In this document: positions 1 to 64,000 of the stretch, piece by piece
Layout of the letters: each line of letters starts with the position of its first letter
Position numbering within the stretch: the first letter of the stretch is position 1
Assembly: GCA_017617065.1 (NCBI GenBank)
Contig: JAFZWP010000013.1
Coordinates: forward strand, 248,001-312,000
DNA length: 64,000 nt
From: Bacilli bacterium
Lineage (GTDB): Bacteria; Bacillota_I; Bacilli_A; ML615J-28; CAG-698
Direction of reading: 5' to 3'
Made by a program: the position numbers and the translations under genes
The notes under the pieces: generated by a model
The model's database searches: none
The model's input: only the letters and a program-made list of their open reading frames with translations
What the model was told of the DNA's origin: nothing

Positions 1-1254
1 TGGAATTATAACTTCTTTATTGAAAATGTTAAACAACGTATTGTCAATTTAAAAGATAATCTAGAAGATAACGTCTTATTGTTCATCGATATTCATAATT
101 TCAAATCATTTAATAATCAAAGAGGATTTGAAGCAGGTAATGATTTTTTGATTAAAGTAGGGCAACTATTGCGCGATATATTTAAAGATTCCCTTTATGC
201 CCGTCAAGCCGATGACCATTTCGTAGTATTCACTAAACAATTTGAATTAGAAGAAAAGATTAATAAACTAAATGAATTAGTAAATAACTTGGATAAAGAA
301 ATAACACTAGGCATCAACTGTGGATCATACCGTTTAAACGATGCAAATCTTGATCCTCATAGATGTATTGATAGAGCAAGATATGCAACTTATCTAGTTA
401 AGAAAGATCATGTCCATAATTTCATTGAATATGATAAATCAATGGCTGAAGCATATCGTAAACGTTTATACATTATAAATAATATTGATATAGCTATTGA
501 AAACGGTTGGATTAAACCTTTCTATCAACCAGTTGTATGGAGTGACTCAAGACAGTTATGTGGATGTGAAGCATTAGCTAGATGGTTTGACCCGGTTTAT
601 GGCAAGCTTAATCCTAGTGAATTTATTCCAGTTTTAGAAGAATATCGCTTAATCCATAAACTTGACCATGCTATATTTGAAGCAGTATGCAAAGATTTAC
701 ATGAGGCAATAGATAAAGGCTTACCAGTTGTACCAGTATCGTTAAACTTCTCAAGATTAGATTTTGAATTAATGGATGCCAAAAATGTCTTAGAAGATTT
801 AGTGTCTAAATATAATCTATCAAGAGAGTTGATACATGTAGAAATAACGGAGAGTGCGTTGATTGATAATTTTGCATCTTTGAGTGTATGCATGAATAGC
901 TTAAAAGAATTAGGTTATTCGTTATGGCTTGATGATTTTGGATCAGGTTATTCTTCATTTAATGTTTTAAAGGATTATTCATTCGATGTTTTAAAGATTG
1001 ATATGGTATTCTTAACAAATGTAGAGAATAACGAAAAAGCTAAGACACTGCTTGATAGCATTATTCAAATGGCTGGTAGAATCAATATGTTAGCTTTAAC
1101 CGAAGGTGTTGAGACAGCTGAACAAGCCGACTTCTTAAGTAAGATTGGTTGCACTAGACTTCAAGGTTATTTATTTGGTAAACCAATTCCAATCGAAGAG
1201 TTGCACCAAAAGATTGCAAACAATGAATTAATTGTTTCTAATAAAATATTATAA
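1..1254 (+). CDS. Cyclic-di-GMP phosphodiesterase with degenerate GGDEF and intact EAL domain (5' end outside window)
   Basis: The reading frame is open from base 1, so the gene starts upstream; a TTG at 79 is internal, not the start. The visible 417 residues hold a GGDEF-type domain (about 1-135) whose signature loop reads RQADDHF instead of GGDEF, so it is probably not a cyclase. An EAL domain follows (about 160-405) with the expected landmarks: GCEALARW, SLNFSR, VEITES, LDDFGSGYSS, LKID, EGVETAEQ and LQGYLFG. The metal-binding and catalytic positions I know for EAL phosphodiesterases all look present, so it should hydrolyse c-di-GMP, with the degenerate GGDEF perhaps acting as a GTP sensor (known for the family, inferred here). 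It is convergent with nusG and shares a terminator with it. Confidence 0.9.
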   Translation, partial: WNYNFFIENVKQRIVNLKDNLEDNVLLFIDIHNFKSFNNQRGFEAGNDFLIKVGQLLRDIFKDSLYARQADDHFVVFTKQFELEEKINKLNELVNNLDKEITLGINCGSYRLNDANLDPHRCIDRARYATYLVKKDHVHNFIEYDKSMAEAYRKRLYIINNIDIAIENGWIKPFYQPVVWSDSRQLCGCEALARWFDPVYGKLNPSEFIPVLEEYRLIHKLDHAIFEAVCKDLHEAIDKGLPVVPVSLNFSRLDFELMDAKNVLEDLVSKYNLSRELIHVEITESALIDNFASLSVCMNSLKELGYSLWLDDFGSGYSSFNVLKDYSFDVLKIDMVFLTNVENNEKAKTLLDSIIQMAGRINMLALTEGVETAEQADFLSKIGCTRLQGYLFGKPIPIEELHQKIANNELIVSNKIL

Positions 1255-1260
1255 ACATAA

Positions 1261-1297
1261 AAAAAGAGTTTCACTTTTGTGAAACTCTATTTTTTAT
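1261..1297. terminator. Bidirectional rho-independent terminator
   Basis: A perfect 10-bp stem (1265-1274 with 1279-1288) closes a TTTT loop and is flanked by A and T tracts. It lies between the convergent GGDEF/EAL gene and nusG and can serve both. Confidence 0.85.
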
Positions 1298-1848
1298 TTA
1301 TTTTGTTTTACTTCAACGAATTCTAACTCTGTAGGTGTACTTCTACCAAAGAAGTCTACTTCTACTTTTAGAATTCCTTTTTCGTAATCAACTTCAGCTA
1401 CTTTTCCAGTTTGGCCACCAAATGGACCTGATAGAATTGAAACAACTTCACCGATTTCAAAATGATATTTTTGTTCGCCAGTGATTCCGCATTCTTTAAA
1501 TACAGCTGCCATTTCATGTTCTGGAACTGATACTGGTTTTGCTCCACCACCACTAGATCCTAAGAATCCAGTTACATAAGGAGTATTACGAACCATAAAC
1601 CATGTATCATCAGTAACAATCATATCGATGAATACATAACCAGGATGAATTACGATTTTCTTTTCTTTGATTTCTCCGTTTTTCTTCTTTTCTACGACAG
1701 TCTTTTCGGGAATTAAAACATCGAAAATATATTCACCCATATTAAAGCTTTCGGCACGGCTTAATATATTAGCTTTTACAGTATGTTCTAGACCATTAAA
1801 AGTTTGAAGAATATACCAAGCTCTAAAAGGCTTTTCTTCGTATTCCAT
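1294..1848 (-). CDS. nusG: Transcription termination/antitermination protein NusG
   Basis: NusG binds RNA polymerase and controls pausing and termination. The 184 residues show the N-terminal NGN domain (RAWYILQTFNGLE near the start, HPGYVFIDM, then VRNTPYVTGFLG) and a C-terminal KOW domain (about 128-165, GPFGGQTGKV). The length is normal for the family. It lies directly after secE, with start and stop codons abutting, in the classic rpmG-secE-nusG order. Unusually, rplK-rplA does not follow: the next gene is a convergent c-di-GMP phosphodiesterase, so the operon ends here. Confidence 0.97.
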   Translation of the reverse strand: MEYEEKPFRAWYILQTFNGLEHTVKANILSRAESFNMGEYIFDVLIPEKTVVEKKKNGEIKEKKIVIHPGYVFIDMIVTDDTWFMVRNTPYVTGFLGSSGGGAKPVSVPEHEMAAVFKECGITGEQKYHFEIGEVVSILSGPFGGQTGKVAEVDYEKGILKVEVDFFGRSTPTELEFVEVKQNK

Positions 1849-2292
1849 CTATTTTAATCCCTCAAGCCAGCTAACTAAAGCAGAGAAGCCTGTATCGATA
1901 GCTGTATAGAATAATGCTAAAACAGCAATGAATAATAATACGATTAATGAATCATATAAGAATTGTTTTCCTGTAGGCCAAGTAACTCTTTTAACTTCTT
2001 CTACACTTGGTTTATAGAATGGCCAAACAGCAAGTCCTAATGAAACAACACCTAAACCAACTAAGATCCATGCGAATACTTTTGGATAATCACCAAGTAC
2101 TGGAATACTTGCATCAATTGTTAATGTATTAACTAAAATTAAAACACCTAATACGATAGCTACAACTGCTAAGATTAAAAGAATTAAACCTTCAAAGCGG
2201 TAATCCTTCATAAACACTTCAGCTAATCTATTTTTCTTTGGTTTAGCTTTAGTTTCGTTATTTTGTACAGCTACATTTTCTTTTTTACTCAT
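1849..2292 (-). CDS. secE: Preprotein translocase subunit SecE with N-terminal extension
   Basis: SecE clamps the SecY channel of the Sec translocase in the membrane. The conserved core is in the C-terminal half (about 90-147): VEEVKRVTWPTGKQ, the amphipathic helix motif, followed by one membrane helix. Ahead of it are two more predicted membrane helices (about 32-55 and 72-92) and a charged, Lys-rich N-terminus. At 147 residues with three helices it resembles the enterobacterial topology more than the roughly 60-residue single-helix SecE of Bacillus. It sits between rpmG and nusG. Confidence 0.93.
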   Translation of the reverse strand: MSKKENVAVQNNETKAKPKKNRLAEVFMKDYRFEGLILLILAVVAIVLGVLILVNTLTIDASIPVLGDYPKVFAWILVGLGVVSLGLAVWPFYKPSVEEVKRVTWPTGKQFLYDSLIVLLFIAVLALFYTAIDTGFSALVSWLEGLK

Positions 2293-2302
2293 AATATTTC
2301 TC

Positions 2303-2452
2303 CTATTTTGTTTCTTTATGAATGGTATGTTTATTACATTTAGGACAAAACTTCTTTACTTCTAATCTCTTAGGCGTGTTTAGTTTATTTTTACTAACAT
2401 AATAATTGCGTGACAAGCACTCTTCGCAAATCAATATAACTTTTTCGCGCAT
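2303..2452 (-). CDS. rpmG: 50S ribosomal protein L33
   Basis: The 49-residue protein begins [18 protein letters not shown] and has the two Cys pairs (CEEC and CPKC) of the zinc-binding L33 form. I place the start at 2452 rather than at 2512: an AAGGTGA ribosome-binding site sits about 7 bases upstream, and the longer version would begin inside the promoter. It heads the rpmG-secE-nusG transcript. Length and cysteines match the family exactly. Confidence 0.93.
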
Positions 2453-2483
2453 ACTATTCACCTTAAAATTTACACTACAAAGC

Positions 2484-2512
2484 ATTATACAAAATAAAAC
2501 CTTTTTTGTCAA
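2484..2512 (-). promoter_or_regulatory. Consensus sigma-A promoter of rpmG-secE-nusG
   Basis: On the minus strand TTGACA (2512-2507) and TATAAT (2489-2484) are separated by 17 bases, a perfect match to the housekeeping consensus. Transcription would start near 2477, about 25 bases before the rpmG start. Confidence 0.85.
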
Positions 2513-2519
2513 TTCATTT

Positions 2520-3089
2520 TTAACTTAGTGTTAGTTGCTTTATCTTCTTTTTTGCTTGATATAATGCATTATATACTTTTTTTATATTTATATTTAAATC
2601 TTTAGCAATCTCACTAGCGCTCTTATTTTTAAACATCCTCATTATCAATATTTCTTTTTCGCATTTAGTAAGAATTGATAATGGAATATTATTATCTTTT
2701 AGCCAAATATCGCCACTTGCTTTATCGCTTAATATTTTATCTTTATAATCAAAATTACCACTTGAATCATTTAATATGCTTTCTTCAATCGCTACAACTT
2801 TCTCATTTTCTTTTTTAGCATCTCTAAGTAGCGTCATTATTCTTCTAGAAAGCAATAATTCAAAAAATCTGGTAAAGCTCTTTGTTAAGAATGGATTATA
2901 TAATTTGATTGCTAAAAAGAGCATAATTAGTCCTTCTTGATAGAAATCATCATAAAGAAAACTACTAATTCTAAAATCATATAGTTTCTTTTTAATCAAA
3001 GGGTCATACTTCTTAAAAATTATCCCTAGCGCTTCTTCATCACCTTCATATACCAAATATAACAATTCATAATCGTTATATTGATTCAT
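2520..3089 (-). CDS. sigH: RNA polymerase sigma factor, SigH-like
   Basis: The 189-residue protein has a sigma-70 region 2 (about 10-90, with [16 protein letters not shown] resembling the core-binding and -10 recognition helices) and a region 4 helix-turn-helix (about 135-185, [27 protein letters not shown]). Regions 1 and 3 are absent, as in alternative sigma factors. The order cysS-mrnC-rlmB-(this gene)-rpmG-secE-nusG equals that around sigH of Bacillus subtilis, only without yacP/rae1, which is why I call it SigH-like rather than a generic ECF factor. It starts 8 bases after rlmB. What it controls here is unknown; sporulation cannot be assumed. Confidence 0.8.
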
Positions 3090-3097
3090 AAAGTAGA

Positions 3098-3823
3098 TTA
3101 TTCCTTTCGATATTTATTAATTTCGTATAACATAATTGAAGCAGAAACTGAAGCATTTAGTGAATTTACATGCCCACTCATTGGTAAATACACTTTAAAA
3201 TCAGCTTGCTCTAATACTAGCCTTGATATTCCTTTTCCTTCAGAACCGATTATTAACACAATCGGCATATCGTATTTCACATTAGTATAAATTTGTGCTT
3301 CTTTGTCTAATTCTAATGCTACTATCCAATATCCTTTTTCTTTTAAATAATTAATAGTTTGGGTTAAATTAGCAACTTGACATACCTTAACATATTCAAT
3401 AGCCCCAGTTGATACTTTAGCTACTGTATCATTTAATGATACACTTCTATTTTTAGGTATAATTATTCCATTTGCACTAACAGCATCAGCAGTTCTTAGA
3501 ATCGCTCCTAAGTTATGAGGATCTTCCAAACCATCTAGCATAATAATTAAAGGATATTTACAACTATTTTTAGAATTAACAATTTCCTCTAAACTAGCAT
3601 AACTATATTCTTTAATTTCCCCAATGATTCCTTGGTGAGGCTTACCTTTACCTATTAGTTTAGTGATTTCAACTTCATTAATTAACTTAACTTCAATACC
3701 ATTTTTCTTAGCTAAGTTAATCCATTCGCTAAATCCATCATAGTTACTAACAAATAATTTATTAACTCTTTTAGATAGTAATGCTTCTCTTAAAGCATTT
3801 TTACCATATATATAATTACTCAT
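3098..3823 (-). CDS. rlmB: 23S rRNA (guanosine-2'-O-)-methyltransferase RlmB
   Basis: This SpoU/TrmH-family enzyme methylates the 2'-OH of a guanosine in the peptidyl-transferase region of 23S rRNA. The 241 residues contain an N-terminal substrate-binding domain (IYGKNALREAL) and the three SPOUT motifs: LEDPHNLGAILRTADA (about 98-115), LIIGSEGKGIS and SLNASVSASIMLYE near the end. It overlaps mrnC by 8 bases and is part of the cysS operon. The order fits Bacillus yacO. Confidence 0.95.
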   Translation of the reverse strand: MSNYIYGKNALREALLSKRVNKLFVSNYDGFSEWINLAKKNGIEVKLINEVEITKLIGKGKPHQGIIGEIKEYSYASLEEIVNSKNSCKYPLIIMLDGLEDPHNLGAILRTADAVSANGIIIPKNRSVSLNDTVAKVSTGAIEYVKVCQVANLTQTINYLKEKGYWIVALELDKEAQIYTNVKYDMPIVLIIGSEGKGISRLVLEQADFKVYLPMSGHVNSLNASVSASIMLYEINKYRKE

Positions 3824-4190
3824 TACCTTTTTCTTCTATAACTTTAATCGATAAATCAATAATTTCTTTTAATCTATCCATTCTATTTAATAAATATAAA
3901 TAACCAATTATGGCTTCAAATCCTGAAGCATAAATGTATTCCATTGTTTTATCTTTATAGTTATAGTTTCTTCCCCTTCTAAAGATATCTTCTTCTTCGC
4001 TAGTTAGCCCATCCATTATAGCTACTATAATTTTATATTGTGCACTTCTCGATACATATTTTACACATTCCTCATGAAGTTTATATAAAGAAGTAATATC
4101 TTTTTTTATTACATATTCTCTTATAACAAGTTCGTAATAAGCATCACCAATAAATGCTAAATCACCACCACTTAATAGTTTAGGATCCAT
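3816..4190 (-). CDS. mrnC: Mini-ribonuclease 3
   Basis: Mini-III is an RNase III catalytic domain without a dsRNA-binding domain; in Bacillus it matures 23S rRNA. The 124 residues carry LAFIGDAYYELVIREYV near the N-terminus and EAIIGYLYLLNRMDRL near the C-terminus, the two metal-binding motifs of the fold, plus the RRGRNYNYKD segment typical of Mini-III. Its ATG overlaps the cysS stop (TAATG), so translation is probably coupled. Confidence 0.95.
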   Translation of the reverse strand: MDPKLLSGGDLAFIGDAYYELVIREYVIKKDITSLYKLHEECVKYVSRSAQYKIIVAIMDGLTSEEEDIFRRGRNYNYKDKTMEYIYASGFEAIIGYLYLLNRMDRLKEIIDLSIKVIEEKGNE

Positions 4191-5545
4191 TATAAAATAA
4201 TACCTTTTTCACTAATCTGGCTACGCAATAGATCGGCCTTTGCAAAATCTTTATTTGCTCTAGCTTCGTTCCATTCACGAACCAAACTTAGTTCTTCTTC
4301 ATTTAATGCTTCAATATGTGGTTCAATTCCTAATACCCATAACATATTAAAGAATAATGTATATAACTCAACTAACTCTTCTTTAGTTAAATTGTTTTGT
4401 CTAGTAGCAACATTTACTTCTTTAATTACTTTATCTAGAGCAGTCATGGCATTAGAAATATTAAAGTCATCACTTAATGCTTCAATAAATTCGTTATTTA
4501 AATTTACAAATGATTCTTTTTTGATCTCCGCTTTTGGATTAACTAAATCATAACTAATTTGAAGTTTTCTAGTTAATTGTATAAATGCTCTAACAATCTT
4601 ATCATATTGATTGTTACTAGACTTGATTAAATCTTCTTGATAATTTACCATTTGGCGATATGGAGCAGAAAGTAAGGCAAGTCTATATACACCATATCCT
4701 AAATCAGTTACCAGTTTATCAGCATCTACTGTATTACCAAGTGATTTAGACATCTTAACATTATCAATAGCAATCCAGCCTGTATGCATCCAGTAATTAG
4801 CTAGTCCGTTATCATAAGCTGCTATGGCTTGTGCACGTTCATTTTCATGGTGAGGAAACTTAAGATCAGTGCCACCACCATGAATATCGATTGGGCTACC
4901 AAGTATTTTATTGATCATTACAACACACTCAGTGTGCCAACCAGGTCTACCATCACTAAAGCATGTATGCCATTTTACACCATCAACTGTTTCTTTCCAT
5001 AAATTAAAATCATATGGGTTTTTCTTTTTATCGTTTTCATCAACTCTAGCGCCATTAATCAAATCATCTAACTTTTGACCGCTTAGAGTTCCATAGTCAC
5101 TAACTGTATCCACATCAAAATAAACATCGCCATCAACGATATATGCTTTTTTCTTATCCACTAATAGTTGTACAAACTTAACAATATCATCCATTGTTTC
5201 AGTTACACGTGGATTAGCATCGTGAGGAAGGATATTTAATTTTTTATAAGTGCCAAGAATTACTTTAATATATCTGTTAGCAATTTCCTCTTCACTTACT
5301 CCTTCAGCTGCAGCTTTTTTGATAATCTTATCATCAATATCTGTAAAATTAGATACATATGTTACTTTATATCCAAGGTATTTAAAAAATCTCGCAACCA
5401 CATCAAAAAAGATAATTGGTCTTGTATTACCAATATGCATGCCATTGTAAACTGTTGATCCACAAACATACATCTTAACTTCTTTTTCTTTAATTGGTTT
5501 AAATTCTTCTACTCTACCTGTTAATGAATTATAAAATCTAATCAT
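4190..5545 (-). CDS. cysS: Cysteinyl-tRNA synthetase
   Basis: This class I synthetase charges tRNA-Cys. The HIGH-type motif is MHIGNTR (about 36-42) and the KMSKS loop VKMSKSLGNTV (about 263). Zinc-binding and cysteine-selecting residues are visible in YVCGSTVYN, HTECVV and HHENERAQ. The 451 residues are close to the usual length. It is the first gene of a cysS-mrnC-rlmB-sigma operon with its own promoter and a leader of only about 16 bases, so there is no room for a T-box. Confidence 0.97.
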   Translation of the reverse strand: MIRFYNSLTGRVEEFKPIKEKEVKMYVCGSTVYNGMHIGNTRPIIFFDVVARFFKYLGYKVTYVSNFTDIDDKIIKKAAAEGVSEEEIANRYIKVILGTYKKLNILPHDANPRVTETMDDIVKFVQLLVDKKKAYIVDGDVYFDVDTVSDYGTLSGQKLDDLINGARVDENDKKKNPYDFNLWKETVDGVKWHTCFSDGRPGWHTECVVMINKILGSPIDIHGGGTDLKFPHHENERAQAIAAYDNGLANYWMHTGWIAIDNVKMSKSLGNTVDADKLVTDLGYGVYRLALLSAPYRQMVNYQEDLIKSSNNQYDKIVRAFIQLTRKLQISYDLVNPKAEIKKESFVNLNNEFIEALSDDFNISNAMTALDKVIKEVNVATRQNNLTKEELVELYTLFFNMLWVLGIEPHIEALNEEELSLVREWNEARANKDFAKADLLRSQISEKGIIL

Positions 5546-5568
5546 TATATCACCTCTAATGCATAACC

Positions 5569-5597
5569 ATTATATCATTTTATCAATTAATTTCCAA
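5569..5597 (-). promoter_or_regulatory. Promoter of the cysS operon
   Basis: TTGGAA (5597-5592) and TATAAT (5574-5569) on the minus strand are 17 bases apart. Start of transcription is predicted near 5562. Confidence 0.7.
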
Positions 5598-5621
5598 TGC
5601 TTTGCATATAACTTATAATGT

Positions 5622-5678
5622 TTAATAAAAAAGTTAAATAACGATTTATTATAATCATTATTTAACTTATTTTTTACT
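5622..5678 (-). terminator. Terminator after the two-component operon
   Basis: An 11-bp perfect stem (5631-5641 with 5658-5668) with a 16-base loop follows the histidine kinase stop; a T-rich run follows on the minus strand (complement of 5622-5632). Confidence 0.7.
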
Positions 5679-7020
5679 TATTTTTTATTAACGGAATAGT
5701 TATGCTCATAATTGTTCCTTTTGGATTATTATGATCTGCACTAATCTTTCCTCCGCAAATACTTACCAACGCTTTAGCAATAGCAAGGCCTAAACCTCTT
5801 CCACCAGTATCTCTATTTCTAGCTTTATCTTCGCGATAGAATCTATCAAACATATGAGCTTTAGTTTCCTCACTAATACCAATACCAGTATCTTTTACAC
5901 TTAAATATAATTCATCTTTTATTTTAGATAGATGAACAGTAATTTTATCACCTTCATCAGTATAGCGAAGCGCATTATCTAATAATATTACAAGCACTTG
6001 GTTGATTTTATCTTTATCAATATTTGCAATTATATGTTCGCAATCAAAATCAATTAGCTTACCGCTCATCGCCCCAATTTCCACGAACGGTTCAGCCGTT
6101 TGCATAACTAGATTGTAAACATCAGTTTCTTGTAAATCAAGATCTAATTTCTCACGATCCGATCTAGATAATGTTAATAAATTATTAGTAAGTTTAGATA
6201 GTCTAATTACCTCATTTAACGATACAGCTAAATCATCACTTACATCCATTACTGTCTTATCGGAATGTGACAAGATGTTTTCTAGTTTGCTTTGAATGAT
6301 AGCAAGTGGTGTCCTTAGTTCATGAGATGCATCTGATACAAAGTTTGTTTGTTTTTCAAATGCTTCCATAATAGCTTTAATAACAAATCTACTTGCCCAA
6401 AATGAAACAACTAAAGCTAGAATCAAAATTGCAATAACGCTAACGATATAAATTCTAACTACTCTTGCTCTAATTTGTAATTCTGAATTTACATCCATAT
6501 AAAATGATACATTAGTTACTTTAGTTTGCACTGGAGCCGATCCAGGATTTGCTCTACTCTCATAAATCCAACTTACATCTGTATTATAAGCAAGCAAATA
6601 TACATTATCTTTATCGCTAGCTTCTCTTGGTGCTTCATCTATATAATATGAAGCAACAATTAATTCAAATTCATCTTTTTGTAAAGATGTGCTACTTTCG
6701 ATTCCAAATACACCAATATTAGCTACTAGATTACCTTCTTCATCATACAGTTCTACTGTCATTCTTTTGTTAACTTCATTGATGATTCTATTATCTACTT
6801 TGCCGTCTCTAGATTGTGAAGCATTGATTAAATCAAGTGAAGTCTTAATTTCGTTTTTGGCACTAGACATGATGACATTACTTATAATAAAAGTAGTCGT
6901 TACCGCTAGAATACAAAAGATGATGACATAGCAAAAAATATTAGTGAATATGAAAGCTAATCTTTCATTTTTCGATACAGTTCTATAAAGTATCTTCTCG
7001 GGATTCTTGGTTCTTTTCAC
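5674..7020 (-). CDS. Sensor histidine kinase, OmpR-partner type
   Basis: The 448-residue membrane kinase has two membrane helices (about 22-50 and 188-210) enclosing an extracytoplasmic sensor region of about 135 residues. The cytoplasmic part has the H-box DASHELRTPLA with His233, an N-box (LVILLDNALRYT), the G1 box VKDTGIGIS, F-box and G2 box GRGLGLAIAKAL. It therefore autophosphorylates and passes the phosphate to the response regulator encoded just upstream, which it overlaps by 38 bases. The sensor domain matches nothing I can name, so the signal is unknown. Confidence 0.93.
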   Translation of the reverse strand: MKRTKNPEKILYRTVSKNERLAFIFTNIFCYVIIFCILAVTTTFIISNVIMSSAKNEIKTSLDLINASQSRDGKVDNRIINEVNKRMTVELYDEEGNLVANIGVFGIESSTSLQKDEFELIVASYYIDEAPREASDKDNVYLLAYNTDVSWIYESRANPGSAPVQTKVTNVSFYMDVNSELQIRARVVRIYIVSVIAILILALVVSFWASRFVIKAIMEAFEKQTNFVSDASHELRTPLAIIQSKLENILSHSDKTVMDVSDDLAVSLNEVIRLSKLTNNLLTLSRSDREKLDLDLQETDVYNLVMQTAEPFVEIGAMSGKLIDFDCEHIIANIDKDKINQVLVILLDNALRYTDEGDKITVHLSKIKDELYLSVKDTGIGISEETKAHMFDRFYREDKARNRDTGGRGLGLAIAKALVSICGGKISADHNNPKGTIMSITIPLIKNK

Positions 7021-7681
7021 TCCACATATAACCTACATTTCTTAAAGTTTTTAAATATCCATCATATCCATATTCACGTAATACTTTTCTTAAGTTACTT
7101 ACATATACTTCTACTACGCTCCAAACAGTTTCCGAATCGATTCCCCAAACACGGTTAAATAGTTGTTCTTTAGGAATGATGATATCTTGATTACGAACTA
7201 AATATTCTAAAATATCATAAGTTTTTCCAACTATATCAACTGGTTTACCATCAATTGAAACAGTCTTATGAGTAATATCAAATTCTAAATTCTTAAACTT
7301 TAGTTGTAATCCTTGGAAACTATTATTGCTTCTTCTAAGCAATGCTTCTACTCTTGCTAAGAATTCATCGCGGTAAAATGGTTTAGTTAAGTAATCATCA
7401 GCACCCAGATTTAATCCTTTTACTTTATCGCGCACGCTATCACGAGCAGTTAGCATCATAACTGGGCTTTTGCTCTTTTCTCTAATGGCTTTTAGTACTG
7501 TAAACCCATCAGCACCCGGTAACATAATATCTAAAATAACTAAATCATAAATATTGCTTTGTTCAAAAATATATAATGCTTCATCGCCATCATAAACTGG
7601 TGTAACATCCGCAATCGTTTTAAGCATTTCGCACATTGCTTTGCTTAAATGTTTATCATCTTCTACTAATAAAATCTTCAT
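6983..7681 (-). CDS. Response regulator, OmpR/PhoB family
   Basis: The 232 residues comprise a receiver domain (acidic pocket EDD at 7-9, phospho-acceptor Asp51 in VILDIMLPGADGF, conserved Lys in YLTKPF) and a C-terminal winged helix DNA-binding domain (about 130-225) ending KVLREYGYDGYLKTLRNVGYMW. It is the first gene of the pair with the histidine kinase. Its own promoter carries two phased direct repeats of the sort bound by OmpR-family dimers, suggesting autoregulation. Confidence 0.95.
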   Translation of the reverse strand: MKILLVEDDKHLSKAMCEMLKTIADVTPVYDGDEALYIFEQSNIYDLVILDIMLPGADGFTVLKAIREKSKSPVMMLTARDSVRDKVKGLNLGADDYLTKPFYRDEFLARVEALLRRSNNSFQGLQLKFKNLEFDITHKTVSIDGKPVDIVGKTYDILEYLVRNQDIIIPKEQLFNRVWGIDSETVWSVVEVYVSNLRKVLREYGYDGYLKTLRNVGYMWSEKNQESREDTL

Positions 7682-7702
7682 AGTTATTACCTCACTATAA
7701 AC

Positions 7703-7733
7703 ATTATAACATAATTACTTAAATGAATCTTAA
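7703..7733 (-). promoter_or_regulatory. Promoter and probable autoregulatory repeats of the two-component operon
   Basis: A TATAAT -10 element (7708-7703, minus strand) lacks a good -35. In its place lie two TTAAG direct repeats (7733-7729 and 7722-7718) whose starts are 11 bases apart, the one-helical-turn spacing usual for OmpR/PhoP-type response regulators. Confidence 0.45.
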
Positions 7734-7740
7734 TGAAATA

Positions 7741-7773
7741 AAAAAGCAAGTACATAAATGTACTTGCATTTTT
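7741..7773 (-). terminator. Terminator of rplM-rpsI
   Basis: A 10-bp stem (7746-7755 with 7758-7767, effectively a tetraloop) is followed on the minus strand by a T-rich run. It lies directly after rpsI. Confidence 0.8.
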
Positions 7774-7779
7774 GTCTCC

Positions 7780-8172
7780 TTAACGTTTTGAATATTGAGG
7801 AGAACGTCTAGCAGCTTTAAGACCATATTTCTTACGTTCTTTAGCACGTGGATCACGTGTTACTAAACCAGCTGGTTTTAAAACTTTTCTATATTCAGGG
7901 TTAACTTCTAATAATGCTCTTGTAATACCATGACGGATTGCACCAGCTTGACCAGTGATTCCACCACCGCATACATTAACGATAATATCATAGCTAGATT
8001 CTGTAGCAGTTAAAGTTAGAGGTTGTAAAACGTCTAATCTAACAGCTGCACTAGTTACATATTCAGTAAATGGTCTACCATTAACAGTAATCTTACCGCT
8101 ACCTGGGATTAATCTAACACGTGCTGTAGCACTCTTTCTACGACCTGTGCCTGCATATTGTACTTTTGCCAT
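7780..8172 (-). CDS. rpsI: 30S ribosomal protein S9
   Basis: The 130 residues begin with the [16 protein letters not shown] motif and end in the basic [11 protein letters not shown] tail that reaches the P-site tRNA. Length and sequence are standard for S9. It is the second gene of the rplM-rpsI pair, 10 bases after rplM. Confidence 0.98.
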
Positions 8173-8182
8173 AACTAGCCTC

Positions 8183-8623
8183 CTATCCTCTCAATGTATA
8201 AACTTCTGGTTTTTGAGCTTGATGTGGATGATCTTCGCCACAATAAACGAAAAGTTTACGATAAACAGCATCACCTAATTTGTTATGAGGAAGCATTCCT
8301 TTGATTGCTTTCTCTACAACCTTTTGAGGTTGAACTTCTAACATCTTTCTAGCTGTTCTTGTTCTTAGACCACTATTGTAACCTGTGTGATGAATGTATA
8401 ATTTATCATCTAATTTGTTACCAGTTAATCTGATCTTTTCTGCGTTAACGATGATTACATAGTCACCGCAATCAGTATTTGGTGTGAAGATAGGTTTCTT
8501 CTTACCTCTTAGTAAGTCAGCAGCTTCTGTTGCAAGTCTACCAAGTACTAAGTCTTTAGCATCGATTACATACCATTTACGTTCGATGTTTTGAGCATTT
8601 GGAACATACGTTCTATTATTCAT
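8183..8623 (-). CDS. rplM: 50S ribosomal protein L13
   Basis: The 146 residues show the L13 hallmarks: [27 protein letters not shown], then [12 protein letters not shown] and the [18 protein letters not shown] segment. An AGGAGG ribosome-binding site precedes the ATG. The mRNA has a leader of about 100 bases with hairpins, consistent with the autoregulated L13 leaders known in Firmicutes. Confidence 0.98.
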
Positions 8624-8729
8624 AATTATTTTTCCTCCTAATTTATCATAAGTCGTGGATTACTTATTTTCTTTAGGGCAATTCTTTAAGCCATTTCAGA
8701 CTTAAAGCGCGTGGTTATAAAATGTACCT
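8624..8729 (-). promoter_or_regulatory. Structured 5' leader of rplM, possible L13 autoregulatory leader
   Basis: Between the predicted start of transcription and the rplM ATG the RNA can form two hairpins: a 7-bp stem (8707-8701 with 8690-8684) and a 6-bp stem (8667-8662 with 8653-8648). The position and length fit L13 leaders of Firmicutes, but I could not compare it with the covariance model. Confidence 0.4.
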
Positions 8730-8763
8730 TAACCATTATATAAGATTAAGGTACATTTGTCAA
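8721..8763 (-). promoter_or_regulatory. Perfect-consensus rplM promoter inside a 12-bp palindrome
   Basis: On the minus strand TTGACA (8763-8758) and TATAAT (8740-8735) are 17 bases apart. A perfect 12-bp inverted repeat (8721-8732 with 8746-8757, 13 bases between) fills the promoter spacer with one arm and the start region with the other. It could be the terminator of the upstream TrkA-C gene, with a short T run after it, or an operator, or both. Confidence 0.7.
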
Positions 8764-8789
8764 TTATTTTTTATTTACAATTCATTTAT

Positions 8790-9764
8790 TTAGTCAACCT
8801 GTTTTGTATTAAATATCTTTTTAATATTTACGTACGGGCCAAATACCACAATCACATCTTTTTCTTGAAGGGTTGTATCTTTAGTTATGGCAACTGAGAC
8901 GTCTTTTCTTTTAATCGTTAATAAGTTTATTGAATATTCCGACTTTAAGCCGCTTTCAAATAAACCTTTATTTTTTAATATTTCAGGAACAATGTTAAGT
9001 TGAATCTCAACCATTGCTTCTTCACCGTATTCTTCAATTAAATCTAAGCTATTAGCTTTTTGCTCACGTTTTCTCTTTGTGAAGACATTAGCAATACTAG
9101 AATTAGATCCGAATACTACTAATTGATCGCCTTTTTTAAAGATTGTATCTTTATTAACGTCCACAATTTTACCGCTTCTTTTAAGCATTAAAACATTTAG
9201 ATGATATTTATCTTTAATTCTAGTTTCTTCAAGCGGAGTATCAACCATAAACTCAGGTACACGGTTCAAGTGAACTTCAGCCATTGAGTCACGTCCATAA
9301 TTATCAAGCATGATAACGATGTTTTCGTTTTTATTTCTCTTAAGAAGCTTTGTGGCAATAGATTGGATGAATTTTTCAAACAAACGTTTGAAAATTGGTA
9401 TTTGCGTAATTACGATTAAAACCACAAATCCCGCAAAAGCAATAGTCATTACGATTAATGCTTGATCGGCTACATCTTCTTTTAAGCTTAAAATTACATT
9501 GATAATTAATGATACGATAACTACAGAGAATGCATATCCATTTATCATGGCCGCAATAGCAATCCTTCTACGTACTCTATCTGATACGATAATCTCACTT
9601 TCAGTAGTTGTGAAACCACTATTAGTGAGTAAAGAAATTGCTTGGAAACGGGCTTTTTCTTTAGTTAAGCCAGTAATTCTAAATAATACTGAATATATTT
9701 GAATTACCACAACGTATATTACTATAAATGATAATATCAAAATAACTGAAGCGATAAGCCCCAT
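8790..9764 (-). CDS. Membrane protein with two TrkA-C (RCK_C) domains
   Basis: The 324 residues start with three or four membrane helices (about 3-25, 65-95, 100-125). Between the first two is SLLTNSGFTTTESE, which recalls the pore-loop signature of Trk/Ktr potassium transporters, though the rest of such a transporter is missing. Two tandem TrkA-C-like domains follow (about 155-230 and 238-320), each with the pattern E-x-x-L-N-x-V-P-E and ending in a G-D-Q-L-V-V-F-G-like strand. TrkA-C domains bind ligands such as c-di-AMP in other proteins, so ion or nucleotide sensing is a reasonable inference. It is the last gene of a four-gene membrane operon, 37 bases after the EIIC-EAL gene. Confidence 0.75.
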   Translation of the reverse strand: MGLIASVILILSFIVIYVVVIQIYSVLFRITGLTKEKARFQAISLLTNSGFTTTESEIIVSDRVRRRIAIAAMINGYAFSVVIVSLIINVILSLKEDVADQALIVMTIAFAGFVVLIVITQIPIFKRLFEKFIQSIATKLLKRNKNENIVIMLDNYGRDSMAEVHLNRVPEFMVDTPLEETRIKDKYHLNVLMLKRSGKIVDVNKDTIFKKGDQLVVFGSNSSIANVFTKRKREQKANSLDLIEEYGEEAMVEIQLNIVPEILKNKGLFESGLKSEYSINLLTIKRKDVSVAITKDTTLQEKDVIVVFGPYVNIKKIFNTKQVD

Positions 9765-9801
9765 AATAATCCCTCCATTTATAGCTAGTATTTAGCTATT
9801 T

Positions 9802-11886
9802 TTATTTTAATGGCTTAGCAGCACTAAATAAATATCCTTGATAACAATTTACACCAATATTGTGAAGTATTTCTTTTTCTTCTTCAGTTTGCACTACTTC
9901 AGCGATAACTTTTAGATGAAGACTGTTAGCAAGTTTTGCAATTGATGCAATTATTTCTTTACAATTACTTGAAGTAGTAACTCCTTGTACGAGTCCACCA
10001 TCAATCTTAATAATTGAGAATAAGTCATACCTTAAATAAGTAATTGAAGTTTGACCCATTGAGAAATCATCAATGGCTAGTGTCAATCCTAAATCAACGA
10101 TTTTTCTTAAAGCATTTAGATTTTCATCACTAAATGGTAAATCTTCTTTTTCCGTAACTTCAATGCAAATGTTCTTATTAGCAAATCCATATTCTTTATT
10201 CTTTTCTTCTAGGAAACCAATAAACTCATTTGTTACTACTGTTGTACCAGTGACATTAATTGATACTTTAATGCCATCACCAAATTTACGATAGATTTCA
10301 TCTCTTTCTTCTAGTACACGATCAAGAATTGCCATTTCTAAGTCTTTAAGCATATTACATTCAGTTAGTAGCTTTACTACAATCGGTGGATATACTACTC
10401 CATAAATTGGATGAATCCATCTCATTAAAGCTTCAACTCCCACACACATGCCATCATAATCATATTGTGGTTGATAATAAATATTCATATGTTTCTTAAG
10501 ATCGTGACGAAGTTCAGCACTTAGTTCTTTTGCGAAATCACCATACATATTATTCATATTAATGATTTGCATATTTTGTAAATTTTGTTCGTTTTCAATA
10601 AAGAATGTTTTGAATTCTTCGTAGTTATGTTGATTTACGCGGGCTGATTGCTTGTCAAGCATCTTAACAAATGGAAAATAGATTGCAATTCCAATCCCCA
10701 CATTAAATACTTGTAATATTGCCCCCGCTACTGATCCAGTTGCATAATATCCACCCATTATAATAGGTGTTGTCCATTCAATTTCATTAGCAATCATTGG
10801 CACAATTCCTGTAGCTAGTGCTAAATATGAAATAGAATAGCATACAAGTGGAACTAATAAAAATGGAATTAACAAAATTGGGTTAAAGATAATCGGTAAG
10901 CCAAATACCATTAATTCATTAATATTAAACGCCATCGGAAAGGCTGCTCCTAAACCAAGTCCTCGTCTAGCTCTATTTTTAGAGAATAGAAGTATTGCAA
11001 ATAATAAACAAATTGCAGCTCCGCATCCACCCATTAAAACGAAACAGTCAAAGAATTGTTTTGTTAATATTTCGCTTGCAGGTTGACCTGCTTCTACTAA
11101 TGCTTGGTTAATTGCAAGATTAGGTACGAAGTATTCTTGCATTACTCCTTCTAAGGCATCACTTCCGTGAACGCCAAAGAACCAAAGGATACTAGAAAGC
11201 AATACAAAGAAGAATCCTTTTAAGAATCCAATCTCACCAACTGAGAATAATTTATTTAAAGCCGTAATATATAATTCATGGAATGAATCCATTTTAAATA
11301 TTCTAATTATTAATACATTTCCAAATGCAAATGATACCGCTACAATTACAGTTGGCAGTAGAGTAGATAACATTTTATTAAAGACACGGTCAGCTCCACT
11401 AGTTAGAACTTGACGTTTACTCTTTAACAATTTAGAAAACGTGATATACATCGCAGATGCTCCAAGGCCTGATACAATAGCAAGTAACATCGACTTAGGT
11501 CCCATATTTCCTAAAATGAATCCTTCAGAATACGATCCAGTTAAAATTAAAAACGCCATAATTGAAGTAAATATTGCTCCACCATGAACGATATCTATTT
11601 CATCACGTAGTTTCATATATGATCTAGAGATGGAAAATGTCATATATAATGATAACATTCCAAATGTGGCATTATAAATGAAATCAAATAATGTATATAT
11701 GAATCCCCCCGCAAATGTTTCAATAAAGTTTTTATAAGCAACTACTGGGAACGTCTTTAAAATCAAAGCAAATGCGCCAATGATTAAGACGGGAATCATA
11801 TTTACAAGTCCATCTCTAATCGCTTTAACTAAACGAAAACTCTGAACCTTGACGGAAAAATTAAATAATCTATTTTCCTGTTCCAT
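9802..11886 (-). CDS. PTS EIIC-like membrane domain fused to an EAL c-di-GMP phosphodiesterase domain
   Basis: The first 425 or so residues look like a PTS EIIC permease of the lactose/cellobiose type (many helices, the FFGVHGSDALEG segment and NINELMVFGLPIIFNP). The last 245 residues are an EAL domain with VEALMRW, VSINVTG, CIEVTEKED, AIDDFSMG, IIKIDGG, AEVVQTEEE and CYQGYLFS, so the catalytic residues appear kept even though GVET is changed to VVQT. There is no EIIA or EIIB domain and none next door, so the membrane part may be a sensor rather than a phosphorylating transporter. The gene lies 15 bases after a YwaF-like gene in the operon starting with the O-antigen-ligase-like gene. Confidence 0.85.
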   Translation of the reverse strand: MEQENRLFNFSVKVQSFRLVKAIRDGLVNMIPVLIIGAFALILKTFPVVAYKNFIETFAGGFIYTLFDFIYNATFGMLSLYMTFSISRSYMKLRDEIDIVHGGAIFTSIMAFLILTGSYSEGFILGNMGPKSMLLAIVSGLGASAMYITFSKLLKSKRQVLTSGADRVFNKMLSTLLPTVIVAVSFAFGNVLIIRIFKMDSFHELYITALNKLFSVGEIGFLKGFFFVLLSSILWFFGVHGSDALEGVMQEYFVPNLAINQALVEAGQPASEILTKQFFDCFVLMGGCGAAICLLFAILLFSKNRARRGLGLGAAFPMAFNINELMVFGLPIIFNPILLIPFLLVPLVCYSISYLALATGIVPMIANEIEWTTPIIMGGYYATGSVAGAILQVFNVGIGIAIYFPFVKMLDKQSARVNQHNYEEFKTFFIENEQNLQNMQIINMNNMYGDFAKELSAELRHDLKKHMNIYYQPQYDYDGMCVGVEALMRWIHPIYGVVYPPIVVKLLTECNMLKDLEMAILDRVLEERDEIYRKFGDGIKVSINVTGTTVVTNEFIGFLEEKNKEYGFANKNICIEVTEKEDLPFSDENLNALRKIVDLGLTLAIDDFSMGQTSITYLRYDLFSIIKIDGGLVQGVTTSSNCKEIIASIAKLANSLHLKVIAEVVQTEEEKEILHNIGVNCYQGYLFSAAKPLK

Positions 11887-11901
11887 ATTTTCACCTTTTC
11901 A

Positions 11902-12657
11902 TTATTTACTTTCTTTAAAATTATGTATCAAGATGATTAATTTGTAAATACCAAATGATACAAAGAATGTCCCAACAATTTGAACTACTGCTATACCTAG
12001 GGGATAAAGAGGTCCAAAAATGGTTGTAGCAAGGGTTAGAGGGAACATATCATTATCATATGATATAAACATTAAATTAGATTTTGTTATTAAATTGAAA
12101 ATAAAAGCAATTAAACAAAATACTCCTACTATAATGCTATAAGGTATTATATCTTTAATGTTAGGGATAAAATATCTTCTTATAGCAATAAGTAAACCAA
12201 TCGCAACAGATGCACTATGGTAAATCAATGTGTGAAATGTTAGGCAGTGTAAAAGTGGTTGTTCAGGTAGGGCACTAGTAGGCCAAATAACAAACATTGC
12301 TCCTGCCACAATCCCACCATAGAACATAAATGATAAGCCGAGTTTTTCTAAGAATTTGTTACCATATCCAGCTAGTCCTAAAGCTGGAATTAATAAGCTA
12401 CAAAAATAAAGTGGTACCCACTGGTTAAAGCCAGCATTTTCTCTAATTGTTAGATTCCAAATTATTTTTAATATTTCTAATATGAAGACAATCCAAAATA
12501 GAATGCGAATTGTCTTTTTTATTTGGTTAGAATCAAATTTTCTAGTTAGAATCAAAAATAGAATAATTAATGATATGGCGACACAAGTAAAGATTAAATG
12601 ATCAATACTTAGTAAGCCTCTAACTGGTCCAATTCCATCATTTTGGAAAAACTTCAT
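11902..12657 (-). CDS. YwaF-like integral membrane protein (TMEM164 family)
   Basis: The 251-residue protein has about seven predicted membrane helices. QWVPLYFCSLLIPALGL and LHCLTFHTLIYHSASVAIGL are the pattern I associate with the YwaF/TIGR02206 family, whose biochemical function is not established. It lies 11 bases after the O-antigen-ligase-like gene and 15 bases before the EIIC-EAL gene, so it is in the same transcript. The family call rests on recall of motif spacing and is moderately sure. Confidence 0.6.
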   Translation of the reverse strand: MKFFQNDGIGPVRGLLSIDHLIFTCVAISLIILFLILTRKFDSNQIKKTIRILFWIVFILEILKIIWNLTIRENAGFNQWVPLYFCSLLIPALGLAGYGNKFLEKLGLSFMFYGGIVAGAMFVIWPTSALPEQPLLHCLTFHTLIYHSASVAIGLLIAIRRYFIPNIKDIIPYSIIVGVFCLIAFIFNLITKSNLMFISYDNDMFPLTLATTIFGPLYPLGIAVVQIVGTFFVSFGIYKLIILIHNFKESK

Positions 12658-12668
12658 ATTTGCTCCTT

Positions 12669-14060
12669 TTAGATTATGTCAAATGATTCTTTGATTGTTT
12701 TTTCTAAACAAACCAAAATCATAATTAATACAACCATATAATTAATAAAATAATAACTTACATCAACTAATCCATATAAGCCAGATGCTAAGAATCCTAA
12801 AGCGATAAATACTTTTTCAATATTTGGCTTTAAAAATAGATTTAAATACTTTTGTGCCATATGGATAGCTAGCGCTACTAGGCCAATTAGGCCCATTGTA
12901 TACATTGTATGGATAACTGTAGAGTGACCCCATTGGTATCCACCTGTAAATTCATTATCGAAAAATGGGGCATATAAACCTTTACCAAAGATTGGGTTGG
13001 TTTTAAATTCTTCGATGCAATGTATATAAATTGGGTTTCTTCCGTTAAAGGTTGTTAGATTAATACTTGTAATATTATCCTTAAATCCACGAGCGTATCT
13101 AATCAAGTTATCATCTTTTGTGTTAATAAATAAAAATACAACCAGTACTGTTAACATTAAAAAGAATGCAATCGATATAAAATAAGGAATATATGTAGGT
13201 CTATCTTCTTTTATACTCATTATTATACTGATTATTGCTACAGCTGCTCCACCTATAATCAATGCCGCAATAGCTCCTCTTGAATAAGTTAAGATGATAG
13301 TTACAATTTGCGCATAACCTGTAAAAGAATATAGTGCTACTTTTGCGCCTTTTGATTTAACAGCTAAATACGCGCTCATTGGGAATGTCATAAGTAAGAT
13401 AATTGATATATTATTGCTTATTCCCCAGCCAACACCTATATTTTTATAAATCAAGAAATCAAGCGGATCAGCCGCATGGTTAATTGATGCTACTACTTCT
13501 AAACATAAAAGAATTCCTAAATAATTAATCAAGTGGGCAAGTGTTCTAAACTTAACATCTAGCATACTTACAAATAATACATATATTGCTAGTAATCCTG
13601 CCCCGGCAATTAGACTAAACATAATTTGCGTTTTTAGAAAGCCTGCTCCAGTGTTTATCCCACCCAAAACTAAAGCTACTGCTAATAAAGCAAGACCTGC
13701 AAAATGAGATCCAATTGTTAACTTTATTTTAAATCTAATAATATGAATAATTAGCCCAATAAATAAAGCCCCACCAGCAATAAATAAAGCATATGGAATA
13801 GTTTGTGATGTAAAAGGCCTAGCAAAAACAAATGGTGTATATGTAATCCATGGAACCACATAAAATAAGTCTTGATACCTTACAAGTAAATATGCACAAA
13901 TTAGACCAATAATAGTTAACTCTATGCTTTCAAAGGTAATTAAATAATCACTTGCAATACGTGTTTGCTTATCATATTGCAAATAACATATTAGCCAAAA
14001 GAAAAACATTATAGCCATAACAATTAATGGATAATATTTACTTTTCAATACTTTTTCCAT
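12669..14060 (-). CDS. O-antigen ligase/polymerase (Wzy/WaaL) family membrane protein
   Basis: The 463 residues form about 12 predicted membrane helices. A large extracytoplasmic loop before the last helices ends with NPIFGKGLYAPFF and GHSTVIHTMYTMGLIGLVA, the conserved loop of the Wzy_C/WaaL family, where a His is needed to join glycans to lipid carriers. It may polymerise or attach a cell-surface polysaccharide, but no other glycan-synthesis genes are adjacent. It is the first gene of a four-gene operon that also carries the EIIC-EAL fusion, suggesting that c-di-GMP and surface glycan are linked. Confidence 0.75.
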   Translation of the reverse strand: MEKVLKSKYYPLIVMAIMFFFWLICYLQYDKQTRIASDYLITFESIELTIIGLICAYLLVRYQDLFYVVPWITYTPFVFARPFTSQTIPYALFIAGGALFIGLIIHIIRFKIKLTIGSHFAGLALLAVALVLGGINTGAGFLKTQIMFSLIAGAGLLAIYVLFVSMLDVKFRTLAHLINYLGILLCLEVVASINHAADPLDFLIYKNIGVGWGISNNISIILLMTFPMSAYLAVKSKGAKVALYSFTGYAQIVTIILTYSRGAIAALIIGGAAVAIISIIMSIKEDRPTYIPYFISIAFFLMLTVLVVFLFINTKDDNLIRYARGFKDNITSINLTTFNGRNPIYIHCIEEFKTNPIFGKGLYAPFFDNEFTGGYQWGHSTVIHTMYTMGLIGLVALAIHMAQKYLNLFLKPNIEKVFIALGFLASGLYGLVDVSYYFINYMVVLIMILVCLEKTIKESFDII

Positions 14061-14107
14061 AGCTATTATCTCCTAACTAATTAATTATAACATAGGTATT
14101 TATAAAA

Positions 14108-14141
14108 GTAAAAAATGGAAGTTGAAACTTCCATTCATTTT
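14108..14141 (-). terminator. Terminator after the BspA-like gene
   Basis: A 10-bp stem (14114-14123 with 14126-14135, closing pairs open to form the loop) is followed on the minus strand by a T-rich run, directly after the leucine-rich-repeat reading frame. Confidence 0.65.
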
Positions 14142-14790
14142 ATTCTATCTGGTTTATTGTTTGTGCATATTTAGCAATGCCCCCGTGATTATTATCTCCT
14201 TTGATCAAAACTAATTTTGATTTATTATTAATAATTTGAATTAGACACTCCTCAAATGCTCTATCTTTTATTTCTTCTAGACTGCTGCCAAGTGTAACAA
14301 CCTTTAGTTGACTGCAGCCATAAAAAGCATCTTCATAAATAACAACAACCGTATCCGGAATGATAATTTCTGTAAGAGCCATACATAAACGAAATGCACC
14401 TTCACCAATACTTGTATGTGTTCCAAACTTTACTGTTTTTAGAGACTGACAGCAACTAAAACATTCAGTATCAATAATACCACTGCATTCTGATAAATCA
14501 AGTTTCTCTAACATATAGCACTGCATAAATGCTTTCGGTCCTAAAAACTGATTGCCACTTATCTTTACATAATTAAGTCCAGTACAACTAGCAAACGCGT
14601 ACCACCCAACTTCTTCAACGTTTTGTGATATCACTACTTCTTTTATGGAAGTGCAACCACTAAATGCAGAACTACCAATTACTCTCAATTTATCGTTAAA
14701 AACAATTGATGATAGTGATTCACAATATTCGAATGCATTTTTATCAATGATCTCTAACGATGAAGGCATATTTATGGTAACTAAATCTTT
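14140..14790 (-). pseudogene. 3' part of a BspA-like leucine-rich repeat lipoprotein gene, cut off by an in-frame stop
   Basis: The 209 residues from an ATG at 14769 are about eight LRR_5 (BspA/TpLRR) repeats, each with the pattern I-x-x-x-A-F-x-x-C-x-x-L. There is no signal peptide. It is in exactly the same frame as the lipoprotein ORF that ends at 14791: the seven codons between the TAA and this ATG read KDLVTIN, which completes a normal repeat. The TAA takes the place of the conserved Cys in A-F-R-N-[C]-K-D-L. I therefore read 14140-15534 as one gene interrupted by a single nonsense codon. No ribosome-binding site precedes 14769, so separate translation looks unlikely. Confidence 0.75.
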
Positions 14791-15534
14791 TTAATTCCTA
14801 AAAGCAGATTGACCAATTATTCTTATTGTATCAGGAAGTACAACCTTCGTTAGTGGCGCAGATTCTATTAGCGGCTGAGCAGTTGGGTCATATACTTGAA
14901 ATGCCTTATCAGCAATAGCAACTACTGTACGATTATCAACTATTTCTGGAATCACCAATATTCCATCTTCAAAACCGCCACCACATATTTCTACTTCAGT
15001 ATCAGATAATTCATGTATATGCCAACCATCTACAATAAAAGCAAATTTATGGTTTCTATATTTTGCTTGTAAAACAATTTCTTCATTATTACCATCATAT
15101 GTAAATGGTAATTCTACTTTATCATCGTAGTAATACCATCCCAAAAAGTCTGAATCACTAACTTCAGGTAAAATATAAACCGTTCTTGATCCATATACTT
15201 CCAAAGGTTCAATGTTAGCAAATCTAAAGTTAATTGTATATAAAGGTCCCCATTTGGCAACAAGATTTATATCCTTTTCCAAGTCAAACTTTTCTTCTTG
15301 AAACAATTCACCATCTAACATCCAACCAATAAAACGATAGCCCTCTTTTTCACAACTTGGCAAAAAGATTTCATCGCCATGTTTTAATACAATGTCATCC
15401 ACATCACTACCGCCTTTTTCATTAAAGCTTATTGTATATGTTTTACTTATAGTATGTGTCTTTTCAACATTTGCCGTGCAACCGATAGCGAAGAATAAAA
15501 AAGCAAGAAAAATAGTATAAAATATTTTTTTCAT
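14791..15534 (-). CDS. BspA-like surface lipoprotein, N-terminal part (truncated by a TAA stop)
   Basis: From the start chosen at 15534 (AAGGAGG ribosome-binding site upstream; the ATT/ATG start at 15558 lies inside it) the protein has a lipoprotein signal ending FFAIGC. Next is an InlB-type Listeria-Bacteroides repeat (ISFNEKGGSDVDDIVL ... YRFIGWMLDGE), a second similar unit (DSDFLGWYYYDDKVELPF), and the first LRR_5 repeats (about 200-247). It then stops in the middle of a repeat. Such proteins are displayed on the cell surface and are typical of gut and oral bacteria; ligands are unknown. The rest of the gene continues in frame after the stop. Confidence 0.75.
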   Translation of the reverse strand: MKKIFYTIFLAFLFFAIGCTANVEKTHTISKTYTISFNEKGGSDVDDIVLKHGDEIFLPSCEKEGYRFIGWMLDGELFQEEKFDLEKDINLVAKWGPLYTINFRFANIEPLEVYGSRTVYILPEVSDSDFLGWYYYDDKVELPFTYDGNNEEIVLQAKYRNHKFAFIVDGWHIHELSDTEVEICGGGFEDGILVIPEIVDNRTVVAIADKAFQVYDPTAQPLIESAPLTKVVLPDTIRIIGQSAFRN

Positions 15535-15593
15535 CTTGTTATCCTCCTTTTTAATCACTGACGATAAAACGAAGATTGAAACGGGCTTGGTCT

Positions 15594-16505
15594 TTACGCA
15601 ATTCGATTATGGTTAAATCTACCATCTACTTTATTAATAGTAGTAAATGTCATAAAGGCATTTGGATCAATATCGTGAGCAATCTTACGATATTCTTCTA
15701 CTTCATATGATGATGCTATAATTTCTAATTCTGTCTTTTCTTCTAATGAATAACCACCCATTACTTTGTAAATTGTAATACCATGGTTAAATCTATTAAC
15801 TAGGATGTTTCTAATTTCATCTGGTTTAGTAGTCACGATTGAAATCTTAATATATTTATAAATAGTATTAACTTTATCCATTACTACTACATAAATTATT
15901 AAACGAATTGAAGTGTAAGCTACACATGCAATATCTTCTAAGAAGAAACCAGCAATTAGAATAGTAGCGTTAATAATTAACGACACTAAAGCAAAATTAG
16001 ATTTTTTCTTAAAATGTAGATATTGCGAAATGATTTCAACTCCACCTGCTGATCCACCACTTCTTAACATAATTCCTGAAGACAAACCGCCTAGTAAACC
16101 GCCAATTATAGCAAGAAGCAATCTATCTTCCCCAAATGAAGCAAACGGAGAAAAGCCAGTTTTATCTCTAACTATTTCGAAAACTATAATTAATACTGAT
16201 TGTAAAATTACACTAACAGCAGAAAAGATTGAAAATCTTTTACTTACTCCAATAAAGCCCATTATAAGTAAAGGTACATTTAATGCAAAATACAAAATAC
16301 CAACACTTATAATAAAGTTTTCATTAATCAATAAGAATAATTTATTTAATACTTGAGCAATACCAGTCATACCAGTAGCAAAGAAATTACCATATTCTAA
16401 AATCCATACTACGCCCATAGCTTCTACAGTAGAACCTATGATAGTACCAATTATTGCCTTAACATCACGATTGTGAATAAATTTACTAAAACTATTTTGC
16501 GCCAT
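15594..16505 (-). CDS. YitT family membrane protein
   Basis: The 303 residues have five or six membrane helices (about 15-205, DUF161/YitT core) containing GGLLGGLSSGIMLRSGGSAGGVEIISQYL, broken here as the Gly-rich motif typical of the family, and a soluble C-terminal DUF2179 domain (about 220-295, ITIYKVMGGYSLEEKTELEI). Function in this family is unknown; transport is usually guessed. It starts 2 bases after metG and ends the pfkA-metG transcript. Confidence 0.9.
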   Translation of the reverse strand: MAQNSFSKFIHNRDVKAIIGTIIGSTVEAMGVVWILEYGNFFATGMTGIAQVLNKLFLLINENFIISVGILYFALNVPLLIMGFIGVSKRFSIFSAVSVILQSVLIIVFEIVRDKTGFSPFASFGEDRLLLAIIGGLLGGLSSGIMLRSGGSAGGVEIISQYLHFKKKSNFALVSLIINATILIAGFFLEDIACVAYTSIRLIIYVVVMDKVNTIYKYIKISIVTTKPDEIRNILVNRFNHGITIYKVMGGYSLEEKTELEIIASSYEVEEYRKIAHDIDPNAFMTFTTINKVDGRFNHNRIA

Positions 16506-16507
16506 TT

Positions 16508-18088
16508 TTATTCACTAATCCCGTATTTTTTATATTCTTCAGCTAAATCTAAACGTTTAAATAAAACGATAGCTTTTTCGATAACTTTATATGATGTTTT
16601 TGCTCCATATGCTATCTTTTCAAAGACTTGATAATCTTTATCAACTCCTAGCTCATCAAAGATAGTAATAGTTGTTTCAACCATAAATGGTTGTAACATA
16701 ATTGTTACGATTCTTAATGTTTCTAATAAATGATATAAACAATCATTTAATTCATTCTTTAAATTCTCATCTTTAGCTAAAGCCCAAGGTGTAGTTAGGT
16801 CAATATATTTATTAGCAAAGCCAACTATTTCAAAAATAGCATTGATTGCATTTTGAAGTTGGAATGATTGCATACATTCATGATACTTAGCTACATTTTC
16901 ACTAATTATTCTTTCTAGCTCATTATTAGCATCTTTATTTAAATCAGTGTTAGGAACTTTTTCAATACTACCACCAAAATATTTATTAACCATTGCAATG
17001 CTTCTACTAACTAGATTACCTAAATCATTAGCTAAGTATACATTGTATTGTTCAATAAATCTTTCGTATGTAAATAATCCATCTTCAGTTGTAGGCATTT
17101 CTTTACATAAATAGAAACGAAGTGGATCAAGTCCATATCTTTCTTTTACAGTTAAAGGATAAACTACATTACCTTTAGATTTACTCATCTTACCACCGCT
17201 CATCATAATCCAGCCATGAGCATATAATTTAAACTTAATAGGTAAGCCTAATGCCATCAACATAATTGGCCAGTAGATTGCGTGGAAACGTAGGATATCT
17301 TTACCAACTACATGGATAACCTCATCTCCATCTAGCCAATATTTTTTAAAATTAGTTTCATCATTATTATAGCCAAGGTATGTAATATAGTTAGCTAGAG
17401 CATCAATCCAAACATAGATTACATGTTTTGGATTAGATGGAACTTGAACACCCCATTTATAAGAAGTTCTACTAACACATAAATCTTCAAGTCCTTGTTT
17501 TATAAATGATATAACTTCATTTCTTCTAGTTAAAGGCATAATAAAATCAGGATGAGCATCAATATAATCAAGTAACTGTTTTTCGTATTTTTTTAGTCTT
17601 AAGAAATAACTTTCTTCCTTTACAATTCTTGTCTTTGCTCCACAATCTGGACAAGTTTCACCTTCGCCCAGTTGTGTTTTAGTAAAGAATGATTCACAAG
17701 CTACACAATAATTACCTTCATAACTGCCTAGATATATATCATCTTGCGCTAGCAACTTTTCAAACATCTTTTGTACAGCACTTACATGATAATCATAACT
17801 AGTTCTAATGAATCCATCATTTGATATTTTTAATTCTTTCCATAAGTCACTAGTCTTACTTGCAATATTATCTACAAACTCTTGAGGCTCAACGCCAGCC
17901 TTTTTAGCAGCTTCTTCAATCTTTTGACCGTGTTCATCCATACCAGTTAGATAAACTGTATCATATCCTGCAAGTCTTTTATATCTAGCTAGGGCATCAC
18001 AAGCGATTGTGGAATAAGAATTACCAATATGAACTTCACCACTAGCATAATATATTGGTGTTGTAATATAACATGTCTTTTTTTCCAT
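16508..18088 (-). CDS. metG: Methionyl-tRNA synthetase
   Basis: This class I synthetase charges tRNA-Met. Its HIGH motif is HIGNSYST, and the KMSKS loop is GGKMSKSKGNVV (about 300). A zinc knuckle CVACESFF ... CPDCGAK is present. The 526 residues have no C-terminal tRNA-binding (Arc1p-like) domain, so this is the short form. I place the start at 18088: TAGGTG lies 7 bases upstream, whereas the GTG at 18097 is part of that ribosome-binding site. It lies directly after pfkA. Confidence 0.96.
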   Translation of the reverse strand: MEKKTCYITTPIYYASGEVHIGNSYSTIACDALARYKRLAGYDTVYLTGMDEHGQKIEEAAKKAGVEPQEFVDNIASKTSDLWKELKISNDGFIRTSYDYHVSAVQKMFEKLLAQDDIYLGSYEGNYCVACESFFTKTQLGEGETCPDCGAKTRIVKEESYFLRLKKYEKQLLDYIDAHPDFIMPLTRRNEVISFIKQGLEDLCVSRTSYKWGVQVPSNPKHVIYVWIDALANYITYLGYNNDETNFKKYWLDGDEVIHVVGKDILRFHAIYWPIMLMALGLPIKFKLYAHGWIMMSGGKMSKSKGNVVYPLTVKERYGLDPLRFYLCKEMPTTEDGLFTYERFIEQYNVYLANDLGNLVSRSIAMVNKYFGGSIEKVPNTDLNKDANNELERIISENVAKYHECMQSFQLQNAINAIFEIVGFANKYIDLTTPWALAKDENLKNELNDCLYHLLETLRIVTIMLQPFMVETTITIFDELGVDKDYQVFEKIAYGAKTSYKVIEKAIVLFKRLDLAEEYKKYGISE

Positions 18089-18097
18089 ATTTATCAC

Positions 18098-19069
18098 CTA
18101 GAATAATTTCTTAAATGCTTCATATTTTTCTAATATACGCTCATCAGTTGAAGCTAATGCTTCTTCTATTGGTAAGCTAACAATGCTTCCGCCTCTATGG
18201 CAAATGCAAACTCCACTAGCCCCATTCATTAATTCATCAACGGCTTTAACACCCATTAGTGATGCTAGCACTCTATCTCTTGCGGTTGGGCTTCCACCTC
18301 TTTGAATATGACCTAAAATTGTAGCTCTGGCTGAAAACTGGGTATTTTCACTAATTGTTTTCGCAAGTTCATTAACATCAACTAAGTGTTCTGCAACAAT
18401 TACGATAGCATGTTTTTTAACTAAACTTGCTTTTCTAATAATTGATAATACTTCTTCTTCGTTATAACCTGTTTCTTTACTGATTACTACTTCAGCCCCA
18501 ACTGCAAGTCCTGTCCAAATAGCAATATCACCGCAGTTTCTTCCCATTACCTCTACTACACTACATCTATGATGTGATGAAGATGTATCACGAAGTTTAT
18601 CGACTGCATCAACAGCTGTATTTACAGCTGTATCAAACCCGATTGTGAAATCAGTACCAGCAATATCATTATCAATAGTGCCCGGAACACTTACTACTTT
18701 AATACCCATCTTGCTTAAAGATAAAGCACCACGGTATGTTCCATCTCCTCCTATTGCTACTAACCCTTGAATACCGTATTCAGCTAAGTTTTCAATAGCA
18801 GCTAATCTTACTTCTTCATTAGCAAACTCAGGAAGTCTTGCTGTACCTAAGAATGTTCCACCACGGTCAAGTTTTTCTGAAACTGATTTACGGGTCATTC
18901 TTTCAATTTTACCTTCATACATGCCAAGGTAACCATTATATATTCCATATACTTCAAGACCAGCTTCAATTCCACACCTTACAACAGCTCTAATTGCCGC
19001 GTTCATTCCTGGTGCATCACCGCCCGAAGTTAAAACTGCTATTCTTTTAATTTTCTTTGCTTTTTCCAT
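18098..19069 (-). CDS. pfkA: 6-phosphofructokinase
   Basis: PfkA phosphorylates fructose 6-phosphate to the bisphosphate with ATP, the committed step of glycolysis. The 323 residues contain LTSGGDAPGMNAAIR, GGDGTYRGA, the catalytic PGTIDNDI and DTAVNTAVDAVDKLRD segments and the substrate-binding EVMGR motif. Length fits bacterial ATP-dependent Pfk. In this genome it would also take up the fructose 6-phosphate made by the transaldolase pathway at 46 kb (inference). It is first in the pfkA-metG-yitT transcript. Confidence 0.97.
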   Translation of the reverse strand: MEKAKKIKRIAVLTSGGDAPGMNAAIRAVVRCGIEAGLEVYGIYNGYLGMYEGKIERMTRKSVSEKLDRGGTFLGTARLPEFANEEVRLAAIENLAEYGIQGLVAIGGDGTYRGALSLSKMGIKVVSVPGTIDNDIAGTDFTIGFDTAVNTAVDAVDKLRDTSSSHHRCSVVEVMGRNCGDIAIWTGLAVGAEVVISKETGYNEEEVLSIIRKASLVKKHAIVIVAEHLVDVNELAKTISENTQFSARATILGHIQRGGSPTARDRVLASLMGVKAVDELMNGASGVCICHRGGSIVSLPIEEALASTDERILEKYEAFKKLF

Positions 19070-19111
19070 ATGTACACCTTCTTATTAGAAAAATAATAAA
19101 AATCGTAATCA

Positions 19112-19139
19112 ATTATATCAAAACTAAATAATAAAACAA
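19112..19139 (-). promoter_or_regulatory. Promoter of pfkA-metG-yitT
   Basis: TTGTTT (19139-19134) and TATAAT (19117-19112) are 16 bases apart on the minus strand, in the gap after dnaE. Confidence 0.5.
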
Positions 19140-22100
19140 TTATAATTTTCTTAAATTAGTAAGATGATATCTTAAGCTATCTTCTTTTTTATTTACCATA
19201 ATCTCTAGTAAATATACTTTACTAACAATTAGTTCGCTTCTATATCTTTTATACTCATCAGAAAATACTGTAACATCAAGAGATGTTGATGAATCAGCGA
19301 TATTTATAAAAGCCATTAATCCATTTTTAGAATTATATTCATGAATATAATTTACTTTTGCTATAACTAAATTCTTACCAAATTGTAAATCTACTAATTT
19401 AGCCGTATTAAATTTCTTTTCCAACTCTTTATATTGAATAAATTCATCATATTTAATATTAATGCCTAATGCTTCCAATTCTTTTTTAGAAATAGTAGCA
19501 AAGTCATATTCTTCATATGCATAATCTTCTTTAATGATGCGATCATCAAAACCACTAAATGAAGCTCTTCTTAAAGCATTATCATATTCTTTAGTAGCCT
19601 GCATTCTTGTAATATTAAATGAGTCAAATGCTCCACTATTAATTAATGATTCCACCATTTTCTTACTTAAAGAATCTTTAGTTCTAGTAATGAAATCTTC
19701 ATAACTACTAAATGGAGAAACACTTCTTATCTTAATAATCTCATTTGCTATTCCACTAGAGATATTTTTAACCCCTTGAAGAGGATAATAAATATAATTA
19801 TCTCTTGCTTCAAAATTCAAACTAGAAATATTAATATCAGGTGGCATTATAACATAACGCCTTGCTTTTAGAGCAGATAAATAGTTTACTAGTTTTTCTT
19901 TATCGCCTAAACTTGCTTCCATTAATACACTCATAAAGTATGGATAATAATATGTTTTAAAATATGCCATTTGATAAGCAATTACTGAATAAACTACTGA
20001 ATGGCTTCTATTAAATCCATAATTAGCAAATTTCTCAATGTAGTCATAAATCTTATTAGCATCATCTAATGCATGCCCTTTTTGATATGCTCCCCTTAAA
20101 AATGCTTCACGCATCTTTAACATCTCTTCGCCTTTTTTCTTTGATACAGCGCGACGAAGTAAGTCGGCTTGACCTAAAGAAAAACCAGCATATTTTTGGG
20201 CAATCAATAATATTTGTTCTTGGAAAACAATGATTCCGTAAGTTGGCGCTAAAATATCATCAATTGAAGGATCAATGCCACGGTACTTTTGGCCACCTCT
20301 TCTTTTTATTAATGTATCAATCATTTCCATAGGTCCAGGTCGATACATCGCATTAGCGATAATCATATCTTCTAGGCTACTTACTTTTAAATCTCTTAAT
20401 AGTTTTCTTATGCCACTACCTTCAAATTGGAAAATACCATCAGTATCACCACTTGCCATAAGTTTAAATACATTAGGATCATCTAATTTGATTTTATTGA
20501 TATCGATATTAATTCCTTGTTTTTCTTTAATTTGAATTAATATCTTTTGAATAGAGTTTAGAGTAGATAAGCTTAAAATATCCATCTTTACTAAACCGAT
20601 ATCTTCAATATCGCTAGCTTCATATTCAGTTTGTAACACGCCATCAGTACTTCTTGCTAGTGGACTATAATTAAACAAATCATTATCACCAATCACTACT
20701 CCACTTGCATGAACTGAAGTATTACGCGGCATATTTTCAATTTTACTAGCTAGATAGAATAACTGTCTTATTGTATCATCACTAGCTATCATCCTTTTAA
20801 TGTTTACATCCCCAGTTGATATTGTATTTAGTGATGGGCTATTAATTTCGGGAATTGAGTTATTAATAATTCTAACCGTTTCATCTTTAATTCCTAATAC
20901 CTTTGCCACATCCCTAATCGCACTTCTTGGCTTGAATGTGCCAAATGTACCAATATGGGCTACTTTATCTTCCCCATATTTAGCAATAAGATGAGCGTAA
21001 ATTTTACCTCTTTCACTATCTGGAAAATCCACATCGATATCAGGCATCGTAATTCTTTCCGGATTTAAAAATCTTTCGAATAATAACTTATATTCAATTG
21101 GATCAATATTAGTAATTCCCAAAACGTAGCTTACTAAACTCCCCGCAGCAGACCCTCTACCAGGTCCTACTAAAATATTATTCATCTTAGCGTATTTCAC
21201 ATAATCATAAACGATTAAGAAATAATCACTAAATCCCATTTTATTAATAATATCTAATTCATATAATAATCTATTTTTATATTCTTCAATTTGGTAACTA
21301 GATAATGATTTATTCTTTAATCTCTTATTTAAACCGATTTTTGCTAAGGCATCTAAATATTCTTTACTATTACTAAATGAATTATCTTCAATAACAAATT
21401 TAGGGAAATGATAACCTTTCGCCTCAATCTCTAGATTACAAATGCTTGCTATCTCGCAGCTTGCTTCTAATAAATCTGGATAATTCATAAACATATAGTT
21501 AGCAACTTCAGCCGTTGCATAATAACTATTTTCTTCTCTTTGAGTCGCCATATATTCTTTAGTATTAGCAGATATTAAACTAATTAGTTTTAAAGTTTTA
21601 TATACTTCAAAATCTTCTTTATTAAAATAATTAGTTTTATGTAATGCGACCATTTTAATATTAGCTGATCTACATGTCACATATAAACCACCAAAATCTT
21701 CTTTATCTAAAGAAGTTTGGGCCATTAGGCCAACATAAAAATAATCAAATATATCTTTTAAGAATAATAAGTTATCTACTAAGCTTGTATTTGGTGAAGT
21801 CTTAGAATATTCTCTTAAAATTGCTGATTCACGACCAGGTAGAATTGCTACTAGCCCCTTAGCATGTTTTGCTAAAGTAGCATAAACATCTTCACCTAAA
21901 CCGCTTAGGTGTTTAATGGATGCAAGGCGACATAAATTAATGTAGCCCTCATAATTATATGCATATAGCAATATATTATTAACTTTATCAATTTGATTAG
22001 TCGCTAAGTTTAAGCTCATCCCCACAATAGGTTTAATACCATTTTTTATACATCCTTGATAAAACTTATATGCTCCATATAAGTCATTATCACAAATAGA

Positions 22101-22208
22101 TATTGTTGATAAACCAGATTCTTTCGCATACGCAAAATAATCTTCAAGTTTTATCCCTGAAGACAAAATAGAATATTCAGTTTGCACATACAAATTAATA
22201 AAATCCAT
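19140..22208 (-). CDS. dnaE: DNA polymerase III subunit alpha (DnaE)
   Basis: This is the C-family replicative polymerase of the DnaE type, 1022 residues from the start at 22208 (AGAGGTAAGATA before the ATG; the ORF upstream of it has no ribosome-binding site). The palm has GPGRGSAAGSLVSY, then MPDIDVDFPDSERGK with the catalytic aspartates, and HASGVVIG. The finger/thumb part has NYGFNRSHSVVYSVIAYQMAY. A helix-hairpin-helix and an OB-fold are at the C-terminus. The N-terminal PHP domain is degenerate: HxHSEYS is YVQTEYS and the next motif is DNDLYG, so metal binding and proofreading are unlikely. It is the last gene after two surface-protein genes. Confidence 0.96.
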   Translation of the reverse strand: MDFINLYVQTEYSILSSGIKLEDYFAYAKESGLSTISICDNDLYGAYKFYQGCIKNGIKPIVGMSLNLATNQIDKVNNILLYAYNYEGYINLCRLASIKHLSGLGEDVYATLAKHAKGLVAILPGRESAILREYSKTSPNTSLVDNLLFLKDIFDYFYVGLMAQTSLDKEDFGGLYVTCRSANIKMVALHKTNYFNKEDFEVYKTLKLISLISANTKEYMATQREENSYYATAEVANYMFMNYPDLLEASCEIASICNLEIEAKGYHFPKFVIEDNSFSNSKEYLDALAKIGLNKRLKNKSLSSYQIEEYKNRLLYELDIINKMGFSDYFLIVYDYVKYAKMNNILVGPGRGSAAGSLVSYVLGITNIDPIEYKLLFERFLNPERITMPDIDVDFPDSERGKIYAHLIAKYGEDKVAHIGTFGTFKPRSAIRDVAKVLGIKDETVRIINNSIPEINSPSLNTISTGDVNIKRMIASDDTIRQLFYLASKIENMPRNTSVHASGVVIGDNDLFNYSPLARSTDGVLQTEYEASDIEDIGLVKMDILSLSTLNSIQKILIQIKEKQGINIDINKIKLDDPNVFKLMASGDTDGIFQFEGSGIRKLLRDLKVSSLEDMIIANAMYRPGPMEMIDTLIKRRGGQKYRGIDPSIDDILAPTYGIIVFQEQILLIAQKYAGFSLGQADLLRRAVSKKKGEEMLKMREAFLRGAYQKGHALDDANKIYDYIEKFANYGFNRSHSVVYSVIAYQMAYFKTYYYPYFMSVLMEASLGDKEKLVNYLSALKARRYVIMPPDINISSLNFEARDNYIYYPLQGVKNISSGIANEIIKIRSVSPFSSYEDFITRTKDSLSKKMVESLINSGAFDSFNITRMQATKEYDNALRRASFSGFDDRIIKEDYAYEEYDFATISKKELEALGINIKYDEFIQYKELEKKFNTAKLVDLQFGKNLVIAKVNYIHEYNSKNGLMAFINIADSSTSLDVTVFSDEYKRYRSELIVSKVYLLEIMVNKKEDSLRYHLTNLRKL

Positions 22209-22231
22209 TATCTTACCTCTATTAAAGTATA

Positions 22232-24391
22232 TCATATATTAAGACTATTTTTCATCTTCTTTTTAAATCTAATAAAAACTATAAATGTGGAGGTAATTAT
22301 ACCTACTATGCTCCAAATTATTAATCCATAATTATCATTTTTATTATCTAAATCAATATAATAATTACCAATTTCTAAATAACTATCACTTTTACCTTTA
22401 TTAATAATTATACTAAATGAATCTACATATTCTTGCCTAGAATTAATTATCACTTCACCCAAAAAGCCATCTATACTACTTCCATTAAATAATTTAATTA
22501 AATCTAAACTTTCTGATCCATTATATAACCCTAAATATACTTCATATGTATAAGTGTTATTTATGTTGTCCAAATCAATATTACAATTCCCAAGTGGGAA
22601 TAATACTTCTTCTTCTAATCCCCCACTTTTTACTTTTACTATAATATTTCTTAAATATTTAGCACCCTCATTTATATTTAAACATAAATTATAATTATCA
22701 CTATTTTCTATAATCTCCAAATCTATTCCAATTGCATCTTCAATAATTCCTAACACTTTAAAGAAATAATTTAAATAAATTTCTTTATTATCAATTATGG
22801 CACATTGAACTAAATACCCATTATCACCTCTATTAACGTCAAGTTCAATAAATGAATATTCATTATCTTTTTTAATATCATAAAATCTATCATTTACTTT
22901 GACTTTTTCTATATCATCTCTATCAAATATTAATCTTATTTTATTATTTTCAGATACATAATAATCATATTCAATATTTATATTATTACTAAAACTAACT
23001 TGCTTATTATCCACTTTAAAATGAATTATATATTTATCATCTACTCCATTAAGTATTAGTTCATGATATCCAGCTTCATTTACTTCATGATTTTGATAAA
23101 TCATTTTACCATCTAGGATTCCATTTCCGCTAAAAAACAAATGATAACCAGCAGGGTAAATCCCTCCTTCCTTAACATTTGCTTCTTTTTCTACTAACAC
23201 AGTCCCTTCTAATTCTATTATTAAATCACCCATTTTATAAATATAGTTAGCGTTATATCTTCCATATACTAACCTATCAAAATACGGATTATAAATAACA
23301 TTACTAATTTTATATTTTCCATATAACCCATCTAATTCTTCTATTTGATTATAAAAACAAATATTAACGTAAGGTAGAAATCTACTCACATTTACTAAAT
23401 CAAGAATAAATGATTTATTTTCTTGTTTAAAATATAAATAATCACTCATACATCTAGCATCATACTTATCAATTACAAATTGATATATAATTTGCCCATT
23501 CTCTAGATTGATCAAATATCCATTATTACTAGATATTATAAAACAAGAGTAATTATCTAAAACATAACTAAAATCCGATTTAAAAGGCAATATTAGGCTT
23601 ATAATCAAAGAATAATCACTATCATAACAATAAATTTCATCTGTTGTGCAAACGACTAAATAATTACCTACTTTTTTAAAATTTATGATATCTTCTTTAT
23701 AAATTTGGATAAACTTATTGTCCGTATTTAAAGTTAATAAAAAGCTAGACCTATCTAATCCCCCATTAGTATAAATATAACCACTTAAATAATCTTTTTT
23801 TCCATAACAATAAATTATTCCATCAATTAGTTTTAACTGGCTAAATTCTTCTTCCCCCATCCCTAAATAAATATCTACATTTAAAATATTAAACTTAGTA
23901 TCAATATTCAAAGTAAAGCCATCACGTAAATAATGTTCTTTATCTTTAATTACTTCATATAGCCTTAAATCAAAATCAAATAAATTATTTTCTTCATTAT
24001 TAAATTCACTTATTAAATAATCTATATTTATTCCTCCATATAAATATAAATTATTATCAATATTATCTATTTTTAAAGGATAATAAAAATCACTAAGTTT
24101 AATCACTTCTACTAAATTACCGCTAATAGAATATTTTGATAATGTATAATATTCATCTTCTTTGATTAATAAATAAATATAATTATTAAAATAACAAAAA
24201 TCTAATGATTGGTATTCTTCAGCTTCATTAATCAATATATCTTTATAAACTATTTTATAAGTATCTTGTTCTAAGTATCTAATACCATCTTTTTCTGCTA
24301 GGCACGTAGCGTCAGTTTCAATAAAAAAAGACTGGAAAGGAGTAAAATACATAATGCTACCCATAAGTAAAGCAGTAATTATCTTAACCAT
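22232..24391 (-). CDS. Large exported protein of unknown function, C-terminal membrane anchor
   Basis: The 719 residues begin with a short hydrophobic segment (MVKIITALLMGSIMYF) that may be a signal or membrane anchor and end with one membrane helix (about 690-712) and a basic FRFKKKMKN tail. In between is a long beta-rich, Asn/Tyr/Ile-rich region with repeated YLxxxxxNxYSL-like strands, suggestive of a beta-propeller followed by Ig-like domains (inference). Its start overlaps the stop of the next gene upstream by one base, and it has the same architecture as that protein, so the two probably work together at the cell surface. I do not recognise the family. Confidence 0.6.
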   Translation of the reverse strand: MVKIITALLMGSIMYFTPFQSFFIETDATCLAEKDGIRYLEQDTYKIVYKDILINEAEEYQSLDFCYFNNYIYLLIKEDEYYTLSKYSISGNLVEVIKLSDFYYPLKIDNIDNNLYLYGGINIDYLISEFNNEENNLFDFDLRLYEVIKDKEHYLRDGFTLNIDTKFNILNVDIYLGMGEEEFSQLKLIDGIIYCYGKKDYLSGYIYTNGGLDRSSFLLTLNTDNKFIQIYKEDIINFKKVGNYLVVCTTDEIYCYDSDYSLIISLILPFKSDFSYVLDNYSCFIISSNNGYLINLENGQIIYQFVIDKYDARCMSDYLYFKQENKSFILDLVNVSRFLPYVNICFYNQIEELDGLYGKYKISNVIYNPYFDRLVYGRYNANYIYKMGDLIIELEGTVLVEKEANVKEGGIYPAGYHLFFSGNGILDGKMIYQNHEVNEAGYHELILNGVDDKYIIHFKVDNKQVSFSNNINIEYDYYVSENNKIRLIFDRDDIEKVKVNDRFYDIKKDNEYSFIELDVNRGDNGYLVQCAIIDNKEIYLNYFFKVLGIIEDAIGIDLEIIENSDNYNLCLNINEGAKYLRNIIVKVKSGGLEEEVLFPLGNCNIDLDNINNTYTYEVYLGLYNGSESLDLIKLFNGSSIDGFLGEVIINSRQEYVDSFSIIINKGKSDSYLEIGNYYIDLDNKNDNYGLIIWSIVGIITSTFIVFIRFKKKMKNSLNI

Positions 24392-26301
24392 TATTTCCTA
24401 CCTCTTTTAGGCTTTATTGGTATAATGAAACCCCCTGCAACTAAAACGCCAGCAATAATTGTCCCCATTACCATATCTGGTAAGCTATCTTGATCTTCTT
24501 CATTTACGACGCTTGATACTTCTACTTGGGCGATTTCACTTTTGTAATTATCAACACTTACACTAATATTGGGGCGAGTTACATCAATTGAAGTTAAGTT
24601 AGTAGCTGCCTCATTTATAATCTTTTGCACATTGAATTCAATATAGTGTACCTCATTATTAGTGCCATAAATTTTAAGTAGTTGATCCCCTTCTTTATCT
24701 AAAATATAGCCATCTTCAATCAGTTTATCACCTAAATATTTAATCCCATTAGCAAAAACTATAGTCCCTAATTCGTAAGTCTCACCTTGTTTAATACTAG
24801 ATTCTAAAGCTAAATAATAGTCTAATTCTTTAAAAAAAGATGCTTTTCCCATTATTATTTTTATAACTTTTTTGTTTAATCCATACAGGCGATTATCTAA
24901 ATATGTATCACTTACTAATAAGCTTGAAGACAGTTTTTTGTTTAAATAGAGGTCATTATTAACTTGTTCGAGATGATAATAATCATATACTTTAATATTA
25001 TTTTGATTTGATCCTGCTAAATAAATATTATTATCAATTATTTCTAAATTAGTAATTTTTAAGTCTTGTTCAAAATAATAAGTGTATTCATTTTTATCTA
25101 AATCAATTAAACCAAGTAAGCTTATAGAATTATCTTCTTTGCTTTTGCCAAGTATTGCCACAATCCCAAAGCCAATACTTTTAACTATTTTAGATAAAGA
25201 ATAATCATCATTATCAATAAATAATTCATCAGTTTCTATTAGTTTTAAATCTAGATCATATTTATTAATAATTATTTTATTAGATGGATAAACGGGGCTT
25301 ACTAAAAAACTGATTAAATCTTTACTAATACTAGCCCCATAATATGCATCATCATTTCCTACTTCAATATAATTAATTTGTTCTAGATCTTTATTAAACT
25401 TAACAATGAATTTAGATGCTGATAACTTTTTATAGAACTCACCACTTCCAAAAGGTTTAAAGATTATATATAAATAATCATTATATGAAAATGAATCAAT
25501 GATTTCATTTGATGTATTATTACCAAATGATATATAGTCTTCTACACTAAATTTAAGGTAATTAATCTTAGCAATCATAGCAGTTGATATGCCACTTATT
25601 TTAGATATAAATGGTGAGTTACTTGATGATGAATTAAATATTATATAAATATATTCTTCATCAATTATGATATTTCTTGCTATATCGTAAGCATTACTTG
25701 AGACATTTAATTCTCTGAGGTAGGCACCGCTTAAGCTATATTCAATCATTCGAAAATGGGTTTTACCATTTTGATCATAATTATATAAAGCAATAAATCC
25801 GACTTTACTAAATACTAGTTTTACGCAATCATTATACCCACCAATTGTCATCATGGATTTAAGAATATTACCATTATAAATATTAATTACCGTTTGTTTA
25901 TCAAATAAGCTATTTAGCTTACCTGGGTTATATTTAAACAGTGAGCAAATAGTTATATTATCTTTTTTAATTAAATTACTTACTTGATAATTTTCTTCTT
26001 TTACTAGACTCAAGCTTTCTTGAAAGGAATCAACATTTTTATTAGTTAAGCAATCTACTACTATATAATTAATATCAAAATATGATTTTGTATAATTATC
26101 AATATAAGTAACTACATATGATCCTAAAGTATTAGTGTCTACATCTCCACTTATAAGCGTAGCCCCATCAATTTCAAAATCGTAAGATGAATTTCCTTTT
26201 TCTAAATAAATGATATTAGCATCTTCTTTGGCAAATACAATAAAACTCCCTATATATAATAAGAAAAGAGAAAATAATAAAAAAATGGTTTTCTTAAACA
26301 T
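24391..26301 (-). CDS. Large exported protein of unknown function with signal peptide and C-terminal anchor
   Basis: The 636 residues have a clear signal peptide (MFKKTIFLLFSLFLLYIGSF, cleavage likely near VFA-KE), an Ig-like or DUF5011-like N-terminal unit (about 30-90, TNTLGSYVVTYIDNYT), a long beta-rich middle with propeller-like repeats, and a C-terminal membrane helix (about 607-628) with a PIKPKRGRK tail. AGGAGG lies before the start. It is followed, overlapping by one base, by a second protein of the same layout and then dnaE. No catalytic motif is visible. Confidence 0.6.
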   Translation of the reverse strand: MFKKTIFLLFSLFLLYIGSFIVFAKEDANIIYLEKGNSSYDFEIDGATLISGDVDTNTLGSYVVTYIDNYTKSYFDINYIVVDCLTNKNVDSFQESLSLVKEENYQVSNLIKKDNITICSLFKYNPGKLNSLFDKQTVINIYNGNILKSMMTIGGYNDCVKLVFSKVGFIALYNYDQNGKTHFRMIEYSLSGAYLRELNVSSNAYDIARNIIIDEEYIYIIFNSSSSNSPFISKISGISTAMIAKINYLKFSVEDYISFGNNTSNEIIDSFSYNDYLYIIFKPFGSGEFYKKLSASKFIVKFNKDLEQINYIEVGNDDAYYGASISKDLISFLVSPVYPSNKIIINKYDLDLKLIETDELFIDNDDYSLSKIVKSIGFGIVAILGKSKEDNSISLLGLIDLDKNEYTYYFEQDLKITNLEIIDNNIYLAGSNQNNIKVYDYYHLEQVNNDLYLNKKLSSSLLVSDTYLDNRLYGLNKKVIKIIMGKASFFKELDYYLALESSIKQGETYELGTIVFANGIKYLGDKLIEDGYILDKEGDQLLKIYGTNNEVHYIEFNVQKIINEAATNLTSIDVTRPNISVSVDNYKSEIAQVEVSSVVNEEDQDSLPDMVMGTIIAGVLVAGGFIIPIKPKRGRK

Positions 26302-26354
26302 AATTAGCCTCCTAATATATATTTAACAAAACCACTAGTTATTTCTTATTAAAT

Positions 26355-27281
26355 TTAATTTTCTTTAATAATGTTAGATAATTCTTTTGCCCATGCTTCA
26401 ATATTCATCATTGATTCATTTAATTTAGGTGCATCCGCAAAACTTGGTAAGTTCACTACAATCATTTCAAAATCATTGATTTGTTTTTTAGAACCAATTA
26501 ATATGCTTCTTGTTTTATCGCCTTGGAATAAGGTGTTAGGTAAAATAAGTAGTCCAAGCAGGGTACCCGTAAATGAATTTCTAAAACTATTCAAATCAGG
26601 ATAACTAAAGAAATCATTATCGATTAAGAAGATAAACAAACCTTCTTCATCTAAATATTTCATTAATTTAGATATTGCTTTATATGGGATATAATTATTA
26701 TCTTCTACAGTGCTTTCTAAATAGCCAATTACTAAATCAACACTTACTTCTAGGGGATCTAATAATTTATTGTTATATACAACTAAATCGCGATCAGCTA
26801 CATTTGAAGAATATTTAGCTAAAGTTGCTAGCTTATTATCTTCTTCTTGAGCAAAACAATATGTATCTAAATCAATAAAGTTAGCAATGGTATTAGTAAG
26901 GCTAGCGCATTTAGCATTAACTTCTAACATATTGATATTATAATCAAAATACTTCCTAACAATATTGGCGATTACTAAACCGATTGAATCAGGGATTAAA
27001 ATATCAAGGGGATATTTTGCATGTTTTAATGCCTTCACAAATAAAAATGTATAGGCTAGTCTTATATCTTCATTTGAGCAAACGCGTTCATTTAGCTTAT
27101 CATATATCTGACCTAGTTTATTAAGAGCAGCCTCATCTAAGCGTGAATCATCGATATCTTCTACTAAATCTTTGCTTACGCGAATTAGTGCATCTAAATA
27201 ATTGCAATTAGTCTCATTACAAATTAGCATACAAGCTTCATCTATAACATCATAAAAAAAGTCGTAGTTTTCTTGTTTCAT
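26355..27281 (-). CDS. YtxK-like protein (class I SAM methyltransferase-like fold, degenerate)
   Basis: The 308 residues have a helical N-terminus (about 1-95) and then a Rossmann-like part resembling the N6-adenine methyltransferase-like YtxK family of Bacilli. The Asn-Pro-Pro-Tyr/Phe catalytic motif expected after strand 4 is replaced by VIGYLES, so methyl transfer to DNA is unlikely. The C-terminal part (IFLIDNDFFSYPDLNSFR ... ILPNTLFQGDKTRSILI) keeps the YtxK pattern. It is transcribed from its own promoter, divergent from yidD. Confidence 0.65.
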   Translation of the reverse strand: MKQENYDFFYDVIDEACMLICNETNCNYLDALIRVSKDLVEDIDDSRLDEAALNKLGQIYDKLNERVCSNEDIRLAYTFLFVKALKHAKYPLDILIPDSIGLVIANIVRKYFDYNINMLEVNAKCASLTNTIANFIDLDTYCFAQEEDNKLATLAKYSSNVADRDLVVYNNKLLDPLEVSVDLVIGYLESTVEDNNYIPYKAISKLMKYLDEEGLFIFLIDNDFFSYPDLNSFRNSFTGTLLGLLILPNTLFQGDKTRSILIGSKKQINDFEMIVVNLPSFADAPKLNESMMNIEAWAKELSNIIKEN

Positions 27282-27299
27282 TTTATACCTCGCGTAAGC

Positions 27300-27328
27300 A
27301 TTATAACATCAATTAGCACTTCCTTCAA
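27300..27328 (-). promoter_or_regulatory. Promoter of the YtxK-like gene
   Basis: On the minus strand TTGAAG (27328-27323) and TATAAT (27305-27300) are 17 bases apart; the RNA would have a leader of about 12 bases containing GAGG. Confidence 0.65.
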
Positions 27329-27337
27329 CCGTCTTGA

Positions 27338-27366
27338 TTGCAATTGATAACTCTTTATCTTATAAT
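27338..27366 (+). promoter_or_regulatory. Promoter giving an apparently leaderless yidD transcript
   Basis: TTGCAA (27338-27343) and TATAAT (27361-27366) are 17 bases apart. The yidD ATG is at 27373, seven bases after the -10 box, exactly where transcription should begin, and there is no ribosome-binding site. Confidence 0.65.
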
Positions 27367-27372
27367 TGATAT

Positions 27373-27639
27373 ATGAATAGATTATTTATTAAACTAATTA
27401 AATTATATAAAAATAGTGGACTAAGTAGAGGAAGGTGTAAATATATTCCAACTTGTTCTACTTACGCGCTTGAATGTTTTGAAAAATATAATTTTTTCAT
27501 CGCATTAGGATTATCTATTTGGAGAATCTTAAGGTGTAACCCTTTTAGTAAAGGCGGATATAACCCTTCTCCATTTACATTGTGTGAAAAAGAATATGAA
27601 TTTTTAGTTTATGATATTTATAGAAAGGAACAAAAATGA
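27373..27639 (+). CDS. yidD: Membrane protein insertion efficiency factor YidD
   Basis: YidD is a small peripheral membrane protein that helps YidC-dependent insertion. The 88 residues hold the family core [22 protein letters not shown] with its conserved cysteines (CKYIPTCS), then [15 protein letters not shown]. The start fits the family N-terminus ([12 protein letters not shown]). It is not near rpmH-rnpA-yidC here. Its TGA overlaps the pepT ATG (ATGA), so translation is coupled. The ATG appears to sit at the transcription start, making the message leaderless. Confidence 0.95.
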
Positions 27640-28853
27640 AAAAATCTTTACTTAAAAACTTTTTAAATTATGTAAGTTACGATACCATTTCCTCTCCTAC
27701 TAGTGGAACCCATCCATCTACAGCTCACCAATTTGAATTAGCAAAAGAATTAATTAGTGAGTTAGAGGAACTTGGCTGCAAAAATGTTTATTTAAGCGAT
27801 AAATGTTATTGTTACGCCGAAATTGAAGCAACAAAAACCTGTTACCCTACAATTGGCTTAATGGCACATGTGGATACGGCACCAGATATGAGTGGAAAAA
27901 ATGTTAAGCCACAAGTCATTGAGGATTATGATGGGGAAGATATTATTCTAAATAAAGAATTAAATATCATTATGAAGGCAAGCGAGTTTCCAAATCTAGC
28001 TAAAAGGAAAGGTGAAGTAATCGTAGTTACAGATGGTACTACTTTACTTGGAGCTGATGATAAAGCTGGTATTGCCATTATTATGGAAATTATTAAATAC
28101 CTTAAAGCTAACCCACATCTTCCTCACGGTAAAATTAAAATCTGTTTTACACCAGATGAAGAAATAGGTGAAGGAGCTGATAATGTAGATCTAGATAGAT
28201 TTGCATGTGACTTTGCTTATACTTATGATGGGGATGAAGAAAATATTATTAATTGCGAAAACTTTAATGCGGCTAGCGCTTTTGTTTATATTCAAGGTGC
28301 TAATATTCACCCAGGTAGCGCTAAAGATAAGATGAAAAATAGCATAATGATTGCTAATGAATTTGATAATTTATTATCACCATTTGCTCGTCCACAGTTT
28401 ACACAAAATTATGAAGGCTTCAATCATTTAAATGAAATCAAAGGAACAGTAGAATCTACGGAGATGAAATACATTATCCGTAACCACGATCTAGCTAAAT
28501 TTGAAAGTCAAAAACAAGATTTTGAAAAGGCGAGAAAGACAATTGATGCCAAATACGGAGAAGGTACATGCACTATTGTGATTAAAGATTCATATTTTAA
28601 TATGTATAATATTGTGGCAACTAAACCAGAAGTTGTTGATCGTGCTAAAGCTGCTATTAAAAAGGCTGGAATGGAGCCAGCTTTAGCACCTATTAGAGGA
28701 GGAACTGATGGGGCTAGACTTACATATGATGGTATCATTACTCCTAACCTTGGAACAGGCGGGGGAAATTACCATGGTAAATATGAATATGTAAGCCTTG
28801 ATGGTATGCAAAAAGCAGTAATGGTTGGTATTAATATCTTAACCACTAAATAA
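27636..28853 (+). CDS. pepT: Peptidase T (tripeptide aminopeptidase)
   Basis: PepT is a cytoplasmic dizinc M20 peptidase that removes the N-terminal residue of tripeptides. The 405 residues contain the metal-binding [36 protein letters not shown] and the C-terminal YHGKYEYVS motifs, plus the dimerisation lid (about 210-320, [22 protein letters not shown]). Length is standard. It is co-transcribed with yidD and ends in a strong terminator. Confidence 0.97.
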
Positions 28854-28856
28854 AAT

Positions 28857-28891
28857 AAAAAAGGATACTACGAAAGTAGTATCCTTTTTTA
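28857..28891. terminator. Bidirectional terminator between pepT and queT
   Basis: A 9-bp stem extended by A-T pairs (28863-28871 with 28876-28884) with a GAAA tetraloop, flanked by A and T runs, lies between convergent genes. Confidence 0.85.
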
Positions 28892-29362
28892 TTCCTCAAT
28901 AAATTTAACAAGTGTTTCATTTTTCCTAATAAAGAAGAATAAGATATATCCTATTATACTTACCACAATAAATTCACTAGCTACTAAAGTTAGCCAAGTA
29001 GTAAAGAATTCATAGCCTAAGAAATACCATAACTCAAATGCTATAATCGGCATAAAGATAGTAGGCCATAGCGATGCAATGAACATATTCTTCTTAGTAA
29101 AGGAAATTAGAATAACACTAATTGCTGTATGCAGTGTTCCAAATATTAAATCCACATAACCAAGTTCAATGGAAAACAGATTAGCAATAAAGCAACCAAG
29201 TATTAATGAAATACAATAATCTCTTTTAAAGAAACAAAGTAATACTAATACTTCGGATATTCTAAATTGAATCGGTCCAAAAGAAATTGGAGCAAATAAT
29301 ACGGTTAACACAACATATAAAGCCGCAATCATTGCGAGTTTCACAATTCTTAATATAGTCAT
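28889..29362 (-). CDS. queT: Queuosine precursor transporter QueT
   Basis: QueT (DUF988) is the putative substrate-binding membrane component for queuosine precursors, usually with a shared ECF energising module. The 157 residues have five or so membrane helices and the family segments APISFGPIQFRISEVLVLL and IELGYVDLIFGTLHT. No ECF ATPase is in the window, consistent with a group II ECF system (known for such components). The call is strengthened by a preQ1-I-type riboswitch directly upstream. Confidence 0.92.
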   Translation of the reverse strand: MTILRIVKLAMIAALYVVLTVLFAPISFGPIQFRISEVLVLLCFFKRDYCISLILGCFIANLFSIELGYVDLIFGTLHTAISVILISFTKKNMFIASLWPTIFMPIIAFELWYFLGYEFFTTWLTLVASEFIVVSIIGYILFFFIRKNETLVKFIEE

Positions 29363-29366
29363 ATTT

Positions 29367-29415
29367 CCTCCTTGTTTTATTATTTTAGATGGTGGTTAGG
29401 CAAGGAACACCATCT
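29367..29415 (-). promoter_or_regulatory. PreQ1-I-type riboswitch controlling queT translation
   Basis: On the minus strand an 8-bp stem (29415-29408 with 29394-29387) closes a 13-base loop reading TTCCTTGCCTAAC, close to the Bacillus preQ1-I loop. An A-rich tail follows. CCTTG in the loop (29405-29401) pairs with CAAGG in the tail (29374-29370), an H-type pseudoknot that includes part of the AGGAGG ribosome-binding site. Ligand binding should hide it and switch off queT. Confidence 0.8.
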
Positions 29416-29421
29416 ATTATA

Positions 29422-30411
29422 TTAATCTTGTGTATTAGTAGTAGTATCTTCTACTTTTTGATCCTCTTTTAGAGCTTCCACCTCTATTTTTTTAGGAGCA
29501 GGAGCCTTAGCAGGTTTCTTTTCTTCATAATCAATTGGGAAAGCATTGATTCGATAAATTACAAATAAATAATAAACTACAAACGCAGTTGTATAGAAAT
29601 TAATTACTTGTGGCCAAAACCAAGCAATACCAAATGCGAGAAGCGTTGGAATAATAGTGCAAATACTAGCAATATTATAATATTCTTTTAGCTTAACTAA
29701 TGTGCCTTTCTTTCTAAAAATTAACCACATTACTAAAATCAAAACAAACGGTAAAACAAACATCATTAATGTACTAGTTAGAGTAAAAGCTGAAACGTAC
29801 ATTGTACCATATAGTTTAGCAAGCATTAAAGATATTCCATCTAAGAATTCATCAGTATTATTAAAACTAGCAAAATCTAAATTACAATCTTGATATGTGC
29901 TACCTTGAATTGTGTTAAATGTAATTGAAGTAACATCATTTACAGTTTCTTCTTTGGTATTTTGTAATTCATAATACTTAGGCGCAAACAACAAAATTGC
30001 ACTTTTTTCTTCTTTTACTAAATTATATTTTTCATATAAATCAGTGCTAGAAGAAAAACCATCATTATCAAAATCAAATACAAAATAGAATTTATAATTG
30101 CTATTATTAACCATACTATCAACTGTATAAATGGTCATAGTCTTATCTTCAGCTGTTAAAGATAAATCTTTTTCAATAACATAATTTTTGTTTTTGATTT
30201 CACTATAATCAAAATCACTAGTAGCATCTTGATAATCTTTTGTTAAATATGCATTTGTTGGAATGACATATTGTGGCTTGCTATGTTTATATTTGATTGG
30301 CACAATAGCAAGATATGTGCATGCCATAAATATAACCAAGGCAATGAGTACACTCATTGTTCTAAAACGTCTCATTTTTAATGGAAAAATAAACGATTTC
30401 AAAAAGTTCAT
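29422..30411 (-). CDS. DUF1189-like membrane protein
   Basis: The 329 residues have one N-terminal helix (about 18-37), an extracytoplasmic region of about 160 residues, and three or four helices (about 205-290), then a Lys/Pro/Glu-rich cytoplasmic tail. FLKSFIFPLKMRRFRTMSV at the start and the overall topology fit the DUF1189 family of Firmicutes, of unknown function. It lies upstream of the queT riboswitch and downstream of a separate terminator. The family assignment is by topology and pattern only. Confidence 0.6.
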   Translation of the reverse strand: MNFLKSFIFPLKMRRFRTMSVLIALVIFMACTYLAIVPIKYKHSKPQYVIPTNAYLTKDYQDATSDFDYSEIKNKNYVIEKDLSLTAEDKTMTIYTVDSMVNNSNYKFYFVFDFDNDGFSSSTDLYEKYNLVKEEKSAILLFAPKYYELQNTKEETVNDVTSITFNTIQGSTYQDCNLDFASFNNTDEFLDGISLMLAKLYGTMYVSAFTLTSTLMMFVLPFVLILVMWLIFRKKGTLVKLKEYYNIASICTIIPTLLAFGIAWFWPQVINFYTTAFVVYYLFVIYRINAFPIDYEEKKPAKAPAPKKIEVEALKEDQKVEDTTTNTQD

Positions 30412-30460
30412 ATTCTACCTCACAACATAAAGGATTATACCAAAACATTACCAATTAAGC

Positions 30461-30493
30461 AATTAAAAACTGCTAGCAGGCTAGCAGTTTAAT
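30461..30493 (-). terminator. Terminator after the small membrane protein gene
   Basis: A 10-bp stem (30467-30476 with 30481-30490) with a 4-base loop follows the stop at 30496; the minus-strand T run is short. Confidence 0.6.
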
Positions 30494-30495
30494 TC

Positions 30496-31164
30496 TTAAT
30501 TAAGTTTATCTTTTAATTCTTTGTTTTCTCTTTCTAGTTCTTCAACTCTTTGCTTTAATGCTTCATACTCAGCTTTATCAACTTTAATGAATCCCGCTTC
30601 TACAATCTTACCTAGTCTTTTACCTAAGATGTTTGTGGTAAGAAGTAGGGCAAGTGCCGCAATACATGAAACAATAAAGATTGTAGTGAAAGCACCATGG
30701 AATATATCAGCACCAAGTATTGCCATAATTAATACAATATCAATAGCACCAACTAAAATATATGTTATAAGTTGTAAAACAAAGAAGTGTTTATCTAGTG
30801 CTCCATATGTAGTTACAATAATAACAAATAATACCGATGTAATAACAACGATTCCTGTAAACTTACCAAAGCCTTCTGATAAACTAAATTTACTCCAGAA
30901 ATGAATAAACCCTAGCGTTGCACTAACTGCTAACAAAACTAGGCAACTAATCGATAATACTTTTTTAGATTCAAACATATCTAAAGCATTATTAGCAAAG
31001 AAACATCCAGCAGCAATTACTGCTAAGCTTAACATAATTGGTAAAAGTATTTTATCCTTATCAAATACTGGTGCTTTAAATACAGCAGCGATAAGCATTG
31101 CCATAACTAAGCCAACAGATACTATTGATACGATTACTAAAGTTTTTTGAATTTTAGCTAACAT
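30496..31164 (-). CDS. Hypothetical six-helix membrane protein with C-terminal coiled coil
   Basis: From the ATG at 31164 (AAAAGGAG about 8 bases upstream; the extra 13 codons of the longer ORF lack a site) the 222-residue protein has six predicted membrane helices and ends in a short heptad-like coiled coil (about 193-222, YEALKQRVEELERENKELK). No family is recognised. It is a single-gene transcript with its own terminator. Confidence 0.6.
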   Translation of the reverse strand: MLAKIQKTLVIVSIVSVGLVMAMLIAAVFKAPVFDKDKILLPIMLSLAVIAAGCFFANNALDMFESKKVLSISCLVLLAVSATLGFIHFWSKFSLSEGFGKFTGIVVITSVLFVIIVTTYGALDKHFFVLQLITYILVGAIDIVLIMAILGADIFHGAFTTIFIVSCIAALALLLTTNILGKRLGKIVEAGFIKVDKAEYEALKQRVEELERENKELKDKLN

Positions 31165-31215
31165 AATAAAAACTCCTTTTCTTATTACAAATGCATTATA
31201 CAATAAACTATATTT

Positions 31216-32133
31216 TTATTCAATTTGCGGCTTATCTACTTCTTCAAGAAAAGCTTTTATTTCTTTAGTATATTCTTCTTTGTAATCAGTTAAGCTATTA
31301 GCATGTAAGCTATGATAAATCACCATTTTATGTTTACTCTTTAATCTCTCATTTAAAGTGTAAGCATCCTTAACTGGTACAGCTTCATCAATATCACCAT
31401 GAATGATTAAAACTGGCGTTTTAATCTTTTCAATAATGTCATCAATTGATGTTTTTTTAAATGAGAAACCATACAATAGTTTACAAGTGAATGATGCTAG
31501 TGGACAAAATATAACTCCTGGCAAATGGCCATGATCAATTTGTCCTTTTAAAATATTCACAAAGGAAATATATCCGCAGTCTTCAATAATAAACTTAATA
31601 TCATCGCGATATCTATTTATTTGCATCGCTACATTTGCTCCCATGGATACACCATGTAAGCCAATGCTAATATCACTACCAAATTTAACCTTTAATTGAT
31701 CAATTATTTGATTTAGATCAAGAGTCTCAAGATATCCCATAGTGGATAAGGTTTTTTCATTATCGCCATGACGTCTCTCATCATATAAAACAATGTTATA
31801 TCCTAATCTATAAAAGATTAAACCATATTCAAGTTCTGCTTCACGATTAACTAAATACCCGTGGCAACAAACAACAAACTTTTTAGAGCCAGGATATAAC
31901 ATATAATCTCCATGAATGATGTATCCATCATTCATTTGAAATGTTATGTCAATTCTTTGTGATTTATCATATTCAGTTGTAAATCTTTCTTTTTCCCAAT
32001 TAGCACTAACCATTTCTCTAGATTCACATTTAGGATGCGTTGTCATAATTGCTAAATATAAAGGTAGAGAAATTAATACTGATATTATAACTGAAGCAAC
32101 TAAAGCAATTAATACTATAAAATACCAAGGCAT
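31216..32133 (-). CDS. Membrane-anchored alpha/beta hydrolase
   Basis: The 305 residues start with a membrane helix (about 4-28). The hydrolase domain has VCCHGYLVN (oxyanion region), the nucleophile elbow HGVSMGAN, the acid-residue strand LIIHGDIDEAVP and the catalytic His in SLHANS. The Ser-Asp-His triad is therefore visible. Such enzymes are esterases, lipases or peptidases; the substrate cannot be told. It overlaps the AlkD-like gene by one base. Confidence 0.85.
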   Translation of the reverse strand: MPWYFIVLIALVASVIISVLISLPLYLAIMTTHPKCESREMVSANWEKERFTTEYDKSQRIDITFQMNDGYIIHGDYMLYPGSKKFVVCCHGYLVNREAELEYGLIFYRLGYNIVLYDERRHGDNEKTLSTMGYLETLDLNQIIDQLKVKFGSDISIGLHGVSMGANVAMQINRYRDDIKFIIEDCGYISFVNILKGQIDHGHLPGVIFCPLASFTCKLLYGFSFKKTSIDDIIEKIKTPVLIIHGDIDEAVPVKDAYTLNERLKSKHKMVIYHSLHANSLTDYKEEYTKEIKAFLEEVDKPQIE

Positions 32134-32819
32134 TATTTTATCCTAAACTCTTTCAAATACTTTTTTTGTTCTTCGCTTATGCGATAACTTTCAATTGCTT
32201 TTTTAATAGTTATATTGTTAACAGTTTTATTTAATAAACCATTTTCAATATATTTAATTGCTTCATTATATTTTTTAGCTAAGGCGGTAGCAAAATACCA
32301 TCCTTGCATCATTTGTACATAATACTCATCGTTATTAATACTAGCTACAATTTCTAAATATTCTTCTTTAAATAAATCATCTAAAAATAGTGCGAGTAAT
32401 ACGCCAACGCCATATCTTATATAATAAGTATTACCAGTATCAATCCATCTCTTAATCTCTAGTATTGTTTTATCTGGATTTTTCTTTAGAGCAACTGGAG
32501 TTGCTTGGTCACAAGTTGCCCAGTTATCAATGTAAGGTAAGAAGGTATTAATCATTACAAGAGTTTTATCATAATCTTTTTCCATACCAATGAGAAATGA
32601 ATGAATCTGGTTTTCCTCAAAATATTGATGAGGTAAATCGGTGATAAATTCTTCTTTATAATTATCTTTATTCATATCTTTAGCTATTCCCCTTAAGTCA
32701 GGAGTTCTAACGCCAATGATAGAGTTAGAATCCACTGTAGGGATTAGTTTATATTGGAATGATTGATAATTTTTATCTTGTTTATTAAATAATAATTCCT
32801 GTAATGATTTTTTATTCAT
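32133..32819 (-). CDS. DNA alkylation repair protein, AlkD-like HEAT-repeat family
   Basis: The 228 residues are all-helical and carry motifs of the COG4912 family: GVRTPDLRGIAKDM, PYIDNWATCDQ, RYGVGVLLALFLDD, QMMQGWYFATALAKKY and KAIESYRIS. AlkD members remove bulky alkylated bases without base flipping, using conserved Trp and Asp residues; those in WATCD and GWYFA are present. It is followed, with one base overlap, by the hydrolase gene and lies 14 bases after an XRE regulator. Confidence 0.88.
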   Translation of the reverse strand: MNKKSLQELLFNKQDKNYQSFQYKLIPTVDSNSIIGVRTPDLRGIAKDMNKDNYKEEFITDLPHQYFEENQIHSFLIGMEKDYDKTLVMINTFLPYIDNWATCDQATPVALKKNPDKTILEIKRWIDTGNTYYIRYGVGVLLALFLDDLFKEEYLEIVASINNDEYYVQMMQGWYFATALAKKYNEAIKYIENGLLNKTVNNITIKKAIESYRISEEQKKYLKEFRIK

Positions 32820-32833
32820 AATTATTCCTTTAA

Positions 32834-33547
32834 TTATTCTTTATCTTCGTCTTCTTCGTCGTAATCATCTGGATCTATCTTTTCGCCTCTTTTTTCAGCG
32901 ATAGATTTATCAAGTGGTCCAGCTAATGTATAGAAAAGTGGAACAGCTAAAAACATAACCCATGTAGGGTGCCATATACCTAAATAAACACCGATTGTTA
33001 AATAGACAAGTGCAGTTAAAACTGGAAATGCAAATGGAGTAAATCTTCTTTTCTTAATACAAGAAACAATTGATGATATTACAACTGGTACTAAGAAGAT
33101 TACCCATAATTTCTGCCATTGATCATTATATAAGAAAGAGATTGTGAAATATACTGCTACAGCAACAATATATAGTATTCCCGTGGCAATATGATCAATA
33201 GTGCTAATCTTTTTATATCTAGCCTGTTCTTCAGGTGGTAAGTTAGCCCATCTTTTTTCTTCTAGTTTTTCTTTTAGTTCTTTAATACTATTTTCTTTTT
33301 CGCTTTCTTTTTCTTTTACATCTTCTGCTATTTCTTCAATATCTTGATTAGTTTGAAGCAAATCATCAAGTGATACATTATAAAGTTTTGCTAAGCAAAT
33401 TAAATTATCAGTATCAGGTGAAGATTCAGCTCTTTCCCATTTAGATACAGCTTGACGAGATAACCCTAATTTATCTGCAAGTTCTTCTTGCGATAATCCG
33501 TTTTTCTTTCTTAACTCTACTAATCTGTTTGCAATTTCAATATTCAT
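32834..33547 (-). CDS. XRE-family transcriptional regulator with membrane domain
   Basis: Residues 1-60 form a Cro/C1-type helix-turn-helix (LRKKNGLSQEELADKLGLSR, then QAVSKWERAESSPD). A charged coiled-coil linker (about 75-105) leads to four predicted membrane helices (about 125-215) and an acidic tail. Such membrane-tethered XRE proteins are common in Firmicutes and may sense membrane stress (inference). Two inverted repeats in its own upstream region are candidate operators. It appears to lead an operon with the AlkD-like and hydrolase genes. Confidence 0.9.
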   Translation of the reverse strand: MNIEIANRLVELRKKNGLSQEELADKLGLSRQAVSKWERAESSPDTDNLICLAKLYNVSLDDLLQTNQDIEEIAEDVKEKESEKENSIKELKEKLEEKRWANLPPEEQARYKKISTIDHIATGILYIVAVAVYFTISFLYNDQWQKLWVIFLVPVVISSIVSCIKKRRFTPFAFPVLTALVYLTIGVYLGIWHPTWVMFLAVPLFYTLAGPLDKSIAEKRGEKIDPDDYDEEDEDKE

Positions 33548-33622
33548 AATTTTCCCTCCTAATTACACTTACATTTTATAAAATAGGGCGGTTGCGTTCT
33601 ACCAATTCTACTTTTCATTCAG

Positions 33623-33659
33623 GCAACTATTGGTTGCATAGATAAAAATAGTTATCTAT
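33623..33659. repeat. Two adjacent inverted repeats upstream of the XRE gene, candidate operators
   Basis: GCAAC/GTTGC arms (33623-33627, 33633-33637) and ATAGATAA/TTATCTAT arms (33638-33645, 33652-33659) abut each other. They lie just downstream of a TATAAT box (33669-33664, minus strand), in the transcript leader. The intergenic stretch 33548-33760 otherwise holds only a terminator. Confidence 0.4.
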
Positions 33660-33716
33660 ATACATTATATATTTACTTTCATAAAACTTCTATTGTTTTT
33701 TTTATATAAAGGCAAT

Positions 33717-33747
33717 AAAAAAAGGCTAGAAATTCTAGCCTTCTTTT
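33717..33747 (-). terminator. Terminator of the small lipoprotein gene
   Basis: A 9-bp stem (33722-33730 with 33734-33742) with a short loop and flanking A and T runs follows the stop at 33761. Confidence 0.75.
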
Positions 33748-33760
33748 ATATTAGAGCATC

Positions 33761-34117
33761 TTATTTCTTGAATGCTTTTAGAGCTTCTTCATTTCCGTAG
33801 AATACCCATTTGCCAACTAATGTAGCATTAGATTTGCCTTCTGCGTTTTGAGTTTTTTCATAAGCAGCTTTTGCTTGTTTTGCAGTCTTATAAAGATCTG
33901 CAGTATAAGTGCTTGATAAAGCTTCGCTTAGTGAATCTTTAGTACCAGTAACGTTTCCAACATAGCCATCTTCTTTAACTTCACTAGCAACTGAAGTAGT
34001 AGCGATATAGCCTGCTTTTTTCATTTTAGCAGCAGCAGCTTCTGTATCTTTAGGTGCACAAGCAACTAGTAAAACAACTACTACTAATAATGTAATAACG
34101 CTTAAAATTCTTCTCAT
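33761..34117 (-). CDS. Small lipoprotein of unknown function
   Basis: The 118 residues start with a lipoprotein signal peptide ending LLVACAPK (lipobox Cys20). The mature part of about 98 residues is rich in Ala, Lys and Thr, with a KTAKQAKAAYEK helix and a C-terminal GKWVFYGNEEALKAF. It resembles short secreted proteins of Firmicutes without assigned function. It is monocistronic, with its own ribosome-binding site (GGAGG) and terminator. Confidence 0.75.
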   Translation of the reverse strand: MRRILSVITLLVVVVLLVACAPKDTEAAAAKMKKAGYIATTSVASEVKEDGYVGNVTGTKDSLSEALSSTYTADLYKTAKQAKAAYEKTQNAEGKSNATLVGKWVFYGNEEALKAFKK

Positions 34118-34255
34118 AGTTAACCTCCATTAAATTATTATTACATAACCATTATAGCACAATTTATTATTTTATCAATAACCTAAGCAATAATAATATG
34201 CATTTTCTAATGAAAAAATTATTAAATTATTATATAATGGTTTTGAGGAAAAAGT

Positions 34256-35425
34256 ATGAAAAAAATTAAACCAAGTTTTAAACAAAAATTTATGTATGGC
34301 TTTGATAAATTTAGAATGAAGCCATACATCAAACAAACATATTCTTTTAAGCCAACACCTCTTGATATAAGGGGGCCTTTTATTGTGGCATCTAGTAGAA
34401 TAAATAGTGCTGATCAATATTTAATAATGTTGTCTTTTAAAGAATATATTTATTTTACATTTAACGAAGGTGTATATAGAACTAATCCTGAGGTTGCTAA
34501 GAAACAAGATTTTTATGGTAACATTCCATACAAAATTGGTTATCCGATTGAATCATATAAAGATAAGCTTTTAGAAATTGTGAAGAATGGAAACAATTTA
34601 TGTATTTATCCAGAAATGTATACTAACTATTCAGGCGTTACTAGCCCAATAGATAAAAGCGTAGCTGAGATTATTAAAGAAGCTGGATGTACTCTAGTTA
34701 CATATTGTTTTACTGGTGGATATTTTACAGAGCCTGCTTGGGCTAAAGAAAAACGAAAAGGTTGGACAAACGGTCACATCGTTAATGTTTATTCTAAATA
34801 TGATTTAGAAAAAATGACAACTGCCCAAATTACTAATATTTTAGAAGATGACCTTAAAGAAGATGCCTACGCTAGACAATGCAATTCACCAATCACTTAT
34901 TCATGCGATCATTTAGCTGAAGGAATTGAAAATATCTTATATCTATGTCCTAAGTGTGGAGAGTATGATTCGTTTGTGGCTAGTGGCAAAGATTATAACT
35001 GCACAAAATGTGACACTCGAGGATCATACACTGACCAAGGGCTCATCCATGCCAATTTCAAGTTTAAAACTGTAACTGATTATATTAAATGGGAAGAAGC
35101 CCAAATTGATAGAATAGCCGATAGTGAAATCAACTTTAATGATAACGATATATCATTATCACAAATTAATGATGACCATTCACTAAAACTAATCACTACT
35201 GATAAATTGCATATAGATAAAGATGGAATGAGTGTTGGCTATCATACATTCTTATTTAATGATATTCAAAAAGTGGAAGTTGATGATAAAGCAACAACAT
35301 TAGTCTTTAGTCATAATAATGATTATTACAAATTATCTGGTCCAAACTTTAAACCATTAAAGTATCGTAAACTATTCTATAAACGTAAAGAAGCAATTAG
35401 ATTATATGGACTAGGTCCTAAATAA
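34256..35425 (+). CDS. PlsC-like acyltransferase paralogue with zinc ribbon, probably catalytically inactive
   Basis: The 389 residues align in layout with the 422-residue gene at 35938. The first 200 residues resemble an acylglycerolphosphate acyltransferase, but the catalytic H-x4-D is R48-INSA-D53 and the second motif reads YPEMYTNYSG. A zinc ribbon (about 235-262, CPKCGEYD ... CTKCDTRG) and a C-terminal domain of about 120 residues follow. Loss of the catalytic His suggests a binding, regulatory or partner role (inference). It is the only plus-strand gene in this part, and its terminator is shared with msrA. Confidence 0.7.
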   Translation: MKKIKPSFKQKFMYGFDKFRMKPYIKQTYSFKPTPLDIRGPFIVASSRINSADQYLIMLSFKEYIYFTFNEGVYRTNPEVAKKQDFYGNIPYKIGYPIESYKDKLLEIVKNGNNLCIYPEMYTNYSGVTSPIDKSVAEIIKEAGCTLVTYCFTGGYFTEPAWAKEKRKGWTNGHIVNVYSKYDLEKMTTAQITNILEDDLKEDAYARQCNSPITYSCDHLAEGIENILYLCPKCGEYDSFVASGKDYNCTKCDTRGSYTDQGLIHANFKFKTVTDYIKWEEAQIDRIADSEINFNDNDISLSQINDDHSLKLITTDKLHIDKDGMSVGYHTFLFNDIQKVEVDDKATTLVFSHNNDYYKLSGPNFKPLKYRKLFYKRKEAIRLYGLGPK

Positions 35426-35459
35426 AAATGATGTAACGAAAGTTACATCATTTTTTTCT
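35422..35459. terminator. Bidirectional terminator between the PlsC-like gene and msrA
   Basis: A 12-bp perfect stem (35426-35437 with 35442-35453) with a GAAA tetraloop and T run; the msrA stop codon lies inside it. Confidence 0.85.
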
Positions 35460-35936
35460 ACCAGATTTATTTAATTCTTCTTCAAATTCTTCAGGATTTT
35501 TTAAGTGATACTTTTGATGGTACTCTTCAGCTTCATAAAACACTTTAAACTTTTCAATAGCAATATATACTTTTTTATTAGTTTGCTGTTCTAATTCTTT
35601 TATTTGTTTAATAGCTTCTTCTTTTTCATCTATATCATTATAATATATTGCTAGTGTATAAGAATGACCTCTATCGATAAACTGACCATTTTCATCAAAT
35701 GGATCAACATTTTCCAAAAAGAATTGTAGTATCTCTTTATAACTAATAATAGTTTCATCATATATAACTTTAATAGTTTCACGATGAAGCGTTTTTTGAC
35801 TTTTAACTTCTTCATAAGTAGGACTAACTTCATCTCCACCTGAATAGCCACTAACTACATCAACGACTCCATTCAGACTAGATATAAATGATGCAATGCA
35901 CCAAAAGCAACCTCCTGCTAAATATGCATTTTTCAT
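35448..35936 (-). CDS. msrA: Peptide-methionine (S)-S-oxide reductase
   Basis: MsrA repairs oxidised methionine. The catalytic GGCFWC motif is at residues 8-13 and is followed by VVSGYSGG, then YHQKYHLKNPEEF near the C-terminus. The 162 residues are a standard length with no fused MsrB. It stands between the two PlsC-like/zinc-ribbon paralogues and starts right after the second one's stop, so they are probably co-transcribed. It ends with TGA. Confidence 0.97.
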   Translation of the reverse strand: MKNAYLAGGCFWCIASFISSLNGVVDVVSGYSGGDEVSPTYEEVKSQKTLHRETIKVIYDETIISYKEILQFFLENVDPFDENGQFIDRGHSYTLAIYYNDIDEKEEAIKQIKELEQQTNKKVYIAIEKFKVFYEAEEYHQKYHLKNPEEFEEELNKSGRKK

Positions 35937-35937
35937 A

Positions 35938-37206
35938 TTACGCTAATCCTTTAGGTAGATTGTTACCTTTATCGCGTTGATATTTAAAATATAATTCTTC
36001 AGTTGCTAGGGCCATCTTAGTTACATTAAATTTACCAGTTGGATAAATATACCAAGTATCATTAATTGTATTTAGATCAATACAATCTCCATGCTTGAAT
36101 AAGTATTGATATTCAATATGGACAGAGTATTGTGTTCTAGCATCTATTTCCATATTGAATTCATCACCATCTACATCTATTCCTTTTACTCTAAATCCAT
36201 TCATATCATGAATTAGCGTACCTTTTCCTAAATGGATGAATTTATTTTTTGGTAGGCTATCAACACTTACTTCTAGTTCACCACTAGAATATGTACCTTT
36301 TTCTACTTCTTCAGCTACACATTTTCTTTCCCATTCATACCAATCAGGAATATGAGTAAATTTATCTTCTCCATTAATACGTTTTAATTCACCCAAGGTA
36401 GTCATTTCCCATTTAGCGCCACAGTTTTTACATTCTAAAATAGTATCATGTGAATCCATTGAGTGTTCTTCCCCACAAGCAGGACATTTGTATAATACTC
36501 TATGCAATCCTTTAGCACGATTAGGATCATCAATGATGATACCTTTTTCTTTTTGCCATTTGAAATCATCATATTGGAATTCATCCACAATTCGCTTATT
36601 AATCTCATCAACTGATAAATCATTAACTTCTTGTTCTGTTAATAAAAGTTTATATGTAGCTTCCGTTCCAACCACACCCCTATCATGTGATGTATCCCAA
36701 AATGGTGAATTAACATGATGGCCATGACAAATTAAAGTAACTACAGGAACTTTTAAAAACTTAGCTAACTTTGCAAGGGAAGCAGGTAATACTGCTGTAG
36801 TTCCACATAAAGAATATCTAGCTTCTGGATATAATGCCACAACATTTCCCATGTTAATAGCTTTCTTTAAGTTTTTAATTAATACTAAATCATTAGTGAA
36901 TTTTCTTTTACAAATGCAGCCTACATCTCTAAGTAACCATTCTCTATTTAAATATCCATCAATTGCTACTACATAATTAGCTTCATTTTTGCCAAGTACA
37001 TATTCAGCTACTGAAAAATCAAAAAAGGCATTATGATTACAAAGTAGTAAAAATGGTGCTTTTAAGTCTTGCGTATTAACATAAGTAATAACTGGTTTAT
37101 GTTTTTTAATATTCCCATTTATAAGTAGTGGAATAAGTGGTTTTAAAAACCACTTTACTTTCCTTGGTGGAATAGACATATCAAATCTTTTAAATTCTTT
37201 TTTCAT
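35938..37206 (-). CDS. PlsC-like acyltransferase with zinc ribbon and C-terminal domain
   Basis: The 422-residue protein has an acyltransferase domain (about 35-200) with the intact H-x4-D motif CNHNAFFD (His58, Asp63) and YPEAR (127-131) in place of the usual F-P-E-G-T-R. A zinc ribbon follows (about 234-261, CPACGEEH ... CKNCGAKW) and then a roughly 150-residue C-terminal domain. It should transfer acyl groups to a lysophospholipid or glycolipid; the zinc ribbon is not part of ordinary PlsC. A degenerate paralogue lies at 34256. A second PlsC is fused to a glycosyltransferase at 59.9 kb. Confidence 0.8.
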   Translation of the reverse strand: MKKEFKRFDMSIPPRKVKWFLKPLIPLLINGNIKKHKPVITYVNTQDLKAPFLLLCNHNAFFDFSVAEYVLGKNEANYVVAIDGYLNREWLLRDVGCICKRKFTNDLVLIKNLKKAINMGNVVALYPEARYSLCGTTAVLPASLAKLAKFLKVPVVTLICHGHHVNSPFWDTSHDRGVVGTEATYKLLLTEQEVNDLSVDEINKRIVDEFQYDDFKWQKEKGIIIDDPNRAKGLHRVLYKCPACGEEHSMDSHDTILECKNCGAKWEMTTLGELKRINGEDKFTHIPDWYEWERKCVAEEVEKGTYSSGELEVSVDSLPKNKFIHLGKGTLIHDMNGFRVKGIDVDGDEFNMEIDARTQYSVHIEYQYLFKHGDCIDLNTINDTWYIYPTGKFNVTKMALATEELYFKYQRDKGNNLPKGLA

Positions 37207-37214
37207 AACTGCTC

Positions 37215-37631
37215 CTATTTTTTTGCATTATTAATAATGTCAATCATTTCTTTGGGAGTGACAACATAATTCCTTATTGGATAGTGCTTAATATTTCCTG
37301 TAATTAAGTAGGCATCCATTGTATTTCTTGCACTCATTACTATTTCGTAAAACACTATATCATCTTCATCAATGAAATCTTCTAAATATTGTTCCCTTTT
37401 TAAAACTATAGCATTCGCTCTGATATTATCGATTGTGTCTTTGACATCTTCTTCACTGAATCCGAATTTATTCCTAGTTAATACATCTATATATTCATTC
37501 AGTATTTCTTCATTCAAAAGTGGAACAATTATGTTACTATTTACTAGGTCTAAGATGGCCCCAGGAATTGAGTTATGCCTAAGCATAGATGATACAACAA
37601 CATTTGTGTCGATTACAGCATAATACTTCAT
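37215..37631 (-). CDS. PIN-domain toxin (putative toxin-antitoxin toxin, COG1569 type)
   Basis: The 138 residues form a PIN-domain ribonuclease with the acidic residues VIDTNVVVSS at the N-terminus, LNEEILNEY in the middle and NTMDAYLITGNIKHY near the end. PIN toxins cleave RNA in a metal-dependent way. Its start overlaps the stop of the RelB/DinJ-like antitoxin by 4 bases, the usual toxin-antitoxin layout. Confidence 0.88.
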   Translation of the reverse strand: MKYYAVIDTNVVVSSMLRHNSIPGAILDLVNSNIIVPLLNEEILNEYIDVLTRNKFGFSEEDVKDTIDNIRANAIVLKREQYLEDFIDEDDIVFYEIVMSARNTMDAYLITGNIKHYPIRNYVVTPKEMIDIINNAKK

Positions 37632-37921
37632 TTATTGATCCTTTTCCTTTCATCTCTAGCCTTTTTTATTTCTTCATTTATTTCATCTAAAGTCATTTCA
37701 GAATTACCATTATCTTCTGAGGTAGTACGCATTCTATCTATAGCAAGAATTGCCTTGAGTGTTGATTCATTAATCTTTGTATCAAATGGAATTCCACCAA
37801 CCAAAACAGACTTCTTAAAAAACATTCTTACCGCTGTAGAGAGATCTATTCCTAGTTCGCTATATATAGCTGTTGCCTGATTTTTCAATTCATCATCAAT
37901 TCTAACTTGTAAAACTGCCAT
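37628..37921 (-). CDS. RelB/DinJ-family antitoxin
   Basis: From the ATG at 37921 (GGAGGTG 6 bases upstream; the longer ORF begins in the operator) the 97 residues are a ribbon-helix-helix antitoxin: AVLQVRIDDELKNQATAIYSELG, split here after VRIDDELKNQA as the DNA-binding strand and helix, then LSTAVRMFF and IPFDTKI. The C-terminal third is charged and would wrap the toxin. RelB/DinJ antitoxins most often pair with RelE/YafQ toxins; here the partner is a PIN protein. Confidence 0.88.
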   Translation of the reverse strand: MAVLQVRIDDELKNQATAIYSELGIDLSTAVRMFFKKSVLVGGIPFDTKINESTLKAILAIDRMRTTSEDNGNSEMTLDEINEEIKKARDERKRINK

Positions 37922-37943
37922 TTTGCACCTCCACCATTCAATT

Positions 37944-37974
37944 ACATTATACACACATTGTATTACATTGTCAA
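37944..37974 (-). promoter_or_regulatory. Consensus promoter and phased operator repeats of the toxin-antitoxin pair
   Basis: TTGACA (37974-37969) and TATAAT (37951-37946) are 17 bases apart on the minus strand. Three ACATTRT repeats (plus strand, starting 37944, 37955, 37965) run across the promoter at 11- and 10-base steps, i.e. on one face of the helix, fitting autorepression by the RHH antitoxin. Confidence 0.7.
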
Positions 37975-37995
37975 TACGTATATTAATAAATCATA

Positions 37996-38026
37996 GAAAA
38001 AAGAGAAGAAATTATTCTTCTCTTTA
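37996..38026 (-). terminator. Terminator of the sulfoglycolysis-type operon
   Basis: A 10-bp stem (38001-38010 with 38015-38024) with an ATTA loop and a minus-strand T run overlaps the stop of the last operon gene. Confidence 0.75.
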
Positions 38027-39457
38027 TTTACCTTTTACGGCTAACTTTACACATTCATATCCACCATCATAAAATCCTTTAGCTTTAAGATCATTAATTT
38101 GATTACAAATGTGGATTAATATTTCTTTATCCGATAACAATCTATCTAACATTGTGTTGATTGATTCTTTAGTTGGGCATTCGAATGTGGAATCGCCTTT
38201 TTCTCTACCATTGATAGCTCCATATACTTCATGGCCACCAATATGTCTCATGAATAATTTTGGAATTGGATAATATGCAAGTTCACTTGGTTTGGTAATT
38301 AATAAATCAGATACAGGCATAAGTAGGTTTGTAGAATATACTGCTTCAAAAATATTCTCATTATAAATTGAATAAATACCACTTACATCTTTATCTTTAA
38401 TATCTTTTGCAAATTCTTTTAATTTACTATATTCGTTAAAGAAATTGTTTGATTTAAAGTTACCAAGTTTTTCTTGTAACTTTTCATAAACAGTTTTATG
38501 GTCCCCAAAGTTAATAAATAACGCTACCCTACCTTCTTCAATATAAGGTAGTAAATGTTTAATCATAGCAAGATACATATCAAAACCAGCGCCAGCTCCA
38601 CCAACTGTCATTAGAATACGAACTGGTTTACCATTTTGCAATCTATCGACTCTTCTAGCATTATCATTTTCTAAATCAACTAATAATTCGTGATCTACAA
38701 AACAGCCTACCATCTTTAAATCTTCTTCTGGAATTCCTTTTAATGGTTTCTTATCAAATCCATTTAACATCTTATATCCTAAATAAGCAAATGGAGTTTG
38801 AACAGTATGAATAGCTCCTTCTGATAAATGTAAGCCCATTGGCCAGTTATCAGGTATAGCATTAACTACATGAGTTAGTCCTGCATGAATGGCACCTTGA
38901 GATGGCCATACATGAGTTGCAATGTATGGGATATCTTTAGGGATATTTCTAAAGATTGGTACTAATAATTCAGAATTCTTTTGGTCTTTCGCATTATATG
39001 AAATCTTTTTAAATCCTTCTGAATTTAATGGCTCCCAAACTAATTTATTAAATAATTTAGATTTTTGACTAATGCGAGAAGCTAGAGAATACATATCATT
39101 TTGTTCACGAATCATTTTTGATCCTGTAGCATCAAATGATGCTAAATCAAGCCAATATGGTTTGTAACCTAATGCTTTAGCACAACTTGCCATAGCAATA
39201 GAAATACGATAATGGCCAAATCCCATTCTGATATTACCAACAATTAGTGCGTTATCAGCAAATTTCTCATTTGACTCACCAAATACGATATTGCTAGCGC
39301 CTAAGAAATCTAGTGTATCGATATCTTTAAAACTAATTTTATAATCAGCATTTGAATCATCACCATATTTTTTAATATATTTTTGTTTACTTTTATTAGC
39401 ACCTTTTACAACTTTAGCACTCATTTCATTGCCAAAAATAACACTACTTTTGTCCAT
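38024..39457 (-). CDS. Uncharacterised GT-B-like protein (MurG/MGDG-synthase-like)
   Basis: The 477 residues contain an N-terminal MGFGHYRISIAMASCAKALG segment, like the G-G-x-G-H loop of MurG/GT28 glycosyltransferases, and a C-terminal half with MTVGGAGAGFDMYL and LLITKPSELAYYPIPKLFM, like the nucleotide-sugar-binding half of GT-B enzymes. I do not know a characterised member. It overlaps the GH36 gene by one base and is the last gene of the TetR operon. A glycosyltransferase or phosphorylase-like role on a sugar or glycolipid is possible, but the function is unknown. Confidence 0.55.
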   Translation of the reverse strand: MDKSSVIFGNEMSAKVVKGANKSKQKYIKKYGDDSNADYKISFKDIDTLDFLGASNIVFGESNEKFADNALIVGNIRMGFGHYRISIAMASCAKALGYKPYWLDLASFDATGSKMIREQNDMYSLASRISQKSKLFNKLVWEPLNSEGFKKISYNAKDQKNSELLVPIFRNIPKDIPYIATHVWPSQGAIHAGLTHVVNAIPDNWPMGLHLSEGAIHTVQTPFAYLGYKMLNGFDKKPLKGIPEEDLKMVGCFVDHELLVDLENDNARRVDRLQNGKPVRILMTVGGAGAGFDMYLAMIKHLLPYIEEGRVALFINFGDHKTVYEKLQEKLGNFKSNNFFNEYSKLKEFAKDIKDKDVSGIYSIYNENIFEAVYSTNLLMPVSDLLITKPSELAYYPIPKLFMRHIGGHEVYGAINGREKGDSTFECPTKESINTMLDRLLSDKEILIHICNQINDLKAKGFYDGGYECVKLAVKGK

Positions 39458-41061
39458 TATTCCATAACTCCTTTTAAAGTATTGTATTTAAGGTTATAAA
39501 CTTTATCATAAAGTTTATAACTTATTAAAATATAATTACCATCTTTTTGATATGATTTATCACTACTCTTATAGAAAAGATCAAATGCTCTTTCTAATAA
39601 TGCTTTTTTATCTTCATCATAATCACTAATATTATCTGATGTCATTAATACACTACCAAATAAGCTGTTGATAGTAAGCAAAGCTTCTTTTTGCATCTTT
39701 GATAATTTAATGTTGTTATCTCTTAATAAGAAAACATCAGGATCATTTAAGAATAAATGATTATTTAGGAAACTTCTATAAATTGTATTTTGAAGAGTAA
39801 CTTTAGTAGATATTCTTTCACGATGCATATGACGCATAAACCATACATCATCAAAAATTAATGATACATCTGGGCCAATTCTTAAATATTCAAATTTTCC
39901 AGCTACATTTGATGGAATTGCACCACATCCTAATACTAATTTATCTTTTAGTACTTCTTTAATAAAGCTATAAGCAGCATCAGCCACTTCTGCTCTAGTA
40001 CGCCCTTCATATAAAGGAAGGCTAGCTGCATATAAGAAATCTAATTTGAAGAAATCAAATCCTAAATCAATAAAGTATTCTAGGCATTCTTTAATGTAGG
40101 CTAGGGCATCTGGATTATCCATATCAAGGGCATAAAAGCCACTCCAGTTGCCTCCACATTTGTAAGGAGCCCCATCTACCATCTTTAACAAATCTTTTCT
40201 TTCATTAAATAATTTAGATTTAGTTTCTGCTACAAATGGAGCTAGCCATATACCAGCTTTATAGCCTTTAGAATGAATGGATTCAACTATATCTTTTAGA
40301 CCATTTGGAAATTTAACTGGATCAATATCTTTCCAGTCCCCAACAAAAGTTTCATATCCATCATCAATTTGGAATAAATTGAATCTAGAATCTAGTCCTT
40401 CTAAATCTCTTAAGATAATCTCTTCGTTGATATTTTGATAATAATTGTACCAAGATGTATATCCAAATACTTTATCTACATTAAGTGTAGGATACGCGTT
40501 GTGAACAGCCTTAATTCCTTCTTCGATATTATTAAATTCATAATAATCAAATAGAGTAAATTCTTCACCCTTACCAAGTTTTTTATTTTCACATAAACTA
40601 AGTAAGCTTAATGATTGATTAGACTTATCAACTTCATATACTAAATAAGCATTTTTTACATTAGCGCTATAACTAAAATATTCTTTTTTACCTCTAATAT
40701 AGAAATAATCATATCCATGAAGTTTATTTTTATCATAATGATATATTAGATTATCGCCATAACGATCAAAGCCAAATGCATTATTTAAAAACTTAGGAAG
40801 TTTTGCCACATCTCTTTCTTTAAAAGAAAGATTTACTTCAGCTGTATCAGTCCATGATTGATAACCATTTAAAAACATTAAATCTTCATTATCTATTTTT
40901 TTATCTGTAGATAAGCTAGCTTTATCTAGGGAAATATCGGCTAATGCTTTAACGCTGATAGTTGTGTGATTAGCATTTTTATTAACTACTATTTCTAAAT
41001 CTTCATTTGAATTATTAGTTAATAATTGATTTGAATCTTTTAAGTAAGATAAATTAAGCAT
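39457..41061 (-). CDS. Alpha-galactosidase-like glycoside hydrolase, family GH36
   Basis: The 534 residues have a beta-sandwich N-terminal domain and a TIM barrel with QIDDGYETFVGDW, KAGIWLAPFVAE, the nucleophile region FFKLDFLYAA (Asp341) and the acid/base region RIGPDVSL (Asp398). It has no signal peptide, so it acts on imported substrate. GH36 members cleave alpha-1,6-galactosides; in this operon digalactosylglycerol from plant galactolipid is an attractive substrate besides raffinose-type sugars (inference). It overlaps the transporter gene by 8 bases. Confidence 0.85.
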   Translation of the reverse strand: MLNLSYLKDSNQLLTNNSNEDLEIVVNKNANHTTISVKALADISLDKASLSTDKKIDNEDLMFLNGYQSWTDTAEVNLSFKERDVAKLPKFLNNAFGFDRYGDNLIYHYDKNKLHGYDYFYIRGKKEYFSYSANVKNAYLVYEVDKSNQSLSLLSLCENKKLGKGEEFTLFDYYEFNNIEEGIKAVHNAYPTLNVDKVFGYTSWYNYYQNINEEIILRDLEGLDSRFNLFQIDDGYETFVGDWKDIDPVKFPNGLKDIVESIHSKGYKAGIWLAPFVAETKSKLFNERKDLLKMVDGAPYKCGGNWSGFYALDMDNPDALAYIKECLEYFIDLGFDFFKLDFLYAASLPLYEGRTRAEVADAAYSFIKEVLKDKLVLGCGAIPSNVAGKFEYLRIGPDVSLIFDDVWFMRHMHRERISTKVTLQNTIYRSFLNNHLFLNDPDVFLLRDNNIKLSKMQKEALLTINSLFGSVLMTSDNISDYDEDKKALLERAFDLFYKSSDKSYQKDGNYILISYKLYDKVYNLKYNTLKGVME

Positions 41062-42496
41062 CTTGTTCCTCTTTAGAATCTAAGGCATTTTCTTTAAAGA
41101 AGTTTTCATCTTCTTTTTTCGCAATTATACTCATGATATGTTTTTCACGGTAGAATGATAAAATAACTGCACCTAAACTGCAGAATACGATAGCAACTAT
41201 TGCTACAATCATTAGTCCAGTTGTAGATGGAACGATATCATTTGATGTTAAGTCTTGTTCTACACCCAAAATTGCTAAAGAAGTGAATGCTAACATAGCA
41301 ATACTTTGACCAAACTTCATAGCAAATGTACGTGCTGCAAAGAACATTCCTTGACGATTTTCACCAGTTGTTACTGCTTCAGCTTCAGCCACATCAGCTA
41401 CGATTGATTGAGGAATAATTCCAAGTAGTGACATTGGGAATGCAGCGATTAAAACAATTAAAATACCATAAACAATTCCAGGAAGTGGAATTACATTAAT
41501 CATTGCCGTAACTAAATAAGCAATAGCTAAACCTACAAAGCCAGCAATAACAAGTTTTTTCTTACCAAACTTCATAACAAGTTTTGTTACGAATGGATAG
41601 AAGCAAGCTGATAATGCTGTCATTGCACCCATTAAAACTGTTACCCAAATTTCATCTAAGCCCATTGATACCTTTACAAAGAAAGGAAGACCTGTTTGGA
41701 ATAAAGTTAAACCAATCCAATACATAATGTCAGAACCAACGAATTTCTTGAATTCTTTGTTTTTGAATGTAGATGTTAATGATTTAAACATATTTGAGTT
41801 AGATGGTTCTGCATCTACGAAATCTTTTTCTTTTAATAAGAATGTAGGTAGTAACATAGCAACTAGTGCTACTACTGCTAAAACGATAAATATAGCTCTA
41901 TAACTCCAAGCAAAGCTTGCTCCTGCATCACGTAAGCTACCTGCAAATAAGAATGGAAGGTATGCAAGTAATGTTCCAGCAAAGAAAGTTAGTGAAATAG
42001 CAGTTGATATAAACATTCTATCTTCTTGAGTTTTGCCAAATTCAGAAATTAAGGCATTATACGGAGTACAATACATTGTCATAAATAAATAGAATAAAAC
42101 GATGAAGATACTTACCCATAAAACATTAACCCAGCTAGTTTCAGGAACTGGTGTACAGAATAATAAAATAGTTGTTACTGCAAATGGCACTGCTGCATAT
42201 TGCATGAATGGAATTCTACGTCCACGTTTATTTCTTGATCTATCCGAAAGTGTGGCAATTAGTGGGTCAGTTACGGCATCAAACACTCTACTGAAAGCAG
42301 TAATTAAGCCAAGTACTGTTAAGAATCCTCCTATTACTAATCCTGGAGTTATATATTTTATAGCTCCTGCATCTACATCTGTAGCAGTTGGTAAGTAAAA
42401 TGTTACTAACCAAGTATTAATGATACCGCCTAAAATTGACCAACCAAGTTGACCAACAGCAAATATCCACATTTGCGCTTTTGTTAATCTTTTCAT
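41054..42496 (-). CDS. GPH-family sugar:cation symporter (MFS)
   Basis: The 480 residues form 12 predicted membrane helices. The loop after helix 2 has DAVTDPLIATLSDRSRNKRGRRIP, the glycoside-pentoside-hexuronide family signature (D-x-x-x-D-P-x-x-G/A), and PYNALISEF is typical too. E. coli YihO, the proposed sulfoquinovoside importer, belongs to the same family. With a GH31 and a GH36 downstream in one operon it should import the intact glycoside(s). It lies 21 bases after the exporter gene. Confidence 0.88.
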   Translation of the reverse strand: MKRLTKAQMWIFAVGQLGWSILGGIINTWLVTFYLPTATDVDAGAIKYITPGLVIGGFLTVLGLITAFSRVFDAVTDPLIATLSDRSRNKRGRRIPFMQYAAVPFAVTTILLFCTPVPETSWVNVLWVSIFIVLFYLFMTMYCTPYNALISEFGKTQEDRMFISTAISLTFFAGTLLAYLPFLFAGSLRDAGASFAWSYRAIFIVLAVVALVAMLLPTFLLKEKDFVDAEPSNSNMFKSLTSTFKNKEFKKFVGSDIMYWIGLTLFQTGLPFFVKVSMGLDEIWVTVLMGAMTALSACFYPFVTKLVMKFGKKKLVIAGFVGLAIAYLVTAMINVIPLPGIVYGILIVLIAAFPMSLLGIIPQSIVADVAEAEAVTTGENRQGMFFAARTFAMKFGQSIAMLAFTSLAILGVEQDLTSNDIVPSTTGLMIVAIVAIVFCSLGAVILSFYREKHIMSIIAKKEDENFFKENALDSKEEQDA

Positions 42497-42517
42497 AATA
42501 ATTCTCCTTTTCTTTTT

Positions 42518-43258
42518 TTATATTATTGCGAGTATTCCTGAAATAAACAAAAGCACATATGTTAATCTCAAAAATACTTTTTGATTAAGCTTTCCTACAA
42601 TTAATTTACCAATAATTATTGATATAAATGATACAGCTGTAATGATTAAAGTTAAGATCCACATATGGGCATTAACAAACTTACCGCCAATTAAATCAAT
42701 TCCAAATACAAATGAATTTAGGATTATCCACATAGCTGATAATGTTGCCCTAAATTCTTTTTTCTCTTTAATTCTTGTAATCGCATATATTACAACTAGT
42801 GGTCCCCCTGATGTATATAGATAATGAAGAATACCACCAATTATTAGAATTATTGCTTCAACCCAAAACGGAATATGTTTATCTTCAAAATGGAAGAATA
42901 TAAATAGTAATGATATTAAACAGATTATGCCACCATATACTTTAAACACAATATCACGATTGATATTATATTTACCAATTACTAAATTTAGGCCGTACCC
43001 TATCATTAATCCAATCCCCACAAATCCAAGTAAAACTATAAAATGGTGAAAATGGATTTCTTTATAATTTCTTATCACTACTACTAAACATACGATGATT
43101 GCTACTAGGTTTAGAATGGGTCTAGCTACATCATAACCAACTAGTCTAATTGATGCTGGCATTGCAAGCACCGTACCAGCAAAGCCAGTAATTGCTTGGA
43201 TGATGTTAGCTAACATTACGACGATTACAAATAAAATCTCAAATAATGTTAATCCCAT
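42518..43258 (-). CDS. TauE/SafE-family exporter, candidate dihydroxypropanesulfonate exporter
   Basis: The 246 residues form about eight membrane helices with the internal repeat of the TauE/SafE (DUF81) family, including ANIIQAITGFAGTVLAMPAS and GGILHYLYTSGGPLVVIYA. This family exports sulfite and organosulfonates. Sulfoglycolytic bacteria must excrete the C3 sulfonate, and the gene overlaps the DUF4867 gene by 10 bases, so export of DHPS or a related sulfonate is the likely job (inference from context). Confidence 0.88.
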   Translation of the reverse strand: MGLTLFEILFVIVVMLANIIQAITGFAGTVLAMPASIRLVGYDVARPILNLVAIIVCLVVVIRNYKEIHFHHFIVLLGFVGIGLMIGYGLNLVIGKYNINRDIVFKVYGGIICLISLLFIFFHFEDKHIPFWVEAIILIIGGILHYLYTSGGPLVVIYAITRIKEKKEFRATLSAMWIILNSFVFGIDLIGGKFVNAHMWILTLIITAVSFISIIIGKLIVGKLNQKVFLRLTYVLLFISGILAII

Positions 43259-43860
43259 TTTATCAAAGTGTTTTCTCCAACAATCCCAATGTAAGCGCCG
43301 TTTTTAGCTTGGATGGTATCCTTATGAGCATAAAGCCATTTGTTTTCTTTCCATAAACGCTTATCACTTGATGGGCTTTCTAAATCACGGTTAGTGCCAT
43401 CAGTTAAAATAACAGCACATCTGAAACCATCTTTAGATAATTTACAAGGTGAAAAATGAAATGTATATGGATTCATTACTACAGCTTCACCTTTTTTTAC
43501 TAAAAAGTGTAAGCAATCGGCTGAATCAATTACGCCATCTTTGATATCATCCTGACTAGCTAAAATTAATACTAAATCATTAGCTGCCACGTTTACTTCT
43601 GGGCAATTATGATATTCTAAACAATTAAGGTATGAATTATAACCATTGCAGTAGCCTGCTTCGATTTCTTTGCCGTTAAATACTTTATCCTTTAGAGCAA
43701 TAATCGAATCAAGTTTTTTAAATTCTTCATCATCTCTAATATATAAATTACCATCAGTTGGCATTTTAGCTTTATCTAGTAAGTATTCTACTACTTCGCT
43801 AAAATCACCATCTAGTAAATAACCATATTTATTAAATCTAGAATCTGTTACTCTTAACAT
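43249..43860 (-). CDS. DUF4867 family protein, candidate sulfoquinovose isomerase
   Basis: The 203 residues have a cupin-like beta-rich pattern with the family segment GYCNGYNSYLNCLEYHNCPE and the VVMNPYTFHFSPC strand, whose His and Glu residues could bind a metal. To my recollection the aldose-ketose isomerase of Firmicutes transaldolase-type sulfoglycolysis (SqvD/SftI) belongs to this family, which would make it the enzyme turning sulfoquinovose into 6-deoxy-6-sulfofructose; I could not verify that here. It overlaps the FucI-like gene by 23 bases and the exporter gene by 10. Confidence 0.75.
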   Translation of the reverse strand: MLRVTDSRFNKYGYLLDGDFSEVVEYLLDKAKMPTDGNLYIRDDEEFKKLDSIIALKDKVFNGKEIEAGYCNGYNSYLNCLEYHNCPEVNVAANDLVLILASQDDIKDGVIDSADCLHFLVKKGEAVVMNPYTFHFSPCKLSKDGFRCAVILTDGTNRDLESPSSDKRLWKENKWLYAHKDTIQAKNGAYIGIVGENTLIKWD

Positions 43861-45166
43861 CGATTACTTCCCACCCCTTCATTCTAGCTAAGTACTTACA
43901 AGCTTTATTATATTGTACATAGCCCATAATTACATGGTGGGCAATTCCGCTGTAAACTACAGTATCAATTACATCTTTAATATGATCATCAAAGATAACT
44001 TTTGCATAAGTACCTGATAATTGTTTATCCATATTAATAGCTACGCCTTCTTCGTAGAACAATCTAGTCTTACCTCTAGCTGTATCTATTCTTAGAATTG
44101 ACATCTTACCTTCTTTTAAAACAAAGTCAGCAGTAACCCCTTTTCCACCTGCAAAATATGTTTCTAGGCTTCTTACACATTTACCATTCCATAAATTACA
44201 TGGGGCAACGCCATCATGCCATAAAAGGGCATAGTTTTCTTGATAATTAACTTGTGACAAGTCAGCCATAAATGGAGTAGCTTCTCCTGCAGCCCTTACT
44301 GCCACCATACTCAAAGCTGCTTCAATATCACCTTCACAAGCTAGTAGTATGCCACGTGATTGAAGAATTGACATCATAGCACAAGGAGATACCCCATAAG
44401 TTTTCGCAAACTCTGGCCAGCATCTAATAGCTAAAACATCTAATTTTTCTTTTTCAATAAAGTTAGTAGCTAAAACGCAAAGTTTTGCAACTTGATCAAT
44501 TTGGTAATCACTTAGTTTAGATGTATTAAATGTTTTTAATACAAATTCTCTTTCATGTTTAAATGCTTCAGTATCTACTTCACCACCAAATAAATCATTT
44601 AATTCATAATGAGTAATTAGAGTTCCTAATTCTTTATATAAATGTAGTTCATCAACACCTACATTAAAGAATCCATCTGCTCTATAACCAACTAATCCGA
44701 CATTTGAATTTTCTATTGCAACTTTCATCTTAATAGCAGTAATAAAATCAGGATCAATACTATTACCTACATGAACAATATATGTATTACTTCCGCCTTT
44801 ATACAGATTAGATGCATTTAAGTTTACTCCACAAACAGCATTTAATCTAATCTTACCACCATCATATGGAAGTTCATCAAACCCCCAAAGTAATAATGGT
44901 TTTCTAACTAAATCATTAATAACTAGTGCTAGGTGACCTAAATGGAATGTAGCTGATACTAAAATAACCGCATCTACTCTATTTTCAAGTAGGTAGTTTG
45001 CTGCCGCTTTTGCATCATTTACATCTATTACCATTTGCTTATAATTAAACCAATCAACTGTTTTATCTTCTTCTACAGTTTTAGTTCTTTCTAAATATAA
45101 TTTAAATGCTGTCTCATAATCAAAAGTTTTTCTTACTAAACAAACAATTCCAATTCTTGGTTTCAT
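43838..45166 (-). CDS. L-fucose/L-arabinose isomerase-like protein (COG2407)
   Basis: The 442 residues follow the FucI/AraA-like fold: an N-terminal Rossmann-type domain (PRIGIVCLVRKTFDYE), AVILVSATFHLGHL, LLLWGFDELP, then RCWPEFAKTYGVSPCAMMSIL and ACEGDIEAALSM with the Glu/Asp typical of the metal site. Such proteins isomerise aldoses to ketoses, though many COG2407 members are uncharacterised. The operon has a second isomerase candidate (DUF4867), so either could act on sulfoquinovose, or this one may serve another sugar or epimer. It starts 2 bases after the dehydrogenase gene begins its stop. Confidence 0.75.
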   Translation of the reverse strand: MKPRIGIVCLVRKTFDYETAFKLYLERTKTVEEDKTVDWFNYKQMVIDVNDAKAAANYLLENRVDAVILVSATFHLGHLALVINDLVRKPLLLWGFDELPYDGGKIRLNAVCGVNLNASNLYKGGSNTYIVHVGNSIDPDFITAIKMKVAIENSNVGLVGYRADGFFNVGVDELHLYKELGTLITHYELNDLFGGEVDTEAFKHEREFVLKTFNTSKLSDYQIDQVAKLCVLATNFIEKEKLDVLAIRCWPEFAKTYGVSPCAMMSILQSRGILLACEGDIEAALSMVAVRAAGEATPFMADLSQVNYQENYALLWHDGVAPCNLWNGKCVRSLETYFAGGKGVTADFVLKEGKMSILRIDTARGKTRLFYEEGVAINMDKQLSGTYAKVIFDDHIKDVIDTVVYSGIAHHVIMGYVQYNKACKYLARMKGWEVIDVKSNRF

Positions 45167-45168
45167 AT

Positions 45169-46002
45169 TTACTCCTTATTAACTACTTTAAATGTACTAG
45201 AAAAGTCTTCTTTTGCTAGACCAGCATCCATTGCCTCTTCGTATACTTTACATACATTTCTTAAAGCTGGCGCCTCTGCATCTAGTTTGTCTGCTAACTC
45301 TACCGCAAAATGAATATCTTTATTCATATTTAAAACTGAAAAAGCAGTTGGATAATTATTGTTAATAATATTATTAGCTTTAGTATCTAGATAGAATGCT
45401 TGAGCTCCACCATAACTTAAAGCTTTAACGCAATCTTCTAAATCAATATTAGCTTTTTTAGCTAAACCTAATATTTCATTTACACCATTTTGGATTTCCC
45501 CAACTAAAGCGTTGTGTAAAATCTTCATTTGTAATCCTTTAGAGTTTTCTCCCATGCGGATAATGTTTTTACCCATGCAAGATAAAATTGGATATACTTC
45601 ATTAAATAAATCTTCATCTCCACCAAAATAAATACCAAGTTCACCTTTGATGGCAGCTGGTTGACTCTTTACAACTGGAGCATCAGCCATTCTAACACCA
45701 ACTTTATCTAATCTTTCTTTATTAGCTAAGCTAGTGAGTGGTGAGATTGTGGACATATCAATCCATATTTGACCGCTTCTTAAGAAAGGTAACATATCAC
45801 TAACTAGGCTAGTAAAGTTATCATTGTTAGGTACCATTGAAATAATCACATCTGCAAACTTAGCACATTCTTCGTATGAAGATGCAAAGGCAAACGGCGT
45901 TTCTTTTTGGACTACATCATAACCAATTAAATCATATTTTTTAGAGATGTTAGTAGCCATTGGTAGGCCCATAATCCCTAGTCCAATAAATGCTATTTTC
46001 AT
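45169..46002 (-). CDS. Beta-hydroxyacid dehydrogenase family, candidate sulfolactaldehyde reductase
   Basis: From the ATG at 46002 (AAGGTAA upstream) the 277 residues have an N-terminal NAD(P) Rossmann fold (FIGLGIMGLPMATN) and the helical C-terminus of 3-hydroxyisobutyrate dehydrogenases with the catalytic Lys160 (GLQMKILHNALVG). The substrate-anchoring S-G-G of ordinary members is replaced by V-K-S (111-113 in APVVKSQPAA). E. coli YihU, the sulfolactaldehyde reductase, also has a basic residue at this place as I recall, so a sulfonate substrate is plausible. It would make dihydroxypropanesulfonate and recycle NADH. Confidence 0.8.
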   Translation of the reverse strand: MKIAFIGLGIMGLPMATNISKKYDLIGYDVVQKETPFAFASSYEECAKFADVIISMVPNNDNFTSLVSDMLPFLRSGQIWIDMSTISPLTSLANKERLDKVGVRMADAPVVKSQPAAIKGELGIYFGGDEDLFNEVYPILSCMGKNIIRMGENSKGLQMKILHNALVGEIQNGVNEILGLAKKANIDLEDCVKALSYGGAQAFYLDTKANNIINNNYPTAFSVLNMNKDIHFAVELADKLDAEAPALRNVCKVYEEAMDAGLAKEDFSSTFKVVNKE

Positions 46003-46003
46003 A

Positions 46004-46684
46004 TTAATTACCTTTCGTATTATCCCATGCATCAGAAAATGTCTTAAGACCAAATGTAGTGTATGGATGATTAAATGAATCTTCTAAAACTTGAAGTGAA
46101 CAAGTAATTATATCAATATCAAGTTCAGCCATTTCCGCAATTGTCTTACCACTTCTTACAGCAGCAGCAATAATTTCTGTATCATATAATTTGTTATGAT
46201 AAATATTTGCAATTTGTGCCATATAGTTATAAGTATCTTCTCCATTGTTTTCTTTCCAACCAATGAATGGAGAAACAAACTTAGCACCAATTCTTCCTGC
46301 TTGAATTGCTTGAGAAGCAGAAAATACTAATGTTACATTAGTTCTAATACCTGCTTCTTCTAATGCTTTAGCAGCAGATAAACCTTCTAATGTACAAGGA
46401 ATCTTAATTACAAAATTTTCACACATTGCACTAACTTCTTTAGCTGCTTTAATCATATCTTCAGCCTTGTCTAAATGTGGATTAATTTCTACACTAACAG
46501 GAAATTTATCCATTCCTTCTAAATTGTTTTCTTTAATCCAATTAGCAATATCGCTAATAGCAACTAAGAATGGTTTACCACTTGCCATAATATGGCGTGG
46601 GTTAGTAGTAACACCATCAATTCCATAGCACTTGTACGCTTTATCAATTTCATCTAATTTTGCACTGTCTAGAAAAAACTTCAT
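46004..46684 (-). CDS. Small transaldolase, candidate sulfofructose transaldolase (SftT/SqvA)
   Basis: The 226 residues form a TIM-barrel transaldolase of the short (fructose-6-phosphate aldolase-like) class. Landmarks are FFLDSA, GVTTNP, VSVEI, the Schiff-base Lys94 in FVIKIPCTLEG, NVTLVFSASQA and FVSPFIGW. In the transaldolase type of sulfoglycolysis this enzyme moves the dihydroxyacetone unit of sulfofructose to glyceraldehyde 3-phosphate, giving fructose 6-phosphate and sulfolactaldehyde. The assignment over an ordinary transaldolase rests on the neighbours: GH31, dehydrogenase, isomerase and sulfonate exporter. It overlaps the GH31 gene by one base. Confidence 0.85.
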   Translation of the reverse strand: MKFFLDSAKLDEIDKAYKCYGIDGVTTNPRHIMASGKPFLVAISDIANWIKENNLEGMDKFPVSVEINPHLDKAEDMIKAAKEVSAMCENFVIKIPCTLEGLSAAKALEEAGIRTNVTLVFSASQAIQAGRIGAKFVSPFIGWKENNGEDTYNYMAQIANIYHNKLYDTEIIAAAVRSGKTIAEMAELDIDIITCSLQVLEDSFNHPYTTFGLKTFSDAWDNTKGN

Positions 46685-48657
46685 TATTTTATATCTCCTT
46701 TAAAATGATTTTTAGTTATATTTTCAAATAGTTCTCTATATTTTGAATCTTTCTTATAAAATGCGATAGGTAGTCCTAGTGGGCAATCCACATCGTATGT
46801 TCCACCATTAAAAACCTTTCCTGTAAAGAACTGGATCCATTCACCTTTTGGTAATCTTACTTGATGCATTTCTTCTTTAGCCCTTAAGACTGGACTAACT
46901 AGAATATCTTCGCCAAACATATATTCCTTCTTTTCTTCCTTAAAGCGTTTATCATCATCATATAAAAATATAGGACGCATTACTGGAAGACCAGATTCAT
47001 AATATTCATCTAGTATATGATTTCTATATTCTTTTAATTCATAATAAATATTACTAGCTTCACTAAACTGTTTAATTACCGCCTCATTATCAAATTGAAC
47101 ATTATCTTGGGGCCTATTACCTTCATGAGTTCTAAAGACTGGCGTGAATATATTCATTTGCATCCATCTAGTAAAAAGTTCTGCATCTCGCTTCATAAAC
47201 ATAACGGTTGTATAACCACCAATATCTGAATGTACCACTCCGCTTCCAGAGCAAGCCATAGATAAGCTTGCTGGTATTACACTACCTAGACCATATTCAT
47301 CAGAGAAGTCTACATGTTGATCCCCATTCCACATCGAACTTGTATATTTAGTAGTATGCGAGTAAGCTGCTCTTGAGAATGTGAATATTTCATCCTGAAC
47401 TCCACATTCTTTTATTGCTTCATATGAACATTTAGCCCAAAGCGTTGGCCAAATGTTATGTAAAGCACTAGCTTCGCCACCAGCTACAACAGCATCGGTT
47501 GGTAAATATTCCCCAAAGTCAGCCATCCAGCCTGACAAGCCGTAAGCTATCATATTCTCTTTGATTATATTTTTATACCAGTTATAAGCATCTTTGTTTG
47601 TTAGATCTACAATACCTGCATCAAATGTAGTTGATTTGATATGGTAAACAGATCCATCTTGTTTTAATACTAAATAACCTTTTTCTTTAGCTTCTAAATA
47701 AAGAGGAGCATCTTGTTTTAGGAATGTATTGATATATCCTAAGAACCTGACACCATCAGCTTTTAATTCTTTAATGAATTCATCTAATCCTTCATATAAA
47801 TCATTATCAACCGACCAATTCCAATAAACTTGGTATCCAAAACTAGTAACTACGTGGCCACACCAATCTTGGGCCCAAATACCACTAATTTTAATTCCCG
47901 CTTCTTTTGCTTTATGATACTTTTCCCTTAATATTTTAGTACCACCCTGCATAGCTAGTATTGCGCCACTTCCAACCCAATCAGGAATCTTTGGGGAAAT
48001 ACCCGATAAGTTATTCATCTTCTTTACTAAATCGACTTGATTATTAGCTGTTACAATCTTTATATTCTTTGGAATAGATCTAAAGAATAATTTTACATAA
48101 TCTTTGCCAAAACTAAATTTAGCATAACTATCAGAATCTATATAAAAGCCGTAATTTAATGAAGAAATAAATACTGGTGAAGAAAAATAAGATTGATGGT
48201 GTTTATAATTACTTATATAATCTGGATTTGCACCAAATAGTTTAGTTCTTAATAACTTTTTAGCAATTTGAAGAACTTGTTGATGCTCACTAACCCAAAT
48301 AGGTACTACCTTACCTTTAAGGTTTAATGCATAATATTGTTCACCACAACCATAAACCTTTTCATCTTCAAAAGTTTTAAAAGTAATTTCTAAATAATTA
48401 TATTTATTATCAACATCAAAACTTAAATTTAATTCTTCTTTATCATCTATTTCAATTGTTGCTTTTACATTTTTATTTGTATAAACACATTGTAAAGGTG
48501 ACTTTTTTTCTAATTTTAAATCATACATTTTCTTCTTCTGTTCTTTTGTTTTAAAAGAACCTCTAGATGATTTATAACTAGCATTACCTACTCCTATTTT
48601 AAATTTAATATTACCTTCAGTAATTTGATCTAAAAAGAATTGTTTTAAATCGTTCAT
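46684..48657 (-). CDS. GH31 alpha-glycosidase, YihQ-like sulfoquinovosidase
   Basis: The 657 residues match the GH31 fold and, in the barrel, closely resemble E. coli YihQ: SGWMADFGEYLPTDA (nucleophile Asp380), WNGDQ (acid/base Asp446), HSDIGGYTT and RTHEGNRP. Of the five sulfonate-site residues I recall for YihQ (Gln262, Gln288, Arg301, Trp304, Tyr508), this protein has Gln237, Gln263, Gln276, Trp279 and Tyr482, so only the Arg is changed, to Gln. There is no signal peptide, so it cleaves imported glycosides in the cytoplasm. It lies 11 bases after the TetR gene. Confidence 0.85.
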   Translation of the reverse strand: MNDLKQFFLDQITEGNIKFKIGVGNASYKSSRGSFKTKEQKKKMYDLKLEKKSPLQCVYTNKNVKATIEIDDKEELNLSFDVDNKYNYLEITFKTFEDEKVYGCGEQYYALNLKGKVVPIWVSEHQQVLQIAKKLLRTKLFGANPDYISNYKHHQSYFSSPVFISSLNYGFYIDSDSYAKFSFGKDYVKLFFRSIPKNIKIVTANNQVDLVKKMNNLSGISPKIPDWVGSGAILAMQGGTKILREKYHKAKEAGIKISGIWAQDWCGHVVTSFGYQVYWNWSVDNDLYEGLDEFIKELKADGVRFLGYINTFLKQDAPLYLEAKEKGYLVLKQDGSVYHIKSTTFDAGIVDLTNKDAYNWYKNIIKENMIAYGLSGWMADFGEYLPTDAVVAGGEASALHNIWPTLWAKCSYEAIKECGVQDEIFTFSRAAYSHTTKYTSSMWNGDQHVDFSDEYGLGSVIPASLSMACSGSGVVHSDIGGYTTVMFMKRDAELFTRWMQMNIFTPVFRTHEGNRPQDNVQFDNEAVIKQFSEASNIYYELKEYRNHILDEYYESGLPVMRPIFLYDDDKRFKEEKKEYMFGEDILVSPVLRAKEEMHQVRLPKGEWIQFFTGKVFNGGTYDVDCPLGLPIAFYKKDSKYRELFENITKNHFKGDIK

Positions 48658-48668
48658 TTTTTCACCTT

Positions 48669-49268
48669 TTAGCTTTTAATACTTATCATAATAATATCTA
48701 TTAACATCTTTATTTCGTTTACTTTATTAATTCTTTCATCTTGAAGTAAAATATCATCACTTGCTAACTTTTTACAAAGTCCCATCAATGCATGAGTTGT
48801 AGTTAAATAAAAACCATTTATATCTTCAACTTGCTTAATTGATTTATCTATTATTCCTTTATTAAACCCATTCATGAATACTTCATAAAATAAAGCTAAT
48901 TTCTTTTCATATTCACTAAGATTACAATCTTTATTTAATACAAAATTATCAAATTCAGCTATAAAACGATAAAACTCTTTACGATTAATAAATACTTCTA
49001 GAAAGCTTAAATAAAATTTATGGATTGCTTCATATCCGTTTAATTCATTATTCTCTTTAAAATAAGAATTAAAGATTTCATCTTCTAATTTAACAGCAAT
49101 CTCGGTTACTAAGTTTTCTTTTTTCGAGAAGTAACGATAAATTGTAGCTTCCCCTAAACCTAACGAACTTGCTACATCTTTAATCGTAACTACATTAATA
49201 CCCCTGTTTAAAAATAATTCTGTCACTCCATCAACAATTAATTTGTATTTCATATCTTTCAAAGTCAT
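48669..49268 (-). CDS. TetR/AcrR-family regulator of the sulfoglycolysis-type operon
   Basis: From the ATG at 49268 (AGAGGTG upstream) the 199 residues start with a TetR helix-turn-helix (about 10-55: GINVVTIKDVASSLGLGEATIYRYF) and continue with an all-helical ligand-binding and dimerisation domain. It is the first gene of the ten-gene operon, and a perfect palindrome lies between its promoter and ribosome-binding site, so it most likely represses its own operon until a sugar or sulfonate intermediate binds (inference). Related clusters in other Firmicutes use other regulator families, so this may be a local choice. Confidence 0.85.
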   Translation of the reverse strand: MTLKDMKYKLIVDGVTELFLNRGINVVTIKDVASSLGLGEATIYRYFSKKENLVTEIAVKLEDEIFNSYFKENNELNGYEAIHKFYLSFLEVFINRKEFYRFIAEFDNFVLNKDCNLSEYEKKLALFYEVFMNGFNKGIIDKSIKQVEDINGFYLTTTHALMGLCKKLASDDILLQDERINKVNEIKMLIDIIMISIKS

Positions 49269-49280
49269 AATTTCACCTCT

Positions 49281-49297
49281 TGATAGTTTAACTATCA
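49281..49297 (-). promoter_or_regulatory. Palindromic operator of the TetR operon
   Basis: A perfect 17-base palindrome, TGATAGTT-n-AACTATCA, lies at about +16 to +32 of the predicted transcript and ends two bases before the ribosome-binding site. This is a typical place and size for a TetR dimer site. Confidence 0.65.
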
Positions 49298-49319
49298 TTT
49301 TGATATTCACTCTATCACA

Positions 49320-49348
49320 ATGATATTATATAAATCAATATTTGTCAA
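49320..49348 (-). promoter_or_regulatory. Promoter of the ten-gene TetR/sulfoglycolysis-type operon
   Basis: TTGACA (49348-49343) and TATCAT (49325-49320) are 17 bases apart on the minus strand. Transcription is predicted to start near 49313. Confidence 0.65.
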
Positions 49349-49383
49349 CAAATTAGGTTGCTTTTTTCAAACTATTTTTCCAA

Positions 49384-49417
49384 TAAAAAAAGGCTAGTCA
49401 TAAGACTAGTCATTCTT
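49384..49417 (-). terminator. Terminator of the FakA/FakB transcript
   Basis: A 6-bp stem (49394-49399 with 49404-49409) and a 4-base loop are followed on the minus strand by seven T residues. The fakB stop codon is within the stem. Confidence 0.6.
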
Positions 49418-50314
49418 TTTATTATTTAACATTCTAATTGCTTTATTTCCATAGAAGCCTAGAATTAATGTTCCCGGACCAACTGACGATCCAACACCTG
49501 ATTCTATATAATCAAAAACAAATTCTAATTTTTGTGTGAATCTGTCTTGAATCATTTGCGCAACTAACTTTGCATCATCTATGCAATCAGCATGAGCAAT
49601 ATAAATTGTATTATATTCACCAGTGATTGCATATTTTTTAATATAATCCGCAACAGTTTCAAGTGATTTATTTCTGCCTTTTACTTTTTGTACGGCTACA
49701 TTATGACCTTCCAGGTCATATACTACGATTGGCTTAACACCTAACATTCCGCCAAAGAAGGCAGCTGAAGCGCTAACGCGGCCGGCTAAACGTAGGTATG
49801 TAAGTTTATCTACTGTTCCTACTTCGTTAAAATATAATTTGTTTTCATCAATCCAGTCAACGATCCATTCAATGCTTTTACCTTGGGCTCTAAACTCACT
49901 TGCTTTCTTTAAAATCATAGCTAGCGAGAATGTACAGTTTGCACTATCTACACAAACAATTTGTGCAGATGGATATAAAGGTTTTAAAGCATCTCTTGCT
50001 TTATAACTTTCTTTTACAGAAGCTGATAAAGCTGATGTACAAGATATAGATAGAATATCATATCCTTTATCTAGAAATAGCTTGAATGCTTCTTCATACT
50101 CCCTTTGTTTAATTAATGATGATTTAAAGACTTTACCATTACGCATACTATCATAATATTCTTTAGCACTCATTAATTCCCAGTCACCACTAGCATTATA
50201 CATTTTACCATCTAAAATAAAATGCATTGGTACAATGTAATCTACACCAAACTGTTCTTTTAATTGTGAATTTAAATTACAAGATGAATCAGTAATAATA
50301 GCTATTTTATTCAT
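49406..50314 (-). CDS. DegV family fatty-acid-binding protein (FakB-like)
   Basis: The 302 residues show the DegV fold: IITDSSCNL at the N-terminus, SISCTSALSAS with the residues that hold the fatty-acid carboxylate, and YIESGVGSSVGPGTLILGFYG at the C-terminus. FakB proteins present a fatty acid to the kinase FakA, which makes acyl-phosphate for phospholipid synthesis. It lies 9 bases after the FakA-like gene, which supports this role. Confidence 0.9.
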   Translation of the reverse strand: MNKIAIITDSSCNLNSQLKEQFGVDYIVPMHFILDGKMYNASGDWELMSAKEYYDSMRNGKVFKSSLIKQREYEEAFKLFLDKGYDILSISCTSALSASVKESYKARDALKPLYPSAQIVCVDSANCTFSLAMILKKASEFRAQGKSIEWIVDWIDENKLYFNEVGTVDKLTYLRLAGRVSASAAFFGGMLGVKPIVVYDLEGHNVAVQKVKGRNKSLETVADYIKKYAITGEYNTIYIAHADCIDDAKLVAQMIQDRFTQKLEFVFDYIESGVGSSVGPGTLILGFYGNKAIRMLNNKKND

Positions 50315-50323
50315 TATATACTC

Positions 50324-51982
50324 CTATTCCAAAATGATGACTAAATCAAAAGTATCTTGTCCGCCATCTGCTTCATATAATTCAATATCAGGTAATTGGC
50401 TTCTTATACCGCTACCAATTCTTTGTTTTTCAACTTCAGTTACATTCTTACCATAGAAGATTGTAGATAGTTCTACAAAATCATATTTTTTATAAAACTC
50501 TACAACTGTAGTAACTATATCATTATTAGCTAATTCTATTTTTTTATCCTTAATTACAATATAGTTTCCTTCTTCTACTTTAACACCATTTAGTTCTACA
50601 TCTCTAGTTGCTTTGCAAACTAAGGCTGTACCTACGTTATCCGAAGAACAATTCTCTACAAACATATTAAATAATTCATCTGGATCTTCTATACTATAAT
50701 CTAACATTGATAATGCGGCATATGCTTCACCAACATTTTTAGTTTCTACTACATAAATGTTAGATTTTTTATACATTTCTTTAGCTTGGGTAGCAGCCAA
50801 AATAATATTTGAGTTATTAGGAAATACGTAGATGTTATTGGCATTTACTTCATCAAACGCCTTAACAAAATCATTGATTGATGGGTTCTTACCTTGGCCA
50901 CCATCAATGACAACATCTACACCTAATTCTTTAAATAAGTTTTTAAAACCATCACCATCAGCAACTACTACTGCGCCATACTTTTTAGTTTCACGCTCAA
51001 CTGTAGGTAGCTTGTCACTAGCAAAATGAGTTTCATTGTGTTGAAGAGTCATGTTCTCAATCTTAATTGTTAAGAATTCACCAAATTGTTGGCAGAATTC
51101 TAACGCTTTAGAAGGTGTCATTGTGTGCACATGTACTTTTACAATCGAATCATTCTTGAATGCTACAATTGAATCACCAATTGTTTTTAGATAATCAATA
51201 ATTATATTTTCATCAAAACTCTTAACATCAGCTTTTTTATTCATAAGCCTTAATAAGAATTCTGTACAATATCCAAATTTAAGTTCTGAATCCGAAGTGA
51301 ATTTAGAGAAATCAAGAGATTGAACACCGCTTTGATGAGCATCCCCCATTTGGACATGTTCGCCATTTATCGCATCAACTACACCATCTGCAATTAAATA
51401 TAGTCCTGCTCCACCACTATCAATTACACCAGCTTCTTTTAAGATGTGTAAAAGTTCTGGGGTATTTTCGAGTGAATGATACATATATTTTCTAAATGCT
51501 TCACCGAATTCACCAATTGTTAAGTCTTCTTTAATATCATCCATTTGTTCAATTGCTTCTCTAGCAACAGTTAAAATGGTACCTTCAACTGGAGGTGTTA
51601 CAGCTGAATAAGCTTTCTTAACGCCTTCTCCAAAGGCATACATGATATCTTCAATGCTAGCTACTTCAATCCCTTCAAAGCCATTTGCCATCCCCGCAAA
51701 TATTTGTGAAAGGATTACGCCCGAATTACCTCTGGCATTAAATAACATACCTTCAGCTAGAGCATGTGATTTTTTAGCTACTGAATTAGCTGGCTCTTTT
51801 TTCATTGTCTCAATTCCACCAGCAATTGTACGATACATATTATCGCCTGTATCACCATCAGGAATTGGGAATACATTTAAATCATTTATCTGTTTAACAT
51901 TCTTTTCTAACTTAGCAGCGCCAGATATAATAAATTCTTCAAACATCACGCCATCTAAGTGCTTATATTCTTTATAGACCAT
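50324..51982 (-). CDS. Fatty acid kinase FakA-like protein (DAK2 domain)
   Basis: From the ATG at 51982 (AGAGGTAAAA upstream) the 552 residues begin with a DAK2/DhaL domain: DLNVFPIPDGDTGDNMYRTI binds Mg-ATP, then LFNARGNSGVILSQIFAG. A middle linker and a C-terminal FakA domain (about 320-552, ending YEADGGQDTFDLVI) follow, as in the YloV/FakA family. It phosphorylates the fatty acid bound to FakB, letting the cell use outside fatty acids. FakB follows in the same operon. Confidence 0.92.
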   Translation of the reverse strand: MVYKEYKHLDGVMFEEFIISGAAKLEKNVKQINDLNVFPIPDGDTGDNMYRTIAGGIETMKKEPANSVAKKSHALAEGMLFNARGNSGVILSQIFAGMANGFEGIEVASIEDIMYAFGEGVKKAYSAVTPPVEGTILTVAREAIEQMDDIKEDLTIGEFGEAFRKYMYHSLENTPELLHILKEAGVIDSGGAGLYLIADGVVDAINGEHVQMGDAHQSGVQSLDFSKFTSDSELKFGYCTEFLLRLMNKKADVKSFDENIIIDYLKTIGDSIVAFKNDSIVKVHVHTMTPSKALEFCQQFGEFLTIKIENMTLQHNETHFASDKLPTVERETKKYGAVVVADGDGFKNLFKELGVDVVIDGGQGKNPSINDFVKAFDEVNANNIYVFPNNSNIILAATQAKEMYKKSNIYVVETKNVGEAYAALSMLDYSIEDPDELFNMFVENCSSDNVGTALVCKATRDVELNGVKVEEGNYIVIKDKKIELANNDIVTTVVEFYKKYDFVELSTIFYGKNVTEVEKQRIGSGIRSQLPDIELYEADGGQDTFDLVIILE

Positions 51983-51990
51983 TTTTACCT

Positions 51991-53109
51991 CTAAATATCC
52001 ATCTTGAAGCAACGTCTTCTCTTGTTTTGAATATGATCAAAATTCTTCATAGTATTTTGAATATGAGCGTTGTTTTCAAGCATTAAATTTGTTTCTAGGT
52101 GATCGAATCCTTCATCTTTTAAATAATTAACAAGTAAACCTATCATTGAAGAAGCAATACCACGCGATTCATATTCAGGTAGTACGCCAATCAATCCTAA
52201 ATCGATAACTTTTGGATTTTTCTTTGCTTTTAAAAATCTAATAAGGAATGGAATTGTAATGTGTCCTCTTGATTTTCTTACCGCATCACTAATTGATGGA
52301 AACATCAATGCAAATCCCACAGGTTTATTTTCCTTATCAAGTATTAACATTAAGTCTTTAGCTCTAACAAGCATCTTAAAGTCTTTTACATATGCAGCCA
52401 CAATTTCTTCATTTAATGGCATTGTGCCATATAATCTAGAATAACATTTATCGATTAATTCAAATACACCATCTACATAATCTCTAATGTATTCTTTTAA
52501 ATTTTTTGCTTGATATAATCTTAAATCATATCTTTTAAGCATCATACCACCAACTCTTATTAACTTTTCGTTAATAACTTCTGGAGTTCTTAACTGAAAT
52601 TCTAACCAGTCAACATCTTTAGTAAAGCCAAAGTTTTCAATTAGTTTTTGGTAATATGGATAATTGTATTGTTCTTCATAAGTTTGTAATTGATCAAAAC
52701 CTTCAATTAACAATCCTTCTCTTTCTAAATCAGAATATCCAAGTGGGCCAACAAACTCATTCATTCCTTTAGCTTTTGCCCAATTTAGCACTTCGCTAAA
52801 TAAGGCGTTTGCTACTTCTTGATTATCGATAGAGTCAAATCTTGTAAATCTTACACGTTTTTGATTCCATTTTTCATTAGCAGGTTTTTGAATAATTCCC
52901 TGAATTCTACCAACTACCTTTCCATCCATGTATGCTAAATAAAAACATGTATCGCATACTTTATTGAATGGATAATCTTTTTTAAAAATATTTTTTTCGC
53001 CACCATATAACATTGGCACAAAGTATTCATTTCCTTTATATAAACTAAGTGGAAAATCAATGAATGCTTTGATTTCTTTTTTTGTTTTAACCTCTTTGAT
53101 AGTAATCAT
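51991..53109 (-). CDS. GNAT-like acyltransferase family protein
   Basis: From the ATG at 53109 (AAAGGA upstream) the 372 residues have an N-terminal part with YLAYMDGKVVGRIQGIIQ and EFVGPLGYSDLEREGLL, and a C-terminal GNAT-like core with IDLGLIGVLPEYESRGIASSMI, the acetyl-CoA-binding motif A (Q/R-x-x-G-x-G/A-like). It belongs to a group of large GNAT proteins of unknown substrate. It overlaps no gene and stops 8 bases before FakA begins its frame, so it is likely co-transcribed with fakA-fakB, hinting at a link to acyl groups. Confidence 0.7.
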   Translation of the reverse strand: MITIKEVKTKKEIKAFIDFPLSLYKGNEYFVPMLYGGEKNIFKKDYPFNKVCDTCFYLAYMDGKVVGRIQGIIQKPANEKWNQKRVRFTRFDSIDNQEVANALFSEVLNWAKAKGMNEFVGPLGYSDLEREGLLIEGFDQLQTYEEQYNYPYYQKLIENFGFTKDVDWLEFQLRTPEVINEKLIRVGGMMLKRYDLRLYQAKNLKEYIRDYVDGVFELIDKCYSRLYGTMPLNEEIVAAYVKDFKMLVRAKDLMLILDKENKPVGFALMFPSISDAVRKSRGHITIPFLIRFLKAKKNPKVIDLGLIGVLPEYESRGIASSMIGLLVNYLKDEGFDHLETNLMLENNAHIQNTMKNFDHIQNKRRRCFKMDI

Positions 53110-53263
53110 ATTAATCCTTTCTAGGTAACATTTACGCATTAATACCCATTCTATCAATTATATTATACCCCATTTCCCCTAATTATTCTTTTCTTCCTTG
53201 ATTAATTGATGAACAAACGGGCTCATTTTGTATATTTTCTTTCTTTTAAAAAAAATAATTGCA

Positions 53264-53305
53264 TAAAAAAAGCTGAAGTTTTATTCTTCAGCTTCACTTT
53301 TTTTT
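53264..53305 (-). terminator. Terminator after the VWA lipoprotein gene
   Basis: A 9-bp stem (53270-53278 with 53286-53294) and a 7-base loop with a minus-strand T run. The rest of the 150-base gap up to 53158 shows nothing I can name. Confidence 0.8.
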
Positions 53306-53309
53306 ATTA

Positions 53310-54626
53310 TTATGATAATGGAGTGGATTGACTTTGACGCCAATAGATTGCTTCGCCAAAATCACCAGTGTGAAATCCATTAATAAGTCTTACCAAACAA
53401 TCATTTAGTAGTTCTACTTCTTCTTTTTCTTCTGTTGTTGCTCCAATATGGTCTCCACCGATTCCTGAATCATTTGTTAAATGAACATAAACGCCATTAG
53501 TCAAGATTGATTGGCATCTAAAGAAATATTCGGTTTGTTTATCAATACCACTCGAAGCAATAGTTAAAATCCTAACTCCCAATGAAGCAAATTTATCAAC
53601 GGTTCCAGCCCATGATGCAACATCTTTATTATGCGCCGGTGCATCAGCTACATGTACTAATATTTTAGTAGATGTACCAGATGTCCATTGCTGTGCAGCA
53701 GCCTTGGCAAATGCCACCTCGACTGCTTCTGGAAAATCTCCGCCTCCTTGGGCAGATTGTGCATTTAAAAATTCTAGTTGCGCATTAATATCTTCTGTAA
53801 AGTCATTATATAGCGTTATATACTCATCGTTTTGATCACGATACATCATAATACTAAGTAGAATACGAACATTATTATTTGCTTCTTTAACTTTTTTGAT
53901 TACATCTGTTATCTCTGCTTGTAAATATTTGATTTCATCACCCATAGATCCTGTAGCATCAATTACAAACATTATTTCTATTAAATCACTGCTTACTTCT
54001 GTAACTTCAAGATTATATGCTTTATCACCACTAACTTCATCTTCGATTGTTACTAAATTGCCATCTTTATCTAAATAATCAATCTTCAGTTTATAACTAT
54101 TTCTTTCTTCTTTTGCAAAGACATAGCACATACCATTAGCATCAGTCAGCCCAACAAATTCAACATTATCATCATTAATCAGCGTTACTTTTGCAGATGT
54201 CCCTTTTGGAAATGATAATGCGATTCGATTTGCGGATTTGAAAGCAAAATCTTTATCATATGATTGGAATATACCGGCACCTTCTTGATTAGATGTTACT
54301 AGACTATGCCAAAAATCATATTTTTGATTATCCATCGTAGCTGAAGCTGTTAATTGACCAGCAGGAATTTTCGTATTAATAGCACCATCTTCCCCTGATA
54401 TGTCTCCGCCAGAGCCAGATGCTCCCGAAAAAGCACTATCATATGCGTAAGGTGAATCATCATCACTACGAGAACCACCTTCTTCGTAACTAAACCATCC
54501 ACCGCCTCCCGATTCTTTTGACCCAGGATCAGCTGATGTCGTGCCCCCTTGGTTAACTATTTTAGAACTGCATCCAATTAATAGAACCACAAAAATTATA
54601 ATTACTAAGCTTATATATTTTTTCAT
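53310..54626 (-). CDS. VWA-domain lipoprotein
   Basis: The 438 residues start with a lipoprotein signal (lipobox LLIGC, Cys19), then a Gly/Ser/Asp-rich low-complexity stretch (about 25-85) like a flexible stalk. A carboxypeptidase-regulatory-like beta domain follows (about 140-200), then a von Willebrand factor A domain (about 215-430) with the MIDAS motif VIDATGSMGDE (Asp223), the conserved Thr/Asp region GGGDFPEAVEVAF and VHVADAPAH. It should bind a metal and a protein partner at the cell surface. It is a single-gene unit. Confidence 0.88.
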   Translation of the reverse strand: MKKYISLVIIIFVVLLIGCSSKIVNQGGTTSADPGSKESGGGGWFSYEEGGSRSDDDSPYAYDSAFSGASGSGGDISGEDGAINTKIPAGQLTASATMDNQKYDFWHSLVTSNQEGAGIFQSYDKDFAFKSANRIALSFPKGTSAKVTLINDDNVEFVGLTDANGMCYVFAKEERNSYKLKIDYLDKDGNLVTIEDEVSGDKAYNLEVTEVSSDLIEIMFVIDATGSMGDEIKYLQAEITDVIKKVKEANNNVRILLSIMMYRDQNDEYITLYNDFTEDINAQLEFLNAQSAQGGGDFPEAVEVAFAKAAAQQWTSGTSTKILVHVADAPAHNKDVASWAGTVDKFASLGVRILTIASSGIDKQTEYFFRCQSILTNGVYVHLTNDSGIGGDHIGATTEEKEEVELLNDCLVRLINGFHTGDFGEAIYWRQSQSTPLS

Positions 54627-54691
54627 AATGAGTCTCCTTTTTTATTAATATACTAATATAACAAATGAATTCTATTATTTTCTAATTTTTT

Positions 54692-56116
54692 TTATCCTTG
54701 GATACTTTCGTAATCAACACCTTTTGTTTCTTTAACTTTAAGTAACAATAATACTACAGATATTGCTACACATGGAACAGCAAAGATTAAGCAAGTTAGC
54801 CAAATAGGCATAAATAATATACCAATATTAACAAAAGCAAATCCGACAGCCATGCCAGCATAAACTAGTAATCCTTCAGCACCAATGATCGATGCTCTAA
54901 TATCTGTTGGGACCATTTCGGTTGAGATTATTTCCATATAATCTCTACCAATCCAATATCCACCAATATATAGCCCATAAAATCCACCAATAACATATGG
55001 ATTAAAATCCATATGGTTATTAGCACCATATACGAATAAACCAAAGCTTACTACACATATAAAGCCAAAAATAACTATTATTTTCTTTCTACCAATCTTA
55101 TCAGCTAAAAAGCCTGATAAGATAACTGAACAACAATAAATTAATGGATATGGGAATAATGCTTTAGTAATATCAGCTGTAGACATTGATGCACTAGCCA
55201 TAATTGATTCATAATAAGTCATTGCTATTATTGCCGCATCAAATATTGTCTTAATAATAACAAGTGTTCTTAATTCTTTATGTTGGAAAATATACTTAAT
55301 GGCATTAAAGATACCGCTCTTATTAGCGTTAGCTTTTTTAGCTTCTTTTTGTTTTCTTTCTTCTTCAATTCTAACATCAAATGGTATTTCTAAATATTTA
55401 AGCCTGTCATCCACAAATACTTTTGATTCTTTAGCTAAGAAGAATACAATTACCGCAAATGCAAGTCCAAAAATACCAGGAAGCAAATATATATTACGCC
55501 ATAATGTTGGATCATTTTTCATAACAGTTGCTCTAAGTAATGGAATAAAGAATGTACCAAGAGCTCCAAGTCCTTTTAGAAGTGAATAAATTGTAGCTCT
55601 TTTGGCACTAGGTGCTTCTTCTAGAATATATAATATTTGAATATCATGACTAATAAAGAAACTAATAAAGAAACTACCAATTAAAAATCCCCAATATGTT
55701 TTAGAAAAGAATACAATGATTAAACCAAGTGCCATTCCGATTGTGGAAATGATAAATAATGGCTTACGGCCATATTTATCACCCAACGCTTTATAAAATG
55801 GAACAAGTAATCCGAGTACATAACCGACTAAGTTAAAAGTACTATTTAAAGCTAAACCTTCTTCATATAAGTAATCTTTACCAAATAAATGGCCATTAAC
55901 AAAGAATTCATTAATGTAACAAGATGTTACATTTGAATTAACGCTAGTAACAAAATTATCTAGTAAATCTACAAGTAAGATAATCCCAATTAATACTGCT
56001 AAGTATCCTACGTATCTACCACTATTTTTAATCTTTTGTAATCTTATATATTGTCTTTCTTCAAACAATCTTCTTTTTTCTAGTTTTCTTTCTTCTTTAC
56101 TTGTAATAGTTTCCAT
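54692..56116 (-). CDS. MFS transporter
   Basis: From the ATG at 56116 (AGGTGG 6 bases upstream) the 474 residues have a basic cytoplasmic N-terminus and 12 predicted helices. The loop motifs DKYGRKPLF and DKIGRKKII are the MFS motif A copies of the two halves. A long charged central loop (about 235-275) separates the halves. The substrate cannot be read from the sequence; the sugar-porter-like motifs suggest a solute symporter. Its ribosome-binding site lies inside the last codons of the DUF2804 gene. Confidence 0.85.
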   Translation of the reverse strand: METITSKEERKLEKRRLFEERQYIRLQKIKNSGRYVGYLAVLIGIILLVDLLDNFVTSVNSNVTSCYINEFFVNGHLFGKDYLYEEGLALNSTFNLVGYVLGLLVPFYKALGDKYGRKPLFIISTIGMALGLIIVFFSKTYWGFLIGSFFISFFISHDIQILYILEEAPSAKRATIYSLLKGLGALGTFFIPLLRATVMKNDPTLWRNIYLLPGIFGLAFAVIVFFLAKESKVFVDDRLKYLEIPFDVRIEEERKQKEAKKANANKSGIFNAIKYIFQHKELRTLVIIKTIFDAAIIAMTYYESIMASASMSTADITKALFPYPLIYCCSVILSGFLADKIGRKKIIVIFGFICVVSFGLFVYGANNHMDFNPYVIGGFYGLYIGGYWIGRDYMEIISTEMVPTDIRASIIGAEGLLVYAGMAVGFAFVNIGILFMPIWLTCLIFAVPCVAISVVLLLLKVKETKGVDYESIQG

Positions 56117-56118
56117 AA

Positions 56119-57114
56119 TTACCACCTATTATGAGCAAATTCTGTAAATGCCCAAAAATCTTTAATCTGTATATAGTTATCATCTATTTTTATATAACCA
56201 TTAAAATAACCAAATACTTGATGGCATTCATTATCAACCCATAACATTTTAGTTTTAGTATGATTATCATATACTGGTTTCATCTTAAAACTAAATTTGC
56301 CATCATCACTTAGATATGACCAATCATCCATAAAAGCTTCCGGATTAAAAGTTATTTCAACTTTACCAAGTTTATAACTTTTACCATCGTAAAAGAATAT
56401 GTTTTCAGTTCCGTAGTCGTTATTACCAAATTTACCAATATTAAAACCAAACAGTTTACCATTTACAATTCCCGATCCACTTCCCCACACCCATTGGTGT
56501 TTAAATGGTAGTACGCCTCTTCCCCAGTCAAGTAAAGCAAATGATTTATCTTCTAACTCATACTTTTTATCACCAAAGCGAATTGATCCATATGCTCTCA
56601 TTAAACAATTCTTTTGATTTAAATAAAACTCTTTCTTCTTCTCAAATGGTGTAGAAACTAAAATATGATCCTTTTGCGTCTCTTGCATCTTTATGTTAGC
56701 GTGACACTCACCAAGTGTTTTATCATTAGCTCTAAATTCAATAAATCTAAATTGACCTATTTTTCTAAATTCTAAATGATAATCCTTATCTTCATAAATT
56801 ATACTGCTATCAATGCTAGCATTATTATCCATCTTTACTTTTTTAAATGGTAATAATTTACTTACATTAAATGAGTTATTGTTACCATATTCAAATAAAG
56901 TAATGTTAATGGAAGTAGCATAAGATACATGACCAATAATTGCATACATTGAAAACTTCGGATTAATGATTTGGTAAAAATCCCACTCTTTTAATTTAAA
57001 AGGTGCGATTTTTGCTTCTTCAATATTATAATCTACTACTCCACTAAATCCGTATCCAAATGTTTGAGGTAGTCCATTAACAAATAGTTTTGTTCCTTTT
57101 TCAATTAGTTTCAT
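56119..57114 (-). CDS. DUF2804 family protein
   Basis: The 331 residues are beta-rich and contain the family hallmark SFALLDWGRGVLPFKHQWVW followed by GSGSGIVNGKLFGFNIG. DUF2804 proteins look like lipocalin-type barrels or the AttH/HtpX-like fold and have no proven function. Its ATG overlaps the TGA of the upstream lipoprotein gene (ATGA) and its stop overlaps the start region of the MFS gene, so the three are translated together. Confidence 0.85.
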   Translation of the reverse strand: MKLIEKGTKLFVNGLPQTFGYGFSGVVDYNIEEAKIAPFKLKEWDFYQIINPKFSMYAIIGHVSYATSINITLFEYGNNNSFNVSKLLPFKKVKMDNNASIDSSIIYEDKDYHLEFRKIGQFRFIEFRANDKTLGECHANIKMQETQKDHILVSTPFEKKKEFYLNQKNCLMRAYGSIRFGDKKYELEDKSFALLDWGRGVLPFKHQWVWGSGSGIVNGKLFGFNIGKFGNNDYGTENIFFYDGKSYKLGKVEITFNPEAFMDDWSYLSDDGKFSFKMKPVYDNHTKTKMLWVDNECHQVFGYFNGYIKIDDNYIQIKDFWAFTEFAHNRW

Positions 57115-58157
57115 TTTAATTCGCTAGGGATAATTATAAACTCCCATTTCCCATCAGTATTAATAAATATAGCACCTTTTATATTAATAACTTTACCCAA
57201 GTTATTATCAATTATCTTTTTAGCGTCTTTATCGCTACCTATATTGTTATGTATAAATGAACAATTACTTATATTTATAATAACTTCACTATTCTTTCCT
57301 TCAATATAGTAAGCATATCCACCCGCATCATTATATGCTTTAATAGTTCCTTCAAACTTAACAAAATTTAAATATACTGATGTATCAGTATCTTTCATTT
57401 TTGAAAAATCATTAAATACTATTTCTTGATAATTTATAGTTTTACTACCTTTGCTAATTAATTCTACGCTTACGCCTAAATCATCCCTAGATGTAATTAT
57501 AGGGAAAATCCCATATTTACCACTAAAGCCTTTTACTTTAACTTTATCACCAACTTTTAAATTATATAGTTTATGATAATAGGCCGCATCTACAAATATA
57601 TAATCAGTTCCATCTGATACAATCAAATTATAATAATCATCTTTGCATTCTTTAATCCAAACAATTTCTACTTCAGTTTCAATATATTTAGGATTATCTA
57701 ATTTACAATAATCTTTAATCTTACTGATTGAATAATTTAGATCAGGTGCTTTTTCATATACAGTGATATTAAACTCTTTAGTGTAAATTGCCCCATCACT
57801 ACTAAGTAGTTTTGCGGCTAACATTGCTTTCCCATATAAAGTAGAATCAATATCATCATCATAATCTATTTTATTAACAATAGATGTGACACCATCTAGA
57901 ATGTTTAAGCTAGCACAACTATTTACATAGTTATCACCTTTATCACTAATAGGTAATAATTCCCAAAGGATATCTTGACTATATTTTTTAGTTTTAAGTG
58001 GCAACTTTTCTCCACCACGAATATTATTTAAATCAAAATCAAATTCAATTGATTCTAATGCTTGTATAAATTCTTCTTCAGTTTTTAATTCTTTTTTACA
58101 GCTAAATAAGAATATACTTAAGACTAAAACTATCATTACATTTATAAACTTCTTCAT
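57111..58157 (-). CDS. Lipoprotein with OB-fold-like domain
   Basis: From the ATG at 58157 (AGGAG about 10 bases upstream; the TTG of the longer ORF has none) the 348 residues have a lipoprotein signal ending FLFSCKK (Cys about 19), an Ig-like segment (about 35-120) and two OB-fold-like units (about 140-225 and 240-345) with VKVKGFSGKYGIFPII. Similar OB-fold lipoproteins in gut Firmicutes may be parts of secreted nucleases, but no catalytic residues are seen here. It heads an operon with the DUF2804 and MFS genes. Confidence 0.7.
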   Translation of the reverse strand: MKKFINVMIVLVLSIFLFSCKKELKTEEEFIQALESIEFDFDLNNIRGGEKLPLKTKKYSQDILWELLPISDKGDNYVNSCASLNILDGVTSIVNKIDYDDDIDSTLYGKAMLAAKLLSSDGAIYTKEFNITVYEKAPDLNYSISKIKDYCKLDNPKYIETEVEIVWIKECKDDYYNLIVSDGTDYIFVDAAYYHKLYNLKVGDKVKVKGFSGKYGIFPIITSRDDLGVSVELISKGSKTINYQEIVFNDFSKMKDTDTSVYLNFVKFEGTIKAYNDAGGYAYYIEGKNSEVIINISNCSFIHNNIGSDKDAKKIIDNNLGKVINIKGAIFINTDGKWEFIIIPSELK

Positions 58158-58239
58158 ATTAATAAATCTCCTAAATAAATTATACAATATGTTTCACAAA
58201 TTTTTAATTATTATTTACGCTACTTGATTTTACTAGCAA

Positions 58240-58268
58240 AAAAAGAAGAACTTGCGTTCTTCTTAACC
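58240..58268 (-). terminator. Terminator after the GDPD gene
   Basis: A 9-bp stem (58243-58251 with 58256-58264) with a TTGC loop and a minus-strand T run, overlapping the stop codon. Confidence 0.75.
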
Positions 58269-59270
58269 AAATACTTCATTAAATAATTCAGGATCATCTG
58301 TCATTATGCAATCACACCCAAGGGAAGCTAAATGTTTCATTTCATCCGCATCATTTATTGTCCAATATTGGACAGCTATACCTCTTCTATGTGCTCTTCT
58401 TATAATAGCCTTACGATCTAGTGTTAGTTTAATACCTTTAATCTTATAAGATGTAGGGATTTGTAAACATGTAAAGTCAGCATTATTAAATAAATTCACA
58501 CCAAGTAGCTCTGTAATTATAAATCCTGCAGCATCACCAGTCGATGCTCCTCTAAGAAGAGTCGGGTGATTATTTCTTAAATCAGCTGATATCTCATCGT
58601 GAAATGTACCAATAACTACATTATTTTTATAATTAGGGTATTTATTAGTTAGCAAGTCATCAAGTGCATTAGCAGCAGCATAACCTAATTCATTACCATT
58701 CTTTATTTCTACAATAAATAACAAATTTGGCTTTTCTTCATAGAATCTTTCGAATAATTTTCCCACTTCTAATATTTGTAAACCTTCACTAGCTAATACT
58801 TCTTTTCTATTAGCTTGATCAATTGTGACTAAATTGCGATATGGATAATTACCATTTTTATCTTGAAAGCCATAGCCAAAATTAAAATTCTTTAATTCTT
58901 CTAGTGTGTAATCAGCAATATAGTGTTTCTCTTTAGTATTATCAAATAAGGCAACATCACTCATTCGATCAATATATCCATCATGACTAAAAACTATTTT
59001 ACCATCTTTAGTAATCCATATGTCTGATTCCACAATATCTATATTATAATCTCTAACTGCACTTTCATATGCTTTTAAGGTGTTTTCTGGATTAGTTAAA
59101 GATCCTCCACGATGTGCTGCTAGCATTGGGCGTGACACACTTTTATCCTTAATAAACACATTATTAGTAGATACTTTTTTTGGGGGAATAACATTTATCA
59201 CTAAAAAGAACAAAGTGATACTTGCAAGAACAATTCCTAAAACCATTAAAACTTTATATTTCTTTTTCAT
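58263..59270 (-). CDS. Membrane-anchored glycerophosphodiester phosphodiesterase
   Basis: The 335 residues start with a membrane helix (about 6-26). The GDPD domain has AAHRGGSLTNPENT, ESDIWITKDGKIVFSHDGY and the C-terminal TIND and DDPELF segments, so the catalytic His residues and Ca-binding Glu/Asp are present. It hydrolyses glycerophosphodiesters to glycerol 3-phosphate and an alcohol, outside the membrane or at it. There is no GlpQ-like partner transporter nearby. Confidence 0.93.
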   Translation of the reverse strand: MKKKYKVLMVLGIVLASITLFFLVINVIPPKKVSTNNVFIKDKSVSRPMLAAHRGGSLTNPENTLKAYESAVRDYNIDIVESDIWITKDGKIVFSHDGYIDRMSDVALFDNTKEKHYIADYTLEELKNFNFGYGFQDKNGNYPYRNLVTIDQANRKEVLASEGLQILEVGKLFERFYEEKPNLLFIVEIKNGNELGYAAANALDDLLTNKYPNYKNNVVIGTFHDEISADLRNNHPTLLRGASTGDAAGFIITELLGVNLFNNADFTCLQIPTSYKIKGIKLTLDRKAIIRRAHRRGIAVQYWTINDADEMKHLASLGCDCIMTDDPELFNEVFG

Positions 59271-59298
59271 ATAAACCTCATCTTTCTAATTACATTAT

Positions 59299-59333
59299 AT
59301 AAAAGAAAGAGTTTTTTTAAAACTCTTTCTTAA
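59299..59333 (-). terminator. Terminator of the GT8-PlsC/CrtO-like pair
   Basis: A 13-bp perfect stem (59303-59315 with 59319-59331) with a TTT loop; the stop of the CrtO-like gene lies in the loop. Confidence 0.75.
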
Positions 59334-59895
59334 TACTTATTTCATATAATCTAACCAGTTTTGGTAAATTATATTTTAATATAAATGCCGGTAATACTAT
59401 TAAAATAGCATTTACAATTGCAACTGGCATTGCAACACATAACCACAAATTAGAATTACCTGTATACATCTTAAAATCAAGTAACATTATTAAAAATGAT
59501 GCTGGTACACTCCAAAAATGAATGATTATTCCATAACATGCTTCTAGTATATATCTAGATAAATATGCTGAATCTTTAGGGTTAGCAATTTTGTTTTTCC
59601 TAAAGCCCGTAAACATACCAAGTTCTGGCACATGTTCTTTCCATTTTTTAACACCAATTAATTTATAAAACTTTAATTCGCCTTTAGTAGTATTAAATAT
59701 CTTCTTATGATAATCAAAATATTTTTCTGGCATTTTACGAATAACAGTAGCTACTATTGCATCAATTATTATAACTATTATTACATAAGCTACAACTGCT
59801 ATTAGGTAAATGTACCACTCATACATTGGATTAAAGGCAATATTTAATCCACTAATGATTCCCATCATTATTAGAATAATAAATATGTAGGCCAT
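59317..59895 (-). CDS. CrtO-like membrane acyltransferase family protein
   Basis: The 192 residues have four predicted membrane helices. The loop with GVKKWKEHVPELGMFTGFRKNK resembles the conserved K-W-K-D-x-L-P-E-x-G-x-F pattern of the CrtO family, which acylates a glycosylated carotenoid in staphyloxanthin synthesis. No carotenoid genes are present, so the real acceptor is probably another glycolipid, perhaps the product of the GT8-PlsC fusion one base away. The family call is by this motif and topology. Confidence 0.65.
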   Translation of the reverse strand: MAYIFIILIMMGIISGLNIAFNPMYEWYIYLIAVVAYVIIVIIIDAIVATVIRKMPEKYFDYHKKIFNTTKGELKFYKLIGVKKWKEHVPELGMFTGFRKNKIANPKDSAYLSRYILEACYGIIIHFWSVPASFLIMLLDFKMYTGNSNLWLCVAMPVAIVNAILIVLPAFILKYNLPKLVRLYEISIKKEF

Positions 59896-59896
59896 T

Positions 59897-61669
59897 TTAT
59901 TCTACCTTTGTAGTGTATTCAAGCTTTACGCCGTATGTAGCTTCATACACATCTTTCCACGCTTTATCATGGCATGATTGTAAGTATTCTATATTCTCTT
60001 TGTAATTTAGGTCATTTCTTGGATAAATTGGTTTCAGAATATGTAAAGTATAAGCTAAGATGTTATCACCATCTTTATTAACTTTATCAGTTTCTCTCAT
60101 GGTGATAAATGTTGGGATAATTGGATAATCAAATTTTGCGGCAAACCTAAAAGCACCTGCTTTTGTAGGTTTAGGTTTACGATAATTCCACCACATTGAT
60201 TGTTCTGGATAAATTAAAATCATATGACCTTTATTTAACCAATATCCTACACTATCTATCATTTGTCTCATTACATCAAAGTCATTAGCTAAAGGTAAGC
60301 TATTACAATATCTCATAAATCTACCAAATAAACCTGGGAATGTATAATTACCTTCTTTAATAATCTTAAATAAACGTTTATGATGATATTTCTTAACAGC
60401 TTTATGAATTGGAATACTATCAAATGGGTTAAAGTGGTTGCTAGTTATAATTGCTCCACCTTTAACCTTTTTTATGTTTTCAACCCCAATATAATCATCA
60501 ATGACAATATTACCTAATTTAATTTGATGATTAAAGTATTTAAAAGAATAATAAGTAAAGATTCTCGCTCTAACTTTATTAGCAATTCTTTTTTGTTTAT
60601 AATCTACATCACCTACGTGAAGTGGCGTATAAGGTGGGTCGTTTTCCACATCCATATCAAACTTACCTTCAAGTTCTAATGCTTTAATCTTTTCATAAAC
60701 TTCACTACGTTCAATATTTAAACTATAATATGTGTCTTCTTGTTTAATTACTTTTGCACAATCTTTATAGTTTTCAGGATGATTTGCTTCATATGTACAT
60801 AACTTAATTAAGTTATGCATTCCTTCATCTTCGGCTTTAATAAACTCTTCCGTAATACTATTTAATCTATCTTTAATTTTAGCTTCTAAATTTAACTTCT
60901 TAACATAATGCCAGAAATGTTCTTGATACATAATATTATTTCTTTTCCATGGTTTATAAATCAAATTATAATGAATCAAAGATATATCAGTACATCTATC
61001 TCCAATTGGCATCACGTTCCAAGACATAGGAAGATAAGTAATTCTATCCTTACATAATACATTTAATAAATCTTGGTCTTGAGCAACTCTAAAAGCAGTT
61101 GTTTTAGATAATTCATAAACCCTACTTAACAAATGATTTTGTCTCATTGCTTTTAAGTTCATTACTAGTACGCCAGCATTAAAATAATCTTTACTACTTA
61201 TACCTAAAGCATTTGTAGTGTAGTCGTTAAACTCCTTAACAAAACCAACACTTGCATCAGGTACGGCTGCTACTAAATTATCACCTAATTCTACTTTATA
61301 CAAATTAGCTAAATCATCTAATACTACTATATCTGAATCTAGGTAAATTGCTTTATCAATAAAGAAGAATGTATTAGGTATTAATAATCTATAATATGTG
61401 GTTAGTGTATAATAATCTCTTAATTTAAATCTATTTTCCATTTGACCTAAAGATCCACTTACATTATAGAAACTAAATTTAAAGCGATGATGTTTAAGTT
61501 TTTTTAATTTCTTTTTAGAAGCTTTGCTTAAACCATTATGAAGCACATAAAATGTATAAGCAAATGATTCATCTTTTGCATTGTCAATGATCGAAGCAAT
61601 TGTTACTTCTAGAAAATCAATGTAATTGTCATCAACAGCAAAAAATACCGGAATTCTTTTTCTTTTCAT
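59897..61669 (-). CDS. Fusion of a GT8 glycosyltransferase and a PlsC-type acyltransferase
   Basis: From the ATG at 61669 (AGAGGTATAAA upstream) the 590 residues hold a GT8 domain (about 5-290) with PVFFAVDDNY, the metal-binding YLDSD (111-113), FNAGVLVMNL and LIHYN, and a PlsC domain (about 395-585) with SNHFNPFDS (His412-x4-Asp417), YPEQS and KAGAFRFA. A linker of about 100 residues separates them. It could glycosylate a lipid and acylate the product, making a glycolipid (inference). The CrtO-like gene follows directly. There is no signal peptide. Confidence 0.85.
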   Translation of the reverse strand: MKRKRIPVFFAVDDNYIDFLEVTIASIIDNAKDESFAYTFYVLHNGLSKASKKKLKKLKHHRFKFSFYNVSGSLGQMENRFKLRDYYTLTTYYRLLIPNTFFFIDKAIYLDSDIVVLDDLANLYKVELGDNLVAAVPDASVGFVKEFNDYTTNALGISSKDYFNAGVLVMNLKAMRQNHLLSRVYELSKTTAFRVAQDQDLLNVLCKDRITYLPMSWNVMPIGDRCTDISLIHYNLIYKPWKRNNIMYQEHFWHYVKKLNLEAKIKDRLNSITEEFIKAEDEGMHNLIKLCTYEANHPENYKDCAKVIKQEDTYYSLNIERSEVYEKIKALELEGKFDMDVENDPPYTPLHVGDVDYKQKRIANKVRARIFTYYSFKYFNHQIKLGNIVIDDYIGVENIKKVKGGAIITSNHFNPFDSIPIHKAVKKYHHKRLFKIIKEGNYTFPGLFGRFMRYCNSLPLANDFDVMRQMIDSVGYWLNKGHMILIYPEQSMWWNYRKPKPTKAGAFRFAAKFDYPIIPTFITMRETDKVNKDGDNILAYTLHILKPIYPRNDLNYKENIEYLQSCHDKAWKDVYEATYGVKLEYTTKVE

Positions 61670-61744
61670 TTTATACCTCTTTCTTAATGCATATAATAAA
61701 CAAATATACAAATGATATTTTATTCTTTTTAGTATGCTTTGCAT

Positions 61745-61890
61745 ACTGACAAATAAATATAATTTGTATATTAATCTACATTCATTGTATCAATTGTTAA
61801 TTAATTAACCTACCTACGATATGTAAAGTATGTAAACAGTAATAAATACCACTCTACTACTAGTAGAATAAGCTCTCTACCGAGGCAAAT
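61745..61890. other. Gene-free stretch upstream of the GT8-PlsC gene
   Basis: About 180 bases between the fusion gene and the next gene downstream. It holds a 7-bp hairpin (61731-61737 with 61741-61747) and a weak hairpin around a CTACTAGTAG palindrome near 61855. I see no gene, tRNA or known riboswitch; a -10-like TATTAT may drive the fusion gene. Confidence 0.3.
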
Positions 61891-61930
61891 AAAAGAAAGC
61901 CATTCAGGATTGAATGGCTTTCACATTTAT
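61888..61930 (-). terminator. Terminator of the zinc-finger/nuclease-like gene
   Basis: A 12-bp perfect stem (61895-61906 with 61911-61922) with a GGAT loop and a minus-strand T-rich run. Confidence 0.85.
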
Positions 61931-62727
61931 TTTCTTTTGATTTTTAATATTTGCATATCAAGATAATCTTCTAAATTACCAGTATTCTTTTCTCTTACTT
62001 CAATTATGTTGAATTTGTTTGAATGATAAAAATCTAGTTTCTTCTTTTCTGTTGCTACATATTTTTCATCATCTTCTAAACCAAAGTATTCAAGAATTAC
62101 GTTAATCTCTTCATTTCCATTATTGATTATTAAGAAAAAGTCTGGATAATATTCTTCATTTAATTCTTCATTGATGATTTTCTTTTCATATATATGAGGA
62201 ATTCGTTTTTCAAACAAATAATCATCAATCATTTTTTCGGACTTACTTCTAACATAATGTCCATCTTTACATCTGAAGTTCATAGGATATACTCTTCTAT
62301 AATCAAGTATTTCATCTCTAGTTGCTTTCTCTTCGCGGATTATATTTCCATCTTCAGTCTTTACTTCTGGAACTTCTTCGCTAATTTCTTGCTTTTTAGT
62401 TTTACTATTTAAGAATTCTTCTTTTTTCTTTAATAAATCAACTGCATCATTTTTAGCTTTTTTACCATATTCACTTAATCCATATGTTTTTTGTAAGCAA
62501 TCACCAAGTGCTAAAAGTTTCAAGCAAGCTGTTTTAGCATATTCCATATTCTTAAGTTTAAAGATGTTGTACTTTAAATTATTATAATAATCTTTAGTGT
62601 CATCTAATGTATTAGTTGATCCTTCAAGTTCAGATGCTATTTTTTGTTTCTTCTTATAGCAATCTAAACATAAATCATATTTAGCCTCTTTCCCACAAAT
62701 AATACATTTATTAACCAATTCACTCAT
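61927..62727 (-). CDS. Zinc-finger protein with C-terminal PD-(D/E)XK-nuclease-like domain
   Basis: The 266 residues start with a four-Cys zinc finger (CIICGKEAKYDLCLDCY, residues 8-24), then a Lys-rich helical linker, then a C-terminal domain (about 145-260) with RSKSEKMIDDYLFE, EEYYPDFFLII and VILEYFGLEDD. The order Glu, then P-D, then E-x-F is the pattern of restriction-endonuclease-fold proteins such as those beside UvrD/AAA helicases. It lies 140 bases downstream of a helicase with its own nuclease-like tail. It may be part of a DNA repair or defence pair (inference). Confidence 0.65.
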   Translation of the reverse strand: MSELVNKCIICGKEAKYDLCLDCYKKKQKIASELEGSTNTLDDTKDYYNNLKYNIFKLKNMEYAKTACLKLLALGDCLQKTYGLSEYGKKAKNDAVDLLKKKEEFLNSKTKKQEISEEVPEVKTEDGNIIREEKATRDEILDYRRVYPMNFRCKDGHYVRSKSEKMIDDYLFEKRIPHIYEKKIINEELNEEYYPDFFLIINNGNEEINVILEYFGLEDDEKYVATEKKKLDFYHSNKFNIIEVREKNTGNLEDYLDMQILKIKRK

Positions 62728-62833
62728 ATTAATGTCACCCCATTAATTATTACCACCAATAAAATTATAACATTTTTTTAATAAACTAAATATTTATTTC
62801 ATTAATTAAGTATAACTATTATTAAAATTTGAG

Positions 62834-62857
62834 AAAAGAGCTCATACTAGCTCTTTA
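62834..62857 (-). terminator. Possible terminator after the helicase gene
   Basis: An 8-bp stem (62835-62842 with 62849-62856) with a 6-base loop; the minus-strand T run after it is interrupted. Confidence 0.45.
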
Positions 62858-62869
62858 GGAACAAATCAA

Positions 62870-64000
62870 TTAGTCATCTAAATAGTTTTTAATCTTTTCT
62901 ATTTCACCACTTTGATTTGTTTTTAATCTTAAGATTTTAATACCATTTGCTTCAAGAATACGATCTTTAATTTTATCGTGTTCTATTTGACGCTTTGCAT
63001 AGTCATGGTATTTAACACCATCTACTTCTATGCATAGCACAGGTCTAAATGTAATCTTATCAAAAACAACAAAATCCACATGAGTTTTCGGATGAGTAAT
63101 ATACCTAATTTCTTCTTCATTGAATCCATTGTAGTTATTGATTAAATCGTTTAATCTATAATGAAGAACATATTTATACTCTTTATACTTTGGCATTAAT
63201 GCATCAAGCTCGTTTTTCATTAATAATTCAGCAGCTGAATCTACGTATTTATTTTGCATCAATGCATTAAAATTAATATTAACATCATATAGTTTATCAA
63301 AGATAGATGTTACCTTACCAAATCCATCGCCATCTTTACAATGATATTTAATGTAATCTATGAATTGGGCAATTGTGTTACCACTTCCACTATACACTTT
63401 ATCAGATACGACTAGATACAATTTATCAACAGCTCTCGAAATAGCGACATTTAATAACTGGCTATTAGTTACAAAATCGGTAATATACTTAGAACTATCA
63501 TAATCCAAATCATTTACAACAGTTGATAATATAATGACTTTCTTTTGTCTTCCTTGATATTTGTGAATAGTATCAACTTCAACATCAGGATATTTGTCTT
63601 TTAATAATCCACTAATATAATCAGCTTGTGCTCTAAATGGAGTTATAACGCCAATATCATTGGAATCGCAGTTTTCAATAATGTCTAAGATTTCTTGCGC
63701 TTCTCTATCGTTGTATTGGCCACTTCCATCAGGATTCTTTCTGGCATGATTTCCTGCTACAGTATGAACAACACAAAGAGGTTCTTTATCGCTTGTCTTT
63801 GTACAAATTATTAATTGATTGCCATAGAACTTTTGATTGCAAAACTCAATAATTCGAGCATCGCATCGATAATGCTCTCTTAAAACTGTATTTTTTATCT
63901 TGCAAGGCAGCGAAATAATAGAATGTAAAATGCTATTATCTTTGTATTTATAATAGTCCTTTATCTCGAACTGCTTAGCAAACTCTTCTGAAGCATCATA
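62870..64000 (-). CDS. UPF1/DNA2-like superfamily 1 helicase with C-terminal nuclease-like domain (5' end outside window)
   Basis: The frame is open to the window edge, so the start is beyond 64000; the TTG at 63508 is internal. The visible 376 residues are the second RecA domain of an SF1B helicase: LREHYRCDARIIEFCN (motif IV region), GVITPFRAQADYI (motif V region), VDTIHKYQGRQKKVIILS and LLNVAISRAVDKLYLVVS (motif VI). The C-terminal 130 residues form a DUF2726/PD-(D/E)XK-like domain with THVDFVVFD and VLCIEVDGVKYHDYAKR, whose Asp and E-x-D fit a nuclease core. Such helicase-nuclease proteins occur in repair and in defence systems. Confidence 0.8.
   Translation of the reverse strand, partial: YDASEEFAKQFEIKDYYKYKDNSILHSIISLPCKIKNTVLREHYRCDARIIEFCNQKFYGNQLIICTKTSDKEPLCVVHTVAGNHARKNPDGSGQYNDREAQEILDIIENCDSNDIGVITPFRAQADYISGLLKDKYPDVEVDTIHKYQGRQKKVIILSTVVNDLDYDSSKYITDFVTNSQLLNVAISRAVDKLYLVVSDKVYSGSGNTIAQFIDYIKYHCKDGDGFGKVTSIFDKLYDVNINFNALMQNKYVDSAAELLMKNELDALMPKYKEYKYVLHYRLNDLINNYNGFNEEEIRYITHPKTHVDFVVFDKITFRPVLCIEVDGVKYHDYAKRQIEHDKIKDRILEANGIKILRLKTNQSGEIEKIKNYLDD

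Follow-up and report, generated by a model that had tools for sequence, protein, structure and literature searches.

A candidate lineage-specific pseudo-acyltransferase in an expanded Bacilli family of zinc-ribbon PlsC proteins

Bacterial PlsC-type enzymes are usually regarded as small housekeeping enzymes. In the stretch of DNA analyzed here (64,000 nucleotides, the window), from an uncultured Bacilli bacterium of gut type, two PlsC-like genes, whose products we call A and B, lie on either side of msrA, and a preliminary description proposed that they form an active/inactive pair in which A has lost its catalytic histidine. The locus raises the question of whether A is a dedicated partner of B, and of what a PlsC-like protein lacking this residue may be retained for. 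Our results point to A as a candidate lineage-specific pseudo-acyltransferase in an expanded zinc-ribbon PlsC family, a case less striking than the one first proposed.

Layout of the locus

As had been described, the two genes lie on opposite strands with msrA between them. The gene for A (34256–35425, forward strand) encodes 389 aa, comprising a PlsC-like domain from which the histidine is lost, a zinc ribbon and a C-terminal domain, and the gene for B (35938–37206, reverse strand) encodes 422 aa, comprising a PlsC domain (PF01553) with an intact H-x4-D motif, a zinc ribbon and a C-terminal domain. On B's strand, msrA (35448–35936, reverse strand; PF01625, E 1e-51; TIGR00401 above its cut-off) follows B directly, with one base between them, and the two are likely expressed as one transcript. 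A is convergent to this B-msrA unit. RNA folding placed a bidirectional, terminator-like hairpin of 14 pairs, with A/T tracts at either side, between the stop codons of A and msrA (35424–35455); its folding z values were -6.5 and -5.8, and a similar hairpin occupies the matching, orthologous site in the second species of the genus (z -7.1). Given the convergent arrangement and the strong hairpin that separates the two stop codons in each species, A and B are most likely transcribed as separate units.

The order lipoprotein, A, msrA, B is common to both species of the genus that we examined, and the flank around A and B is mostly syntenic between them, so that the adjacency of A and B is attributable to shared descent. 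Upstream of B, the window carries genes for a RelB-type antitoxin and a PIN-domain toxin (37215–37954), and the second species has a glutathione-peroxidase-like open reading frame in place of this pair (L039, 9114–9587). A gene adjoining the B locus (38024–39457) encodes a protein with DUF6937 and DUF6938 that is 93% identical across both species.

A PlsC family with a built-in zinc ribbon

Searching sampled genomes of the class with a profile of the family gave matches at E <= 1e-30 in 82 of 198; these genomes belong to about a dozen family-level groups and have up to nine matches each. The zinc ribbon, which had been considered unusual in an acyltransferase, is thus ordinary in this class, although neither Pfam nor NCBIfam holds a model for the combined PlsC, zinc-ribbon and C-terminal architecture. 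In the literature, we found no description of the family, whether as PlsC with a zinc ribbon, as PlsC-VTT fusions or as inactive PlsC paralogues, and no relatives were recovered from viral contigs scanned with two subfamily profiles or from a plasmid search. The genome under study has six members, namely A, B and four others located elsewhere (L002, L003, L004 and L005); a further copy at the end of another contig (L007) has the sequence of L002 and was counted as the same gene. Two generic PlsC-like open reading frames without a ribbon lie on contig C13 (L008). The closest solved structure to the family profile is 5KYM, a 1-acyl-sn-glycerol-3-phosphate acyltransferase of the PlsC/AGPAT type (PF01553), which matched at E 1e-11 over profile positions 9–188; its chain has 247 aa, and the match covers the acyltransferase part alone, without the ribbon or the C-terminal extension.

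The four-cysteine ribbon follows the PlsC domain in both A (C231-x2-C234 and C249-x2-C252; 34946–35011, forward strand) and B (C241-x2-C244 and C259-x2-C262; 36421–36486, reverse strand), and the cysteines align across all members of a diverse 22-sequence alignment, apart from one column set that the aligner shifted in L004. We collected 196 distinct family members and then aligned them. All four cysteines are present in 190 of these, and the remaining six have none of the four, with STES, STDS, DSSS or DTSS at these positions; no partial loss was seen among the aligned full-length members. This all-or-none pattern supports the idea that the ribbon binds metal as a unit, and gives indirect support to metal binding itself, which we infer for the family.

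Some members also carry an N-terminal VTT domain (DedA/TMEM41-type, PF09335), a lipid scramblase-type domain that A and B lack. It scored above the Pfam cut-off in all five of the proteins tested, which are about 620–710 aa long and combine VTT, PlsC, zinc ribbon and C-terminal domain; one is L004 of the same genome (contig C18, 1438–3345), and the others occur elsewhere (L025, L032, L038 and L068). Such fusions suggest that acylation may be coupled to the movement of lipids across the membrane.

Lost residues and conservation of protein A

Motif I of B reads LCNHNAFFDFS (H58 and D63; 37018–37035, reverse strand), and B shares with PlsC/AGPAT acyltransferases both this H-x4-D motif and the motif-III Pro-Glu pair (P127/E128). 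Its PF01553 score of 33.7 bits exceeds the curated cut-off of 23, and B is probably an ordinary, active member of a family clade other than that of A. Unlike the PlsC/AGPAT acyltransferases, A falls below this cut-off (15.3 bits, E 0.017) and lacks the histidine. Its motif I reads VASSRINSADQY (R48 and D53; 34397–34414, forward strand), an R-x4-D arrangement in place of H-x4-D that is found in both orthologues; both sequence and alignment confirmed the earlier reading of the two motifs. The tie of A to the PlsC domain was established through its relatives rather than by a direct Pfam match, and PF01553 was matched by all 22 family members scanned at E <= 0.05. In addition to R48, A has Ser in place of Asn at position 47, Y92 in place of the motif-II Lys, M121 at a motif-III position where nearly all other members have Gly or Ala, E138 in place of Lys, and Ile at position 98, where 98% of the family has Asp. 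It retains D53, P119, E120, G127 and all four ribbon cysteines.

The motif-I histidine is present in 194 of the 196 aligned members, and the two exceptions, both with Arg, are A and its orthologue. This frequency indicates that the arginine of A is no chance variation; it also rules out loss of the histidine as a family-wide trait. The orthologue (L010/L039) comes from a yak-rumen Bacilli MAG, the one further genome examined for the genus; the two proteins are 83% identical, and codon 48 is AGA in both. Because the second species was assembled separately, the loss is no sequencing slip. Elsewhere in the family, the dyad Asp is altered in five other members and the motif-III Glu in twelve, indicating that the active site has changed more than once. 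The twelve form a subgroup with Ala or Thr at the Glu position (APxGQ) and H-x4-D intact, and two members that keep the motif-I histidine (L056 and L086) have Thr or Ile at the dyad Asp.

A is under ordinary purifying selection. Its dN/dS was 0.096, compared with 0.065 for B, 0.098 for the L002/L041 pair of A's own clade, and 0.037–0.118 for the orthologue pairs of the other paralogues, and this measure of conservation after the histidine loss comes from two genomes and a single orthologue pair with dS near 1. Between the orthologues, the PlsC domain is 85% identical and the C-terminal part 84%; the PlsC domain is as conserved as the rest of the protein, so A is not drifting. No further A orthologues were found among 395 genomes of the class, where the next best matches were 27–30% identical, and a search of the genome contigs with A returned one orthologue alone. 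AlphaFold models of A and B, at an alignment depth of 4 (the window and L039), had mean pLDDT values of 43 and 46, respectively, too low for the models to be relied on.

Since PlsC-type acyltransferases use the motif-I His and Asp as a charge relay (PMC7613133, PMC10593935), the arginine and the other losses in A most likely abolish classical acyl transfer, and the purifying selection on A suggests that it is likely used in binding, whether of a lipid, an acyl donor or a partner. We postulate that A, conserved and restricted to the genus, is a probably non-catalytic PlsC-zinc-ribbon paralogue that acts in binding or regulation. It arose from a clade of family members of about 400 aa, diverging rapidly while the catalytic histidine and several other active-site residues were lost, and was afterwards kept under normal purifying selection. 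Transfer of the acyl chain would most likely have been lost; what is left of the fold would, along with the ribbon and the C-terminal domain, probably serve to bind a lipid, an acyl donor or a protein partner at the membrane, with A modulating an active paralogue or sensing a lipid.

Loss of the histidine alone is no proof of inactivity, because yeast Loa1 (Vps66), an AGPAT with a CX4D motif, has Cys at this position and yet is reported to be active as a lyso-PA acyltransferase (PMC7613133). Loa1 resembles A in that the histidine is replaced and the Asp kept; it differs in having Cys rather than Arg, in its reported activity and in being eukaryotic, and a zinc ribbon is unmentioned. It is conceivable, although rather unlikely, that A is still an enzyme of altered chemistry, in which Asp53, Glu120 and another residue would act on a different substrate by acyl transfer, transacylation or hydrolysis. 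In addition to the yeast precedent, the retention of Asp53, Glu120 and Gly127, the strong conservation of the PlsC domain, and the altered dyad Asp and motif-III Glu of other members, which may reflect a tolerance of active-site change in the family, are consistent with this possibility. However, the motif-II Lys and the nearly invariant Asp are also gone from A, and, on general chemical grounds, Arg is an implausible general base at the motif-I position.

Relationship of A to B and to the wider family

Homology between A and B was evident from blastp (E 1e-15, 24% over A105–280 and B113–293, 181 aligned positions). The C-terminal region of A (35024–35422, forward strand) matched that of the ~400-aa clade (hhalign probability 97%, E 1.8e-11), which in turn matched that of B's clade (probability 94%, E 1.2e-7), and a direct hhalign comparison of the C-terminal domains of A and B gave no significant match. 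By profile comparison, the C-terminal domain is common to A and B, demonstrable through intermediates only. Along with the blastp match and the aligned cysteines, these links uphold the view that both proteins share acyltransferase, zinc-ribbon and C-terminal domains. In a 123-row tree, A fell in a 40-row group with the ~400-aa members (SH-aLRT 99) that excluded B, and B was placed in a separate, widespread clade with sequences from genomes G006, G167 and G023. The stem branch of A is 2.32 substitutions per site long, followed by 0.22 between the two species, and its length makes the exact placement of A less certain. A forced A + B clade was 80 log-likelihood units worse and was rejected (p-AU 7.9e-6), which rules out a recent duplication of B as the origin of A. 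On this phylogeny, A and B are distant cousins rather than sister paralogues, and form no matched active/inactive pair.

Genes of B's clade, or near it, occur in seven other genomes (G006, G023, G167, G007, G010, G026 and G053). No A orthologue was found alongside them, and no msrA homologue was present among the neighboring open reading frames examined for such genes outside the genus. A was found twice only, each time beside B, so that the inactive copy was never seen alone; the active-looking copy is the one found by itself. The suggested co-conservation therefore holds from A to B in two genomes and fails from B to A in other genera, and neither an origin of A and B from one another nor obligate co-occurrence was supported.

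These observations make it very unlikely that A and B are a dedicated active/inactive heteromer, as the preliminary description had envisaged. Their adjacency in both species and the presence of B in both A-bearing genomes would be consistent with such a complex. However, this shared gene order is expected by descent in two species of one genus with a syntenic flank, A and B are not sisters, B's clade occurs elsewhere without A and away from msrA, and A converges on the B-msrA unit with a conserved hairpin between them. The shared architecture stands, as does a conserved member that has lost the catalytic histidine and further motif residues and is under purifying selection; the pairing with B does not. 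Nothing marks B out as the partner of A, and if A has a paralogue as its partner, L005 or L002 of the ~400-aa clade is, on phylogenetic grounds, no weaker a candidate than B. That A is instead a decaying pseudogene or an assembly artefact is extremely improbable, since the loss of several otherwise invariant residues and the very long branch are set against an intact, full-length frame in two species, the retained zinc cysteines, the shared AGA codon and a dN/dS value that largely rules out a pseudogene.

Beyond the reading of A as a probably non-catalytic paralogue, we tentatively raise a broader possibility, that an undescribed, multi-copy zinc-ribbon acyltransferase family of small-genome Bacilli, with some members fused to VTT, has yielded a conserved pseudo-acyltransferase that would regulate or scaffold active paralogues through its zinc-ribbon and C-terminal domains. 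The A/B pair itself matters less than had been supposed. The family is expanded and has a zinc ribbon built in, and a few of its branches have dropped catalytic residues and yet stay conserved, making it natural material for the study of non-catalytic uses of the PlsC fold.
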